The position numbers and the translations under genes are program-made. From contig NZ_AP021903.1 of the NCBI RefSeq assembly GCF_018326005.1, positions 3,257,501-3,321,500 on the forward strand: DNA of 64,000 nucleotides. Reading direction: 5' to 3'. Below are positions 1-64,000 of the stretch, in pieces. How positions within the stretch are numbered: position 1 is the stretch's first letter; each line of letters starts with the position of its first letter. The DNA is from Pseudomonas sp. Seg1 (lineage in GTDB: Bacteria > Pseudomonadota > Gammaproteobacteria > Pseudomonadales > Pseudomonadaceae). Below the pieces are notes generated by a model. The model had not been told where the DNA came from, ran no database searches, and saw only the letters and a program-made list of their open reading frames with translations.

Positions 1-750
1 GCAGAAGTCACCAAAAAGACTGGCAACTCCATTCGCGTATCGATAAAGCCCATGGCGTACCAACCCCATTTCGAGAAGCTCCGGATGAAAATTGAGCCTG
101 ATAGGCGTACCCGGGTAGGGCGCGAGTGGCAGGTACTAGGCGAAACTTTTTTCCAAAGCTTTAGCGCGGCGGAAATACCGCCAGCATCTCCTTGGGAGCA
201 CACTTATGAAGTGCTAAATGATCCCGCGAAGAGCCCAAAAATCCTGTGGCAATTCGGGAAGGAAATACAGGATTACGTCGCATCTCAGACAGACGCTTGG
301 CGCAATTTTCGTGTGACACGCATCCCAGATGTTGTGGACATCGAACTCTATCGCAACGACCGGTCATTGGTGAGCAATCTGGAAGGCGGCCAGCTATCCG
401 AAGGGCAGCGTAATGCGGCGATACTCCACATGCTGCTGGTGAAAGGCGACGGCCCAATTATCATCGATCAGCCAGAGGACGAAGTAGATGCAAGCTTCAT
501 CTACAAAGACTTGGTGCCGTTGCTTCGGCAGGCAAAATCCTGTCGCCAAATCATCTTGGCCACGCACAACGCCAACCTACCTGTGAATGCTGACGCCGAA
601 TTCGTTTTTGCACTTGAATCTGTCAACGGAAGAGGAGGGGTATTGGCACAAGAGGGTCTGGACAGGCGAGAGACCGCCTTAGCTGTGCTGGACATCATGG
701 AGGGGTCAGAGGAGGCGTTCAGGCGTCGTTTTGACAAGTACCACTTCTAA
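1..750 (+). CDS. AAA/ABC-type ATPase, C-terminal part (TrlF-like), 5' end outside window
   Basis: The reading frame is open from base 1, so the gene begins left of the window; the internal ATG at 52 is probably not the start. The visible part is the C-terminal half of an ABC/SMC-like ATPase: a signature-like stretch LSEGQRNAAILHML, a Walker B and D-loop region IIIDQPEDEVDASF, and a switch histidine in ATHNANLP. This arrangement is typical of AAA ATPases in defence loci, including the TrlF family, which carry an N-terminal PHP or other domain. That N-terminal half cannot be seen, so the function is open. It lies next to other defence-type genes and upstream of a recombinase, which supports a role in a defence island. 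The ATPase call is firm; the TrlF assignment is tentative. Confidence 0.7.
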   Translation, partial: AEVTKKTGNSIRVSIKPMAYQPHFEKLRMKIEPDRRTRVGREWQVLGETFFQSFSAAEIPPASPWEHTYEVLNDPAKSPKILWQFGKEIQDYVASQTDAWRNFRVTRIPDVVDIELYRNDRSLVSNLEGGQLSEGQRNAAILHMLLVKGDGPIIIDQPEDEVDASFIYKDLVPLLRQAKSCRQIILATHNANLPVNADAEFVFALESVNGRGGVLAQEGLDRRETALAVLDIMEGSEEAFRRRFDKYHF

Positions 751-871
751 TCAAACCGTCTCGCCGATCCATGTTTTGCGGTGCTGTGCACTCGTGATTT
801 TTGGCCGCGCGTGTAGACGCGGCACTGAGGTTCTCCCAGGCCTAGAGAGTGGCAATTGCAACCTTAAGAGG

Positions 872-2629
872 CTAACCCTCAAGGAATGCAATCACCTCAT
901 CAAGTGAGCATGCCCAGCGCAGCGTACCCACGGAAATTGAGAGTGACTGCTCATCGCTCGTATAGACCGCGAAGGGGGTGCAAACAACACCGACGATTCT
1001 CTCGTATTTGGTGAAATCGAAGTTGTCACCCACTGGGTTTTCTGAAAGTCGATTCACGATATTTACCCAGGTGTTCACACCGTTGTTTACGGTCGACGCA
1101 GCGTTACGGATAACAGAATGGACTCCTTGATCGTACTCCCGAGTGTACGGGATGCTTTTGCAGGACACGAGGAGGAGGGTGCCTTCAAACGAGCCAATTG
1201 CATCTATATCGGTCACGGCTTGGCCAGCGACTTTGAGCGTCCGTTGCCTAAGCTCGCGAATGTTGTCGTCGGCCCAGCGGGTTCGATCAATCCTTTGTTG
1301 AACGACATCTTCGAATTTTGTTGCCCGCTCGTTGGCGACTTTGCCTTGTGTCTTCGGGATGTTGAACCACGCCAAAAAACCCATAGAGGCCGCCCACATG
1401 TCGACACACATGTAGTCATTCGTTTTTCTGGCAGGAGCGCCATGAGCGGCAGGCCAAACTTCTCCCAAAAAGCTCAAGCAGCTAGAGCTGAATGCTTCGA
1501 AGCTTTCCGGCGCCTGGAACTGAGGTAGGTGCTGACGTACGTCATCGCAGACGGCGTCATACACTTTCTCCCCGAGCATGTTCCACTCGTTGAACGGCAT
1601 GATGAAATAGCCGAGCTCCATAGTCCGCAGGATCGAGTAGCGGCTTCGCTGTAAGTAGCGTCCAGCGATCAAAAGTACCAAGAGGCAAAGCGAGGCGTTG
1701 GGCTCAATGGCTTGTTTTTCCAGTGCTGGCGCTCGATGCAGTTCAAAGATTCTCGCGAGATCAAGAGTGCTTGGGCGGAACCGAATCAAAACCTTTCCTG
1801 CGCTTCCGTAAGCAGCGGCTCGTGGGTGTCCTTTCAGGAACTCTTGGGGCGCAACCGCGATCTCGTCGCTTAATAGGCCCCAATACGCTTGTGCAAAATT
1901 CACCTCTGTATTGATGATCTTGTCAGCGGACTCATCATGGGCCAAGCCTGCCTGGTTCAAGGCGGCACCATGAAATGTACGACTATGGGAATCATGGCGC
2001 TGGTCATATATCCGAACCGCATTCTCCAATACCGGATCTGAAACGCGACTCGGGAGTCTCGTTGGTGCTGGGCTCGCCATCGGTCTGAAGGCGAGCGCTC
2101 CTTTTGTAAGCCTTCCGGGGGCGCGGTTACCTTCAGTTGGGAAGGTAAAGCGGTATTCCTTACTCGCTAACTTGAACCCAACCTGCAAGTCGTAAATGAT
2201 GTTGATGAAGGCTATGAAGCGAGCAATATGCCTCAGTGTGCTTTCGTTGACAGGAAAGACAAAACCTTTGCTGCCGTACCCAGCTGACTCCAGCTTGACA
2301 CTACGGTTTGCGTAGACCTCAGCTAATGCACGTGCATTAGGGCAGGTTGAAATCAAGTTTCCGGCGAAAACAGTGTTGGGTGTGCGTCGAAAGTAGTACA
2401 TCCAGCGCATTGCTGAATAGGCGTTCAGATCGCGTGAATATGCCTCTTCCATGGCCTGGATCGCTTGAGTGAAGAACTCACCGCTCTCACGGGCGGTCAG
2501 CGTGCCCGCAGCTTTTGCAGATTGAAAGAATGGGAATTGCTTAATCCTGTCTTCAAGCTCAATTATAGAGCGAGTAATATCAGCCAAGAATTTTGGGTTG
2601 GTTGGGGCATGTTGAAGCAGGGTGCTCAT
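872..2629 (-). CDS. Uncharacterised protein with a C-terminal PD-(D/E)XK-like nuclease motif
   Basis: A 585-residue protein that I do not recognise as a named family. Residues 1-400 show no familiar motif. Near the C-terminus the order E440 (in FEDVVQ), D474/D476 (in TDIDAIG), then a hydrophobic strand ending in C490-K491 (LLLVSCKS) matches the acid, acid, (x)K layout of restriction-endonuclease-like nucleases. The start ATG is at 2629 with AAGGA about 11 bases upstream. It is the second gene of a leftward pair, 76 bases downstream of the HEPN-like gene with the G10 tract, so both are probably on one transcript. The sequence shows the motif; nuclease activity is an inference. It could be the effector, or a DNA-targeting partner, of a two-gene defence unit. 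Confidence 0.65.
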   Translation of the reverse strand: MSTLLQHAPTNPKFLADITRSIIELEDRIKQFPFFQSAKAAGTLTARESGEFFTQAIQAMEEAYSRDLNAYSAMRWMYYFRRTPNTVFAGNLISTCPNARALAEVYANRSVKLESAGYGSKGFVFPVNESTLRHIARFIAFINIIYDLQVGFKLASKEYRFTFPTEGNRAPGRLTKGALAFRPMASPAPTRLPSRVSDPVLENAVRIYDQRHDSHSRTFHGAALNQAGLAHDESADKIINTEVNFAQAYWGLLSDEIAVAPQEFLKGHPRAAAYGSAGKVLIRFRPSTLDLARIFELHRAPALEKQAIEPNASLCLLVLLIAGRYLQRSRYSILRTMELGYFIMPFNEWNMLGEKVYDAVCDDVRQHLPQFQAPESFEAFSSSCLSFLGEVWPAAHGAPARKTNDYMCVDMWAASMGFLAWFNIPKTQGKVANERATKFEDVVQQRIDRTRWADDNIRELRQRTLKVAGQAVTDIDAIGSFEGTLLLVSCKSIPYTREYDQGVHSVIRNAASTVNNGVNTWVNIVNRLSENPVGDNFDFTKYERIVGVVCTPFAVYTSDEQSLSISVGTLRWACSLDEVIAFLEG

Positions 2630-2705
2630 AAAAACTCTGTCCTTAGAAAACCTTTAAGCCGTTGAAGTGTTGAAGCTGATGTGCCTTGCACTTGGCTGTT
2701 CTGAA

Positions 2706-4019
2706 TCACATGCTTTTTTTCAGCGTTTCATACTCTTCGCTCGACATGTAGTCGTGTTCAATCATGTGATCTAGCATTGCGCGAACATAGCCGTCAAGCT
2801 CTCTAAAAAGATTCTCCCGTTCACTTCTGCTTTTGATCAGTTGCTCGAGCCGTGCCCCTATGTGAACAATATTGGTTCTGAGCCCAACCTCTTGCTTCGT
2901 CGTCTCGTCTTTCTTTCCAGTGAGCTCTCGAAATCTGTCCATTAATCGTTCGTGCTCCTTGGGACAGTTGGTCACATATTTTGAGACCACCTTTTTTATA
3001 TCCTGAAATTTCATAAAATCATCTGGACATGCTAGGAACTCAATCAAGCTTAACGCTTGTACGAATTTTGACGTGGCTGATTGGGTCTGAAGCATTTGAG
3101 AATAGAGCGAAAGCCCATGAGCAGCGATCTTGCCGACCTCTCCGTACTGTGGGAACCGATCCCACTCCGGTTGACGTAAGTCGAGGCCAAGACCTTTCGT
3201 AGTTACATGTGTGAAGGCTGCGCCGGCCAGCAAAACGGAGTTCATCGCATCCGATTTCACCAAAAGCGCTGCCGACATCATTGAATTGGACATTAATTGT
3301 CCAGCATTTGCTGGCTTGGTTTCGCATGCAAGGTGTTCCAGCTTGCAGTTTTGGTAGTTGATTACGTCAAAACACAGACTGTCAGTTATTTCGGATATTC
3401 TGGCTATCATTTCCAGATGAGCGCTGTGACTGCCACGCTTAAGTTCCTCCCAAGAAAACTTTAGAGGTATCACAAGCAAAGGATGTTTATCCAGCTGTCC
3501 TAAACGCACATTGGATGCGCTTATCTGAGAATATGCAACCTTCGTTAACTGCTTGTTGTCAACGTGTATGCTCGCTAGATTTAATCTTCCTTGTGGATAG
3601 ATCATAACTCCATATGGGAGAAATACTGAGCGATCAGTAACTAATCGAGAGAGTGGGAGTATTGCTAGATGGCAGTCTTCTTGGAAATATTTTTTGTATG
3701 CTTTACAAAGATCACCTTGGTCAATGCTTCTATAGTTTTTTTCGTCATACCAGTGTTGATGAATTTCAGGGCAAGGGGTTTCCACCCCTATAGACTCGTT
3801 CGTTTCGGGAGGCGTATCTAGAGGCTCAGAAACACCAAGCCAGCATTCTAAGCAGTGCCGCTCGCAACCATTTTTGTAGTTGGTGGGTCTATAGAAGTAA
3901 TGATCACGCCCCCCCCCCGCATAATCTAATATGCTGTAGGCTCTGCTGCAGTCAGAGCAGATTCTAACAAGTTTCGTCTCGTAGGTGCTTAGTGTTAAGC
4001 CATCAATGCTAAGTTTCAA
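2706..4019 (-). CDS. Candidate phase-variable protein with cysteine pairs and a HEPN-like C-terminus
   Basis: A 437-residue protein. The N-terminus has cysteine pairs (C21/C24; C52, C56, C59) that look like a zinc-binding module. The C-terminus, from about residue 320, is helical and contains R381-TNIV-H386, the Rx4-6H signature of HEPN ribonucleases, in a setting like Apea-type HEPN domains. No in-frame ATG precedes residue 139; the likely start is TTG at 4019, with GAGAAG upstream. Codons 34-37 contain a run of ten G on the coding strand (3909-3918). The current length is in frame; eleven G would give an immediate TGA, and nine G would give TAG about 24 codons later. It lies upstream of the PD-(D/E)XK-like gene. 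An RNase or toxin role is an inference from the motif. Confidence 0.6.
   Translation of the reverse strand: MKLSIDGLTLSTYETKLVRICSDCSRAYSILDYAGGGRDHYFYRPTNYKNGCERHCLECWLGVSEPLDTPPETNESIGVETPCPEIHQHWYDEKNYRSIDQGDLCKAYKKYFQEDCHLAILPLSRLVTDRSVFLPYGVMIYPQGRLNLASIHVDNKQLTKVAYSQISASNVRLGQLDKHPLLVIPLKFSWEELKRGSHSAHLEMIARISEITDSLCFDVINYQNCKLEHLACETKPANAGQLMSNSMMSAALLVKSDAMNSVLLAGAAFTHVTTKGLGLDLRQPEWDRFPQYGEVGKIAAHGLSLYSQMLQTQSATSKFVQALSLIEFLACPDDFMKFQDIKKVVSKYVTNCPKEHERLMDRFRELTGKKDETTKQEVGLRTNIVHIGARLEQLIKSRSERENLFRELDGYVRAMLDHMIEHDYMSSEEYETLKKSM
3909..3918 (-). repeat. G10 homopolymer inside a coding region (candidate phase-variation tract)
   Basis: The + strand has ten consecutive C, read as ten G in codons 34-37 of the gene at 2706-4019. 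It is the longest homopolymer I noticed in the window. Loss or gain of one base shifts the frame to an early stop, as worked out by reading both shifted frames. Confidence 0.85.
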
Positions 4020-4305
4020 GTTGTTCTTCTCGATTAATTCACAGTGAGGTCACTGTTTCCTTCAGGGGACTGGTCTGCCGCGATTTTCTTCTGACTCTTG
4101 CGGGAAAGCATGCCGGATTCGGTGCGCGATCTCGAGACTAATGTTGCCACTAAGAATTTGAGTCGGAAAATTAATTGATTGCCCCCCGTTACAGATGATG
4201 GTGCTAGAGATAGCGTCTCGCCTCAGTCTGTGGCATATAGCCAGTAACATTGCGCTCGGCCAGGAAGCCAAGAGGCCAACAGACGCCAAGCTTAGGGAGA
4301 AGTGG

Positions 4306-6393
4306 ATGTACCTTTCAGCGCTCTCGATCCGGAATTTCCGCCAGTTTGGCGATCTGACTCCAGGCTTTTTCATTCACTTCAATGAGGGCGTCACTGCGCT
4401 TGTAGGGGAGAATGATGCCGGCAAGACAGCGGTAATCGACGCCATCCGGCATGTCCTGCAGACCCGTGACTGCGACTTTCTGCGATTGGAGCTCGAAGAC
4501 TTCCACGTCACGAGCAACGGCGAGCCTGCGACCGACATCACCTTGATTTGCACACTGTCGGGGCTATCCTCGTTAGAGCTCGGTGCCTTTGCTGAGTACG
4601 TAACATTCTCTCGCGGGGAAGGGGTGCTCCATGTGCACTGGTCAGCACGTCGACTCGCAATTCCGACAGCATCTCGTCGCTGGGTAGACATCCAAGTTCG
4701 TTGTGGCGAGCGCGGAGAAGGGCCCTTACTGGACGTCGGTGTGCGCCAGTTGCTGGCGACCGCTTACTTGAAGCCTTTGCGTGATGCTGAGCGGGAGATG
4801 TCACCGGGCCGTAACTCTCGATTGTCTCAAGTTCTGTCCAGCTTTCCGGGGATTGAAACCGGTGAGTCCTATGTCGATACCGCACCGCCGGCGTCAACAG
4901 CTGAGGCCTCTGATCTGAGTATTGCCGGCATGGGCGATTACATGCGTGAACTCGTTAGAGGACATGAAGCCATCAAGGTCGCCCAGGCGACGATCAATGA
5001 CCGATACCTGGAGCCTCTCTCACTGGCTGGGCACCCGCTTCATAGCCATCTTGGCTTCGGCAATTCCGAAAGTGAGACCGCAAAGCTCAAGCTAATCCTT
5101 GAGCGGCTCGAATTGGGGCTGCTGGACAAGAGTTCAGGTCTTGCGAAGGGCAGTTATGGCCTGGGTTCAAACAATCTGCTGTTCATGGCCTGCGAGCTCC
5201 TCCTGCTTGGGAAGGAGCCGGACGGGCTGCCGCTACTGTTGATCGAAGAGCCTGAAGCGCATCTTCACCCGCAGCGCCAGCTCAGACTGATGGAGTTTCT
5301 GGTGAGCGCATCCCAGCCTGTAGCCCAGGCGCAGAGGCAACAGCAAGAGCCAGCGCAGACACGCCCCGTGCAGGTGATTCTTACCACGCACAGCCCCAAC
5401 CTGAGCTCTAAGATTGCTCTGGAAAACCTGGTACTCATTCAAGGCCAGCGCGCGTTCTCCATGGCGCAGGAGCGCACCAAGCTCTCCGCTGATGACTATC
5501 GCTTCCTAAGCCGTTTTCTGGATGCCACAAAAGCCAGTCTGTTCTTTGCGAAGGGGCTGCTCATCGTAGAAGGGGATGCCGAGGCGATACTTATGCCGGC
5601 GTTGGCTCGGCTGCTAGAACGCGACCTGACAAAGCACGGCGTGTCGATCGTCAACGTGGGTGGAGTTGGCTTGCGTCGCTATGCGCACATCATGCAGCGC
5701 GCTGATATCTCCGAAGGCGAAATCCAGATCCCAACCGCCTGCATCACCGATATGGATGTAATGCCTGATTGCGCGCCGGCAATCATGGGACTGAACCCGA
5801 ACAAGCTCACGGCTAGCGGCAAACGGGCCCCTCGTCGATGGCGGATGTTGAGCGACTTTGGTGCTACAGATGCGGAACGAGCGCGGAGGCTAGCGGCTCA
5901 TAGAGAAAAACGTTCACGTGGTGATGGTCAGAATGTAAAAACCTTCGTGGCCACTCATTGGACGCTCGAATACGATCTGGCTGTCGAGGGACTCATGGAA
6001 TGGGTGCATCGCGCTGCCACGTTGGCCGTACATGACGTGAAGCTGAATGAGCGCAAACTGACACGCGAGAAAGTCCTTGAGAAGGCGAGCAAGGCGCTGA
6101 CGGTACTCAAGGATCGCTATCCCACCGATCAAGAGCGAGCCACTGAGATTTACCGTCTTGTGGATTCCGGCTCCAAGTCGATCACTGCTCAACACTTGGT
6201 CGACCTGCTGCAAATGGCATTTGATGAGGGTGAACTCGACCAGGCGAGCTTGCGTGCAGCGCTACCGATATACCTGGTTGAAGCGATAGAGTTTGCAACT
6301 GGAAGTCCAATTCTTTCTCAGACACCAGAACCACCTGCCGAGCCCGCCACTACGGCCCCTCCCCAGACAACTGAAGCGGGGGAATTTGTGTAA
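4306..6393 (+). CDS. OLD-family ATP-dependent nuclease (GajA-like)
   Basis: A 695-residue protein. The N-terminal ABC-type ATPase has Walker A GENDAGKT (residues 34-41), a Walker B LLIEEPEAHLHP (about 311-322) and a switch histidine in TTHSPN (360-365). A TOPRIM nuclease domain follows, with E422-GDAE-426 and D482-M-D484 as metal ligands. This is the layout of OLD nucleases; those adjacent to a UvrD-like helicase are class 2 OLD proteins, exemplified by GajA of the Gabija anti-phage system. The frame is open from 4195, but ATG 4306 has AGGGAGA eight bases upstream and begins the typical LSIRNFRQF strand. The stop codon overlaps the helicase start by one base, so translation is coupled. It is longer than the classical GajA (about 580 residues), with extra sequence at the C-terminus. 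Confidence 0.85.
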   Translation: MYLSALSIRNFRQFGDLTPGFFIHFNEGVTALVGENDAGKTAVIDAIRHVLQTRDCDFLRLELEDFHVTSNGEPATDITLICTLSGLSSLELGAFAEYVTFSRGEGVLHVHWSARRLAIPTASRRWVDIQVRCGERGEGPLLDVGVRQLLATAYLKPLRDAEREMSPGRNSRLSQVLSSFPGIETGESYVDTAPPASTAEASDLSIAGMGDYMRELVRGHEAIKVAQATINDRYLEPLSLAGHPLHSHLGFGNSESETAKLKLILERLELGLLDKSSGLAKGSYGLGSNNLLFMACELLLLGKEPDGLPLLLIEEPEAHLHPQRQLRLMEFLVSASQPVAQAQRQQQEPAQTRPVQVILTTHSPNLSSKIALENLVLIQGQRAFSMAQERTKLSADDYRFLSRFLDATKASLFFAKGLLIVEGDAEAILMPALARLLERDLTKHGVSIVNVGGVGLRRYAHIMQRADISEGEIQIPTACITDMDVMPDCAPAIMGLNPNKLTASGKRAPRRWRMLSDFGATDAERARRLAAHREKRSRGDGQNVKTFVATHWTLEYDLAVEGLMEWVHRAATLAVHDVKLNERKLTREKVLEKASKALTVLKDRYPTDQERATEIYRLVDSGSKSITAQHLVDLLQMAFDEGELDQASLRAALPIYLVEAIEFATGSPILSQTPEPPAEPATTAPPQTTEAGEFV

Positions 6394-8375
6394 TGCGGCT
6401 CCAAGATCTTGTTCCGCCAGTCACGGATGCAGACATCGAATGGGTGAGCGCCCTTATGTCGCTGCGCGACCTGGATGAGCGACGGAGGGAGTTTCTCAAG
6501 CGCCTCGATACGCTCGATGTGGCGGCATGCCCGGGTAGCGGCAAGACCACCTTGATAGTTGCCAAGCTCGCCATACTTGGGCGCCACTGGCGTAGTCGAA
6601 CGCAGGGGATCTGCGTGCTGTCGCACACCAATGCGGCACGTGAGGAAATCGAGAGCCGGCTGGGCGCCACAGAGGTTGGCCAGAGACTACTGCGATACCC
6701 GCACTTCATCGACACCATCCATGGTTTTGTCATGCGGTTTCTCGCGTCGCCTTGGCTGCGCTCGAATGGCCACCCGTTGGTTATGATTGATGACGAGGCG
6801 ACTGGACGTGCCAGGGGAAGGGCGTTGGGTGGTGAGCGAAGAAATATGGAGATCTTCCTTGGCAACAAGGACAAAACGCTTGCTGATCTTCGTCTTCAAA
6901 CCGCTGACTTTTCTGATCCGCTTGGGGGCGCGCACTACATTTGTTCACCTAAAGCTCCGTCACACGGAAAGCTAGGCAGAGCCATGGGCGCTGCTGCGTC
7001 GGAAGGCTACTTTTGCTACGACGAGGTATTCACGCTCGGCCAGGCCATGATCGAGCAAGAACCGAATATTGCTCAGTCGCTGCAAGCTCGGTTCCCCTGC
7101 GTGCTCGTCGACGAGATGCAAGACACCGATGTGAAGCAGAGTCGCCTCTTGAACCACGTCTTTCCGCGCGATACTGCAAATACAGTCGTGGTGAGGGTGG
7201 GGGATCCCAATCAGCAGATCTTTGAGGGCGACGGCGAGTCCGATGGGGCCTTCCCTCATGGAGAGACGATTGATATCTCCACGAGCTTCCGATTCAACCA
7301 GGCCATTGCCTCTCAGGCGAACAGCTTTGCGGTAGCTCCAATTACCGGGGGGTTGATAGGTCGGGGCAGAACGGGAGTTGGCTGTCCAAACACAATATTT
7401 GTCTTCCCTGACGACAATGCAAGGGGTGTCCTCGGCGCATTTGCGAATTTGGTGTCCCGGTGTCTACCCGTTGCGGAGCGCAAGGATGGGGTGCATGCAA
7501 TCGGCGCAGTGCATCGGCTGAAGGACTACAAGATCGAGCAATATCCAAAGGCCCTGGAGCATTATTGGAGCGCCTACCGCTCTGATGCTAGTACCTCTAG
7601 ATACGCTCCTAAGACGTTCGTTGAAGGTGTTCGTAGGGCAAGGGCACACCTAGCCAATACCGGTCATGCTCACGAAAGCGTCGAGATGATTGCCAAGTGT
7701 CTGCTTCATCTCGCCGAACGTAGTGGGTTAAGAAAACCTGTCCAGATCAGGACGAGGCTTCACCGCTATATAGAGCGAAGCTTGGCGTCTAACACGAACC
7801 TTCTGAAAGCCTACCAACGATGTATCTACCTCTATTTGTTCTACTCGCATCCGCTAAGAGAGGAGCGGTGGGTTCATACGCATGTCGTGCTGCTTCGACG
7901 CCTGATCGCAGAACTGCATCCTGGGGAGGCCATATCAAACAGCTCCGAGGTAGAAGCCTACTTGGCGTGGACAGAACCAGGGGAAACGGTCGATGTCGAG
8001 TCCGAGGTACCACATAAAGCCATCAACACCTACCGATCCGAGGAGGGCGGAGACGACCCCGTCGACGTTCAGCTGGCGTCCATGCACTCTGTAAAGGGCA
8101 AGACTCATACGGCGACCCTGATTGTGGAAACATTCAGTGGACAGCGCTTCCTGGAAATGATGCTGCCCTGGCTGGAGGGTAAGCCTCTGGTGAAGAAAGA
8201 GCACAAAGTGACTTACCGGAAGAACAGGATGCTCATGTACGTAGGTATGACTAGGCCAACGCATCTGCTGTGCCTGGCTATTCGAAGCAGCGCGCTGGGC
8301 GAGAGGGAGGCGAGAGCTGTGCGAAAGGCAGCGCTGGAGGCGCAGGGGTGGGTGATCAATGAGCTCGATATGTAA
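6393..8375 (+). CDS. UvrD/PcrA-like superfamily 1 helicase (GajB-like)
   Basis: A 660-residue helicase that begins in a TAATG overlap with the OLD nuclease gene. Visible SF1 motifs are Walker A ACPGSGKTT (residues 45-53), the Ia-like SHTNAAREEI, motif II VLVDEMQDTD (237-246), motif III GDPNQQIF (270-277), motif V SMHSVKGKTHTATL near 570 and motif VI MYVGMTRPTHLL near 620. In Gabija systems GajB joins GajA to sense nucleotide depletion and degrade phage DNA; a similar joint role is inferred here. It is about 160 residues longer than the classical GajB, with most of the added sequence between motifs III and V (residues about 290-560). The gene is complete, and motif order is normal. Confidence 0.85.
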   Translation: MRLQDLVPPVTDADIEWVSALMSLRDLDERRREFLKRLDTLDVAACPGSGKTTLIVAKLAILGRHWRSRTQGICVLSHTNAAREEIESRLGATEVGQRLLRYPHFIDTIHGFVMRFLASPWLRSNGHPLVMIDDEATGRARGRALGGERRNMEIFLGNKDKTLADLRLQTADFSDPLGGAHYICSPKAPSHGKLGRAMGAAASEGYFCYDEVFTLGQAMIEQEPNIAQSLQARFPCVLVDEMQDTDVKQSRLLNHVFPRDTANTVVVRVGDPNQQIFEGDGESDGAFPHGETIDISTSFRFNQAIASQANSFAVAPITGGLIGRGRTGVGCPNTIFVFPDDNARGVLGAFANLVSRCLPVAERKDGVHAIGAVHRLKDYKIEQYPKALEHYWSAYRSDASTSRYAPKTFVEGVRRARAHLANTGHAHESVEMIAKCLLHLAERSGLRKPVQIRTRLHRYIERSLASNTNLLKAYQRCIYLYLFYSHPLREERWVHTHVVLLRRLIAELHPGEAISNSSEVEAYLAWTEPGETVDVESEVPHKAINTYRSEEGGDDPVDVQLASMHSVKGKTHTATLIVETFSGQRFLEMMLPWLEGKPLVKKEHKVTYRKNRMLMYVGMTRPTHLLCLAIRSSALGEREARAVRKAALEAQGWVINELDM

Positions 8376-8578
8376 GCGTAAGCTATCGGCAGATAGCCGA
8401 AGCGGTTTCCAAAGACCTGGGTGGAGCATCTTTCTCCAAGACTGAAGACATTTCTGCACTTGAAGAGCGAGTGATTGGACTGGCTCTAAAAAATTTTCAG
8501 CTCTCATCCCAACGGAAAATTGTTCTGCCCCTCACTCGTACGATCTTACTGAGGCTGCGCTCAACCTCGGTCACGTAA
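8363..8578 (+). pseudogene. Possible coding remnant between helicase and recombinase
   Basis: A 71-codon open frame without ATG, beginning just after a TGA at 8360-8362 and ending with TAA at 8576-8578. The translation includes YRQIAEAVSKDLGGASF and ISALEERVIGLALKNF, which looks like natural helical protein and is not a shadow of a known gene over most of its length. It overlaps the helicase 3' end by 13 bases and the recombinase 3' end by 18. It may be the tail of a gene lost by deletion at the island boundary. The family is not recognised. Confidence 0.25.
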
Positions 8579-9859
8579 GCCCAAGCGCTTGACCGAGTGC
8601 GCACGCTCTTGATCATGTGAGTGGTAGTACGTGTTCTGAGTAGTACTGAGATTGCTATGACGCAGATCGACCTGCAGGTCTTTGGCATTCCGCAAGGGCG
8701 CGTCGAAGGTCGCAGAGGTATGGCGTAGCCAGTGCAGAGAAGCGACCTTTAAGCTTTCCATCTCGTGCACCGCACGACCCTCGATACGCATACTTTCAAG
8801 AGCCTTGTCGAAGACTACCTGGAGGAGGGCGCGTACCTGTCGATCCGACAGACCAGAACGTCCTCTGAGGGTCTTGATCAAAGGAGTGGTCTCGCCGATC
8901 TCAGGAAGTTCGGGCAGACCCAAGAACCGACAATAGCGCTTTAAATAGAGATTGATATATTCATCCCTGACGGCAATCTTTCCGATCTTGTTGCCTTTGC
9001 CTACGGCGTGATACCACCAGTTGCCCTCAGGGTCTTGGCGGAAGTCCCCCATAGAGGGCTTCCAGTTTTGTCGCCCGACAACATCAGACACGCGTAGATA
9101 CATGGAAAACAATGTTGAAAGTATAAACAGTGTACGCTCATGCCGAGCAGGTTCGGACTCCGCCAGCTTTTCAGCCGTTTCAAGCACGTAGTTCCATTGC
9201 AGCGGCGTCAATGCACGCGTAACACCCTCGTCTTGAACATCATCGGTATAGCGACCTGACTTCTTGATCATTCGGAAGGGGTTTGCCGCCGCATAACCAT
9301 CTTCAACCATAAATTCGAAAAAGCGACTGCAAATCGAGAAAACTTGATTTATGGTGCTGTTGGTTGCGCTGTATTTATTCTCGGTTATTCCTTGTTCTTG
9401 ATCCTCGGAACCAATCAGCGGCTTCGACGATTTAATATTGAAAGGACGCCAGTTAGGATTAGGAATAACAGGGTCTACAAGCGCACTCTGCGCATCATTA
9501 TTATTCAAAAAACGGCTACGAGTCACAGGCCCGATCCAGTCTCGAGGTGGATTACGGCAAAAAATCAAATAATCCTGGGCGTCCTGACGCTTAAGTTGAT
9601 TCAGCGGCTTCTGGCTAATCATCAATGACCACAGCAGCAGCCGCTCAATATGAATGCGATACGAGCTGAAGGTCTGAGCATTATCGGAAAAAGCCCGCAG
9701 GAACGAGCGCACGGCCAGGTAGCCGCGCGGAGCCTCTAGCGCATGGGAAAATGAGGCAAGGTAAGCTTTGACGCATGGTGTAGTAGGCCCACTGCAACTG
9801 AAATCCTGATCAAGGAACGACTCGTATGTATTGAATAAGGGCTTCGGCGAGCGGGACAT
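8561..9859 (-). CDS. Tyrosine recombinase/integrase
   Basis: A 432-residue site-specific recombinase. The N-terminal half holds a SAM-like core-binding region (about 50-190). The catalytic half shows R256 (MYLRVSD), K288 (VGKGNK), H376-x-x-R379 (HWLRHTS), H401 (LRHSN) and a nucleophile at Y411 or Y412 (TQNTYYH). All expected residues are present, so the enzyme is probably active. It is transcribed leftward from ATG 9859, with no partner recombinase or excisionase gene next to it. It separates the defence genes from a gene-free stretch that carries a degenerate repeat array on the upstream side of its promoter, so it most likely moves, or once moved, the island on its left. I cannot assign it to a named integrase subfamily. 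Confidence 0.88.
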   Translation of the reverse strand: MSRSPKPLFNTYESFLDQDFSCSGPTTPCVKAYLASFSHALEAPRGYLAVRSFLRAFSDNAQTFSSYRIHIERLLLWSLMISQKPLNQLKRQDAQDYLIFCRNPPRDWIGPVTRSRFLNNNDAQSALVDPVIPNPNWRPFNIKSSKPLIGSEDQEQGITENKYSATNSTINQVFSICSRFFEFMVEDGYAAANPFRMIKKSGRYTDDVQDEGVTRALTPLQWNYVLETAEKLAESEPARHERTLFILSTLFSMYLRVSDVVGRQNWKPSMGDFRQDPEGNWWYHAVGKGNKIGKIAVRDEYINLYLKRYCRFLGLPELPEIGETTPLIKTLRGRSGLSDRQVRALLQVVFDKALESMRIEGRAVHEMESLKVASLHWLRHTSATFDAPLRNAKDLQVDLRHSNLSTTQNTYYHSHDQERAHSVKRLGLRDRG

Positions 9860-11059
9860 TCATGACCACCAGATACGTTAGTTAGTGCCATTAAGAGACT
9901 TCCAGTTATGACAGTAATCGGAAGTTGGAGACCTATTATCCATAATCAGTCTTCCTCTCATACAACTTTGGCTTAAGAAAGCCCGATGGTATCTCGCGCG
10001 CATCTATCGTGCAACTATGACTCATTACCTCCCAAACCTTCTGGGCTTATCTCAAGATTTCGTTAAATGGACAGTACTTGTCTCCCAATTATTCTTCAGG
10101 TATCGAGCCGGAGGCACTGATGTACGTATGAGCCCGCCATGCTGTCTCGTCATTACTGCGCGCACCTCCTGGTTATTCCTCGTAATTGCGTTAAAAAATT
10201 CGTTTTAGTCTCATAATTCCGTTCCCCGTCGTTGGCACGGGTAAATATCGTGGAAACTTCACACTCACGCCGATACCCGGAATTTCTGGGTGGCGGGTAG
10301 CCAGGGGTGTAAGTCCACTGGTGATATCTCACGATTTCGTGCTGGGAAGCCAAAACCATAGCTCTAGGATGAGTCTAGTGCAGAGCAGTTCTCAGCCCAG
10401 CTTTTCCAAAAAATATTTTAGGAAAACTCGCGTCAGGCTTGATCTTCAACAATCCGAGCGGTGGATTGGCGCGGAATTCTGCCTATGCCGCCAGAGCGTT
10501 CGGGCCCAGAAGTGTCTCGTCAAATCTTCACCAAAAGCGCTGCGGGTTATGTCTCGCGATTTCTTCGAAATATAGCTAACTGATTGTTTTTATTGGAATT
10601 CATCTTAATTGCGCAAACGTGGATACGCGACGTTGTCTCACGATTGATTGATAGACTCTGAGCTAGTAACAAAATGATGGAATAGGCTGAAACCCTCGAA
10701 AATAAAGGCTTACAGGCCAACTGCCGGCTACACGGTAGTCTCATAATTACGTTGCTACAGTTGGTGAGGCCTGCACTACATTTTTCGTAATGCCCAGTAA
10801 AATCAATCTGTTAAGCGCTTTTCGAAGCAACGTCTCTTTATTTCGCGATTGCCTCACGTTGAGAGATTGGACGTCAGAAACGGATTTGTCGAATCAGTGG
10901 CTTAGGCAGCTCATGAACATCTATGACATGACCTGTCGTTTAACATAATATACATTACACGTAACAAGATGTTTCAGGTTCACGCGGACTGCCTACGAGA
11001 TTTCAGTCTCCAGCACAGCTTCAAAAGCCCTGTCCTTTGGTGCTTCAAATTCAGCGTGG
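9860..11059. other. Gene-free, AT-richer stretch between recombinase and cupin gene
   Basis: About 1.2 kb with no convincing gene; open frames here are short and have poor coding character. Base composition is clearly more AT-rich than the core genes. It holds the repeat array at 10050-10753 and a small inverted repeat just upstream of the recombinase start (ACTTCC at 9898-9903, GGAAGT at 9920-9925). I see no tRNA gene. Confidence 0.7.
10050..10753 (+). repeat. Array of about ten degenerate direct repeats, RTCTCRYRATTNCGTT
   Basis: Copies, all in the same orientation, start near 10050 (TCTCAAGATTTCGTT), 10081, 10145, 10178 (CCTCGTAATTGCGTT), 10209 (TCTCATAATTCCGTT), 10327 (TCTCACGATTTCGTG), 10515, 10552 (TCTCGCGATTTCTTC), 10636 and 10739 (TCTCATAATTACGTT). 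Those at 10081, 10145 and 10515 are weaker. Several are spaced by 31-37 bases, others by 64-188. They lie 190-900 bases upstream of the recombinase start codon, so they could be recombinase or regulator binding sites. Confidence 0.65.
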
Positions 11060-11587
11060 TCAATCATCATCCCGCGTCAGCTTTTCTATCAGCATTCGAT
11101 GTTGAGGAAATTGTGCTGTGAGTTTTTGGCGATTCCCCATTTTCATGTCGGCGAAATCAAAACCCGGTGAAACCGCTTCACTGATCAAACCGAAACCGTT
11201 TGAGCCATGCAAAAGCCTCGAAGCTTTCCACAGGCCACCCGGTACATGTAATTGCAGATGTTGTCCTGACAAAATATCGCTGCCCATGACTAGGGTCTGC
11301 AATGAGCCGTCAGCCAGGATCAGGCTGTACTCGATGGCGTCGCCTAAGTGGAAAAAATGCAGGATGTCGGACTGGTTGAAATGGAACTGGCCGACCGGTG
11401 ATTGCTCGGTCAGCAGATAGTAGATCGACGTCATCAGGTAACGTGGACCGCCGGCGGTTGTAAGCATGTCGCGGTGATCGGATTGATAGGTTCGGCGAAA
11501 GTAGCCGCCTTCAACGTGAGGTTCCAGGCCCAGCGTATCAATAACATCTGTTGCAGTTGTTTTGCGCTCGACCATGGCCTGCTCCAT
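11060..11587 (-). CDS. Cupin_5 (DUF985) family protein
   Basis: A 175-residue single-domain protein. The pattern LEPHVEGGYFRRTYQS, then TSIYYLLTEQSPVGQFHF, LHFFHLGDAIEYSLI and GLISEAVSPGFDFADM is the cupin_5/DUF985 fold, a small beta-barrel of unknown biochemical role. Two starts are possible, 11587 (MEQAM) and 11575 (MVERK); I give the longer one. It is transcribed leftward, downstream of the MmyB-type regulator, from which it is separated by about 170 bases with an inverted repeat. Whether it belongs with the neighbouring metabolite genes is unknown; some cupin_5 proteins bind sugar-like or small organic ligands, but nothing here fixes the ligand. Confidence 0.85.
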   Translation of the reverse strand: MEQAMVERKTTATDVIDTLGLEPHVEGGYFRRTYQSDHRDMLTTAGGPRYLMTSIYYLLTEQSPVGQFHFNQSDILHFFHLGDAIEYSLILADGSLQTLVMGSDILSGQHLQLHVPGGLWKASRLLHGSNGFGLISEAVSPGFDFADMKMGNRQKLTAQFPQHRMLIEKLTRDDD

Positions 11588-11689
11588 TGGTTTGACTCTG
11601 GTTTTTCGTTAGCTCTATTAAACGAGCATTTAGTGTAGTTAAATATTTGCCTCCTGCAGTTATAACTTGAACTTGAGAACAAAGTGCCC

Positions 11690-11729
11690 GCAAAAGTGCA
11701 TTGTAAAGACATAAAACTTGCACTTTTGC
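11690..11729. terminator. Inverted repeat between the regulator and cupin genes
   Basis: GCAAAAGTGCA at 11690-11700 pairs with TGCACTTTTGC at 11719-11729 around an 18-base loop. An outer pair, CTCCTGCA (11651-11658) and TGCAGGAG (11727-11734), overlaps it. There is no T-run, so it may be a terminator of the regulator gene or an operator for the cupin gene. Confidence 0.4.
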
Positions 11730-11759
11730 AGGAGCGCTTACACTAATAAAACTTAACAG

Positions 11760-12632
11760 TTATGAGGTCTCAAATTGATCTTGCTTAACTTCTACAACAC
11801 CCTCCTCCAGCCATTTCTCAAACTTGAACAGGGCGACCCCTTGCTCCATTGGCGCGTAGTACACAAGGCGCAGATGCCGTTCGACATCGATTGTCAGCGT
11901 GGTGTGTTCCAGAGTGACGTCGCCAAATGAATCGATCGTCAGGTGCCGAATACCCTGACAGGGACCATGAATATCCTGCCGAGACCACCAGCCTTTGAAT
12001 TCCGCACTGACACTCTCAAGTTCACGCACCAGTGAAGCAACATCACTTTCATTTGAGGCGTGAACATAATCCCGGCGGAAACTGGAGAGCATCTGGATTG
12101 CCTGGTCGTCCCAAGGCTGGAAAAGAGATTTCGTGCGCTCGTCGGTAAACAACATCGATAAAAAGTTGCGTTGCTCAGGTGTTTTCTCGGAGAACTTGAA
12201 AATCTTGTCAGCTGCGGGGTTCCAGGCCAGGACATCCCAGCGAAGGTTCAGCACATAAGCGGGTCGCAACGGCAGATCCGCCATCAGGCGATGAACGATC
12301 TGGGGAACGACGCACCAGGTTTTGCCCTCCTCGGCCGGCGGTCGCTGGTGTGAAAGCAGATAGAGATGGCGACGCTCGACCGCATCGAGCTTGAGGACCC
12401 GGCACAGATTGTCCAGGAAGGCAGGTGACACACCAATATCGCGTCCCTGTTCGAGCCATGTGTACCAAGACAATCCGACACCCGCCAGTGCCGCTACTTC
12501 TTCTCGACGCAGCCCGGGTGTACGGCGTCTGCCAGTCGGGGGTAACCCTGCTTCTGCAAGAGATATGCGCTCTCGGCGGCTGCGTAAAAACTCAGCCAGG
12601 TCCTGTCGAGTGCGCTCAAGATTCCTTTCCAT
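11760..12632 (-). CDS. XRE-type regulator with MmyB-like ligand-binding domain
   Basis: A 290-residue transcription factor. Residues 1-80 form a helix-turn-helix with the motif TPGLRREEVAALAGVGLSWYTWLEQGR, characteristic of the MmyB/YlbG-like group; the rest (LPLRPAYVLNLRWDVLAWNPAADKIF onwards) is the MmyB ligand-binding domain. The open frame runs upstream to 13079, but that part is antisense to the divergent synthase gene and begins with low-complexity shadow sequence. ATG 12632 has AGGAG ten bases upstream and starts the conserved domain. It is divergent from the aminolevulinate synthase gene, so it is the likely regulator of that operon. A 15-bp palindrome lies just before its start codon and suggests autoregulation. 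Confidence 0.88.
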   Translation of the reverse strand: MERNLERTRQDLAEFLRSRRERISLAEAGLPPTGRRRTPGLRREEVAALAGVGLSWYTWLEQGRDIGVSPAFLDNLCRVLKLDAVERRHLYLLSHQRPPAEEGKTWCVVPQIVHRLMADLPLRPAYVLNLRWDVLAWNPAADKIFKFSEKTPEQRNFLSMLFTDERTKSLFQPWDDQAIQMLSSFRRDYVHASNESDVASLVRELESVSAEFKGWWSRQDIHGPCQGIRHLTIDSFGDVTLEHTTLTIDVERHLRLVYYAPMEQGVALFKFEKWLEEGVVEVKQDQFETS

Positions 12633-12638
12633 TATCCA

Positions 12639-12653
12639 GTTACTCCTAGTAAC
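12639..12653. promoter_or_regulatory. Palindromic candidate operator, GTTACT-N3-AGTAAC
   Basis: Perfect 6-bp arms with the 3-base spacer CCT sit 6 bases upstream of the regulator start codon and overlap its ribosome-binding site. The position in the divergent 144-base region fits autoregulation and control of the synthase operon. There is no experimental support. Confidence 0.45.
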
Positions 12654-12776
12654 ACTATAAACAGTAGCCATTGTACTAACTATTAGGTTGCTAAAGAATC
12701 CGCTCGGCCCGGAAACAAGCGGCCAATTGCATCCGCGAAGGATTATCGCGGGATTTGATGCCAAGGAGTAGAAAGA

Positions 12777-14009
12777 ATGTATCAAGCACTGCTGCAGGAT
12801 AAGCTCGAGGCCTTGCATACCTCTGGCCAATACCGGCAATTTACAACGCTTAACAGGATTTGCGGCCGTTATCCTCTGGCTCATCTCACTGACAATAATG
12901 ACAGCGAAGTTGTAGTTTGGTGCAGCAACGATTATCTCGGCATGTCCCAGCATCAGGATGTCAGAGCGGCGATGCATCATGCCGTTGACAGCTACGGTGC
13001 CGGTGCCGGTGGATCGCGAAATATCGGTGGTACGCATAATCTTTTCAGCCGTCTTGAAGCGAGCATTGCCGACTGGCATGGCAAAGAGGCTGCGCTGGTT
13101 TTCCCGACCGGTTTTGGCTCAAACGATGCCACGCTTCAATGTCTGCTCCGGCAACTCCCTGACTGCGTGGTGTTCAGTGATGAACTGAATCACGCGTCCA
13201 TCGTCAATGGAATTCGCGCAGTCACCGCAGAACGTCAGGTGTTTCGTCACAACGACGTCGCTCATCTGGAAGAGCTGCTTTCGCGGTATCCGCTCGATCG
13301 TCCGAAAATCGTCGTGTTCGAATCGATCTACTCAATGGACGGCGACCGCGCGCCCATTGCCGAAATCGCAGCCGTTGCGAAAAAGCACAATGCACTGACC
13401 TACCTGGATGAAGTGCATGCGGTCGGCATGTATGGCCCTCGAGGCGCAGGATTGGCGGCTGAACTGGGTGTCGAAGACCAGTTGGACATCATTCAGGGCA
13501 CCATGGCCAAAGCCATCGGCATCATCGGTGGCTACGTAGCGTCAAGCCGGACGATGATCGATGCCATTCGCTCGCTCTGTACCGGTTTCATATTCACCAC
13601 GGCCCTGCCACCCGCCGTGGTCGCGGGTTGCATTGCGAGCGTCGAACACCTCAAGGCCAGCAACACCGAGCGAGAGGCACTGCACGCCAAAACCCGCTAC
13701 CTGCGCGATCAATTGCAGATGCGCGGTATCCCGGTCATGCCCTGCTCGACCACGCACGTACTGCCAGTGCTGATCGGTCAAGGCGCGTTGTGCAAGGCGG
13801 CTGCCGAACGTCTGCTGTATTCGCACTCCGTGTATTTGCAGCCGATCAATTCGCCTTCCGTACCGATTGGTACAGAGCGCTTTCGAGTGAACGTGACGCC
13901 GAATCACTCTGAGGCGCAGATCGAACATTTGGCTGCCGCGCTGCAAGAGACATTCCTGCATTTCAATATTCCGCTGGCGCCCGGCTTCGAACTCAGAGGT
14001 GTCGCGTGA
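12777..14009 (+). CDS. 5-aminolevulinate synthase (alpha-oxoamine synthase family)
   Basis: A 410-residue PLP enzyme that should condense glycine with succinyl-CoA to 5-aminolevulinate. Signature segments are [24 protein letters not shown] (about 75-86), SDELNHASI with H139, [10 protein letters not shown], the cofactor-binding D211-EVH-AVG, and the Schiff-base lysine K245 in QGTMAKAIG. These match true aminolevulinate synthases more closely than KBL, BioF or serine palmitoyltransferase. ATG 12777 has AAGGAG nine bases upstream. Pseudomonads make haem precursors from glutamyl-tRNA, so this enzyme is not needed for haem. It leads an operon with acyltransferase, oxidoreductase and amidotransferase genes, pointing to a special metabolite built from aminolevulinate or an analogue. 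Confidence 0.85.
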
Positions 14010-14512
14010 GCCGTAGCGAGCCAATTGTCGTTCGCCAAGCAACGAGCGAACATTTCGACGCGGTCATTGAGCTCAGAGCGCTGTTGCTTGAAGGCTCGGA
14101 GGCCAGCTATGCCTGCACCTCCGTCGAAGAAAAGAAACTCTGGCGAGCGACCTATAAAGCCTGGCTGCACGACGTGCTCGGCAGTTCGCCGTCAACCCGT
14201 CTGCTGGTCGCGCTCAACGGTGACCAGGTGGTCGGCTGCGTCACCGGTTTTGTTGATCGTCGAGCGCCCGGGCCTGACTGCATCAATGGTTTGTGCGGCT
14301 GGGTGCAATCGATGGTCGTGCTGCCGGCGTTCCGTTCTCAGGGACTTTCGCGGATGTTGATGGCGTCACTCATGAACTGGTTCGACTCGATGCAAGTCGG
14401 CAAGGTCGTGCTGCAGGCGACCCCGGCAGCGGAACCCCTTTACCAGCGAATGGGTTATCGCCGCAGCTCGGAATACGTCTGGGCCTGGCAGGCACGGGAG
14501 CAATGCGCATGA
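14006..14512 (+). CDS. GNAT-family N-acyltransferase
   Basis: A 168-residue GNAT-fold protein. Core motif A is present as [18 protein letters not shown] (RxxGxx acetyl-CoA loop), followed by [20 protein letters not shown]. It starts with GTG at 14006 in a GTGA overlap with the synthase stop, so the two are translationally coupled. This suggests that it acylates the amine made by the synthase or by a later step, perhaps as self-protection or as an intermediate. The substrate is unknown. Confidence 0.82.
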
Positions 14513-15576
14513 ACATCCTGATTATCGGATTGGGCTATGCGGGCAAACGCTTTCAGCGGGCATTTGAGCGATTGAGCCAAGACTACGAAGTCAAGCTCTC
14601 CTATTGCTCGCGGCGAGAAAAGAACAGCCGTCTGCCCTACTACGCCAATCTTCAAGATGCACTGCGTGAACTGCAGCCGGAGATCGTCGTGGTCAGTGCC
14701 AACGACATCAACCATGCCGAAGTCTTGACCGATCTGGCCGGCTACACCGGTTTCATCATCTGTGAAAAGCCGATGCTGACCTCCCGGGACGACCTCTTGA
14801 CCATCAGCAAAGGCCTGCGTCACGTCAGTGGTTTTGCGCTGGACCTGGTTGAGCGCTATTCAGAAGCGACTGCGCGCCTCAAGCAACTGGCTGAAAGTAA
14901 TGACTGGCAGTTGTTGCGCTCAAGTTTTCATTGGGGCAAAGACCGCATCAACGACTACCGCCCGACCTGCGGTGTGGTCAGTGAGGTCATCCATGCGCTG
15001 GATCTCGTCAGCTGGATCTGCCCTTCGCCCTCCCCGCTCAAACTGCAACATGCCATAGGTGTCAGGTCGGACTTCTCGATTTCCGGCAACGATGTACTCG
15101 ACACGGTGATGTTCACCGCCGACCTCGGCGGTGCAGCAGTGGCAGGCTACGCGAGCTTTGTGAACATTCACCGGCAACGCACGGTGGATTTCACATTCGC
15201 CGATCCAGCCGGGCAGATCATCCACTCAAGGCTTGAGTTCGACGAACCGGATTGGGACAGCGACCACCTGCGCATCTGGACGCGAGATGAGCGCGGGGCA
15301 ATTGTCGAGATCGAGCAACGCAGCTATCAGAGCGCATCCGACCCATCGACCGCGACGATCCTCAAACTCAGCCGTCTGTGCCGGGATGTCTTGCGTTTTG
15401 TCGCCGACAGCGAGCAGCCCCTGCAACCCTTCGCGGGCCTGGGGACGACGATAGAACTGCAAACGCTGCTCAATGAAATCGACACCCAGTCATTGACCGC
15501 CAGCGCGGTCCAGTATGTCCAGTCGGGCATGCGCACCCTCATACCAGAAGACGCTGACCTAGAAAGTCTCGGCTAA
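14509..15576 (+). CDS. Gfo/Idh/MocA-family oxidoreductase
   Basis: A 355-residue NAD(P)-dependent oxidoreductase. The N-terminal Rossmann fold has LIIGLGYAGKRF, and the family signature EKP occurs in IICEKPMLTSR. A catalytic-type histidine region follows (SEVIHALDLVSW). ATG 14509 overlaps the acyltransferase stop (ATGA); the upstream extension in the same frame is a shadow of that gene. Members reduce or oxidise a carbonyl/alcohol or imine. In this operon it may reduce the ketone of an aminolevulinate-derived intermediate, but that is an inference. Confidence 0.82.
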   Translation: MNILIIGLGYAGKRFQRAFERLSQDYEVKLSYCSRREKNSRLPYYANLQDALRELQPEIVVVSANDINHAEVLTDLAGYTGFIICEKPMLTSRDDLLTISKGLRHVSGFALDLVERYSEATARLKQLAESNDWQLLRSSFHWGKDRINDYRPTCGVVSEVIHALDLVSWICPSPSPLKLQHAIGVRSDFSISGNDVLDTVMFTADLGGAAVAGYASFVNIHRQRTVDFTFADPAGQIIHSRLEFDEPDWDSDHLRIWTRDERGAIVEIEQRSYQSASDPSTATILKLSRLCRDVLRFVADSEQPLQPFAGLGTTIELQTLLNEIDTQSLTASAVQYVQSGMRTLIPEDADLESLG

Positions 15577-15599
15577 AGAATTGAACAAGGAGTTTTAAT

Positions 15600-17450
15600 A
15601 TGTGTGGTATTGCCGGATGGCTTTCTTTTGGCCAGGACCTGATTCACCAACAACCGACGCTCGAACGCATGACTATGACCATGGCCAACCGTGGGCCGGA
15701 CGCGGGTGGCATCTGGATCGATGGCCCTGTGGGCCTGGGCCATCGTCGCCTGTCTATCATCGACCTGGAAGGCGGTCGCCAACCGATGCTTGCGCGTAAC
15801 GCCGGCACAGTTGCAGCGGCCATCACTTACAGCGGTGAGGTGTACAACTTCCGCGAATTGCGTAACGAACTGCTCAGCCGTGGGCATCAGTTCGAAACCC
15901 AGAGCGACACCGAAGTCGTGTTGCGAGCGTACGTTGAATGGGGCGTGGCGTTTACCGAACACCTTAACGGCATGTATGCCTTTGCAATCTGGGATATGCA
16001 CACGCAAACCCTGCATCTGATCCGTGACCGGATGGGTGTCAAACCGCTGTATTACTTCGAGACCGCAGACGGGGTGATTTTCGGCTCCGAGCCCAAGGCG
16101 CTGCTCGCCAATCCGCTGGTGCCGCGCAATGTCGGTGCAGACGGCCTGCGCGAAATTTTCGAAATGGTCAAAACCCCCGGCCAGGCGATCTTTGAAGGCA
16201 TGCGCGAAGTGCTGCCCGGTGAGTTTGTTTCCATCAATCGCAATGGCCTTAAACGTCATTGCTACTGGAAACTGGAGGCGAAAGAACACACCGACAGCCT
16301 CCAACAAACCATCAAGCACACCCGCGATTTGCTCGAAGACATCGTCGACCGCCAGATCGTCGCGGACGTGCCTTTGTGCAGCCTGCTGTCGGGTGGCCTC
16401 GACTCCTCCATCATCACCGCACTGGCCTCGAAAAAGCTGCTGGCGGCCGGCAAGGAAAACATTCGCTCGTTCTCGCTTGATTTCATCGATCACGGCGGCG
16501 GTTTCACCAGTGATGCGGTGCGCGGTACACCGGATGCGCCTTTCGTCAAAGACCTGGTCCAGAAGATCCGTTCCACTCACGGTGAGATCCTCCTCGACAG
16601 CCGCGACATGGCCGACCCGGAGCTTCGTACCAAGATCATTCAGGCACTCGACTTGCCGCCGGCGTTCTGGGGCGACATGTGGCCTTCGCTCTATCGCCTC
16701 TTCGAAGAAGTCCGTCGGCACTCGACCGTTGCGCTGTCCGGCGAGTCCGCCGACGAAGTCTTCGGTGGCTATCGCTGGTTCCATGATCCGGATGCGATCC
16801 AGGCAGACACCTTCCCTTGGCTGACGTCGGTAACCGGCAAGTATTTCGACGGCAAACCGCTGTTCGCCAAAGGGCTGATGGAAAAACTGTCGATGAACGA
16901 GTTCGTCGCCGACTCCTATCAGCAAGCGCTGCGTGACGTACCGGTGCTGCCGGGTGAAAGCGCGACGGATCGGCGGATGCGCGAGATGACGTACGTGAAC
17001 CTGACACGTTTCGTGCAAACCCTGCTGGACCGCAAGGATCGCATGAGCATGGCCGTCGGCCTCGAAGTCCGCGTGCCGTTCTGTGATCACCGCCTGGTCG
17101 AGTACGCCTTCAACATTCCTTGGGAAATCAAGGCGTTCGACGGCCGCGAGAAAAGCATTTTGCGCGCAGCGACCCGCGACCTGCTCCCGGCCTCGATTTC
17201 TGATCGGGTGAAAAGTCCGTACCCGTCGACCCAGGATCCAGCCTATGAAGCCGTGTTGCGCGCAGACCTCGCCGCCATCATGGCTGATCCGAATGCGCCG
17301 GTTCGAGCCCTGCTCGACAACCAGCAAGTCGGCGCCACCCTTGCCCGTCATCTGGGCGACAACTCGCCTATGTACGATCGCATGGGCATGGAGTTGGCGG
17401 TTGGACTCAACGCGTGGCTCACCGAGTACGACGTCAACCTGGTGATCTGA
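15600..17450 (+). CDS. Asparagine-synthetase-like class II amidotransferase
   Basis: A 616-residue protein that starts MCGIAGW, giving an N-terminal cysteine nucleophile (Cys2) after Met removal, with the Ntn glutaminase domain to about residue 210 (RGPDAGG, GHRRLSIIDL, YSGEVYNF). The C-terminal ATP-pyrophosphatase domain has the PP-loop SLLSGGLDSSI near residue 262 and SGESADEVFGGY. It should activate a carboxylate with ATP and transfer ammonia from glutamine. The start has AAGGAG upstream, and the gene follows the oxidoreductase by 23 bases. Housekeeping asparagine synthesis is possible, but the operon context suggests amidation of a pathway intermediate, or supply of asparagine to the nearby asparagine-oxygenase-like enzyme. 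The presence of Cys2 argues against beta-lactam synthetase. Confidence 0.85.
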   Translation: MCGIAGWLSFGQDLIHQQPTLERMTMTMANRGPDAGGIWIDGPVGLGHRRLSIIDLEGGRQPMLARNAGTVAAAITYSGEVYNFRELRNELLSRGHQFETQSDTEVVLRAYVEWGVAFTEHLNGMYAFAIWDMHTQTLHLIRDRMGVKPLYYFETADGVIFGSEPKALLANPLVPRNVGADGLREIFEMVKTPGQAIFEGMREVLPGEFVSINRNGLKRHCYWKLEAKEHTDSLQQTIKHTRDLLEDIVDRQIVADVPLCSLLSGGLDSSIITALASKKLLAAGKENIRSFSLDFIDHGGGFTSDAVRGTPDAPFVKDLVQKIRSTHGEILLDSRDMADPELRTKIIQALDLPPAFWGDMWPSLYRLFEEVRRHSTVALSGESADEVFGGYRWFHDPDAIQADTFPWLTSVTGKYFDGKPLFAKGLMEKLSMNEFVADSYQQALRDVPVLPGESATDRRMREMTYVNLTRFVQTLLDRKDRMSMAVGLEVRVPFCDHRLVEYAFNIPWEIKAFDGREKSILRAATRDLLPASISDRVKSPYPSTQDPAYEAVLRADLAAIMADPNAPVRALLDNQQVGATLARHLGDNSPMYDRMGMELAVGLNAWLTEYDVNLVI

Positions 17451-17458
17451 TCACACCC

Positions 17459-17478
17459 GGGGCTGCGGAGTCAGCCCC
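17459..17478 (+). terminator. Hairpin between amidotransferase and MFS genes
   Basis: GGGGCT (17459-17464) and AGCCCC (17473-17478) form a short stem with an 8-base loop, with no T-run after it. It may lower readthrough into the MFS gene or stabilise the upstream mRNA. Confidence 0.35.
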
Positions 17479-17501
17479 CTGCCTTGCACAAGGAGTAACT
17501 T

Positions 17502-18704
17502 ATGTCCAAAACAATACCGGCCCCCGTTTACCTCATCGCGATCGGCGCTTTTGCGCTGGGGATGGCGTCTTACGTCACCGCTGGCCTGATCCCGATGATC
17601 GAACAGGCCTTTGATGTACAGGTCGCCGTCGCAGCACAACTGGTCACGGCGTTCACCCTTGCTTACGGCATTGGTTCGCCAGTCTTCGTGGCGATGTTGC
17701 CTGCACAGCGCCAGCGATTTGGTTTGTTGGTCGCATTGGCGTTGTTCGTTGCGGCCAACGTCGCCAGTGCCCTGGTCGACGATTTTGTCGCCCTGTTGGT
17801 GTGTCGAGCCGTTGCAGGCATCGGCGCCGGCGTCTATCTGGCCACCGGCATCGCCGCATCGGCGGCGGTTTCAGCTCCGGAACTGAGAGGCAAGGCGATT
17901 GCCGTGATCATGGGCGGTATGGCCAGCGGCACGGTACTTGGGGTGCCTGTCAGTCTGCTGCTCGCCGAGCAGTTCGGTTGGCAGATGGCCCTGTGGCTGG
18001 TGGCTTTCCTCGGCCTGATTTCATGGCTGGGCCTGCTGATCAAACTGCCGGCGATCTCTGCCGGACCGGCGATGCCGATCAGCCGCAAACTGGCCCTGCT
18101 GGGCGACCGTAACGTGATGACCATTCTCCTGGTTTCGCTGCTGGCGGCGGTCGCGAGTCTCGGCATGTACACCTTCATGGTGCCGTTGATGGCGGACCCG
18201 GCCTATGGCGGTGTCAACAACATCACGCCGTATCTGTGGGTCTGGGGGCTGGGTGGTGTGGCGGGCAGTTTCCTCGTCGGGCCGCTGGTGGATCGCATCA
18301 AGGGACCGATGCTCACGTTCCTGATTCTGGTCATCCTCAGCGTCTCGTTGCTTGCGCTGCCGGCTGCTGCTGCCGTGACACCGTGGCTGGCGATGATTCC
18401 GATCGCCGTCTGGGGCGCCGTCGGCTGGGCGCTGCAAGTGCCGCAAAACAACGAGTTGATCGCCGCGCGTGATCACAAGGGCGACGGCAATCTGGCCGTG
18501 GCGCTCAACGAGTCGGCACTGTATCTGGGCAGCGCCATGGGCGCCGCCGCCGGTGGCTTCATATTGCTGTTGCAGATGCCGGGCTGGACTTTGGCAATCA
18601 GTGCAGGTGCGGTATCCGTTGTCGCCGCGCTTTTGCAACTGGTGCATCTGCGCAACAGAAGAACCCACGCGGTCAACGGTGCGCCAAGGGTTTCTGCGCA
18701 ATAA
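17502..18704 (+). CDS. MFS exporter (DHA1, AraJ-like)
   Basis: A 400-residue inner-membrane protein with about twelve hydrophobic segments and the layout of the DHA1 drug:H+ antiporter group (YVTAGLIPMIEQAFDV at the start; RAVAGIGAGVYLATG in TM4-5; ELRGKAIAVIMGGMASGTVLGVP in TM5). AAGGAG precedes ATG 17502 by seven bases. It follows the amidotransferase by 51 bases and closes the first metabolite operon, so it is the probable exporter of the product or a self-resistance pump. A sugar or drug substrate cannot be inferred from sequence. Confidence 0.85.
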   Translation: MSKTIPAPVYLIAIGAFALGMASYVTAGLIPMIEQAFDVQVAVAAQLVTAFTLAYGIGSPVFVAMLPAQRQRFGLLVALALFVAANVASALVDDFVALLVCRAVAGIGAGVYLATGIAASAAVSAPELRGKAIAVIMGGMASGTVLGVPVSLLLAEQFGWQMALWLVAFLGLISWLGLLIKLPAISAGPAMPISRKLALLGDRNVMTILLVSLLAAVASLGMYTFMVPLMADPAYGGVNNITPYLWVWGLGGVAGSFLVGPLVDRIKGPMLTFLILVILSVSLLALPAAAAVTPWLAMIPIAVWGAVGWALQVPQNNELIAARDHKGDGNLAVALNESALYLGSAMGAAAGGFILLLQMPGWTLAISAGAVSVVAALLQLVHLRNRRTHAVNGAPRVSAQ

Positions 18705-18730
18705 CCCTTTTGCATGACTTGTGTGCGAAG

Positions 18731-18756
18731 TCAGGTGCCGAGCCCTCGGCACCTGA
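18731..18756 (+). terminator. Strong hairpin after the MFS gene
   Basis: TCAGGTGCCGAG pairs perfectly with CTCGGCACCTGA around CC. A T-run is absent, but position and strength suggest the end of the first metabolite operon. Confidence 0.55.
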
Positions 18757-18860
18757 TGCCGTGGTCGCGAAGAATAATTTCAACACGCCGCCACTGTCGT
18801 CTCTATCTGCCTAACTAAAACACAACAACTAACACAACACTCAATCGCGGTGGTGAATTC

Positions 18861-19877
18861 ATGGAAGCGTCATGTAGGGATGCCCACGTCTTTCGGCTGA
18901 CGTCTGCCGAACACGAGGCAATACGTAATGCATTCGTCGATATATGTTATGAGCCTACGGGTGGACGCAATTACATACAGACGATCCGCACAACAGCGTA
19001 TCGAGTGTTCTCCGAGCGTTTACTGGAAAAACTCGAGTCATTGAAAAGCGATGACGCCTCTTTTTGTGTATTTGAAAACTTGCCGGTCGATGAAACATTC
19101 GGCAGTCCGCAACATGATGCGGACTGCCTGGGGTTCAAAAACGGTTATGTGTCGGAAAACGTTCTGGTGGCGTTCGGCAGTTTGATTGCGGAGCCTTATT
19201 CCATTGGTCACGAAGGGCCAAAACTGGTCAACGACCTGGTGCCCCACCCTGAAGCGGCCACGGAATACACCGGTAACGGCTCGGAAGTCGAGTTGGACTT
19301 GCACACCGAAAACGCCTTTCAGACCTATGATTCGCGGGGTGACACCTCGCCCTTGGCGCTGTTGCTGCTGGGCGTGCGGTCCGATCCGCACACGGAAGGT
19401 CCGAAAACCTGGGTCGCTGATGCCCGCGAAGCACTGAAGGCGCTGACTGACAGTGAAATAAAGCTGCTATATGGCAAGCACTTCATCATTCGCCAGCCTT
19501 ACCGCTGGAGAAATACCGACGAACAATCCAGTGAAACCCGGCTGTTCCCCATACTGTCCGGGCCGATAACGCTTCCTCGTGTCACCGCAGCGTTTTATCC
19601 GGACATGGTTATTCCTGTGGATGACGCAGCGAAAAAAGCCTATGCGAAGTTTTATGACGCTCTTAAACAAGTTGCCCACGGCACAGACATACAGCCGGGC
19701 CGTCTCGTTTACGTCAACAATCGTTTCACACTTCATTCCCGCGACAAGTTCACTCCCGGTTTCGATGCCAATGGACATGCCTGGCGCTGGGTTCAACGGC
19801 TGTTTCTGACCAATAACCTGTGGAACTTCCGTTCATTCAAAAAAGACGGCGCACGCATCTTTTCGCCCGTTGCCTGA
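18861..19877 (+). CDS. Fe(II)/2-oxoglutarate oxygenase, asparagine-oxygenase/clavaminate-synthase-like
   Basis: A 338-residue non-haem iron oxygenase of the clavaminate synthase-like family. The facial triad is H148-x-E150 (LDLHTEN), with Glu in place of the usual Asp, and H292 (RFTLHSRDKF); the 2-oxoglutarate-binding arginine lies in WRWVQRLF (R309 or R313). The HxE variant, the NNRFTLHSR motif and the length fit free-amino-acid hydroxylases such as AsnO and VioC, so beta-hydroxylation of Asn, Arg or a related amino acid is expected. It follows a terminator-like hairpin and a 156-base gap, so it probably heads a second operon with the amidohydrolase and transporter. The exact substrate is not known. 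Confidence 0.82.
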   Translation: MEASCRDAHVFRLTSAEHEAIRNAFVDICYEPTGGRNYIQTIRTTAYRVFSERLLEKLESLKSDDASFCVFENLPVDETFGSPQHDADCLGFKNGYVSENVLVAFGSLIAEPYSIGHEGPKLVNDLVPHPEAATEYTGNGSEVELDLHTENAFQTYDSRGDTSPLALLLLGVRSDPHTEGPKTWVADAREALKALTDSEIKLLYGKHFIIRQPYRWRNTDEQSSETRLFPILSGPITLPRVTAAFYPDMVIPVDDAAKKAYAKFYDALKQVAHGTDIQPGRLVYVNNRFTLHSRDKFTPGFDANGHAWRWVQRLFLTNNLWNFRSFKKDGARIFSPVA

Positions 19878-19898
19878 TGACTTCAAAAGGTAAATCAA

Positions 19899-21083
19899 AT
19901 GTTGGCCGCAAACAGTTACACCTCGATTATCCATAACATTGGCACTTTCCTGACCGGCGACCTCGAACGCCCTCTTATAGATGCCGACACCCTTGTCAGC
20001 GTTGACGGCGTCATCACTTTCATCGGTCGCGCCGCAGACGTCGATTTCTCGGAAGCAGACCTGCTGATCGACGCGAAGCGGACCACGGTCATGCCGGGGC
20101 TGATCGACAACCACACGCACCCGACGCTCGGTGAATACAGCCCGCGCTCCGGCAACCACAACTGGATCTGGCATTCGTTGCAGGGCGGCGTCACGACGAT
20201 GATTTCCGCCGGCGAGGTGCATGTTCCGGGCTTGCCGACGGACAGAGTCGGCATGATGGCAATGGCGATTGCCGCACAACGTTCGTTCTCCAGCGCGCGT
20301 CCTTCCGGAATAAAAATGGAGGCCGGCGCGCCCCTGCTCAATGATGAGTTTTCCGATCAGGACTTCGCTGAAATGGCCGCCCAAGGCATCAACCAACTGG
20401 GTGAAGTCGGCATTGGCCCGGTCAAATCCGTCAGTCGCGCCGCCGAGTTGGTGAAGATGGCGCGCAAACACGGCATGACCTCGATTACCCATACCGGCGG
20501 CCCGTCGATTTCCGCCTCGCAGAGCATGGGCGCCGAGGAGATCCTTGAAATTGCCCCCGACATCATTGGCCACATCAACGGCGGTTACACCGCACTCGCT
20601 CCCCGGCAGATCCGGTGCCTGTGTGAGGGCTGTCTCGGCGCTTTGGAAATCGTCCACAACGGCAATGAATTCGCTGCGGTGACCACCCTCAACTATGCGC
20701 GTGAACTGAACCAGCTCGATCGCATCGTGATCGGCACCGATTCGCCCGCCGGCTGCGGTGTCCCTGCGCTTGGCATGCTCCGCGCCATTGCCCTGCTCAG
20801 CAGTTTTGGCGACGTGCCGCCGGAAAAGGCTGTGTGCTTTGCCACCGGTAATACCGCCAAGGTCAGGAAGCTCAACCGCGGCGTTCTCAGCGTCGGCAGA
20901 GAGGCCGACATTCTGGTTGCCTGCGGCCCCCTCGGCGGCGCCGAACCCAGCGTACTGGGCAGTTTCAGCAGCGGCGACCTGCCGAGCATCACCGCGATTC
21001 TGATTGATGGGCGCCTGGTCGTGCAGCAGTCGAAAAACTCGCCACCACCGTCCGTGTCACCGGTCATTACCCATAACGCCTAA
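19899..21083 (+). CDS. Amidohydrolase, enamidase-like
   Basis: A 394-residue metal-dependent amidohydrolase. The metal-binding entry motif is DNHTHP (about 69-74), followed by ITHTGGPS, GHINGGYT and the catalytic-type aspartate in GTDSPAGCGVP; a small beta-sandwich encloses the barrel (VGREADILVACGP). These segments resemble enamidase, which opens the cyclic enamide in nicotinate fermentation, more than dihydroorotase or imidazolonepropionase. It starts 22 bases after the oxygenase with AAGGT upstream. A ring-opening or deamidation step on a cyclic amide is an inference. Confidence 0.78.
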   Translation: MLAANSYTSIIHNIGTFLTGDLERPLIDADTLVSVDGVITFIGRAADVDFSEADLLIDAKRTTVMPGLIDNHTHPTLGEYSPRSGNHNWIWHSLQGGVTTMISAGEVHVPGLPTDRVGMMAMAIAAQRSFSSARPSGIKMEAGAPLLNDEFSDQDFAEMAAQGINQLGEVGIGPVKSVSRAAELVKMARKHGMTSITHTGGPSISASQSMGAEEILEIAPDIIGHINGGYTALAPRQIRCLCEGCLGALEIVHNGNEFAAVTTLNYARELNQLDRIVIGTDSPAGCGVPALGMLRAIALLSSFGDVPPEKAVCFATGNTAKVRKLNRGVLSVGREADILVACGPLGGAEPSVLGSFSSGDLPSITAILIDGRLVVQQSKNSPPPSVSPVITHNA

Positions 21084-21126
21084 AGAGAAGCGTCCCCTCA
21101 CGGGACGCATTCTTGAGACCCCCTGC

Positions 21127-22077
21127 ATGCATCGAATCCTCGCCGAAATTACCCGCAGAGGCCCCACGGTCCTTGCTTCCGGGTGCGCAATCGGATTGGC
21201 AATCCCTTATCTGGCAGATCTGGCGAGACCGCTACTGCCGGTCATGGTGTTTATCTTTGTGTTGGGTACGCTGCTGCGCATCAACAACGCTGAAGTGATC
21301 AAAGCAGCAAAAAACCTGAAGATATCGCTGATATTTCCAGCGCTGATGGTAGTAGCGTGTCCGTACGTGTTCGGCATGGCGGCGCTGTATCTCAGTGGCA
21401 ATCAGGAACTGTCGCTGGCCATTGCCATTGCCGTTGCCGCACCGCCGGCCAGTGGCAATGCCGCCGTCGCCAGAATGCTCGGGCTGGATCCGTCGATGTC
21501 GCTGGTCACTGCGCTGTGCTCGATGGCCATTATTCCGATCACCGCCCCGCTCATCCTCCACCTGTTCGCAGACGGCCTGTCCCTGTCCATCGATCCTGCT
21601 GATCTGGCGATCAGGCTGGCCATATTGATCGGCGGGGCCGAGGGCGTGGCGATCCTGATACGACGGTTTTCCCACGGTTTCGTCGCTCACCATGGCCTGG
21701 CGATCGACGGCGTCGTGGTGATGGCGCTGTTTCTGTTTGCGATCGGAACAATGGCCGGCATGCAGCAGATCATCTTGAATGAACCGTCACTGGCCCTTTC
21801 GATGATCGCGCTGGCCTACGGCGTGAATTTCGCCATGCAACTGCTCCTGGGCAGCTTGTACCCCGGAACGCTGATCGCGAAATTCACCATGGGATTGAAC
21901 GGTGGCAACAGAAATGTCGGGCTCTTGTGGTCGGCGCTTGGCGTCAGCCTGTCCCCGACCATGGCGTTGTATTTCGCCTGCTGCCAATTGCCTATTCACA
22001 CCATGCCGAAAATACTGCAATTTGCATTGCCAAGAATCGCAAGCTTTTTGAAAAAGCCCGCTGTCACCCCAAGCTGA
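21127..22077 (+). CDS. BASS-type (bile acid:sodium symporter superfamily) transporter
   Basis: A 316-residue membrane protein with about nine or ten hydrophobic segments. The conserved stretches VAAPPASGNAAVARMLG and FTMGLNGGNRNVGLLW match the crossover motifs of BASS transporters. The open frame extends left to 21004, but that part overlaps the amidohydrolase in another frame; ATG 21127 begins the hydrophobic protein. It lies 44 bases after the amidohydrolase and is probably in the same operon, moving a carboxylate substrate or product with sodium. The direction and substrate are unknown. Confidence 0.78.
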   Translation: MHRILAEITRRGPTVLASGCAIGLAIPYLADLARPLLPVMVFIFVLGTLLRINNAEVIKAAKNLKISLIFPALMVVACPYVFGMAALYLSGNQELSLAIAIAVAAPPASGNAAVARMLGLDPSMSLVTALCSMAIIPITAPLILHLFADGLSLSIDPADLAIRLAILIGGAEGVAILIRRFSHGFVAHHGLAIDGVVVMALFLFAIGTMAGMQQIILNEPSLALSMIALAYGVNFAMQLLLGSLYPGTLIAKFTMGLNGGNRNVGLLWSALGVSLSPTMALYFACCQLPIHTMPKILQFALPRIASFLKKPAVTPS

Positions 22078-22104
22078 ACCCGAGCGCTAACCGTCTGGAA
22101 CCTG

Positions 22105-22527
22105 ATGACAATGACACTCACACCGGAAAACCTTCAGCAGCTCGCCGTGCACTCATCCACGGAAACCAAAACCTGTTCGTGTATCCGGGGGCTGTCGCGG
22201 GGCTGGGAGAGTTTGCCCGCCGCACTGGCGTCGGGCACGTTATTGCGGCTCATTGGCCATGTGACGGACGATCAGGAAGACGAGCAGACGCTCGATGAAT
22301 ACCACCCGCACGGAACGCACTTCTGGTCGGAAGACGCGCCCATCTGCTTCAAATTTTTCCCCTACAACATTGCCAGCGTCTGGGGCTGCACCCAGTGCTC
22401 GCGCGCATTTCTGCGGTTCAACGACGCGGGCGCGTATCACTCGGAACCGCGCATCCGCTTGCTTGACACGGCGCTGATCAAACCTGACCCGCGCCGTGAC
22501 GCGGGCGTTATCGATGGGTATAGCTGA
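22105..22527 (+). CDS. Uncharacterised protein with CxxC motif
   Basis: A 140-residue soluble protein with no recognised domain name. It has a conserved-looking C-terminal motif WGCTQCSRAFLRFNDAG, with a CxxC pair, and EPRIRLLD. A second start (22111) is equally possible. It follows the transporter by 27 bases in the same direction and is probably the last gene of the operon. The cysteine pair suggests metal binding or a redox role, but no partner cysteine pair is evident. No function is assigned. Confidence 0.6.
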   Translation: MTMTLTPENLQQLAVHSSTETKTCSCIRGLSRGWESLPAALASGTLLRLIGHVTDDQEDEQTLDEYHPHGTHFWSEDAPICFKFFPYNIASVWGCTQCSRAFLRFNDAGAYHSEPRIRLLDTALIKPDPRRDAGVIDGYS

Positions 22528-22536
22528 TCGCGTTCG

Positions 22537-23199
22537 CTATTGCGCCGACACGGCTTTGAGGCCCGCGAGCGCGTAAGTCATCATGTGCTCGATCAGCACG
22601 GCGGGTTCCATTTTCAGACCCGGCAGCACGTTCTCGCTCAACGCTTCGTGGGCCAATAGCAGGAAAAGACAAGGCGCAAATACGCCCAGCGCACAGTGCA
22701 GCGTGGTCGGGTGATCGTCCGGCATGCCCAGGATTTGCCCCAGAATGCCGCGAAAGACCTTCGCTTTCGGATAGGCCTGCTGCTCCAGCACCGAGGGCAG
22801 CAGACTCGAAGGCGACAGCAATTCCCGGCTCAACACCTTGAGCGCCCAGGCATCTCGATGATTGCGCACACGCTCGATCAGGACGGTGATGATCAAACGC
22901 AATTTGTCCTCAGGAGAGGCAGGGCTCTGGCTCAAGCTGAACAATATATCGATGCTGAGCAGGCGTTCATGGGCTTCGAGCAGCACGGCACGGTACAGGC
23001 CCTCCTTGTTCTCGAAGTGATAATTGACCGACGCCACGTTCGAGTTGGAGTTCTCGCAGACCTGTTTGCTGGTGGTGTTGGCATACCCCAGATCGGCAAA
23101 CAACTGCCCTGCTGTCTCCAGAATATGCTGGCGGGTCACCCGGCCATCTTGTCGCTGAGCACGTAGAGAGGCTGCCTGATTCGGACCGTACACGAGCAT
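22537..23199 (-). CDS. phlH: TetR/CecR-family regulator PhlH
   Basis: A 220-residue TetR regulator. The N-terminal helix-turn-helix (residues about 20-65: RQHILETAGQLFADLGYANTTSKQVCENSNSNVASVNYHFENKEGLY) is of the CecR type and is followed by an alpha-helical ligand domain. The start has TAGGAG five to six bases upstream. It lies divergent from phlG, the normal place of phlH in DAPG loci, where PhlH represses phlG and responds to phloroglucinol compounds. Palindromes in the 142-base intergenic region fit its operator. The gene looks intact. Confidence 0.88.
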   Translation of the reverse strand: MLVYGPNQAASLRAQRQDGRVTRQHILETAGQLFADLGYANTTSKQVCENSNSNVASVNYHFENKEGLYRAVLLEAHERLLSIDILFSLSQSPASPEDKLRLIITVLIERVRNHRDAWALKVLSRELLSPSSLLPSVLEQQAYPKAKVFRGILGQILGMPDDHPTTLHCALGVFAPCLFLLLAHEALSENVLPGLKMEPAVLIEHMMTYALAGLKAVSAQ

Positions 23200-23241
23200 G
23201 AACTCCTATTAACTCAAATTCAAATTTGACTTTTATTTTTA

Positions 23242-23256
23242 TGAAGCTTAGCTTCA
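23242..23256. promoter_or_regulatory. Palindromic candidate operator between phlH and phlG
   Basis: TGAAGCTTAGCTTCA is a perfect 7-bp inverted repeat around one base. A smaller palindrome, CAAATTTG, lies upstream near 23220-23227. Location between the divergent phlH and phlG suggests a PhlH binding site. Confidence 0.5.
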
Positions 23257-23341
23257 AATCACCTACATACCTCGATAGGCATGGATATTGGCGACGAATG
23301 TTGTCAGGTCCAAGGCCATTTAGCCAAAGGAAAACATCGCA

Positions 23342-24220
23342 ATGGATGCGCGCGTAATGACCCCGTTCACCTACTTCTCTCTGCCGATGCAGAAGCAATT
23401 CCTGCGCAATCGCGAGGCGATCAAGGACAAACCCTACGCCAAGTATTTCTCTGCGCAGATGAATGTCCCCCTGTCCGCCGTGTGCAAGATCCAGCAAGGA
23501 CCACTGCCGCTGGAACAGACCCTGACGCCGAGCATCGAGGACATCAATCGGTTGCTGGAGGCAGACTTCGTCAGCGAGGAATCGGGATACGCCCTGCTGC
23601 CCGGGCCAATGGCGTATGTCCAGAGCCGCAAGTTTTTCCCGCGCTCGACCGCAGCGATGCTGAAATGGTGGTTCATGTGGCACCCGCTGGAAGCCGAACG
23701 CTATACCCTGTGGTTTCCTTATGCCCATGTCAGCAATCCCTGCGTCAATCACGAACGCCTCAAGCAGACGTCCCTGAGTTTCGAACAGCGCTTGTACGGC
23801 AACACCTTCTGCGCCTCGGAATATGTCGGTGATCGCCTGATGCACCTGCATATCCACTTCCAGGACCCGGAAAAACTGGGCTTGCGTGCCGATCTGTACC
23901 GCGAAGCGAAAATCGACGGAAGCGTCAGCGCGTTGATGAGCCTGGCGGAACAACCCGAGGTGCCGGTGTCGCTGATGGTGCACCTATTCAAAGAAACTCC
24001 GGAAGGCCTCTATCTCACCAGCCGCTACTGGGTCGGCAGTCATCCGTCGATGTCGCGTTTTCCTGGTGCCGAAAAGGCTGCCGCACTGATGGAGGCTAAC
24101 GGTTTCGGCGAAGCGGAACTGGAAACCCTCGCCTATGAATTCGCCGTTCATGACCTGTGCGAATTCAACCATCTGGCCAGTTTCCTGCCAGAACTGTATC
24201 GAGAGTTCGGCGCTGCCTGA
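23342..24220 (+). CDS. phlG: 2,4-diacetylphloroglucinol hydrolase PhlG
   Basis: A 292-residue hydrolase that cleaves a C-C bond of DAPG to give monoacetylphloroglucinol and acetate. With the start at 23342, the zinc-site residues fall at H129 (PYAHVSNP), E160 (CASEYVG), H270 and E274 ([10 protein letters not shown]), the positions reported for PhlG. The fold is of the DAPG-hydrolase/Bet v1-like type. It lies divergent from phlH and convergent with phlF. It tunes the DAPG level and removes excess antibiotic; PhlH and PhlF are its known regulators in related strains. The gene is intact. Confidence 0.95.
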
Positions 24221-24226
24221 CCCCGC

Positions 24227-24266
24227 AAAAAAAATGTTCCCCCAGCGACAAGGCTAAGGGGAACAT
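24227..24266 (-). terminator. Rho-independent terminator of phlF
   Basis: Read on the minus strand, ATGTTCCCC (from 24266) pairs with GGGGAACAT (to 24235), and eight T follow (24234-24227). The stem also lies just past phlG, but no T-run follows on the plus strand, so the terminator serves phlF. Confidence 0.8.
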
Positions 24267-24280
24267 CTCGAAAACCAGAA

Positions 24281-24877
24281 TTATCCCTTCGAACTGATAC
24301 CGTTCAGTAAAAGAGTCGTAAATTCCTCGATATCTTTCTCCATCTCCAACTGCTCGGTCAGCAACCGGTACCAGCAAAATCCAAAGATCATATCCAGCAA
24401 AAGTTCTCGATTGGTGTCCTTCGGTAACTCACCACGGCTGATGGCATTTTCCACCAATTTTTTCGGCATTTCCCTTCTGCGCTCCATGAATTGGTTCTTC
24501 AACTGAACCAGTGTCACAGGGTCCAACTGAGCCTCGGCGATGACGCAGCGAAATGCTTCTCCGCAAATCGTTTCACGCCAGACTTTCCAGAGATTGTGCA
24601 GCAAAAAGTCGAGATCCGCTTTTAATGAGCCGAGATCAGGATGCTTTCTGACCTGCTCACTTTCGTTCTCGTAGACTTCTGCGATCAATGCGGCCTTGTT
24701 GCTCCACCAACGGTAAATCGTCGGTTTACTCGCTCCCGCCCGTCGGGCAACCGACTCAATACTGAGTCCCGAATAACCGCATTCCTTGAGGATCTCAATC
24801 GTCGAACTGATGATCGCCTTGTGCGTGTGGGGATTCCGTAGGGATCCGATGGAGCTGCGAGAGGGTGTACGAGCCAC
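24281..24877 (-). CDS. phlF: TetR-family repressor PhlF
   Basis: A 198-residue repressor of the phlACBD operon, released by DAPG. The helix-turn-helix is SIESVARRAGASKPTIYRWWSNK (about residues 36-58), with a helical ligand domain ending DIEEFTTLLLNG. A longer frame reaches 24997, but the known N-terminus, ARTPSRSSIGSLR, begins at the GTG of 24877, which has GGAG seven bases upstream. Divergent from phlA, with phO and a second large palindrome in between. The terminator lies directly downstream. The gene is intact. Confidence 0.93.
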   Translation of the reverse strand: MARTPSRSSIGSLRNPHTHKAIISSTIEILKECGYSGLSIESVARRAGASKPTIYRWWSNKAALIAEVYENESEQVRKHPDLGSLKADLDFLLHNLWKVWRETICGEAFRCVIAEAQLDPVTLVQLKNQFMERRREMPKKLVENAISRGELPKDTNRELLLDMIFGFCWYRLLTEQLEMEKDIEEFTTLLLNGISSKG

Positions 24878-24941
24878 AGTAAATTCTCCAGGCAGGGTGC
24901 TTGACAAATACAATGCAAGGTATAGGATTTCCGAAAATCGC

Positions 24942-24962
24942 AACGAAACGGTCCGTTTCGTT
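24942..24962. promoter_or_regulatory. 21-bp perfect palindrome upstream of phlF
   Basis: The sequence is a perfect palindrome around T24952; its core reads CGAAACGGTCCGTTTCG (24944-24960). It resembles one half of phO in its GAAACG elements. It is 65-85 bases upstream of the phlF start, which suggests autoregulation or another TetR regulator. Confidence 0.55.
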
Positions 24963-25077
24963 TCGAGTTGAGTAAACGCACTGAACATTGACTCCAATCA
25001 GTTCGCTTCGGGTTTTTCTGGTTACTTTAGGGGTTTCCGACTCCTCGAGCATGGTGTGTGAGCAAGTAAGCGTCCTC

Positions 25078-25106
25078 TTGCACTATCGAGTCTGCAGATT
25101 TAATTC
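25078..25106 (+). promoter_or_regulatory. Candidate phlA promoter
   Basis: TTGCAC (25078-25083) and TAATTC (25101-25106) are separated by 17 bases. Transcription would start near 25113, inside phO, consistent with known repression by PhlF downstream of the start site. The -10 match is modest. Confidence 0.45.
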
Positions 25107-25110
25107 TGAA

Positions 25111-25129
25111 ACGATACGTACCGTATCAT
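25111..25129. promoter_or_regulatory. PhlF operator phO
   Basis: GATACG-TAC-CGTATC forms a perfect 6-bp inverted repeat (25113-25127), extended by ACGATACG/CGTATCAT with one mismatch. It closely matches the PhlF operator known from other DAPG producers. Confidence 0.85.
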
Positions 25130-25324
25130 AGCAGTGAGAGAGGCAAAGTGGCAGTATCAGCGCCCTTTTTTGAGTAACCGTCCGGAAACTCCAAGCGGCT
25201 GATTTTGCTGGCTAAACGACAAAACTCCGATATCGGGGGCTTTAAAGATAGTTTTCCGTATGTTTCACGATATACGGCGACGCGACACCCTTGTTTTCTG
25301 ACAGCGAATGGAATCAAAAGGAAA

Positions 25325-26413
25325 ATGAACGTGAAAAAAGCAGGAATAGTGAGCTATGGCACTGGCGTTCCCGTTTGTCGCTTGAAAGTCGAAGAAGTGA
25401 TTAACGTCTGGAAGAACACCGATCTGCATCTCGTGCAAAACCAGTTGGGGGTGGTCGAAAGAGCCGTTCTTCAACCTGATGAAGATGTGATCACTCTCGG
25501 TGTATTGGCCGCCCAGCGTGCACTGGATATGGCCCCCGGCAGTAGCGTCGAGGCTTTGTATCTGGGCACTTGCACCAACCCCTATGACTCCCGCGCCTCG
25601 GCCTCTGTCATCCTCGAAATGCTCGGTTCCGGCTATGACGCCTATTGCGCCGACGTCCAGTTCGCGGGCAAATCCGGCACTTCTGCGCTGCAGATTTGCC
25701 AGGCACTGGTCGCTTCCGGCATGACCGGCAGCGCCCTTGCAATCGGCGCCGACACTATCAATCGCAACACCGCCCCAGGTGATCTGACCGAATCCTATGC
25801 GGGTGCCGGTGCGGCAGCATTATTGGTGGGCACGGAGAATGTCATCGCAGAATTCGATGGCAATTTCTCTTGTGCAGCCGATGTCGCCGACAACATTCGC
25901 CCGCAAGGCGATCGTTATATTCGCTCCGGGATGGGGCTTGGCTCGGACAAAAACAGCATCGGTCTGGAAGACCAGACTCGCCGGGCGGCGGAAGGCTTAA
26001 TGGCCAAATTGCGCACCTGCCCGCAGGACTACGATTACGTCGTGTTCCAGCAGAATCTGGTGTCCACGCCCTACTCCCTCGCCAAGCATCTGGGATTCAA
26101 TCCGAAACAGGTTGAGCCCGGCATCTACGCGAGCAGCGTTGGTGACACCGGTGCTGCCAGCCCGCTCCTCGGTTTGATTAACGTGCTCGACCAGGCGCGT
26201 CCCGGTCAAAAAATCCTGCTGGTGTCTTACGGTTTCGGTGCCGGCAGCGACGCAATTGCCTTGACGGTCACCCCGGCCATTGAGGCCTACCAAAAGCGCA
26301 ACAGTCCACTGCGCGAATCGCTCGAAAACAAGCTGTACGTAGATTACGGCACGTCCATCAAATACGAGTTCAAGTATTTGCGAGCTGACTACGCCCTCAC
26401 CGCCTACCTCTGA
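25325..26413 (+). CDS. phlA: PhlA, subunit of the DAPG acetyltransferase complex
   Basis: A 362-residue protein with a KAS III-like fold; with PhlC and PhlB it forms the acetyltransferase that acetylates phloroglucinol and monoacetylphloroglucinol. The typical active-site cysteine of KAS III enzymes is not evident (region [14 protein letters not shown]), as in other PhlA proteins, where PhlA is mainly structural. The frame starts at 25205, but the conserved N-terminus, [14 protein letters not shown], begins at 25325. phlA heads the phlACB operon, 195 bases after phO; PhlF regulates it in related strains. Confidence 0.95.
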
Positions 26414-26442
26414 TTTCGCCTGTCTACGCAAGGAGCATGTAC

Positions 26443-27639
26443 ATGTGCGCACGTCGTGTTGCAATCGTTTCGGCCGCCTATACGCCGAAACCGGGAAGTT
26501 CCAGGGTCCGGCAGACGTTCAAGGAAATGATCGTCGAGTCGGCTTATAAAGCTATCAAAGACGCCAGGATGCATCCTCGGGAAATCCAGGGTGTGGCCTA
26601 CGGTTATCACGGCGAGGGCATTTCGGAATATGGCGGTCTCGGCCCGACCATCTCCGACACTTTGGGCATAAGCCCGGCGCCGACGTTCATGAGCACCGCC
26701 AACTGCACCAGCAGTTCCGTGTCGTTCCAGATGGGCCATCAAATGATTGCCTCCGGGGAATACGATATTGTTCTGGTCGGCGGCTTCGAGAAGATGACCG
26801 ACCACTTCAACTATGCCGAATACATCGGTTCCAGTACCGAATGTGAGTACGACTACTTCCTGGGTATTTCCCACACCGATGCTTTTGCCCTGGCGACGGC
26901 GGAATACTTTGAAAAGTTCGGTTATGCCGGGCGTGAAGCTGATGTGTTGGCGACCTTTGGCCGGCAGATGCGTATTTATGCGCACAACACCCCGAATGCC
27001 ACGCGCTTCGGCCATCCGATTCCATCTATCGATACCCTGAAAAACAGCGAAGCCTTTGGCTCGATGCTGGCTTGGGGTGAAGCAAGCGGTTGCGCGATTC
27101 TGGTCGCCGAACATCTGGCTCACAAATACACGGACAAACCAGTATTCGTTCGCGGATGTGCCTATACAGGCGTTTCCCATTACTTCGGCACGCGTTTTCA
27201 CAACCCGACCCTGCATCACCCGGGCCTGCCAAAAAATGTCGGCATGGCGGTGTCGGCCAACTCCATCGCTTGCGCTGAAATCGCCTATAAAAAGGCCGGA
27301 ATCACCGCGAAGGATATCGATGTCGCGCAGGTCTACGACTTGCTCGGCGCGGGTCTGATCCAGATGGAATCCATGGGGGTCTGCAAGCAGGGTCAGGCCG
27401 GTGATTTTGTTCTGGAAGGCGGCATCGGCATTGACGGTCCGCTGCCATTGAACACCGACGGCGGCAACATTGGGCGCGGTCACGCGTCCGGTTGTGACGG
27501 CATTCTGCACATCACCGAACTGTTCCGTCAGTTGCGCGGTGAATCCGACAACCAGGTCAAGGGAGCGCGCATCGGCGTGTCGCAAAACCTGGGAGGTTAT
27601 GCCGCCCACAACTCAGTGATCGTTCTTTCCAACGACTAA
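26443..27639 (+). CDS. phlC: PhlC, thiolase-like catalytic subunit of the DAPG acetyltransferase
   Basis: A 398-residue thiolase-fold subunit with the catalytic cysteine C88 in STANCTSSS and H56 in YGYHGEG; the GHASGCDG motif near the C-terminus belongs to the same site. This is the subunit that carries the acetyl group. Two ATG codons lie close together; AAGGAG is one base from 26437 but seven from 26443, so the second is the start, and it reproduces the literature numbering. It is 29 bases after phlA. Intact. Confidence 0.95.
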
Positions 27640-27650
27640 GGAGCCGGACC

Positions 27651-28091
27651 ATGTCTATGTACCCCGAACAGATTCATCGGATGACCACTGCCAGCATGCT
27701 TCGCGAATGGCGAGAACACGGCGGCAAATATCGTCTGGAAGGCAGTCAATGCGAAGACTGCAAGGAAATCTTTTTCCCACGTCGTACAGTTTGTGGCGCC
27801 TGCAATTCGCTCAACGTAAAACCGTACCGCTGCGCACGCAGCGGCAAGATCGAAGTCATGGCTCACGCCGAGAATCCGATCCTTGCCGCCATGGGCTACG
27901 GCGAAACAGTGCCTCGCTGCATGGCGATGGTTCGTCTGGACGATGGCTTGGTGATCGCGTCGGAAATCGTTGACGTCACTCACCCGGAACAACTGAAAAC
28001 CGGCGCGCCGGTACGCATGGTCGTACGCAAACATGTGCGCGAAAGCAATCTGGCCTGGCAATACGCCTACAAGTTTGTATTGGACGTATAA
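27651..28091 (+). CDS. phlB: PhlB, OB-fold/zinc-ribbon subunit of the DAPG acetyltransferase
   Basis: A 146-residue DUF35-type protein. The zinc ribbon has C34, C37, C48 and C51 (QCEDCKE, VCGACNS), followed by an OB-fold (about 60-140). PhlB bridges PhlA and PhlC and shapes the active site of the acetyltransferase. AAGGAG lies before ATG 27651, 11 bases after phlC. Intact; a hairpin follows the stop. Confidence 0.95.
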
Positions 28092-28099
28092 ATAAAACC

Positions 28100-28126
28100 G
28101 TCGAGCGTTAGTTTCTGACGCTCGAC
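28100..28126 (+). terminator. Hairpin after phlB
   Basis: GTCGAGCGT (28100-28108) pairs with ACGCTCGAC (28118-28126) around a 9-base loop. No T-run follows, so it could be a partial terminator or an mRNA stabiliser before phlD. Confidence 0.55.
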
Positions 28127-28285
28127 CGTTTGAATATCAAAACAAGAATTGCGCTACTTATAAAAAAAACTTACTCGCCAAAAGCTTTTAATCCTTGTTC
28201 CTCCGGGGATAGCAAACTGCCGTTATTTTAAATCGGGAATTATCCCAAAAACCATTTATTGGCTTTATATGGCCGAGGACTCATC

Positions 28286-29335
28286 ATGTCGACTCTTTGT
28301 CTCCCGCACGTAATGTTCCCGAAAAACAAGATCACTCAACAACAGATGATTGAACATCTGGAGAGCCTGCACGCCGACCATCCGCGCATGGCCCTGGCCA
28401 AGCGTATGATCCAGAATACCGAAGTCAACGAGCGGCATTTGATCCTGCCGATCGACGAGCTGGCGGTGCACACCGGCTTCACTCACCGCAGCATCGTCTA
28501 TGAGCGTGAAGCCCGCCAGATGTCTTCCGCCGCTGCCCGTCAAGCCATTGAAAACGCTGGCTTAACGACCAATGACATCCGTATGGTGGTGGTCACCTCG
28601 TGCACCGGCTTCATGATGCCATCGCTCACCGCACACCTGATCAACGATCTGGACCTGCCGACTTCTACCGTGCAGTTGCCGATCGCTCAGCTCGGTTGCG
28701 TCGCCGGCGCTGCAGCAATAAACCGGGCCAATGACTTCGCCAAACTGGATTCGCGTAATCACGTGTTGATTGTCTCGCTGGAGTTCTCGTCGCTGTGTTA
28801 TCAGCCTGACGATACCAAGTTGCATGCGTTCATTTCCGCTGCACTTTTTGGCGATGCTGTTTCTGCCTGCGTATTGCGCGCTGATGATCAGGCGTCAGGG
28901 TTCAAAATCCGTTCCACCAACTCTTTCTTCCTGCCGAAGAGCGAGCACTACATCAAATACGATGTAAAGGACACCGGCTTCCACTTTACCCTGGACAAAG
29001 CCGTCATGAACTCTATTAAAGATGTCGCGCCGATTATGGAGAAACTCAACTACGACACTCTTGAACAGAACTGTGCGCAGAACGACTTCTTCATCTTCCA
29101 CACTGGCGGCCGCAAGATTCTTGACGAATTGGTCCTGCAACTGGACCTTGCCTCGAACCGGGTTTCGCAGTCGCGCAACAGCCTCGCCGAAGCCGGCAAC
29201 ATTGCCAGCGTTGTGGTTTTCGACGTGCTCAAGCGACAGTTTGAGTCGGGTCTTAACTCCGGCGATGTCGGCATGCTGGCAGCTTTCGGCCCAGGCTTCA
29301 CCGCCGAAATGGCCGTGGGTGAATGGGTAGCCTGA
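28286..29335 (+). CDS. phlD: PhlD, type III polyketide synthase (phloroglucinol synthase)
   Basis: A 349-residue type III PKS that condenses three malonyl-CoA units to phloroglucinol, the DAPG core. The nucleophile is C138 in QLGCVAGA; H272 (FHTGGRK) and N305 (AGNIASV) complete the catalytic triad. The open frame begins at 28259, but [14 protein letters not shown] at 28286 is the conserved N-terminus. A 194-base gap with a hairpin separates it from phlB; whether phlD has a further promoter cannot be decided here. Intact. Confidence 0.96.
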
Positions 29336-29371
29336 TTCCCACGTTTTGCCGGGGCTACGTTTGAGTCTGCA

Positions 29372-29407
29372 AGAAATCTTGGCGGTCTGTAGGACGCCAA
29401 GGTTTCT
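29372..29407 (+). terminator. Hairpin after phlD
   Basis: AGAAATCTTGGCG (29372-29384) pairs with CGCCAAGGTTTCT (29395-29407), with one U-G wobble, around a 10-base loop. It separates phlD from phlE; a T-rich run is lacking. Confidence 0.55.
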
Positions 29408-29467
29408 CGGCCTCTTTCGCAAACCCTTCATTGCACCTGATTAATGGTTTCACATGGAGGATGAACG

Positions 29468-30739
29468 ATGATCAGAGACAATCTCGCTGCGCCGCCCAAG
29501 CGGCAATATGAACAACGGATGGTTTTGCTGCTGTCCCTGAGTTTCGGCCTCGTCGGGCTTGATCGCTTTATCATTCTGCCGCTGTTTCCCGTGATCATGC
29601 GTGACTTGCAGCTGGATTATCAGGACCTCGGCATGCTGTCGGCAGCACTGGCCTTCGCCTGGGGCTTTTCAGCCCTGGGCGCGGGCTACGTGATCGATCG
29701 ATTGGGTCGCAAGAACGCGCTGGTCCTGTCAATTGCAGTGCTGTCGCTGCTCTCGGGGATGTCGGCTCTGGCCGGGGGACTTTTCGGGCTGGTCGTTATC
29801 CGCGGGCTGATGGGGCTCTGCGAAGGCGCGTTCACACCGACCAGTATCATCGTCACCGATGAGGTTTCGCATCCGCAGCGCCGCGGACAGAATCTGGGTT
29901 TCCAACAGGCATTATTCCCGATTCTCGGACTGTGCCTGGGGCCATTGCTGGCTGCCAGTCTGTTGGAGCTATTCGACTCGTGGCGTATAGTTTTCGCGAT
30001 TATCTCGTTGCCCGGTCTCCTGCTGGCCGGCTATTTGTGGAAAATCTATAGACCCGCGCCCTTGCCGGCACATCAGCAACCCGCATCAGGCAGGGGTTGG
30101 GCGAACTGGTTGAGTGCCTTCAAAAGCGGCAATGTCAGCCTGAACATCCTGATCATGTTTTGCATTCTTACTTGCCAGTTCGTCCTGTGTGCCATGTTGC
30201 CCAGCTACCTCACGGACTACATGCACCTTGAAACGCTGTCGATGGCCGTCGTGATATCCGCCCTTGGTGTTGGTGGTTTTATCGGTCAGTTGATCATTCC
30301 GGCAATGTCGGACCGACTGGGACGCAAACCGGTGGTCATTGTTTCCTTCATGACCAGCGCAACGTTGGTGGGGCTGTTAATCATCAGCCCGGCCATTACC
30401 GGGTTGTTATTTCTCCTGCTGTTCCTTTTGTCTTTCTTCAACTTCAGCCTGATCTGCATGACTGTCGGGCCGTTGACCAGCGAGTCGGTGCCACCTGCAC
30501 TGCTTCCCACTGCCACCGGCATTGTCGTCGGGTTCGGCGAGATCCTTGGCGGTGGCGTGTCACCCGCCGTCGCCGGTTACGCCGCGATGCATTTCGGCCT
30601 GCCATCGATTTTGTATGTCGCACTGGCCGGGAGCATCGGCGGCCTGCTGTTGTCGCTGGGTCTGCGCGACAATCTGCAACCCCTCCCTGCCCTGTCAGCC
30701 GCGAACGCGTTGCCGATCAGCCTACCCCTCAAGGATTAG
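29468..30739 (+). CDS. phlE: PhlE, MFS exporter
   Basis: A 423-residue MFS protein with about twelve hydrophobic segments; the motif between TM2 and TM3 is GAGYVIDRLGRKNA, and a second, SDRLGRKPVV, lies between TM8 and TM9. In DAPG loci PhlE follows phlD and exports DAPG or related phloroglucinols and protects the cell. GGAGG lies upstream of ATG 29468. It is 132 bases after phlD. Intact. Confidence 0.9.
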   Translation: MIRDNLAAPPKRQYEQRMVLLLSLSFGLVGLDRFIILPLFPVIMRDLQLDYQDLGMLSAALAFAWGFSALGAGYVIDRLGRKNALVLSIAVLSLLSGMSALAGGLFGLVVIRGLMGLCEGAFTPTSIIVTDEVSHPQRRGQNLGFQQALFPILGLCLGPLLAASLLELFDSWRIVFAIISLPGLLLAGYLWKIYRPAPLPAHQQPASGRGWANWLSAFKSGNVSLNILIMFCILTCQFVLCAMLPSYLTDYMHLETLSMAVVISALGVGGFIGQLIIPAMSDRLGRKPVVIVSFMTSATLVGLLIISPAITGLLFLLLFLLSFFNFSLICMTVGPLTSESVPPALLPTATGIVVGFGEILGGGVSPAVAGYAAMHFGLPSILYVALAGSIGGLLLSLGLRDNLQPLPALSAANALPISLPLKD

Positions 30740-30744
30740 AGATC

Positions 30745-31683
30745 ATGGGATATTATTTGATGCTGCTCGACCTTTGCCAGCATGAACACCGAGGCATCGG
30801 TGTGTTCGACTTCCAGACAGGCCAGAGCCTGCGCATGTTTCCCGAACAGGGCGGGCTGTATGAAACATTGCAGTATTGCAGTCGCTGGCATCGCGGCTGG
30901 GCCGAGCATCTCAAGCATCTGCCCGCCAGTGACAGCACCCAGGACATCGACCTGCAGCCACCACTCAAACCCGGCAATAATTTGCTCGCCCAGGTCAGTA
31001 CGGTCAACCTGACGCTGTCGAAAAAGCAGGCGTGGAGTTACAAAGGCAACGGCAGTCTGCTCAAGACGCAAGGCGAGGCGCTCAACATCCCTTATCAGGC
31101 GCTGAGCATTGCCAGTGAACCGGGAATCGTCTGCATTTATATGGTCGACTCCTTCGGCAAACTGCACTTTGTCGGATTCACCATCGGTAATGAAGTGCAC
31201 GATCCACTGCTCGGCAACCTCGACTCGCCGGACGCCAACCAGGCGTGTCTTCGCGAATGCGCACTGGCTCCGGCAATGATTCTTGGAGAGTTGCAGTGTC
31301 GATTGTCGATCAACGCTCGTATCGAGCGTCAGGACAGGCAAATCTCCTATCGCGAGTACGATATCGATCTGAAGGAATGGCACTCACTGCGCAAATACAC
31401 CCAGGCATTCCTCGAACAGCACGAACAGTTCGTGCAGCCAGGCATGGTCCACTACGTGTTTCATGGCCTGGGCCACCCTGACAGCGAACCCCCACTGCAA
31501 CACGGTGACTGGCTCGATCTCGATTGCCCGGAACTGGAGTTGGGCCTGAGCAATCGCATCGTCGAAGAAGAGTTGTTGCATCTGTGCCCGCTTGATAAAC
31601 GCACGCTTGGAGCGGGTCTGCCCCCGCGGGCGACGCGACTGCAGCAGCGCTGCAACGACCCGAATGTGCTCAAGCGCAAATAA
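30745..31683 (+). CDS. FAH-like protein downstream of phlE (phlI-type position)
   Basis: A 312-residue protein. The segment FVGFTIGNEVHDPLLGN and the overall spacing resemble the AraD1 branch of the fumarylacetoacetate hydrolase family, which includes enzymes that act on 2-keto-3-deoxy or diketo acids. It starts five bases after phlE, with an AAGGA site that overlaps the phlE stop region, so it is co-expressed. Genes in this position are called phlI in some DAPG loci; I leave the symbol empty because the match is from position. A role in handling acylphloroglucinols is possible but unproven. Its stop codon is inside the 14-bp hairpin at 31674-31704. Confidence 0.6.
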   Translation: MGYYLMLLDLCQHEHRGIGVFDFQTGQSLRMFPEQGGLYETLQYCSRWHRGWAEHLKHLPASDSTQDIDLQPPLKPGNNLLAQVSTVNLTLSKKQAWSYKGNGSLLKTQGEALNIPYQALSIASEPGIVCIYMVDSFGKLHFVGFTIGNEVHDPLLGNLDSPDANQACLRECALAPAMILGELQCRLSINARIERQDRQISYREYDIDLKEWHSLRKYTQAFLEQHEQFVQPGMVHYVFHGLGHPDSEPPLQHGDWLDLDCPELELGLSNRIVEEELLHLCPLDKRTLGAGLPPRATRLQQRCNDPNVLKRK

Positions 31684-31704
31684 CGCTGACAGCGTTATTT
31701 GCGC
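31674..31704. terminator. Perfect 14-bp hairpin at the end of the phl locus
   Basis: GCGCAAATAACGCT and AGCGTTATTTGCGC are separated by GAC. The left arm holds the stop codon of the FAH-like gene and the right arm the stop of a TetR remnant on the other strand. It could terminate transcription from both sides. Confidence 0.7.
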
Positions 31705-31862
31705 ACCAGCCCCGTCAGTTCTTTTCGGGATTTCCCTGCACGCGCGCGAAGCGAGAGGCTGTGCAGCCGCGATGACACAAGCACAGCCAACGCTGACAGA
31801 TCCCTATCGGGCGCCAGTTCACCGGCCTCGATCGCGGTTTGCAGGCGCGCCTCCAAGTTGAA
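31695..31862 (-). pseudogene. C-terminal remnant of a TetR-family regulator
   Basis: The minus strand encodes about 55 residues ending in TAA at 31695. They include LEARLQTAIEAGELAPDRD, LSALAVLVSSRLHSLSLRARAG and SRKELTGLV, the typical last helices of TetR/AcrR proteins. No DNA-binding domain precedes it, because the intact isomerase-like gene ends at 31871. The remnant is therefore the tail of a regulator whose front was lost in a rearrangement between the phl locus and the sucrose genes. Confidence 0.7.
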
Positions 31863-31870
31863 TCCAGAGC

Positions 31871-32620
31871 CTAAGCACTTAGCTGCTTGATCCAGTCAAG
31901 ACTCGCAACAGTAGATCCAGAAGGACGGTACTCACACCCGATCCATCCCGCGTAGCCGCGTTGCTCCAGCGCCGCGAACAACGCAGCAAATTCGATATTC
32001 CCCGTTCCCGGCTCGTGACGCCCCGGGCAATCGGCAATCTGCACATGGACGGTTCTGTCATAAAACCGCGCCAGCAAAGCGGCTGCGTCTCCAGTCAAAA
32101 GCTGGGCATGGTAAAGATCAAGAATCAGCCCAACACTCGGGAAGGTTTCCAGAATCTGTTGCGCCTTGCTGAAGTCAGACATGTAGTAGCCCGGCATCGC
32201 CTCCGCGCTGATCACTTCGATAAGCGGCCGCAGCCCCTGGTCTTCGAAGTACTTGACCGCATATTCCAGGTTGCCCGCGTAGATACGCTCAGCGTCATTC
32301 TGCGTTGTAACGCCCGACATGATGTGGACATCCGAACACGCCAACGTCTTTGCGTAGCGGGCGGCCTGGCGCAACCCATCGCGAAACTCCACTTCCATGC
32401 CCGGTAACGCGGCGATGCCTTTGGTCACGCCAGCCGGGGCGGCGAACTGAATCAACGGCAAACTGTATTGGGCTAGATGGTCGGCAAGCAGACTTGCGTC
32501 GAATTCATACGGCGACGGAAACTCCACCGCCCGGAAACCGGCGGCTGCGGCGGCTTCGATGCGCTGCAGAAAAGGCAATTCATTGAATTGGAAACCGAGA
32601 TGAGCATTGAACTTGAGCAT
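31871..32620 (-). CDS. Hydroxypyruvate isomerase-like TIM-barrel protein
   Basis: A 249-residue xylose-isomerase-like TIM barrel of the hydroxypyruvate isomerase family. Segments include AHLGFQFNELPFLQRIEAAAAAGFRAVEFPSPYEFD, the metal-region LIEVISAEAMPGYY, LILDLYHAQLL, HVQIADCPGRHEPGTGNIEF and IGCEYRPSG. The open frame extends upstream to 32710, but the conserved N-terminus begins at MLKFNAH (ATG 32620). It follows the porin gene leftward by 93 bases, so it is probably in that operon. Its natural substrate next to sucrose genes is unclear. Confidence 0.8.
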   Translation of the reverse strand: MLKFNAHLGFQFNELPFLQRIEAAAAAGFRAVEFPSPYEFDASLLADHLAQYSLPLIQFAAPAGVTKGIAALPGMEVEFRDGLRQAARYAKTLACSDVHIMSGVTTQNDAERIYAGNLEYAVKYFEDQGLRPLIEVISAEAMPGYYMSDFSKAQQILETFPSVGLILDLYHAQLLTGDAAALLARFYDRTVHVQIADCPGRHEPGTGNIEFAALFAALEQRGYAGWIGCEYRPSGSTVASLDWIKQLSA

Positions 32621-32713
32621 TGGGTAATCATCCATCCTGGGAAGAAACGACATCATTAGCCTGGAGCATCCTTCGCCGCTCCAGCACTGCACTATCGCAA
32701 TTGCGTTCAACCA

Positions 32714-34354
<1,641 letters not shown>

Positions 34355-34405
34355 TCAACGAAAAAAAGGGTGCCTCATCGCAAATACGCTGCTACATTTG
34401 GCGAT

Positions 34406-34417
34406 GTTAACGTTAAC
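34406..34417. promoter_or_regulatory. LacI-type operator GTTAACGTTAAC
   Basis: A perfect 12-bp palindrome with a central CG, in the 168-base region between the divergent porin and ABC genes. LacI-family regulators of sucrose and related sugars bind such TTAACGTTAA sites; the likely regulator is the gene at 40293. Confidence 0.75.
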
Positions 34418-34447
34418 TTTTCTAAAAACAAAAATAAAGGACGCTCG

Positions 34448-35722
34448 ATGAAACACCTGAAATCGCTCCTGCCCGTTGCATTGATCACCCTGTCTGCCGC
34501 ACTTCCATCCGTCTCGAGCGCAACCGATCTGACGATCTCGTGCGGTGCGGTGGGGGCGGAATTGCAACTGTGCAAAGAGGCCGTCGAGACATGGTCGAAA
34601 CAGACTGGCAACAACGTCGAGGTGGTCTCCACGCCTAACTCGGCGACCGAGAGGTTGTCGTTCTACCAGCAGATCCTCAGTGCGCAGTCCACCGACATCG
34701 ACATCATTCAAATCGACATGGTGTGGCCGGGGATGCTGGCCAAACACCTGATGGATCTGCGTGAGGTACTTCCCGCCAACGCGACCCAAGGCTACTTCCA
34801 GGCACAAGTCGATAACGCCACGGTCAACGGACGGCTGGTGACGATGCCGTGGTTCACCGACTCGGGGCTGCTGTATTACCGCAAAGACTTGCTCGATAAA
34901 TACGCAAAGCAGGTTCCTCAGACGTGGGAGGAAATGACCGCTACCGCCAGGGATGTGCAACAGGCGGAGCGCAACGCCGGGAACGCCAATCTCTGGGGTT
35001 ACATCTTTCAGGGACGTGCCTACGAGGGCCTGACGTGTAATGCGCTGGAGTGGATCAGCAGCCAACCACAAGGCGGACTGATCAATCAACGCGGAGACAT
35101 CGTGGTTAACAGTCCGGCCTCAAGAGCCGCGTTGACGCTGGCGAAAAGCTGGGTAGGAGACATCTCTCCGCGCGGCGTGCTCAATTACACCGAGGAAGAA
35201 GGACGCGGCGTATTCCAGTCGGGTAATGCGCTGTTCATGCGTAACTGGCCTTATGTCTGGGGCCTGGTGCAAAGCCAGGACAGTGCCGTAAAAGACAAGG
35301 TCGGCGTCGCTCCCCTGCCCCGCGGCGGCGAGAACGGCGAGCATGCTTCCACCCTCGGTGGCTGGGGCCTGGCGGTATCGCGCTACAGCGCTCATCCCAA
35401 ACTTGCCGCCGAGCTGGTGAGCTACCTGACCAGTGCCCAAGAGCAAAAACATCGTGCCCTGACAGGCGCCTATAACCCGGTGATCGAGTCGCTGTATCAA
35501 GATCCCGAGTTGCTCGCGGCCATGCCTTATTACGCTCAGCTACACAGCATTCTCAACGACGGGGTCATGCGCCCCGCCGCAATCACCGCCGACCGTTATC
35601 CACGGGTCTCCAATGCGTTCTTCGATCGGGTGCATGGCGTGCTGGCGGGCGAGTTGCCCGTCGATCAGGCACTGGCCGAACTGGAAAGCGAACTCACGCG
35701 TATCAAACGCCAGAACTGGTAA
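34448..35722 (+). CDS. Sugar ABC transporter, periplasmic binding protein
   Basis: A 424-residue class 1 solute-binding protein with a signal peptide (MKHLKSLLPVALITLSAALPSVSSA). Typical segments are DIDIIQIDMVWPGMLAKHLMDL, TMPWFTDSGLLYYRKDLLDKY and TLGGWGLAVSRYSAHP, as in alpha-glucoside- and trehalose/sucrose-binding proteins. The open frame begins at 34274; ATG 34448 has AAAGGA seven bases upstream. It heads the ABC operon, 31 bases after the operator palindrome. Sucrose is inferred from the GH32 and ScrY-like genes. Confidence 0.85.
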   Translation: MKHLKSLLPVALITLSAALPSVSSATDLTISCGAVGAELQLCKEAVETWSKQTGNNVEVVSTPNSATERLSFYQQILSAQSTDIDIIQIDMVWPGMLAKHLMDLREVLPANATQGYFQAQVDNATVNGRLVTMPWFTDSGLLYYRKDLLDKYAKQVPQTWEEMTATARDVQQAERNAGNANLWGYIFQGRAYEGLTCNALEWISSQPQGGLINQRGDIVVNSPASRAALTLAKSWVGDISPRGVLNYTEEEGRGVFQSGNALFMRNWPYVWGLVQSQDSAVKDKVGVAPLPRGGENGEHASTLGGWGLAVSRYSAHPKLAAELVSYLTSAQEQKHRALTGAYNPVIESLYQDPELLAAMPYYAQLHSILNDGVMRPAAITADRYPRVSNAFFDRVHGVLAGELPVDQALAELESELTRIKRQNW

Positions 35723-35743
35723 GCCACAAGGAAGGAAATCACC

Positions 35744-36706
35744 ATGTCTGTCTCTACTGCCCATGCCCCCTTCGACGAGCTCCTGCCCACGAGGGAAACA
35801 CCCGTACAACGTCGCCGGGTGTGCGCTGCCTGGCTGTTTCTGACGCCAATGCTGGTCTGTCTGGCCCTTGTGGCCGCCTGGCCGTTGCTGCGCACGTTCT
35901 GGTTCAGCCTGACCGACGCCAGCCTGGCGGACACCGGTGGCGCAACCTTCATCGGCTTGAGCAACTATCTCTTGTTCAGCGGTTCCGGCTGGTCAGGCAT
36001 CCTCGTCGACCCGCAATGGTGGAACGCGGTGCGCAACACGTTGTATTTCACGGTGCTGTCGGTGGGACTGGAAGTCATTCTGGGGCTGTTGGTGGCGTTG
36101 CTGCTGAACATCAAGTTCACCGGCCGTTCTCTGGTGCGTGCGTTGATTCTGATTCCGTGGGCGATTCCGACGATTGTCTCGGCGAAGATCTGGTCATGGA
36201 TGCTCAACGACCAGTTCGGCATCATCAATCACCTGATGCTCAGCCTCGGCCTGATTGACACCCCCCTGGCCTGGACGGCAGATGCAGACCTGTCGATGTG
36301 GGCGGTGATCATCGTTGACGTCTGGAAGACCGTCCCCTTCGTCACGCTGCTGATGCTGGCGGCCCTGCAGATGTTGCCGAGCGATTGCTACGAAGCGGCC
36401 AGGGTCGATGGCATTCATCCGCTGAAGGTGTTCTGGCGCGTCACGCTGCCACTGTTGATGCCTGCACTGCTGGTGGCGGCGATCTTCCGTATCCTCGATT
36501 CCCTGCGGGTATTCGACGTGATCTACGTGCTGACCTCGAACTCGTCGAGCACCATGAGCATGTCGGTGTATGCCCGCCAGCACCTGGTGGAGTTCCAGGA
36601 CGTCGGGTACGGCAGCGCGGCGTCGACGCTGTTGTTTCTGCTGGTCGCGGTGATCGCCATGCTTTATCTCTACCTCGGACGCCGTCAACTGGAGGTCCGC
36701 GCATGA
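35744..36706 (+). CDS. Sugar ABC transporter permease (MalF-like)
   Basis: A 320-residue inner-membrane permease with a hydrophobic N-terminus (AAWLFLTPMLVCLALVAAWPLL) and the EAA loop YEAARVDGIHPLKVFWRVTLPLL. It forms the pore with the next permease and starts 21 bases after the binding-protein gene. Its stop overlaps the next start (ATGA). Confidence 0.88.
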   Translation: MSVSTAHAPFDELLPTRETPVQRRRVCAAWLFLTPMLVCLALVAAWPLLRTFWFSLTDASLADTGGATFIGLSNYLLFSGSGWSGILVDPQWWNAVRNTLYFTVLSVGLEVILGLLVALLLNIKFTGRSLVRALILIPWAIPTIVSAKIWSWMLNDQFGIINHLMLSLGLIDTPLAWTADADLSMWAVIIVDVWKTVPFVTLLMLAALQMLPSDCYEAARVDGIHPLKVFWRVTLPLLMPALLVAAIFRILDSLRVFDVIYVLTSNSSSTMSMSVYARQHLVEFQDVGYGSAASTLLFLLVAVIAMLYLYLGRRQLEVRA

Positions 36707-37545
36707 GCCCGCGCCTGCTGAAAAAAGCACTGTTGCGCCTCGGGTTCTGGTGCCTGATCGGGGTTTTGCTGCTGTATGCGGTTTTCCCGTTCTACTACGC
36801 CATCGTGACCTCACTGAAGCCCTCCAGCGCCCTGTTCGAGGTGAGCTACTGGATCGAAAATCCAGACTTCTCCAATTACTCGGCGGTACTCCACCAGGCC
36901 TCATTCCTGCGGGCGATTGGCAATTCGCTGGTGGTTGCGCTGTGCGTGGTGACGCTGGCGCTGTTCCTCAGCCTGACCGCCGCCTACGCCCTGGGCCGGG
37001 TGAAATTCCGTGGACGTGGCACGGTATTGATGATGGTCCTTGGCGTGTCGATGTTTCCCCAGGTTGCGGTGCTGTCAGGGCTGTTCGAAGTGATCCGTGC
37101 CTTGGGTCTGTACAACACGTCCTGGGCGTTGATCCTCAGCTACACGATTTTCACCCTGCCCTTCACCGTCTGGGTGCTGACCACGTTCATGGGGCAACTG
37201 CCCCACGAACTGGAGGAAGCGGCAATCATGGATGGTGCGTCACCCTGGGTGACGCTCACCCGCGTGCTGTTGCCGCTGCTCTGGCCTGCACTGGTCACCA
37301 CCGGTTTGTTGGCCTTCATCGCGGCGTGGAACGAGTTCCTGTTTGCCCTGACTTTCACCCTCACCGACAGCCAACGCACGGTGCCGGTTGCCATCGCCTT
37401 GATTTCCGGCGGCAGCCCCCATGAGTTGCCTTGGGGCTTGTTGATGGCTGCCTCGGTGCTGGTCACCGTCCCACTGGTGATTCTGGTGCTGATCTTCCAG
37501 CGCCGAATCGTTTCCGGTCTCACTGCCGGCGCGTTAAAGGGTTGA
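36703..37545 (+). CDS. Sugar ABC transporter permease (MalG-like)
   Basis: A 280-residue permease; the EAA loop is LEEAAIMDGASPWVTLTRVLLPL. ATG 36703 overlaps the previous stop by four bases. The open frame extends to 36385, but that part is a shadow of the MalF-like gene. It completes the heteromeric pore for the CUT1-type importer. Confidence 0.88.
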   Translation: MSPRLLKKALLRLGFWCLIGVLLLYAVFPFYYAIVTSLKPSSALFEVSYWIENPDFSNYSAVLHQASFLRAIGNSLVVALCVVTLALFLSLTAAYALGRVKFRGRGTVLMMVLGVSMFPQVAVLSGLFEVIRALGLYNTSWALILSYTIFTLPFTVWVLTTFMGQLPHELEEAAIMDGASPWVTLTRVLLPLLWPALVTTGLLAFIAAWNEFLFALTFTLTDSQRTVPVAIALISGGSPHELPWGLLMAASVLVTVPLVILVLIFQRRIVSGLTAGALKG

Positions 37546-37572
37546 TGCCCAATAAAGACAAGGAACAGCATC

Positions 37573-38718
37573 GTGATCAAATTGAAACTGGACAATGTGA
37601 ACAAACAATTGGGCGGCGCGCGGATTCTTCGCGACATCAACCTGGAGATCGCGGCGGGTGAATTCGTCGTGTTCGTGGGGCCTTCGGGCTGCGGAAAGTC
37701 GACCCTGCTGCGACTGATCGCCGGACTGGATTCGATCTGTGCTGGCGATCTGCTAATCGACGGGCAGCGGGTCAACGACCTGGAACCGCGCGAGCGCGGC
37801 GTCGGCATGGTGTTTCAGTCATATGCGCTGTACCCGCACATGAGCGTCTACGACAACATCAGTTTTGGTCTCAAACTGGCCAGGACTGAAAAGAGCAGCC
37901 TGCGCGAGCGAGTGCTGAAAACTGCGCAAATCCTGCAATTGGACAAACTGCTGCAACGCAAGCCAAAGGAACTGTCTGGGGGGCAACGTCAGCGCGTGGC
38001 CATGGGCAGAGCCATGGCGCGGGAACCGGACATTCTGTTGTTCGATGAGCCGCTCTCCAATCTGGATGCCTCCTTGCGGGTACAGATGCGCAACGAAATC
38101 GCCCGGCTGCATGCCCGGCTGCGCTCAACCATGATCTACGTCACCCACGATCAGGTGGAAGCGATGACCCTGGCCGACAAAATTGTTGTGCTCAACGGCG
38201 GCTGTGTAGAGCAAGTCGGCTCACCGCGCGAACTCTATGAGCGCCCGGCCAGCCGTTTTGTCGCCGGTTTTCTCGGTTCGCCGAGAATGAATTTCCTCCC
38301 GGCCCGCCTGCATGCGCCGGGCGAAACCAGCCTGGTTGATGCTCCCGTTTTGCGGATGACCACCCTGCCCTTCGACAGCTCGAACCTGGCGGCGGACGCT
38401 CTGCTGAGTCTCGGCGTTCGCCCGGAACACCTGTCGCTCAAAGCGGCGCAGGGAACGGCTGGCGTCGTCGTGACCGGGGTCGAATACCTGGGCAGTGAAA
38501 CCTATGTGCACCTGGATAGCGGGCAGGACGAGCCACTGATCTGTCGCTGTGAAGTCAACGCCGGATGGCAGACAGGCGATCGGGTCGAACTGCAACTGGA
38601 CATCGACAAGATCCACCTGTTCGACAGCGACGGCACGGCATTGCAGCGCCACCCGCAAGCCATTGAATCCGTGCCCGATGACCTTTCTCTACGCTCAATC
38701 CGAGCAAACGCCCTATGA
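37573..38718 (+). CDS. Sugar ABC transporter ATPase (MalK/UgpC-like)
   Basis: A 381-residue ATPase: Walker A GPSGCGKST (about 36-44), signature LSGGQRQRVAMGRA, Walker B LLFDEPLSNLD and H-loop THDQVEAM. A C-terminal TOBE-like regulatory region (from about 240) is present, as in MalK. The start is GTG at 37573, with AAGGAA upstream. The stop overlaps the hydrolase start (ATGA). It powers the importer encoded just upstream. Confidence 0.92.
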   Translation: MIKLKLDNVNKQLGGARILRDINLEIAAGEFVVFVGPSGCGKSTLLRLIAGLDSICAGDLLIDGQRVNDLEPRERGVGMVFQSYALYPHMSVYDNISFGLKLARTEKSSLRERVLKTAQILQLDKLLQRKPKELSGGQRQRVAMGRAMAREPDILLFDEPLSNLDASLRVQMRNEIARLHARLRSTMIYVTHDQVEAMTLADKIVVLNGGCVEQVGSPRELYERPASRFVAGFLGSPRMNFLPARLHAPGETSLVDAPVLRMTTLPFDSSNLAADALLSLGVRPEHLSLKAAQGTAGVVVTGVEYLGSETYVHLDSGQDEPLICRCEVNAGWQTGDRVELQLDIDKIHLFDSDGTALQRHPQAIESVPDDLSLRSIRANAL

Positions 38719-40217
38719 CCTTGTCTTTGAATACCCCGAGCGATCCCATGTCTTCGACCCTTGACCTTGCGCAGCGCGCACTGGCTGCCAGCCAAGCTCG
38801 CGTCATCGAGGACTATCGACCCGGTTATCATATTTCTCCGCCGGCAGGCTGGATGAACGACCCGAACGGGGTCGTGTACTTTCGTGGCGAGTACCACGTG
38901 TTCTATCAGCATCACCCCTTCGACGCGAAATGGGGGCCGATGTATTGGGGCCACGCCAAGAGTGCCGACCTGGTTCATTGGCAGCACCTGCCCATTGCGC
39001 TGGCACCCGGCGATGACTGCGACCGTGACGGCTGTTTTTCCGGTAGCGCGGTGGTGTGTGGCGATACCCTGGCCCTGATCTACACCGGGCACACTTGGCT
39101 GGGGGAAGTGGGTGACGAGCGTTTCATCCGTCAAGTGCAGTGCCTGGCGACCAGTACCGATGGCATCCGCTTCGTCAAACACGGCGCGGTGATCGACAGC
39201 GCGCCGCAAGACACCATCATGCACTTCCGTGACCCAAAGGTCTGGCAGGCGGATGACTATTGGTACCTGATTGCCGGCGCACGTCTGGGCGATCTGCCGC
39301 TGCTCCCGCTGTACCGTTCCACGGATCTGCACGCCTGGGAGTTCCTGAACTATGTGTCTGGCGGCAGGGAGGGCGATGGCTATATGTGGGAGTGCCCGGA
39401 TCTGTTCCGACTGAACGGACGCGATGTGCTGCTGTACTCTCCTCAAGGCATGCCATCCCAAGGTTACGAACGGCTCAACAAGTACCAGACGGGTTACCGT
39501 GTGGGTCGACTGGACAACCAATGGAATTTCACTGGCGGGCCTTTTATCGAGCTGGATAACGGCCATGATTTCTATGCCGCGCAGACGCTGTTGGCCGCCG
39601 ATGGTCGGCGCCTCGTATGGGCATGGCTGGACATGTGGGAAAGCCTGATGCCGAGCCAGGCCCATCACTGGTGCGGCATGCTCGGATTGCCACGCGAACT
39701 TGAACTGTGCGCCGATCGCCTTTGCGTGTATCCGGCACGGGAGCTCAGCGCACTGCGAATGACGCTATTGCCGGGTACGCCGTGGTGGGGAGAGTCGGGA
39801 GCCCGCTGGGTACCGGAAGTGAATGGCGATATGCTCGAAATCCATGTGCATCTGGATCTGCTCGGCTGCACTGACGGCCACTTGGGAGTCGCCTTGCGGT
39901 GCAGCGATGATGGCCGTGAAGAAACCCTGCTCTACTATGATGCGTCACTGCAGCGCCTGGTGCTTGACCGCAACCGCTCGGGTACGCAAGTCACAGGCCA
40001 GCGCAGCGTCTCGATAGACCCGACACAAGAGCGACTGGAACTGCGCGTGTTTCTCGACCGGTCATCCATCGAAGTGTTCGATGAAAACGGTCGCTTCAGT
40101 CTCAGCAGTCGCCTCTATCCGCGCTCCGACAGTCTCGGCGTGAAACTTGTGGCAAGCGGAAGTGGCGGGCGTGTTTCGATCCCCAGGGCATGGCCGCTCG
40201 GTTCAGGATGGTCATGA
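38715..40217 (+). CDS. GH32 beta-fructofuranosidase (sucrose hydrolase)
   Basis: A 500-residue glycoside hydrolase of family 32. The catalytic triad is visible: nucleophile D49 in GWMNDPNG, transition-state D173 in MHFRDPKVW and acid/base E226 in MWECPDLF. A C-terminal beta-sandwich follows (from about 390). There is no signal peptide, so it works in the cytoplasm on imported sucrose. With ABC uptake and no PTS gene, it cleaves free sucrose or fructosides. A second start, MSSTLDL, is possible at residue 12. Coupled to the ATPase gene by ATGA. Confidence 0.9.
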   Translation: MTLSLNTPSDPMSSTLDLAQRALAASQARVIEDYRPGYHISPPAGWMNDPNGVVYFRGEYHVFYQHHPFDAKWGPMYWGHAKSADLVHWQHLPIALAPGDDCDRDGCFSGSAVVCGDTLALIYTGHTWLGEVGDERFIRQVQCLATSTDGIRFVKHGAVIDSAPQDTIMHFRDPKVWQADDYWYLIAGARLGDLPLLPLYRSTDLHAWEFLNYVSGGREGDGYMWECPDLFRLNGRDVLLYSPQGMPSQGYERLNKYQTGYRVGRLDNQWNFTGGPFIELDNGHDFYAAQTLLAADGRRLVWAWLDMWESLMPSQAHHWCGMLGLPRELELCADRLCVYPARELSALRMTLLPGTPWWGESGARWVPEVNGDMLEIHVHLDLLGCTDGHLGVALRCSDDGREETLLYYDASLQRLVLDRNRSGTQVTGQRSVSIDPTQERLELRVFLDRSSIEVFDENGRFSLSSRLYPRSDSLGVKLVASGSGGRVSIPRAWPLGSGWS

Positions 40218-40292
40218 GGGTCGTCATTCGGGTCGCGAGAAGCCCGGGCCCTGTGTCATGATCCTGCGTCAACCTGACCGGCCGCACTTCGC

Positions 40293-41285
40293 ATGACTTC
40301 AGTGAAAGACGTTGCACAGCTGGCCGGCGTGTCCCTGATGACGGTTTCTCGAGCGCTCAATACTCCGGAAAAGCTGAGCCCCGAAACCCTCCTACGGGTG
40401 CGTCGCGCCATTGATGAACTGCAATTCGTACCCAGCCTGTCAGCGCGCAAGATGCGCGGTGACAACCTCCAGTCGCGAACCATCGGTGTGTTCGCGCTGG
40501 ACACCGCGACCACACCCTTCGCGGTCGAGTTGCTGCTGTCCATTGAGCAGACCGCGCAGCAAGCCGGCTGGAATGTCTTTATCCTCAACCTGCTGAGCAA
40601 TCCGCCCACCGACCAGAACATCGACCTGATGCTGTCGCACCGTCCGGACGGCTTGATCTTCAGCGCCATGGGGTTTCGCCAGGTATGTATTCCCGAGCGA
40701 TTGAAGAGCAAGCCTCTGGTGCTCGCCAATTGTCTGGCAGATGACAGCCGCCTCGTCAGCTATGTGCCGGACGACGAAATGGGCCAGTACCGCGCCGTAC
40801 ACCACGCGTTGAGCCTCGGCTATAAGCGTCCTCTGTGTATCAATCTGCCGAAACAGAGTCTGGCATGGGGGCTGCGACAAAAAGGTCTGCAGCGTGCCTG
40901 TCAGGCATTCGGCCTGGCGCCTGAAACGCTCCTGCAGTACGACCTTTCCGATCATGATGCCTACAGTGAAACAGCCGCTATCCTCGACCGGCATGTCATC
41001 GATGGTCGTCCCCAATTCGATATTTTGATCTGTGGCAACGACCGCATTGCCTTTTGTGCCTATCAGTTGCTGTTGGGGCGTGGCCTGAAAATTCCCGACG
41101 ATGTCGCCGTCCTCGGCTATGACAACATGATCGGCATTGCCGAGTTGTTCATCCCGCCGCTGACCACCGTGCAACTGCCGTACTACGAGATTGGTCGCAA
41201 CGCTGCACGACATCTGATCGAGACCCTTGAGCTGTCGGGAACTCAGCGAGTTGACTGTCCACTGGTGGTCAGGACATCACTATGA
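40293..41285 (+). CDS. LacI-family regulator of the sugar locus
   Basis: A 330-residue repressor: helix-turn-helix TSVKDVAQLAGVSLMTVSRALN (residues 2-23), hinge region (about 45-60) and a periplasmic-binding-like sugar domain. It follows the GH32 gene by 75 bases in the same direction and is the obvious candidate to bind the TTAACGTTAA palindrome at 34406. The ligand is probably sucrose, fructose or a phosphate of these. Confidence 0.88.
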   Translation: MTSVKDVAQLAGVSLMTVSRALNTPEKLSPETLLRVRRAIDELQFVPSLSARKMRGDNLQSRTIGVFALDTATTPFAVELLLSIEQTAQQAGWNVFILNLLSNPPTDQNIDLMLSHRPDGLIFSAMGFRQVCIPERLKSKPLVLANCLADDSRLVSYVPDDEMGQYRAVHHALSLGYKRPLCINLPKQSLAWGLRQKGLQRACQAFGLAPETLLQYDLSDHDAYSETAAILDRHVIDGRPQFDILICGNDRIAFCAYQLLLGRGLKIPDDVAVLGYDNMIGIAELFIPPLTTVQLPYYEIGRNAARHLIETLELSGTQRVDCPLVVRTSL

Positions 41286-41340
41286 GAGTGAGTCAGTTCG
41301 CTGATAGCGCTCCCGATGGCTTTCGATTTGGCGAGTGGAA

Positions 41341-43743
41341 TCAGAAATCAACCGTCGCTGAAAGCAGATAGGTTCTCGGTGTCGACAACGTCAGCCCCGG
41401 CTCACTGTCGTCCGAAGCGCCGGCAGAACTCCAATAGCGCTTGTCCAGCACGTTCTCGACATTGGCGCGCAGGGTGATGGTTTTCTCATCGACCTTGAAG
41501 GCGTATCGCGTACCCACGTCAAAGCGCTCCCAGGAATCGATTTCCTTGTCGTTCGACTGATCCAGATATTGCGAGCTGGAATAGAGGCCGCGTCCGGTCA
41601 ACGTCAGGCCCTGTACGTTCGGCACATCCCATTCCGCCCCCAGATTGACGTTGTACTTCGGCGTCGCCGGCGCGCGGTTGCCATCGAATGTGCCGTTGGT
41701 GGTCCGGGTCAACTCACTGTCGATGTACATCACGCCGCCGAGCAAGCGAAAGCCTTTCAGCGGCTCACCGAACACGCTCAACTCAACCCCGTCGTTCTGC
41801 CGTTTGCCGTTCGGGCCGAACACCCGCGTCGTGGCGTTGGTTTCGTACGCCGGCTGTTTGATGCGGAACACCGCGGCAGTGAGGGCATATGAACCGGCAT
41901 CGTACTTGGCGCCGACTTCGACCTGGCGGCTGATGAACGGCGGGAAGATCTCGTCCTCGTTTATCGACGTCGAAGGCGCGATCTTGCCCTGGCTCAAGCC
42001 TTCCATGTAGTTGGCGTACAGCGACAACTTGTCCGTTGCCTTGAACAGAATGCCACCCGAGGGCGAAACCTTTTCCTCGTCGTAGGCGGTATCGCCTTTT
42101 ACATCATCGCTCCAGTCGTCGACCTTGACCCGTTGCCAACGGGCGCCAAGGGTCAGCAACAGGCGATCATCAAAGAAGCCGAGAGTGTCGGACAACGCTA
42201 CGCCACTGAAGCGGTTCTCGGTGTAGACCTTGGCGTCATAGCGCGTTGGCCGAGCGGGTTTTGCGGTTTCCACCGGGTCATACAGGTTGCTGCGGCCCGC
42301 CGCATAACGGGCGCCGCCGTTTTCAAAGTCCATATAAAAATAGCTGGCAGCCAGGTTGACCTCATGACTGACTGGACCTGTGTGGAACCAGTTGCGCACG
42401 CCCGCCGTGGCAGTGCGAACATTCTCGTCACGGGTGAAATCCCGTGGCTGTACGCTGAAGTCGCCGGCATCGTTGGTCACGGAAACCGCATGTCGAAGGA
42501 AGTCGTGATTGCTTTTGCGAGCACCAACACCGCCGTAGACCATCACCGAATCACCGACATCAAACTCAGCGTTGAGCGTGCCGAAGGTGTCCTTGGTCCG
42601 CGCCTGGCTCCACGGTTGCGCGTAGTTATCACGCACATCGTTGGCGTTGGGCACCTTGGCATTGGCGGCGACTTGCACGCGTTCTTGCGGTGCGTCGGTA
42701 TCGCGCTCGGTGTGACCCACATCGGTGGAAATCCGCAGCCGCTCACCGCGAAAATCCAGGCCCAACACGGCCATGTCGCGGTCGACACTCTGGTGATCCC
42801 ACTCCGTGTCGCCGGACTGTTTTACGCCGTTGAAACGCAGGCCGAACTGGTTGTCCTCACCAAAACGCCGGCCGACATCCACCGCGCCGCCGATTTGATT
42901 GTTGGAAGCGTAATTGGCGGTCAGCGAGGTGATGGGTTTGTCCGTCGCACGTTTCGGCACGACGTTGATCCCGCCGCCGACGCTGCCTCGCGGCGAAATA
43001 CCGTTGATGAGCTGGCTCGGGCCTTTGAGGATGTCGACGCGATCGGCCATTTCCATGTCGATCGTGTACGTCGGCAATACGCCGTAGAGGCCGTTGTACG
43101 CCACATCACTGTTGAACAGGCTGAAGCCTCGGATGGTGAATTGTTCATAGCGCCCGCCCGCCGGGTTGGTCGCGCGCACGGACGGGTCATTGGCGATCAG
43201 GTCGCCCAGGGTTCGGGCCTGCTGGTTCTTGACCGTCTCGCTGGTGTAGGTGGTCATGCTGAACGGGGTTTCCATGAAGTCTTTCGACCCCAGCAACCCT
43301 TGCGAGCCTCGGCGTGCGACCTGGCCGCCCGCAAACACGTCCGCGTCCGACGAGTCGGTGGCGCCGAGGATCGAGGTCGGCGCCAACTGCAGGCTACTGC
43401 CCTGCGCCGCCGGAATCAGCGTGTAAGCCTGCTCGCCCACCGGTTGCAGTTGCAGGCCGGAGCCCAGCAACAACCGGGTGAAGCCCTCCTCCACACCGAA
43501 TTCACCAGACAAACCATTGCTGTTGCGCCCGCTGACCAGTGCCGGGTCCACCGACAGATTGACACCGGCCAGACCGGCAAATCGGGTTAGCGTGGAACTC
43601 AGGCTGCCGGCCGGCACCTGATAACTGCGCCGGGCCGATTCGTCGGCCCAACTGGACTGGATCAGCAGCGGACTGGCACTCAGGCTCAACAGCAAACTCA
43701 ACTGCAACAACGGACGCAAACGACTGGGGAATACGGCGGGCAT
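41341..43743 (-). CDS. TonB-dependent receptor with N-terminal signalling domain
   Basis: An 800-residue outer-membrane receptor: signal peptide (to about residue 33), secretin/TonB short N-terminal signalling domain (about 45-110: LTRFAGLAGVNLSVDPALVSG), TonB box and plug (from about 130), then a 22-stranded barrel ending in SATVDF. The signalling domain contacts the FecR-like protein and passes the signal of ligand binding to the sigma factor. The plug and barrel resemble ferric siderophore receptors (FpvA/FhuE-like). The ligand is not determined. Transcribed after fecR-type and sigma genes. Confidence 0.92.
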   Translation of the reverse strand: MPAVFPSRLRPLLQLSLLLSLSASPLLIQSSWADESARRSYQVPAGSLSSTLTRFAGLAGVNLSVDPALVSGRNSNGLSGEFGVEEGFTRLLLGSGLQLQPVGEQAYTLIPAAQGSSLQLAPTSILGATDSSDADVFAGGQVARRGSQGLLGSKDFMETPFSMTTYTSETVKNQQARTLGDLIANDPSVRATNPAGGRYEQFTIRGFSLFNSDVAYNGLYGVLPTYTIDMEMADRVDILKGPSQLINGISPRGSVGGGINVVPKRATDKPITSLTANYASNNQIGGAVDVGRRFGEDNQFGLRFNGVKQSGDTEWDHQSVDRDMAVLGLDFRGERLRISTDVGHTERDTDAPQERVQVAANAKVPNANDVRDNYAQPWSQARTKDTFGTLNAEFDVGDSVMVYGGVGARKSNHDFLRHAVSVTNDAGDFSVQPRDFTRDENVRTATAGVRNWFHTGPVSHEVNLAASYFYMDFENGGARYAAGRSNLYDPVETAKPARPTRYDAKVYTENRFSGVALSDTLGFFDDRLLLTLGARWQRVKVDDWSDDVKGDTAYDEEKVSPSGGILFKATDKLSLYANYMEGLSQGKIAPSTSINEDEIFPPFISRQVEVGAKYDAGSYALTAAVFRIKQPAYETNATTRVFGPNGKRQNDGVELSVFGEPLKGFRLLGGVMYIDSELTRTTNGTFDGNRAPATPKYNVNLGAEWDVPNVQGLTLTGRGLYSSSQYLDQSNDKEIDSWERFDVGTRYAFKVDEKTITLRANVENVLDKRYWSSAGASDDSEPGLTLSTPRTYLLSATVDF

Positions 43744-43810
43744 TGGAAGAAGCTCTCGATTTTGTTCACTTGCCTGGAATGACCAGCGAGACGAAAAAAA
43801 GGGACAGGCT

Positions 43811-44773
43811 TCAGCCAGTTTTTTCTGTGGGGGGAATGTTTCGAGGAACGAGCGACACCCAGAAGCGGGTGCGCGTATGAATCTCGATGGGCAGACTGGC
43901 GGCCAGCAAAGACAACACTTGATCGGTGTTGTCGAGACGGAAACTGCCGGTGATGCGCAGGTTTTCCAGCGCCGGATCCCAGCGCAACAACCCGGAACGG
44001 TAGCGACTCAACTCGCGCAGGAAGTCCCCCAGCGGCTGGTTCTGCGCCATCAACACGCCTTCGCGCCAGCCCGGCATCAACGCGTCGAATGGCGTAACAG
44101 GCCCGGCCCCGGAGGCTTGCAGAGTGACTTGCTGTCCTTGCTGCAAGGTCAGCGCCGGCCCGTGCAGCGGCTGCAGTTGCACCACGCCGCGAACCACCGA
44201 GACGTTGCAGTCGCGCTCATTGAGACGCACGCAGACTTCACTGCGACTGACGCTGATCCGGCCGTAAGGCGCATTGATCATCAGTGGTGAGCTGCCGGAA
44301 ACGTTGAGCGCCATTTCGCCGCGTACCAGCGTCAACTGACGCGCAGCAAGATCCACATTCACCGCACTCGCGGTGTTGAGCTGCAACGAACTGCCATCGG
44401 CCAACGCCAGCCGTTTATGTTCGCCGGTGCTGGTGTGCAAATCGGCGCGCCAGACGTCCAGCGGCAACTGCCGACTGATCAGCCACGCTGTGGGCACCAG
44501 CGCCGCCAGGCCGAGCGCGCGTTTCAGCGCCGCCCGACGTGCCGGATCCGGACGGTCCAGCGTCGCCATGGCCAGTGCCGAGGGCAAATCGGAAAAGCGT
44601 TGGCGCAACAGTTGAATCTTCTGCCAGGCGTGTTCATGCCGGCCATCGCTGCTGCGCCAGTGTTGCAGGCGCGCCTGATCGTCCTCCGTGGCCTCGCCGG
44701 ATTCCAGCAACGCCAACCATTGCGCGGCGGCACGGGCGACTTCCCGCGCGTCGGCGCTGGGTGCGACACGCAT
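43811..44773 (-). CDS. FecR-family transmembrane anti-sigma regulator
   Basis: A 320-residue regulator. N-terminal DUF4880 (AREVARAAAQWLALLESGEATEDDQARLQHW), a single transmembrane segment near residues 90-110, then a periplasmic FecR domain (HKRLALADGSSLQLNTASAVNVD) and a C-terminal STN-like part (LRITGSFRLDNTDQVLSLLAAS). ATG 44773 overlaps the sigma-factor stop (ATGA); an upstream in-frame ATG is less likely. It binds the receptor signalling domain and controls the sigma factor. Confidence 0.9.
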   Translation of the reverse strand: MRVAPSADAREVARAAAQWLALLESGEATEDDQARLQHWRSSDGRHEHAWQKIQLLRQRFSDLPSALAMATLDRPDPARRAALKRALGLAALVPTAWLISRQLPLDVWRADLHTSTGEHKRLALADGSSLQLNTASAVNVDLAARQLTLVRGEMALNVSGSSPLMINAPYGRISVSRSEVCVRLNERDCNVSVVRGVVQLQPLHGPALTLQQGQQVTLQASGAGPVTPFDALMPGWREGVLMAQNQPLGDFLRELSRYRSGLLRWDPALENLRITGSFRLDNTDQVLSLLAASLPIEIHTRTRFWVSLVPRNIPPTEKTG

Positions 44774-45282
44774 CAGAAATCCACCAGCAAGCAATGCTCA
44801 TAGGCTTGCGCCATATAGCGTTTGACCGTGCGTTCCGAGACCTGCAAACGCTCGGCGATCTCGCGATACCCGAGGCCTTCGAGCTGACTCCACAAAAACG
44901 CCCGACGCACCGGCCGTGGCAAACCATCGAGCAATTCATCCAGCGCCTGCAAGGTTTCCAGCAGCAACCAGCGGTGCTCCGGCGAAGGCACGCTCTCCTC
45001 CGGCAACTGCGCGAGGGCTTCGAGGTAGGCTTTTTCCAGGCTGCGGCGGGTGTAGAAATTGCTCAGCAGACGCTTGCCCACGGTCAGCAAATACGCCCGG
45101 GGTTCGCGCATATCGGCAATCGGCTGAGCGCTGCACAGCACGCGCAAGAAGGTGTCCTGACTCAGATCCGCCGCATCCCAGGCGTTGCCCATGCGACGAC
45201 GCAACCAGGTTTCCAGCCAGCCTCGATGGTCGCGATACAGTTGCTGCAGGCTCTGCTCCGAGGGTGCGGCGGCTTCAATCAT
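44773..45282 (-). CDS. ECF sigma factor, FecI type
   Basis: A 169-residue ECF sigma factor: region 2 (YRDHRGWLETWLRRRMGNAWDAADLSQDTFLRVL) and region 4 (RRAFLWSQLEGLGYREIAERLQVSERTVKRYMAQA). It is the first gene of the iron-signalling operon, and a Fur-box-like sequence lies 30 bases upstream of its start. It is expected to direct transcription of the receptor gene when the siderophore is bound. Confidence 0.92.
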   Translation of the reverse strand: MIEAAAPSEQSLQQLYRDHRGWLETWLRRRMGNAWDAADLSQDTFLRVLCSAQPIADMREPRAYLLTVGKRLLSNFYTRRSLEKAYLEALAQLPEESVPSPEHRWLLLETLQALDELLDGLPRPVRRAFLWSQLEGLGYREIAERLQVSERTVKRYMAQAYEHCLLVDF

Positions 45283-45311
45283 GTCAAGAGACCCTGCGCG
45301 AAGAAGAATTC

Positions 45312-45331
45312 AAATGAGACTGATTCTAATT
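45312..45331 (-). promoter_or_regulatory. Fur-box-like sequence upstream of the FecI-type sigma gene
   Basis: Read leftward, AATTAGAATCAGTCTCATTT resembles the Fur consensus, with repeats of the ATNAT/AGAAT type. It overlaps the expected promoter of the sigma gene. Iron repression is inferred. Confidence 0.65.
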
Positions 45332-45427
45332 AAGTTCATTCGCGATACAAAGGTCTTTCTCACGCGCAGACGAGACTGGCGCGCCCAATCCAATTGACCG
45401 CGCCCTCCCCTTGATGCTCGGAGCGGA

Positions 45428-46333
45428 TTATTTGTGCAGGCGTTTAAGCGTCTCGCTGGGCAACTCGTTGAACAGCGCCCGATAACTGCTGGAAAACCGC
45501 CCCAGGTGCCAGAACGACCAATTCATTGCCACTTCGGCCACCGTGGTTTCCGTTGGCCGGCGGCTGAGCAGTTCGCGATGGGCACTGTTCAACCGGCGCA
45601 AGCGCAACCAGTGGCTTGGCGTCATCCCGGTGTAATCCTTGAAGGCTTGCTGCAGTTGACGCAACGAAACGCCCGCCACGTTTGAAAGCTCAAGCAGATT
45701 GAGGGTTTCTTCGGGCGAGTCGGCGGCCCACTCGCCGACGCGCTTCATGATCGTTCGCTCTTCGGTGCGGCGCTGCAAGCCGCTACGGTCAAGGTTGACC
45801 CTGGCGTTATCGAGGATGAACAGACAGTCCTCCAGCAGCTGTTTCGTCAATGCATCTTTGCTAGGCATATCAACAGCTTGCGACAACTTCGTGAGAGTCG
45901 AGCTTAACCAGCGACTAAACAAGGCGTTCTGCCCGCCATTGAGTGGCGCCATGAACAAGCCTTCGAGTTTCGCCACATCCAGACCGTGCTGACGGACGAA
46001 TTCGGGGCCGAATACCACGGCGATTTCCTGATAGTTCTCCGGGGTGATCCAGATGTTGCGGCTGTCTTCATTGAGCAGATACAGCGCGTTGTCGCTGCGA
46101 TCGAAACAGAACGCGAGGGCACCCGACGGCGCGCTGAAATTCTGCTCGACCCGGGTGTTCATCTGCTCTTCATAAACCTCGACACCTTGCAGGTCCAGAT
46201 ACCTGATTTGCCCGGCGAAATGCCCCGGCGACATCTGCTGGTAATGCTGGACCCAACCCGGTGTGGCGCGGATTTGCTCGGAGACATCAGCGGTGTTGAA
46301 CGCTTGAACCTGTAACGGATTGCACGTTGTCAT
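45428..46333 (-). CDS. AraC-family transcriptional regulator (EutR-like)
   Basis: A 301-residue regulator with a ligand domain (about 1-190) and a C-terminal AraC double helix-turn-helix (LLELSNVAGVSLRQLQQAFKDYTGMTPSHWLRLRRLNSAHREL, and VAEVAMNWSFWHLGRFSSSYRALFNELPSETL). ATG 46333 begins the coding character; the same frame is open to 47362, but that part is antisense to the synthetase gene. It is divergent from the polyamine genes, so it is their probable regulator, sensing a polyamine or an amine-derived compound. Confidence 0.88.
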   Translation of the reverse strand: MTTCNPLQVQAFNTADVSEQIRATPGWVQHYQQMSPGHFAGQIRYLDLQGVEVYEEQMNTRVEQNFSAPSGALAFCFDRSDNALYLLNEDSRNIWITPENYQEIAVVFGPEFVRQHGLDVAKLEGLFMAPLNGGQNALFSRWLSSTLTKLSQAVDMPSKDALTKQLLEDCLFILDNARVNLDRSGLQRRTEERTIMKRVGEWAADSPEETLNLLELSNVAGVSLRQLQQAFKDYTGMTPSHWLRLRRLNSAHRELLSRRPTETTVAEVAMNWSFWHLGRFSSSYRALFNELPSETLKRLHK

Positions 46334-46495
46334 GGGGTGACCTTGCGCACTCTTTTGGTGCGCTTTGGTGCTGCTTAAAGTGGATAGATGGAACTGCAAG
46401 GCGCGCCCAAGATAGTCGTCAACGCGCCACAGGGGAAGGGGCGGAAGATGAAACCCGCCCTCCCCGGCGTCTATAAAACCAATAACGAGGTCTTT

Positions 46496-47854
46496 ATGAA
46501 TGCCCCTTTCGATCAGCTGCTCACTTGGCTGAAAGATCACAAGATTACCGAAGTCGAATGTGTGGTCAGCGACCTGACCGGCATTGCCCGCGGCAAGATC
46601 GCACCGACCAACAAGTTCCTGCATGAGCGAGGCATGCGCCTGCCGGAAAGTGTGCTGCTGCAAACGGTAACCGGGGATTTTGTCGACGACGACATCTACT
46701 ACGACCTGCTCGATCCTGCCGACATCGACATGGTCTGCAAGCCAGTGGCCGACGCCGTGTACGTGATTCCATGGGCGATCGAGCCAACCGCCATCGTCAT
46801 CCACGACACCCTCGACAAGTTCGGCAACCCGATCGAACTGTCGCCGCGCAACGTGCTGAAGAAAGTCTTGCAGCTGTATACCGACAAGGGCTGGAAGCCG
46901 ATTGTCGCGCCGGAAATGGAGTTCTACCTGACCCAACGCTGCGAAGACCCTGACTTGCCGCTCAAGGCTCCGCTGGGCCGTTCGGGCCGTGCCGAAAGTG
47001 GTCGGCAGTCGTTCTCCATCGACGCCGCCAACGAATTTGATCCGCTGTTCGAAGACGTCTATGACTGGTGCGAGCTGCAAGGCCTGGACCTCGACACGCT
47101 GATCCACGAAGACGGCCCGGCGCAGATGGAAATCAACTTCCGTCACGGCGACGCGCTGGATCTGGCCGACCAGATCACCGTGTTCAAACGGACCATGCGC
47201 GAGGCTGCGCTCAAGCACAACGTCGCGGCGACGTTCATGGCCAAGCCGATTGGCGACGAGCCGGGCAGCGCCATGCACATCCACCAGAGCGTGGTGGACA
47301 TCGCCACGGGCAAGCCGATCTTCGCCAACGCCGACGGGCAAATGAGCGAGTTGTTCCTGCACTACATCGGCGGCTTGCAGAAGTACATCCCGAAAGTGCT
47401 GCCGATGTTCGCGCCGAACGTCAACTCGTTCCGCCGCTTCCTGCCGGACACTTCGGCGCCGGTCAACGTCGAATGGGGCGAAGAAAACCGCACCGTCGGT
47501 TTGCGTGTGCCGACCTCAAGCCCCGAAGCCATGCGCGTGGAAAACCGTTTGCCGGGCGCCGATGCCAACCCGTACCTGGCGATTGCCGCGAGTCTGCTCT
47601 GCGGTTACATCGGCATGGTCGAAGGCATCGAACCGAGCGCTGCGGTACAAGGCCGCGCTTACGAGCGCCGCAACCTGCGCCTGCCGATCACCATTGAAGA
47701 AGCGCTGACGCAGATGGAAGAGTGCGAGACCGTCGCGCAGTACCTCGGCGACAAGTTTGTTCGCGGCTACGTCGCGGTGAAGCGCGCCGAGCACGAAAAC
47801 TTCAAACGCGTGATCAGCTCGTGGGAGCGCGAGTTCCTGATGCTGAGCGTCTGA
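46496..47854 (+). CDS. Gamma-glutamylpolyamine synthetase (PuuA/SpuI-like)
   Basis: A 452-residue glutamine-synthetase-fold enzyme. It has MEFYLTQ, EDGPAQMEINFRHGDALDLAD, TFMAKPIGDEPGSAMHIHQS, SFRRFLPDTSAPVNVEWGEENRTVGLRVP and the C-terminal NRLPGADANPYLAIAA. These fit the glutamate-polyamine ligases of the PuuA/Spu group rather than housekeeping GlnA. The frame extends to 46388; ATG 46496 has GAGG six bases upstream and matches the family length. First step of the gamma-glutamyl route of putrescine and related amine catabolism, upstream of a PuuB-like oxidase. Confidence 0.88.
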   Translation: MNAPFDQLLTWLKDHKITEVECVVSDLTGIARGKIAPTNKFLHERGMRLPESVLLQTVTGDFVDDDIYYDLLDPADIDMVCKPVADAVYVIPWAIEPTAIVIHDTLDKFGNPIELSPRNVLKKVLQLYTDKGWKPIVAPEMEFYLTQRCEDPDLPLKAPLGRSGRAESGRQSFSIDAANEFDPLFEDVYDWCELQGLDLDTLIHEDGPAQMEINFRHGDALDLADQITVFKRTMREAALKHNVAATFMAKPIGDEPGSAMHIHQSVVDIATGKPIFANADGQMSELFLHYIGGLQKYIPKVLPMFAPNVNSFRRFLPDTSAPVNVEWGEENRTVGLRVPTSSPEAMRVENRLPGADANPYLAIAASLLCGYIGMVEGIEPSAAVQGRAYERRNLRLPITIEEALTQMEECETVAQYLGDKFVRGYVAVKRAEHENFKRVISSWEREFLMLSV

Positions 47855-47879
47855 TCAAAGCCAAAAGATCCCCTGTGTC

Positions 47880-50398
<2,519 letters not shown>

Positions 50399-50424
50399 CA
50401 GAACAAACAGCGCTGTCGCGATCT

Positions 50425-50455
50425 GATCGTTCCCCCGCTCTGCGTGGCAACGATC
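50425..50455. repeat. Single REP-like palindrome
   Basis: GATCGTT (50425-50431) and AACGATC (50449-50455) flank the inner CCCCGCTCTGCGTGG. It resembles one arm of the inverted repeat at 47880-47990, with two base changes. Confidence 0.75.
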
Positions 50456-50574
50456 AATTCTGTTTTCTTACCTGGCGAGCTATACACATTTGCTCTATCG
50501 CCAAGCACTTCTATATTGATGAAGTGCTTTTGCGTTCCTGACGCTCAGTGCCCAATCATTGAAGGAGGACACGG

Positions 50575-52230
50575 ATGAAGTCGTCAGCCACCGACGAGCC
50601 GCGAGCACCAGGCCAGGCCCCCATCAAGACCCGTCGCTTCGGCATATCGCTGGTATGGATCGTGCCGATCGTGGCGGTGCTGGTGGGCATTTCGCTGGTG
50701 GTGCACAACCTGATGCAGGAAGGGCCGACCATCATCGTCAACTTCAAGACCGGCAGCGGTCTGGTGGCCAACAAGACCGAAGTCAAATACCGCAACGTGG
50801 TGGTCGGGCACGTCACCGATGTCGAATTGAGCGATGACCAGAAGAGCGTCAACGCCACCATCAAACTGGCCAAACAGGCCGAAAGCTTCACCCGCGAAGA
50901 CTCCCAGTACTGGGTCGTGCGCCCACGCATTGGCGCCGGTGGCGTATCGGGCATCGATACCCTGCTCTCCGGCGACTATATCGGCGCCGACATTGGCCAG
51001 GCCAACAACCGCGCCAAACAATTCAAGGGCCTGGAGAATCCGCCGCCGATCACCTACGGCGAACCGGGCAAGCGTTTCATGCTGCATACCCAGGACCTCG
51101 GCTCGCTGGACATCGGTTCGCCGGTTTACTACCGCAAGATTCCGGTCGGTCAAGTCGTCACCTATGCCCTCGATGAAGGCGGCAAAGGCGTGAACATCGA
51201 AGTGTTCATTCATTCGCCCAACGACGCCTTTGTCACCGAAAACACCCGTTTCTGGAACGCCAGCGGTATTGACGTCAGCGTCGGCGCCAACGGCTTCCAG
51301 GTCAAAACCGAATCGTTGTCGTCCATGCTGGTCGGCGGCATCGCTTTCCGCGCCCCGGACTACAGCCCCAACGACGTGGTGGCGGCCGATGACAAAGACT
51401 TCGAACTGTTCGCCGATCAGCAAACCGCCCTCGCCCCGCCCAACGGCAAGGCGCAATACCTGAGCCTGCGTTTCGACCAGTCCCTGCGCGGACTCAAGGT
51501 CGATGCACCGGTGGAATTCCTCGGCATGGAGATCGGCCGGGTGGTGGCGATCAACCTGGATTTCGACGCGAAAAAACGCAGCTTCCCGCTGAATGTCGGC
51601 ATCGTTATCTACCCGCAACGCCTCGGTATGGCCTACGGCAAAATGCTCACGGCGTTCAAGCACGACCCCAATGACGAAGCCGCCGGCATTCGCCTGATCG
51701 GCACCTTTATCGACAACGGCCTGCGCGCCCAGGCCCGCAGCGGTAATTTGCTGACCGGCCAGTTGTACATAGCGCTGGATTTCTTCCCGAAAGCCGAAAA
51801 AGTCGCCTTCGATCCAACCTTGCGCCCGGTGGTCATTCCGACTGTGCCGGGCAGCCTCGAACAGTTGCAGGAAAAACTCGAAGCCGTGGTCGACAAGCTC
51901 AACAAAGTGCCGGTCGATCGCATCGCCAACAACCTCGACAGCAATCTGGTCGAACTGCGCAAAGGCCTGACCCAGTTCAACGCCAAGACCTTGCCGGGGG
52001 TGCAGAGCACGCTCGCCGATGTCAGCAAGACCCTGCAGTCCGCCAGCTCGACCCTGGCCGAAGATTCGCCGCAACGCGAAAAACTCACCGAGACCCTCGA
52101 CGAACTCGGGCGCATGTCGCGCTCGTTGCGTGAGTTGTCGGATTACCTCGGTCGTCATCCGGAATCGCTGATTCGCGGGCGCCCGGACAACGCGGCGCCA
52201 CTGGATCTGAAAGGACCGCCACGCAATTGA
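50575..52230 (+). CDS. pqiB: MCE/MlaD-family protein PqiB
   Basis: A 551-residue protein with an N-terminal transmembrane segment (about 23-46: SLVWIVPIVAVLVGISLVVHNL) and three MCE domains (starting about 50, 160 and 290; e.g. GSGLVANKTEVKYRNVVVGHV, LGSLDIGSPVYYRKIPVGQV, LRGLKVDAPVEFLGMEIGRV). The C-terminal helical region (about 440-530) is long. PqiB forms a periplasm-spanning tube for lipid transport. GGAGG lies before ATG 50575. The usual upstream membrane protein PqiA is missing; the gene starts 176 bases after the oxidoreductase. Confidence 0.9.
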   Translation: MKSSATDEPRAPGQAPIKTRRFGISLVWIVPIVAVLVGISLVVHNLMQEGPTIIVNFKTGSGLVANKTEVKYRNVVVGHVTDVELSDDQKSVNATIKLAKQAESFTREDSQYWVVRPRIGAGGVSGIDTLLSGDYIGADIGQANNRAKQFKGLENPPPITYGEPGKRFMLHTQDLGSLDIGSPVYYRKIPVGQVVTYALDEGGKGVNIEVFIHSPNDAFVTENTRFWNASGIDVSVGANGFQVKTESLSSMLVGGIAFRAPDYSPNDVVAADDKDFELFADQQTALAPPNGKAQYLSLRFDQSLRGLKVDAPVEFLGMEIGRVVAINLDFDAKKRSFPLNVGIVIYPQRLGMAYGKMLTAFKHDPNDEAAGIRLIGTFIDNGLRAQARSGNLLTGQLYIALDFFPKAEKVAFDPTLRPVVIPTVPGSLEQLQEKLEAVVDKLNKVPVDRIANNLDSNLVELRKGLTQFNAKTLPGVQSTLADVSKTLQSASSTLAEDSPQREKLTETLDELGRMSRSLRELSDYLGRHPESLIRGRPDNAAPLDLKGPPRN

Positions 52231-52247
52231 GCACAGGAGTCAAACCG

Positions 52248-52799
52248 ATGGCTGTACCGCTGAAGATCACCCTGCTCGCTGCGTTCCTGCTACTGGGCGC
52301 CTGCCGCAGCGACCCGATCAGCTTTCATACGCTGACGCCGGTGCAAATGAGCAATAAGGGCAGCGGCACACAGATCCCGATCGAAAGCCTCAGTGTGCCG
52401 CCGCAGGTCGACCGTGCACAAATCGTCATCCGTCAAGGCAACAGCGGCCTGGCGATTCTGGAAACTGATTGGTGGGGCGCAACACTTGCCGATGAGTTGC
52501 GCGGTGCGTTGAGCGATCAACTGAGCAACAGCAGCGGGCGCCGCAACGTCTCGGTGCGTATCGAGGTGCAGCGTTTCGACTCGATTCCCGGCCAGTATGG
52601 TTTGATCGATGCAAAATGGCGCCTGCGTCCACTCGGTGAGACTGACAGCAGTCTGGTGACATGCCGCTCGACGTTACAGACCCCGTCCGGACCGAGCATC
52701 GATGACTTGGTGACGGCTCAGCAGAACAACGTCAAACGTCTCGCTGCGTTGATCAGTCAGGCGGCTGGCAACGCGCGAGGATGTCCGCCAGGTCCTTGA
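52248..52799 (+). CDS. pqiC: Outer-membrane lipoprotein PqiC
   Basis: A 183-residue lipoprotein: signal peptide with lipobox LGAC (MAVPLKITLLAAFLLLGAC), then an ABC-type-auxiliary-like domain (FHTLTPVQ, QVDRAQIVIRQG, WWGATLADELRGALSDQLS). It is the outer-membrane partner of PqiB. The frame is open from a TTG at 52227, but ATG 52248 has AGGAG eight bases upstream and starts the signal peptide. It is 17 bases after pqiB. Confidence 0.88.
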   Translation: MAVPLKITLLAAFLLLGACRSDPISFHTLTPVQMSNKGSGTQIPIESLSVPPQVDRAQIVIRQGNSGLAILETDWWGATLADELRGALSDQLSNSSGRRNVSVRIEVQRFDSIPGQYGLIDAKWRLRPLGETDSSLVTCRSTLQTPSGPSIDDLVTAQQNNVKRLAALISQAAGNARGCPPGP

Positions 52800-53059
52800 T
52801 CAGTCACGCCGCTTTACCTCGATACTCGATGTTGGTTAAACCCGGGCGCAAACAAAACTGCATTTGAGTTTATTTATCAAATGTCTGCTTTAGTTGTGCC
52901 CGGTAACTTCCGGCAATTTTTTCACATGTTCTTCACTGCCCCGCCACGCCCTCGAACGTAGTGTTCAGCCTGCATTCAACTCAGTCGTCGTAAAGTCGCT
53001 CGCAGCCTGAGCCTTACGTTGCGCTGAATGAAATACCGAACATTCAAAGGGGCAGGATT

Positions 53060-53737
53060 GTGGCGCCGTTATTTCAACTGAAAACGTTATTCAGGTCGCC
53101 GCAAACCCTGCGTTTGCGCCTGTTGCTGGCACTGGTTTGCGTAGTGTTCGTGGCCATTCTGGTCAGCGGTTTCGTGTTCTGGCCACGCTCACCGAACGAT
53201 CTGGATCATGCAAGCCGCCGCGTCACTGCCGAATGGATGCAGGCCTGGCAAGCCGGCGAAGTGGTCGCACTGGTGCGCCATACCGAACGTTGTGATCGCT
53301 CCGGCAACACTTGCCTGGGGCCGGCCGACGGGATCACTCAGGTCGGTAGCGTGGCGGCGACCGCCGTTGGTCAGGGCTTTCAGCAATTGGGCATGCAGCA
53401 GGCTCAAGTGCTGAGCAGTCCGTTGACCCGAACCGCACAAACCGCGCAGTACATGTTCGGTCAGGACGCCAGCACGCAAGACTGGCTGGCCACCTGCGGC
53501 CCTGTGCTGCGCGATGAAGTGATCGCCCACAAAACAGCCGGGCAGAATCTGGTGCTGGTGACCCACAGCGGTTGCATCAGCGACTTTGAAAAGCAAACCG
53601 GCTTCCCCCACGCGATTGCCGCTGAATACGGCAGTGTATTGCTGGTTCGCATTGACAGTCATAAACAACTAAACGTACTGGGCATTATTAATGTGCCGTT
53701 CTGGAAAACCCTGAACATTGCTGATGCACAGAACTAA
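53060..53737 (+). CDS. Histidine phosphatase superfamily protein (Ais-like)
   Basis: A 225-residue protein with an N-terminal transmembrane segment (about 17-37: LRLLLALVCVVFVAILVSGFVF) and a phosphoglycerate-mutase-like domain. The catalytic region LVRHTERCDRSGNTCLGPADG carries R-H, with a second histidine in VLVTHSGCIS. The RHxERCDRS pattern resembles Ais/PmrG, the LPS heptose phosphatase next to arn genes in enterics. It starts with GTG at 53060 and precedes an ArnT-like gene by 57 bases. It probably acts in the periplasm on LPS phosphate, as an inference. Confidence 0.75.
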   Translation: MAPLFQLKTLFRSPQTLRLRLLLALVCVVFVAILVSGFVFWPRSPNDLDHASRRVTAEWMQAWQAGEVVALVRHTERCDRSGNTCLGPADGITQVGSVAATAVGQGFQQLGMQQAQVLSSPLTRTAQTAQYMFGQDASTQDWLATCGPVLRDEVIAHKTAGQNLVLVTHSGCISDFEKQTGFPHAIAAEYGSVLLVRIDSHKQLNVLGIINVPFWKTLNIADAQN

Positions 53738-53794
53738 CGCCCATTCAATTCAACGTTTCGCACCCGATACTTATATCCGCGCCAAGGTCCAGTG

Positions 53795-55516
53795 ATGACG
53801 TCTGATAACAAACCGTTGCGCCACGCCGTCCGGCATTTACCGCAGACGCCAACAGCACGAACATTTGAGCGCTGGGCGATTCCCGGTCTGATCCTCGCTT
53901 TTGTGTTGTTTTACCTGTTGCCGCTGATGACCCACGGCTTATGGATCCCCGACGAAACCCGTTACGGCCAGATCAGCCAGGAAATGCTCCTGAGCGGTAA
54001 CTGGGTCGCGCCGCATTTCATGGGCATTCGCTACTTCGAAAAACCCATCGCCGGTTACTGGATGATTGCCATCGGTCAGGCGATTTTTGGTGACAATCTG
54101 TTCGGTGTGCGCATCGCCTCGGCGTTGAGCACCGGCGCCAGTGTCTGGCTCACCTACCTGCTGGCCCGGCGACTCTGGGACAATCCGCGTATCAGTGCGG
54201 CGTGCGCGTTGCTGTTCATGAGTTTTGGTTTGATTGCCGGTCAGGCCGGTTATGCCAACCTCGATCCGCAGTTCACCTTGTGGGTCAACCTGAGTCTGGT
54301 GGCGGTCTGGTTTGCCATCGACAGTCGCACCACGACGGCGCGGATCAGCAGTTGGGCACTGTTGGGCGCAGCGTGTGGCATGGGCCTGATGACCAAGGGT
54401 TTTCTAGCGTTGCTGCTGCCGGTGTTGATCGCCCTGCCCTACATGATCTGGCAACGCCGTTTTGGCGAATTGCTGCGCTTCGGCCCGGTGGCGGTGCTGG
54501 TGGCCGTCGTTGTCAGCGTGCCGTGGGCGTTGGCTGTGCATTACCGGGAACCGGACTTCTGGCGATTCTTCTTCTGGCATGAACACATCCGCCGTTTCGC
54601 TGCGGGCGATGACGCCCAGCACGCGCGGCCATGGTGGTTCTACCTGCCGCTGCTGTTTGCTGCCACGTTGCCATGGGCGCTGTTGTTACCATCGACGCTG
54701 ATCCGCACCTGGCGCGAAAAGTCCCAGCCGAAAATCGCCTTCCTCGCCCTATGGTTCTTGCTGCCGCTCGCGTTCTTCAGTCTGAGCAGCGGCAAGTTGC
54801 CGACTTACATCATGCCGTGCCTGATGCCGCTGGCCTTGTTGATGGGCCACACCGTGGTGAACTGGCTGGACCACGGCAACGCGCGAGTGCTGCGTCTGAA
54901 CGGCGTGGTCAACACCGTGCTGGCCAGTGTCGCGCTGATTGCCCTGATCTACTTGCAGGCCACCAGAGAGATTTATGAAAACACCGAGATGTTCAGCCTG
55001 TCGCTGGTGTTTATCGTGCTTATCGGCTGGATCATCGCCAACGCCCTGCAAATCATGCGGCCGCTTACGCTGTGGGCGATGCCGGCGCTGGGCATCGGTC
55101 TGCTGATTGCGCTGTTACCAGCGGCAATGCCTGCACAGATCGTCGATAGCAAGATGCCCGATCAGTTTATTGCCGAGCATCAACAGGCATTGAGCGAAAC
55201 AACTTCACTGCTGAGCAACGACCTCGGCGCCGCATCAGCCTTGTCGTGGCGCCTGAGACGCCCGCAGGTTGACCTCTTCAACACCGTCGGCGAGTTGAAA
55301 TACGGTCTCGACGATCCGGCCATGGCTTCGCGCAAGGTCGGTCTGGATGATGTCGGCCAATGGATGATCGAGGCGCGTAAAAAAGGCACGGTAGGCGTGG
55401 TGATGCGCGTCAACAGTGTTCAGGAAGTTCAGGAAATCGAGCGGTTGCCAATCGATGGCCAGCACTTCCAGCGCGGCAATCTGCATATCTACCTCTTCAG
55501 CAAAACCCGGCCATAA
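53795..55516 (+). CDS. ArnT-like aminoarabinose/glycosyl transferase
   Basis: A 573-residue inner-membrane transferase of the ArnT/PMT group, with about twelve hydrophobic segments. The first periplasmic loop has [26 protein letters not shown], with the acidic DE pair, and [13 protein letters not shown], as in ArnT, which moves 4-amino-4-deoxy-L-arabinose from undecaprenyl phosphate to lipid A. GTG 53792 directly precedes ATG 53795; I use the ATG. It lies 5 kb before arnBCA, separated by an iron importer and a recombinase, so it may be a second ArnT or the only one. The operon after arnA is outside the window. Confidence 0.85.
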
Positions 55517-55525
55517 CCTCAAAGA

Positions 55526-55544
55526 CCAGGCGCCCGGCGCCTGG
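55526..55544 (+). terminator. Hairpin after the ArnT-like gene
   Basis: CCAGGCGCC and GGCGCCTGG are perfect arms around one base (the stem will open to a larger loop). CTCTATTTCC follows. It probably terminates the phosphatase/transferase operon. Confidence 0.55.
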
Positions 55545-55702
55545 CAGCCTCTATTTCCTCCTGCCTTGAATGACGCTGAATGACGCACGGCAATCGTGCG
55601 TCTGCCAGTCGCTGCTAATCTGAATGGCAATGACATGTATTAACGGTTTCTTTGACGTTTTTTTCTCATTTGCTTCTCTACATTGCCGGCGGCCCAATAT
55701 CT

Positions 55703-55720
55703 GCAAATCATTCGCATTGA
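55703..55720 (+). promoter_or_regulatory. Fur-box-like sequence before the iron-binding protein gene
   Basis: GCAAATCATTCGCATTGA has the 7-1-7-type pattern of Fur sites (complement AATGCGAATGATTTGC). It lies 55 bases before the start at 55776. Similarity is moderate. Confidence 0.45.
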
Positions 55721-55775
55721 AACCTGCCCGCGAATGCCTGCCCATAACGTCTAAAAAATCAGGAGCGTTCTCGTC

Positions 55776-56789
55776 ATGAATCCACAGTTTCCTGCCTTTC
55801 TGAAACGCGCTTTGCTGGCCACCGCCCTGCTCGGCGCAGGTCAGGCGTTTGCTGCCGACAGCATTGGCCTGGTGGTCTACAACGCACAGCACGAAAGCCT
55901 GACCAAGGCCTGGGTGGCCGGGTTTACCGAAGAAACCGGGATTCCGGTGACGATTCGCAATGGCGATGACACCGAGATGGGCAATCAGTTGGTGCAGGAA
56001 GGTTCGGCTTCTCCGGCGGATGTGTTTTTGACCGAGAACTCCCCGGCGATGGTGCTGGTGGACCACGCCAAACTGTTTGCCCCGGTAGCGCCGGCGACGC
56101 TGGAACAAGTGGATTCGGCCTATCGCCCAGCCCACGGTCAGTGGATCGGCATCGCCGCGCGCTCCACCGTATTTGTCTACAACCCGAGCAAACTGGCGGA
56201 AAAAGACCTGCCAAAATCCCTGCTCGATCTGGCCAAACCTGACTGGAAGGGTCGCTGGGCTGCATCCCCGGCCGGCGCGGACTTCCAGGCGATCGTCGCC
56301 GCCGTGCTGGAACAGAAAGGTGAAGCGGCCACACTCGACTGGCTCAAAGGCATGAAAACCAACGCCACTGTCTACCGTGGTAACAGCGCTGTGCTCAAAG
56401 CGGTGAATGCCGGGCAGATCGACAGCGGCGTGATCTACCACTATTACAGTTTTGTCGATCAGTCCAAGACCGGCGAAAACAGCAAGAACACCCAACTCCA
56501 CTACTTCAAACATCAGGACCCGGGTGCTTTCGTGAGCATCTCCGGCGCTGGTGTGCTGGCCTCCAGCAAACACCAGGATGAAGCTCAGCAGTTCCTCAAG
56601 TACATCACTGGCAAACAGGGCCAGGAGATTCTTCACAGCGGTAATTCCTTTGAATACGCGGTCGGCAAAGACGCGCCGTCCAACCCGAAACTGACGCCGC
56701 TGAAGGATCTCGATGCGCCAAAAGTCGATGCGTCGAAACTCGACAGCCAGAAAGCCGTCGAGCTGATGACCCAGGCCGGACTGCTGTAA
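55776..56789 (+). CDS. Ferric iron ABC transporter, periplasmic binding protein (FbpA-like)
   Basis: A 337-residue binding protein of the ferric-binding FbpA/FutA group. Signal peptide MNPQFPAFLKRALLATALLGAGQAFA; the start of the mature protein, SIGLVVYNAQHESLTKAWVAGFTEETGI, and the tyrosine pair region SGVIYHYYSFVDQ are typical of Fe(III) coordination. Start ATG 55776 with AGGAG upstream. It heads the importer operon. Confidence 0.88.
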   Translation: MNPQFPAFLKRALLATALLGAGQAFAADSIGLVVYNAQHESLTKAWVAGFTEETGIPVTIRNGDDTEMGNQLVQEGSASPADVFLTENSPAMVLVDHAKLFAPVAPATLEQVDSAYRPAHGQWIGIAARSTVFVYNPSKLAEKDLPKSLLDLAKPDWKGRWAASPAGADFQAIVAAVLEQKGEAATLDWLKGMKTNATVYRGNSAVLKAVNAGQIDSGVIYHYYSFVDQSKTGENSKNTQLHYFKHQDPGAFVSISGAGVLASSKHQDEAQQFLKYITGKQGQEILHSGNSFEYAVGKDAPSNPKLTPLKDLDAPKVDASKLDSQKAVELMTQAGLL

Positions 56790-56792
56790 GTG

Positions 56793-58388
56793 ATGCCCGA
56801 AACCTTACCGGCAGAGGTGGCGGCAGCCTCCTCCGCCCATCGTCCACTGAAAGCCCGCGCCCTTTCCGGTCGCGGGGGATCGTGGGTGGTGGCGTTGGCG
56901 ATCGGCGTGTCGTTGTTGTCGCTGCTGCCAATCGCTTTTGTGATCGGCGTGTCGTGGACCACCGGTTGGGCGACCATTCAAGCCTTGGTGTTCCGCCCCC
57001 GTGTGGGTGAGCTGCTGGTCAACACCGTGCTGCTGGTGTTGATCACCCTGCCGCTGTGCATCGTGCTGGGTACCACGCTGGCCTGGCTGACCGAACGCAC
57101 CAACCTGCCGGGTCGGCGTCTGTGGTCGCTGCTCGCGGTGGCACCGCTGGCGGTGCCGGCGTTCGTGCACAGCTACGCGTGGGTCAGCCTGATTCCATCG
57201 ATTCATGGCTTGCCCGCCGGCGTACTGGTGTCGGTGGTCGCTTATTTCCCGTTTCTGTATTTGCCGATTGCAGCGACCTTGCGCCGCCTCGATCCGGCCA
57301 TTGAGGACGTTGCCGAATCCCTCGGCCTCAAGCCCTGGGCGGTGTTTTTCCGGGTGGTATTGCCTCAGTTGCGGCTGGCGATCTGTGGCGGTGCGCTGCT
57401 GGTCGGCCTGCATCTGCTGGCCGAATACGGTCTCTACGCGATGATCCGTTTCGATACCTTCACCACGGCGATTTTCGATCAGTTCAAATCGACCTTTAAC
57501 GGCCCGGCGGCGAACATGCTCGCCGGGGTGCTGGCCCTGTGTTGTCTGGCGATGCTCACCGTCGAATCCGCCGCCCGTGGCCAGGCGCGCTATGCGCGAG
57601 TCGGCGCTGGTAGTGCCCGCGAGCAGCGCACCATTCGTTTGAAACGCAGCGCAGTGGTCGCAGGACTTGCCCTGCAAAGCCTGACCTGCCTGCTCGCGCT
57701 CGGCGTGCCGTTGCTGACATTGGGTCGCTGGTTGATCGCTGGCGGTGCCGAGGTCTGGGAAAGTGGCGAGCTGCTGCCCGCCCTCCTGCAAACCCTGTCG
57801 TTCGGTGTGGCCGGGGCCTTGCTGACCAGTCTGGCGGCGATTCCGATTGCCTGGCTGTCGATTCGCGCGCCGGGCAAATTGCAGCGCTTGCTCGAAGGCT
57901 GCAACTACATCACCAGTGCGTTGCCGGGGATCGTCGTGGCGCTGGCCTTGGTCACCGTGACCATCCATTTCGCCCGGCCGATCTACCAGACCACCATTAC
58001 CGTGCTGCTCGCTTACCTGCTGATGTTTTTGCCGCGTGCGCTGGTCAGCCTGCGCGCCGGTTTCGCTCAGGCACCGGTTGAGCTGGAAAACATCGCGCAA
58101 AGCCTCGGCCGCTCGCCACTGCGCGCCTTGTGGCTGATCACCCTGCGCCTCGCCGCGCCCGGTGCAGCCGCTGGTGCGGCGCTGGTTTTTCTGGCGATCA
58201 CCAACGAGCTGACCGCCACGCTACTGCTCGCACCTAACGGCACACGGACCCTGGCCACCGGTTTCTGGGCCATGACCAGTGAAATCGACTACGCCGCCGC
58301 TGCGCCTTACGCGCTGCTGATGGTCCTGCTTTCACTGCCGCTGACAGCCATTCTCTATCACCAATCCAGGCGCACCGCTGGCCGATGA
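56793..58388 (+). CDS. Ferric iron ABC transporter permease (FbpB-like)
   Basis: A 531-residue permease with two fused membrane halves and about twelve hydrophobic segments; each half has an EAA-type loop ([22 protein letters not shown] and [22 protein letters not shown]). GTG 56790 and ATG 56793 are adjacent; ATG is taken. It follows the binding-protein stop directly and overlaps the ATPase start by four bases. Confidence 0.9.
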
Positions 58389-59443
58389 ACGCACTCGAAC
58401 TGATCTCCCTGAGCAAAGCCTTTAGCGCACAGAAAGCGCTGGATGACATCTGTCTGTCCGTCGCGACCGGCAGCCGCACGGTCATCGTCGGCCCTTCCGG
58501 TTCCGGCAAAACCACGCTGTTGCGGATGATCGCCGGATTCGAATTTCCCGATGCCGGCAGCCTCACCCTCAACGGCCAGACGCTGGTCGACAGCAGCCAC
58601 GCCGTGCCGGCCTACCAACGCCAGATCGGCTACGTGCCGCAGGATGGTGCGCTGTTTCCGCACATGACCGTGGCCGCCAACATCGGCTTCGGCGTGGCCC
58701 TGACCGGTGCGGCCAGAACCGAGCGCATCGCGCAATTGATGGACAGCGTGGCGCTTGACGCCCACATGGCCAGCCGCTGGCCACACGAATTATCCGGCGG
58801 CCAGCAGCAACGAGTGTCCCTCGCCCGGGCGTTGGCCCAGCAACCGCGTTTGATGCTGCTCGATGAGCCGTTTTCCGCCCTCGATACTGGACTGCGCAGC
58901 GCCATGCGCAAAATGGTCGCGCGCCTGCTTGAAGAGACCGGCGTCACCACCATTCTGGTGACTCACGATCAGGGTGAGGCGCTGTCATTCGCCGATCAGT
59001 TGGCGGTCATGCGTGGCGGGCGGCTGGTGCAATCGGGGCACCCGATGGACCTCTACCGCTACCCGAACGATGAGCAGACCGCGCATTTTCTCGGCGAAGC
59101 GGTGGTGATGCCGGCGCGGATCGAATCCGGTTGGGCGCACTGCGATCTCGGCCCGGTGCCGGTCAACAGCAACGGCATCATCGGCACCGCACAGATCATG
59201 TTGCGCCCGGAGCAGTTGCAGGTGGCCGACGGGGTAAACGACGCGCTGGCCTGCAATGCCGTGGTCACCGAGCGCGATTTCGCCGGCAACACCTGCACGC
59301 TTACCGTCGAACTGCGTTCGCAAACCACTCAGGACCCGGGCCGTTCGCTGTTGGTGCGCAGCTCCGGCATGCACGCGCCACCGGCCGGCAGCGCGGTGCA
59401 GTTGTCGATACTCGGCGCCGCCCATGTGTTCGCCGCGTCCTGA
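58385..59443 (+). CDS. Ferric iron ABC transporter ATPase (FbpC-like)
   Basis: A 352-residue ATPase: Walker [10 protein letters not shown], signature [14 protein letters not shown], Walker [13 protein letters not shown] and H-loop THDQGEAL, with a C-terminal TOBE-like region ([10 protein letters not shown] onwards). ATGA overlap with the permease. Its stop (59441-59443) directly abuts the stop of the convergent recombinase gene, with no bases between them. Confidence 0.92.
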
Positions 59444-60334
59444 TCAGAGGTCGAAGCGATCCACCGCACGGCGCCGCTCGTTGTCGTCGCGCACGTCGTA
59501 GTTGGCCGTGGTCTGGATGTTGCTGTGGTGCGCGAGCTTCTGCGCAATCGACAGATCGTGCTCTTCAATCACCCGGGTGATGAACGAGCGGCGGAAATCG
59601 TGGGGCATGATTTTCACGCCGACCTGGGTGCCGCGCTGGCGGGCGATGTAGTAGATCGCGTGTTTGGTGATGCGCTCGCGGGTGATGTGGCTGCCGCGAC
59701 GGATGCGGTTGAACAGAAAGGCATCGTCGCTTTCGCCCTCCTTGAGTTGCGAGCGGCGAAATTCCAGCCAGGCATTGAGCTTGGCAAACGCCCAGGCCGG
59801 TGCGTACTTGATCAGTTGTTTGTTGCCCTTGCCGGTGACGGTCAGGCTGCGTTCGCTGAAGTCGACCTGATTCAGGTCCAGATCCACCGATTCCGACTTG
59901 CGCATGCCGGTGCCGTACAGCAAGGCAATCACGGCGGCGTCGCGCAGGCCTTGCGGGCGTGGATCGGCGGCGCACACCTCCATCAATTCGTGAATCAGCG
60001 TGCGCTTCAAGTTGCGCCCCTGCGACAAACGCGTGCCGGCAATGCCTTTGACCGAACGCATCTTCAATAAATGATCCTGCGTGATCAGGCTCATCCGCCA
60101 CGCTTCATTCATCACGCCGCGCACGGCATTTACATAGAGCGAAGAAGTGTTCGGCGCATAGTTGTCTTCGCGCAACGCGGCGACTAAGGCGACAACATCT
60201 TCAGGCTGCAAGGCGTGCCAGGGAATGTCCTCGACATTCATGTCTTCAAAACCGAGGCGGTCAGCAGCGTCCTGCAAAACATAACGCATGGTCAGTTGGC
60301 TGGAGGGCGCCAGACGCGCCAGATACACGGTCAT
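59444..60334 (-). CDS. Tyrosine recombinase, XerC/D-like stand-alone integrase
   Basis: A 296-residue recombinase (a longer start at 60436 would give 330). The catalytic residues are visible: R in LLYGTGMRKSES, K in TGKGNKQ, H-x-x-R in PHDFRRSF, H in LAHHSNIQTT and the nucleophile Y in ANYDVRDD. The SAM-like N-terminal domain covers about the first 110 residues. No other mobile genes or recognisable att repeats are adjacent, so it may be a resident recombinase or the relic of an island. Convergent with the iron importer and divergent from arnB. Confidence 0.85.
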   Translation of the reverse strand: MTVYLARLAPSSQLTMRYVLQDAADRLGFEDMNVEDIPWHALQPEDVVALVAALREDNYAPNTSSLYVNAVRGVMNEAWRMSLITQDHLLKMRSVKGIAGTRLSQGRNLKRTLIHELMEVCAADPRPQGLRDAAVIALLYGTGMRKSESVDLDLNQVDFSERSLTVTGKGNKQLIKYAPAWAFAKLNAWLEFRRSQLKEGESDDAFLFNRIRRGSHITRERITKHAIYYIARQRGTQVGVKIMPHDFRRSFITRVIEEHDLSIAQKLAHHSNIQTTANYDVRDDNERRRAVDRFDL

Positions 60335-60436
60335 CGGATTGGTTTGGCGGGTTTCCAACGGGACAGCGGACAAGTCAGTCAAACGTAAAGGCCTTGAGTA
60401 AAAACAATTCAACACACCAACTAACAACTGCAACAT

Positions 60437-60767
60437 TCCCAGTATAAGGGGAACACTTCTGTAGGACTTTTCTACTAAAAATGACGATAAACGGTAGAAG
60501 TCTGAACAGTGGCTGTATGAGTTTCATATAAACGATTCGCCAACCGCTTTTTCATGTTCCTTTCACAAAAACGGGCATAACCTTAATTCCAATAGAACCC
60601 GCGGCGGCGGTGCCCAAACTGCCGCGCAACGCCCGAAAAGTCAACCTGACCCCGACGGTAAGTCATTTCAGCAACTTATTGATGCGAAGGTATTTTTTGC
60701 GTCTACGCTGAAGTTGGATCCGATTTTTCGAGTTGGTTTTCTTCTGATTGTTTGTGATGAGGTGTTC
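60437..60767. other. Intergenic region before arnB
   Basis: About 330 bases between the longest possible recombinase start and arnB. It must hold the arn promoter. I see AT-rich segments (around 60465-60500 and 60520-60600) but no clear PmrA or PhoP box, hairpin or gene. Confidence 0.6.
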
Positions 60768-61916
60768 ATGAGTCAGGCGTTTCTCCCCTTCTCTCGCCCC
60801 AGTATCGGTGATGAAGAAATTGCAGCCGTAGAGCAAGTATTGCGTTCCGGCTGGATTACCACCGGACCGAAAAACCAGGCCCTCGAAGAACAATTTGCGC
60901 AGTACGTTGGCTGCCGGCATGCGGTGGCCTTGTCTTCGGCCACCGGCGGCATGCACATCACCCTGCTGGCGTTGGGTATTGGTCCGGGCGACGAGGTGAT
61001 CACGCCATCGCAGACCTGGGTCTCGACCGCCAACATGATCTCGCTGATCGGCGCCACGCCGGTGTTCGTCGACGTCGACCGCGACACGCTGATGACCGAC
61101 GCTGCCCGCATCGAAGCCGCCATCACCCTGCGTACCAAAGCGATTATTCCGGTGCATTACGCCGGCGCGGCATTCGATCTCGATCCGCTGTACGCCCTGG
61201 CCGACAAACACGGCATCGCGGTGATCGAAGACGCTGCCCACGCCGCCGGTACTCGCTACAAAGGCCGCCACGTCGGCGCCCAAGGCACGGCGATCTTTTC
61301 TTTTCACGCGATCAAGAACATGACCTGTGCCGAAGGCGCGATGTTCGTCACCGACGACGAAGCGCTGGCCCGTCGCGTGCGCATGCTCAAATTCCATGGC
61401 CTGGGCGTTGATGCCTACGACCGCCTCACCGGCGGCCGCAAGCCGCAGGCGCAGGTCATGGAGCCGGGTTTCAAATACAACCTGGCCGACATCAACGCGG
61501 CGATTGCGCTGGTGCAACTGGAGCGTCTGGACGCGATCAACGCCCGCCGCACCGAGTTGGCCGCTGCTTACCGGCAAAAGCTCGAAGGCTTGCCGGTGCA
61601 ACCGCTGGCCCTGCCCGACTACGCGCAAACCCACGCCTGGCATCTGTTCATCCTGCGCATCGACAGCGAGCGCTGCGGCATGGACCGCGAAGCCTTCATG
61701 AAGGGTTTGCAGGATCAGGGCATCGGCACCGGCATCCATTTCATCGCCACCCACCTGCACACCTGGTACCGCCAGCGTGACCCCGATCTGTATCTGCCCA
61801 ACACCGAATGGAACTCGGCGCGGCTGTGCTCGATTCCGTTGTTCCCCGACATGACCGATCAGGACCTTGATCGCGTGGTCGGCGCCATCGCCACTCTTAT
61901 GGACAAACGCCCGTGA
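60768..61916 (+). CDS. arnB: UDP-Ara4O aminotransferase ArnB
   Basis: A 382-residue PLP aminotransferase (DegT/DnrJ/EryC1 family) that makes UDP-4-amino-4-deoxy-L-arabinose. Conserved parts are [16 protein letters not shown] N-terminus (here [12 protein letters not shown]), [16 protein letters not shown], the PLP region [15 protein letters not shown] and the lysine in [19 protein letters not shown] 60768 has GAGGTG upstream; the frame is open from 60714. First gene of the arn operon for cationic-peptide and polymyxin resistance of lipid A. Stop overlaps arnC (GTGA). Confidence 0.94.
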
Positions 61917-62947
61917 AACCTTACCCAATCCGTTGTGTGTCGATCGTCATCCCGGTCTACAACGAACAGGACAGCCTGCCGGAACTGTTGCGCCGCACTG
62001 AAGCGGCGTGCCGGATGCTGCGTCACGACTACGAAATCGTCCTCGTCGACGACGGCAGCCGTGACGAGTCCGCCAATTTGCTTGAGGAAGCCGCGAGCCG
62101 CGAAGACAGCCCGTTTGTGGCGGTGATCCTCAACCGCAACTACGGCCAGCACGCGGCGATCATGGCCGGATTCGAGCAATGCAAGGGCGACGTGGTGATC
62201 ACCCTCGACGCTGACTTGCAGAACCCGCCGGAAGAAATTCCGCGCCTGGTTGCCGAAGCCGAAAAAGGCTACGACGTGGTCGGCACCGTACGCGGCAATC
62301 GCCAGGATTCGGCGCTGCGCCGCTACCCGTCGAAACTGATCAACCTCGCCGTGCAACGCTCAACCGGCGTTGCGATGAGCGACTACGGCTGCATGCTCCG
62401 CGCTTACCGCCGCACGATCATCGACGCGATGCTCGCCTGCCGTGAGCGCAGCACTTTCATTCCGATTCTGGCCAACAGCTTCGCCCGCCACACCACCGAA
62501 ATCGTCGTCGCCCACGCCGAGCGTGAGCATGGCGATTCGAAGTACAGCCCGATGCGTCTGATCAACCTGATGTTCGACCTGATCACCTGCATGACCACCA
62601 CGCCGTTGCGTTTGCTGAGCATTGTTGGCTTCGCCATGGCCGGGCTCGGCGTGCTGTTTGCGGTGGCGTTGATCGTCATGCGTCTGGCCTTCGGTTCCGG
62701 CTGGGCCGGTGACGGCATGTTCGTGCTGTTCGCGGTGCTGTTCGTGTTTACCGGTGGCCAGTTCATCGGCATGGGCCTGCTCGGCGAATACCTGGGACGC
62801 ATGTACAGCGACGTGCGCGCCCGCCCGCGTTTCTTCATTGAAAAGGTGCTGCGCAGCCACCCCGCTACGCCGGCGCCGGCCGTCACCGTTGATGGTCTTT
62901 CTTCTACTCCTTCTACAACTTCTACTACCGGTCAGGTTCTCTCATGA
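61913..62947 (+). CDS. arnC: Undecaprenyl-phosphate Ara4FN transferase ArnC
   Basis: A 344-residue glycosyltransferase 2 with [27 protein letters not shown] and the catalytic-region [12 protein letters not shown], followed by two transmembrane segments near the C-terminus (about 240-300). It moves the formylated amino sugar to undecaprenyl phosphate. The start is GTG 61913 in a four-base overlap with arnB; the stop overlaps arnA (ATGA). Confidence 0.94.
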
Positions 62948-64000
62948 GTGCAAAAACTGTTGTCTTCGCTTACCACGATATTGGCTGCGCCGGCATTCAA
63001 GCTCTGCTCGACAGCGGCTTCGATATCGCCGCGGTGTTCACTCACGCCGATGATCCGAAAGAGAACGCTTTCTACGCCTCGGTCGCGCAACTGTGCGCCA
63101 ACAAAGGCATCCCGGTGCACGCGCCGGAGGACGCCAATCACCCACTGTGGATCGAGCGCATCGCCAAGCTCGACCCGGATTACATTTTCTCCTTCTACTA
63201 CCGCAACCTGCTGAGCGAGCCGCTGCTGGCCACCGCAAAAAAAGGCGCGTTCAACCTGCACGGCTCGTTGCTGCCACGCTACCGTGGCCGCGCGCCGGCC
63301 AACTGGGTGCTGGTCAACGGTGAAACCGAAACCGGCGTGACCCTGCACCGCATGGTCAAACGTGCCGATGCCGGCGCTATCGTCGCTCAGCAGCGCGTGG
63401 CCATCGAGCGCAGCGACACGGCGTTGAGCCTGCACGGCAAACTGCGTGTCGCCGCCAGCGATCTGCTGCGCGACACGCTGCCGGCGATGCTGCAAGGCAA
63501 GATCAGCGAAACCGTGCAGGACGAAAGCCAAGCCACGGTGTTTGGTCGCCGTACCGCAGCGGACGGCAAACTGGTCTGGGCGCAACCCGCCGAGCAGCTG
63601 TTCAACCTGGTCCGAGCCGTGACTCAACCGTACCCGGGCGCCTTTTGCGCCGTGGGCGAGCACAAACTGATTGTCTGGAGCGCCGAAGTTGCCAAAGGCA
63701 ACGAAGGCCAGGCGCCGGGCCGGGTGATCAGCGTCGATCCGCTGCGCATTGCTTGTGGCGAAGATTCGTTGGTGATTCTCTCGGGGCAGCGCAACGACAA
63801 CGGTCTGTACCTGAGCGGCCCGCAACTGGCCAACGAACTCGGTCTGGTCGACGGCTCGCTGCTGCGCGGCGCCGAGTCCGGCCGTGGCCCGCGTCGCACT
63901 CGCGTGCTGATCCTCGGCGTCAACGGCTTCATTGGCAATCACTTGTCCGAGCGTCTGCTGCGTGATGATCGCTATGAAGTCTACGGTCTGGATATCGGCT
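62944..64000 (+). CDS. arnA: Bifunctional UDP-glucuronate decarboxylase/formyltransferase ArnA (3' end outside window)
   Basis: The visible 352 residues contain the complete N-terminal formyltransferase domain ([17 protein letters not shown] at the start, [19 protein letters not shown] with the catalytic region, and the C-terminal subdomain to about residue 300) and the beginning of the decarboxylase domain ([19 protein letters not shown], a Rossmann GxxGxxG). The gene runs past base 64000. ATG 62944 overlaps the arnC stop by four bases. It makes UDP-Ara4O and formylates UDP-Ara4N. Confidence 0.94.

What the first reader, a model, noticed from the sequence alone, without database searches (positions are those of the whole stretch)
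2706..4019. G10 tract in a HEPN-like defence gene: candidate phase-variable switch
Ten G occur in codons 34-37 of a gene coding for an Rx4H (R381-H386) HEPN-like C-terminus and cysteine pairs. I read both shifted frames: eleven G gives TGA immediately after the tract, and nine G gives TAG about 24 codons later. In the window the frame is ON. Homopolymeric G tracts of this length inside a 5' coding region are a classical slipped-strand switch; in a defence-type gene it would let a population turn a costly RNase on and off.
Basis: partly seen in the sequence, partly recalled or inferred. Interest (0 to 1): 0.85.

Follow-up and report, generated by a model that had tools for sequence, protein, structure and literature searches.

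The report
G10 tract in HEPN-like defence gene
A run of ten Gs near the start of a gene that looks like a bacterial antiviral RNA-cutting enzyme could let copying errors switch that gene off and on, but the run has been seen in this one genome only and no switching has been shown.

Summary
In detail: ten G (minus strand, 3909-3918) span codons 34-37 of an intact 437-codon gene. One G more or fewer stops translation at codon 39 or 57.

The switch is only a candidate. The three relatives whose site could be read as DNA lack the tract; no reads or same-species DNA were reachable. Whole-window shuffles do not make it significant. Best reading: a recently arisen, probably hypermutable site in a working defence gene, a likely de facto ON/OFF switch but not shown to be an evolved one. 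The pglX G tract of Streptomyces is the precedent.

The parts
2706..4019 (-). HEPN-like gene, 437 codons, TTG start, ON with ten G
   Evidence: 64 proteins including itself; L002 and L040 also read from TTG
3909..3918 (-). G10 tract, third base of codon 34 to end of codon 37
3904..3906 (-). TGA reached if the tract had 11 G (codon 39 of that reading)
   Evidence: place derived
3848..3850 (-). TAG reached if the tract had 9 G (codon 57 of that reading)
   Evidence: place derived
3948..3959 (-). C21-x2-C24, first cysteine pair of a predicted zinc knuckle
   Evidence: C in 48 of 53 rows at both columns, the other 5 gapped; zinc binding is inferred
3843..3866 (-). C52-x3-C56-x2-C59, second half of the predicted zinc knuckle; the tract lies in the loop between the halves
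   Evidence: C in 50 of 53 rows at each column, the other 3 gapped
2733..3143 (-). C-terminal helical domain, residues 293-429, range aligned to the HEPN toxin chain 7ae6
2862..2879 (-). Rx4H motif RTNIVH, R381-H386
   Evidence: R, T and H each in 53 of 53 rows; R and H invariant in the 8 sequences, four of them distant
872..2629 (-). Downstream gene, 585 codons; predicted PD-(D/E)XK-type nuclease whose model aligns to Upx
   Evidence: same order in L002
1154..1213 (-). Candidate nuclease motif TDID-x12-SCKS of the 585-codon gene (T473-S492)
   Evidence: T473, D474, D476, S489, C490, K491, S492 invariant in 46 rows; motif name recalled
862..4152 (-). Two-gene cassette shared with P. fluorescens FW300-N2E3 at 89% DNA identity; no match in the flanks compared
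   Evidence: window 1-14000 against L002
4020..4152 (-). Conserved leader upstream of the HEPN-like gene; open and in frame in L002, out of frame here
4195..6393 (+). GajA of a Gabija system, divergent neighbour (the profile match starts at residue 38)
   Evidence: PADLOC E 1.9e-187
6393..8375 (+). GajB of the same Gabija system
   Evidence: PADLOC E 1e-154

Best explanation
The gene encodes a HEPN-type RNase effector (C-terminal domain) with an N-terminal zinc-knuckle module, in an apparently mobile two-gene cassette in a defence island. In this lineage point changes and a net gain of bases turned a variable loop into ten G. Slipped-strand mispairing at such a tract should gain or lose single G at high frequency, stopping translation before the rest of the protein is made and restoring it by the reverse slip, so a population would hold cells with and without the effector. 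Shown: the tract, the frames, the conservation, the defence neighbours, the absence of the tract in the relatives read. Inferred: zinc binding, RNase activity, defence function, slippage, and any benefit. The tract is more likely a recent de facto switch than an evolved, maintained one.
Confidence: 0.6

Rival explanations
1. Evolved contingency locus: selection keeps the tract because switching a costly RNase effector off and on pays under changing phage pressure.
For: Tract in the first 9% of the gene, in frame, the only G run over six in the window; defence neighbours; pglX precedent; a 5-prime poly(G) frameshift site is reported for flhB of P. putida (PMC2831843, passage).
Against: Not in the relatives read; no strain-level variation seen because none could be looked at.
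Confidence: 0.25
2. Neutral accident: a tolerant loop drifted into a G run, with no role, perhaps on the way to loss of the gene.
For: Low-confidence loop between the cysteine groups (pLDDT 57-61 in residues 31-50); the site varies in sequence and length among relatives; chance tests are mixed.
Against: Gene still intact and in frame; dN/dS 0.21-0.28 against L002, though that averages over the whole divergence.
Confidence: 0.3
3. Sequencing or assembly error in a homopolymer: the true length differs or the tract is shorter.
For: Homopolymers are a known weak point of long-read assemblies (recalled); only one assembly was available.
Against: The stated length is one that keeps the frame open, a one-in-three outcome by chance.
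Confidence: 0.08
4. The C-terminus is not a HEPN RNase but another helical bundle with a chance RxxxxH.
For: No profile hit; Foldseek nothing significant; a second RxxxxH occurs further on in several members.
Against: R and H invariant in 53 of 53 rows and in four distant members; motif in the helix before the long last helix, as described for HEPN (PMC3710099, passages); HEPN entries lead the VIA list.
Confidence: 0.15

Closest known systems
pglX G tract of the Streptomyces coelicolor Pgl (type 2 BREX) system
   Same: G homopolymer inside the coding region of a phage-defence gene; contraction or expansion goes with loss of Pgl (PMC4365076, passages; BREX type from PMC9122589, passages)
   Different: pglX is a methyltransferase gene with G8 in the wild type and reported switching of 1e-2 to 1e-4; here the gene is HEPN-like, G10, and nothing has been measured
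HEPN superfamily RNases (Csm6, HEPN-MNT toxins, PrrC/RloC and others)
   Same: Rx4H motif with a polar residue after R, motif before the last helix, invariant acidic residue in an earlier helix (PMC3710099, passages)
   Different: No match to a HEPN model in Pfam, PADLOC or NCBIfam; zinc-knuckle N-terminus in the longer members
Upx defence protein (PDB 9wuf)
   Different: rmsd 8.6 over 370 residues; no sequence hit to it listed; nothing in the partner corresponds to Upx 1-728
5-prime poly(G) frameshift site of flhB in Pseudomonas putida
   Same: Poly(G) near the start of a coding region in the same genus (PMC2831843, passage)
   Different: Flagellar gene, not defence; original paper not read

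Membership tests
HEPN superfamily | Rx4-6H motif | tested here: met
   R381 and H386 in 53 of 53 aligned homologues and in all 8 sequences, four of them distant
HEPN superfamily | Polar residue, mostly N, D or H, right after the R | tested here: met
   T in 53 of 53: polar, though not the usual N, D or H; H in the Phaeobacter member
HEPN superfamily | Motif at the end of helix 3, before helix 4 | tested here: met
   Motif in helix 380-387, followed by the long helix 398-421 in the model; criterion from PMC3710099 passages
HEPN superfamily | Conserved acidic residue in helix 2 (many families, not all) | tested here: met
   E327 in 53 of 53, in helix 315-330; the Ex3[KR] form is not present; D replaces E in two distant members
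HEPN superfamily | HEPN fold | tested here: inconclusive
   [not shown]
HEPN superfamily | Match to a HEPN profile | tested here: inconclusive
   None in Pfam, PADLOC or NCBIfam; no PF18739 match in the window's genome; no profile-profile search run
HEPN superfamily | RNase activity | not testable with these tools
   needs bench work
Simple-sequence contingency (phase-variable) locus | Long homopolymer early in the coding region whose plus or minus one forms stop translation | tested here: met
Simple-sequence contingency (phase-variable) locus | Tract length varies between cells or strains | not testable with these tools
   no reads; no same-species DNA reachable
Simple-sequence contingency (phase-variable) locus | Tract kept in related lineages | tested here: not met
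   Absent in L002, L040, L041 DNA. At protein level GGG occurs in the first 90 residues of 2 of 64 proteins, this one and the distant P0051. Not a strict requirement, but it bars calling this an established switch
PD-(D/E)XK nuclease (585-codon partner) | D-xn-(D/E)xK catalytic motif on the core fold | tested here: inconclusive
   [not shown]

The most novel reading that the evidence does not exclude
A previously undescribed HEPN-RNase defence family, found beside Gabija, retron, HamB and inside type I restriction loci, has in this lineage acquired a poly(G) contingency switch that makes a predicted suicidal effector stochastic. The two OFF phases would differ: nine G kills the frame, while eleven G brings an ATG just before the tract into frame with a 405-codon remainder, 17 bases ahead of the new TGA, so that a form without the first cysteine pair could be made by re-initiation.
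Probability: 0.2. Interest if true: 0.7.

Novelty: new member of a known kind. Interest (0 to 1): 0.45.

Why it matters
If the tract varies, it would be a poly(G) switch on a HEPN-type immune effector in Pseudomonas, and would let one measure directly how often, and under what phage pressure, a costly defence gene is switched off. Independently of the tract, the gene family is an uncatalogued defence candidate: it is found inside a type I restriction operon and beside Gabija, a type IV retron and HamB, yet the PADLOC, Pfam and NCBIfam models tried do not cover it.

Tried and rejected
Looked for the tract in relatives. A genome-contig scan gave one relative, L002. Whole-genome searches with the protein gave 1 of 298, 1 of 392 and 3 of 398 genomes, the window's own included each time (the genome sets overlap), and the A3 profile 3 of 398 across the phylum. 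None of the loci so found has the tract. Viral contigs, phages, plasmids and E. coli gave no near copy; tblastn against plasmids gave three distant matches.

Considered that the extra codon in the loop is unique to this copy: dropped. In A3 the window's residue 38 stands alone in its column (1 of 53), but L041 and P0019 also have one more residue in this loop than the 436-residue relatives. The G run, not the length, is what sets this copy apart.

Considered that the 585-codon gene is an obligate partner: rejected. G505 and G462 have the HEPN-like gene and no match to the other; G177 has the other and no HEPN-like match (it is in the set, whose only match is the window's own genome). Against a loose link only: matching contig lengths suggest the pair shares contigs in P0002/P0067 and P0003/P0069.

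Considered P0123 (195 aa, 194 of 195 identical) as an OFF allele from another strain. It starts at the internal ATG that a gene caller could fall back on, but P0124 starts at the equivalent ATG and is identical to the end of L002, which has no tract, so this proves nothing.

A profile-profile test against HEPN_Apea was not made: only one PF18739 match turned up in 95 genomes.

Dropped before counts: A3 holds 53 of the 64 proteins and A4 45 of the 51 plus the window's; those left out are mostly partial, fused or redundant. PADLOC was run only on ORFs that I picked: 2 at L002, 3 at L040, 3 at L041, 5 at L045, 3 at L046, 6 in the window, and not on the two plasmid loci. For Hachiman only HamB was seen.

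Paper searches: one search found no paper with all three terms; I saw 15 of 102, 15 of 93, 15 of 19 and 4 of 4 papers as listings, with the BREX/Pgl precedent and no poly(G) HEPN case among the titles. A search for the 9wuf paper found nothing relevant. I read passages only, of seven papers.

Full report
What is there. The minus strand at 2706-4019 holds an intact 437-codon gene starting with TTG. Bases 3909-3918 are ten G in the gene's sense, from the third base of codon 34 through codon 37. Reading the gene with other tract lengths shows 7, 10 and 13 G ON; 8 and 11 G stop at codons 38 and 39; 9 and 12 G stop at codons 57 and 58.

Is the tract special? In the window every other G run is six or shorter: 199 runs of four, 39 of five, 5 of six. 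In the 6.63 Mb genome there are five places with nine or more G, of lengths 10, 10, 9, 9 and 15, and eleven exact G8. No ORF of 130 aa or more (150 or more for the first locus) covers the four other tracts of nine or more, though stop-to-stop frames are open over some. Five of the eleven G8 fall in open frames of over 300 aa, of which some may not be genes. Against a strong claim: whole-window dinucleotide shuffles match the G8 count in 23 of 100, and a first-order Markov model scaled from the window expects about 7.7 runs of ten or more per genome, where 3 exist. Within this 45% GC gene the same model expects 6.7e-5.

Where the tract came from. A protein search gave 64 proteins including the query. 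In the alignments of 27 and of 53 of them the site is variable, mostly E or G, any residue, then S or N. The closest DNA, P. fluorescens FW300-N2E3 (L002), reads TCGGAGAGTAGT where the window reads GCGGGGGGGGGGCGT, three bases longer. L040 (65% identity) has no tract and the shorter loop; L041 (51%) has no tract but also one more codon than L002 and L040. The longest G run in the seven other family genes at hand is 4 to 6. The simplest history is point changes plus a net gain of three bases in this lineage, as slippage would give; the direction is inferred. The gene is under purifying selection against L002 (dN/dS 0.21 by NG86, 0.28 by YN00; partner 0.20 and 0.27), which averages over the whole divergence and does not test the time since the tract arose.

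Defence context. The window gene lies back to back with a Gabija system. L041 carries a type IV retron reverse transcriptase and its 2TM protein, L040 a PDC-S06 ATPase. In L045 the HEPN-like ORF overlaps the end of hsdS by four bases and is followed by a KAP ATPase (PDC-S20) and hsdR, that is, it sits inside a type I restriction operon; L046 has HamB about 3 kb away. In L002 the neighbour is a UvrD-like helicase that hits GajB models at E 2.6e-24, which I count as ambiguous. That is five of six loci on genome contigs. Two plasmid relatives, in Phaeobacter among conjugation genes and in Sphaerospermopsis, show no annotated defence gene beside them and were not run through PADLOC. Ten proteins from two control loci of the same genome gave no PADLOC hit; that is a small control, and the ORFs tested at all loci were picked by me.

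How it would work. With ten G the effector is made. Loss or gain of one G during replication would give cells that make only 56 or 38 residues. The reverse slip restores the gene. If the HEPN RNase kills or arrests infected cells, an OFF minority escapes its cost and an ON majority limits phage. The precedent is Pgl, where the Pgl+ wild type has eight G in pglX and strains that lost Pgl had seven (PMC4365076, passages). In mutation-accumulation lines of P. aeruginosa and Salmonella hypermutators, indels were mostly in homopolymeric tracts, and the authors suggest purifying selection against those inside genes (PMC8115180, passages). The eleven-G phase may not be fully OFF: an ATG directly before the tract then reads into a 405-codon remainder, 17 bases before the new TGA; I see no ribosome-binding site before it.

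Limits. Nothing here shows that the tract changes length, that the protein is an RNase, or that it stops phage. No same-species DNA was reachable. P0123, 194 of 195 residues identical and starting inside the gene, hints at another strain but is equally explained by a contig end or start choice.

Noticed in passing
[not shown]
   Followed up: partly
L045:6873-7940: A distant HEPN-like relative lies inside a type I restriction operon, between hsdS and a KAP ATPase followed by hsdR, its ORF overlapping hsdS by four bases.
   Followed up: partly
window 4020-4152 and L002:7867-8000: The leader upstream of the gene is conserved. In L002 it is open in frame with the gene from an ATG (466 aa); in the window a one-base difference takes it out of frame, so the true start codon of the family deserves a check.
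   Followed up: partly
G000:C1:3241295-3241304, about 16 kb before the window: A second G10 of the same genome lies about 135 bases past the end of a 270-codon ORF on the same strand, in no listed ORF itself.
   Followed up: partly
G000:C1:4908439-4908453 (L017:8440-8454): A G15 run between ORFs, some 380 bases before a recombinase-looking ORF (read by eye) and near an ORF of 341 codons; a candidate variable site.
   Followed up: no
G000 whole genome: All five places with nine or more G are on the minus strand of the record, none on the plus strand.
   Followed up: no
window 8561-9859 (-): Tyrosine-recombinase-like gene (XerC model E 7.1e-11, below its curated cut-off) next to the Gabija genes; possible integrase of the island.
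   Followed up: no
window 1-750 (+): C-terminal part of an AAA ATPase-like gene cut by the window's start, matching the end of the PADLOC Ppl model (E 6.4e-20).
   Followed up: no
   Followed up: partly
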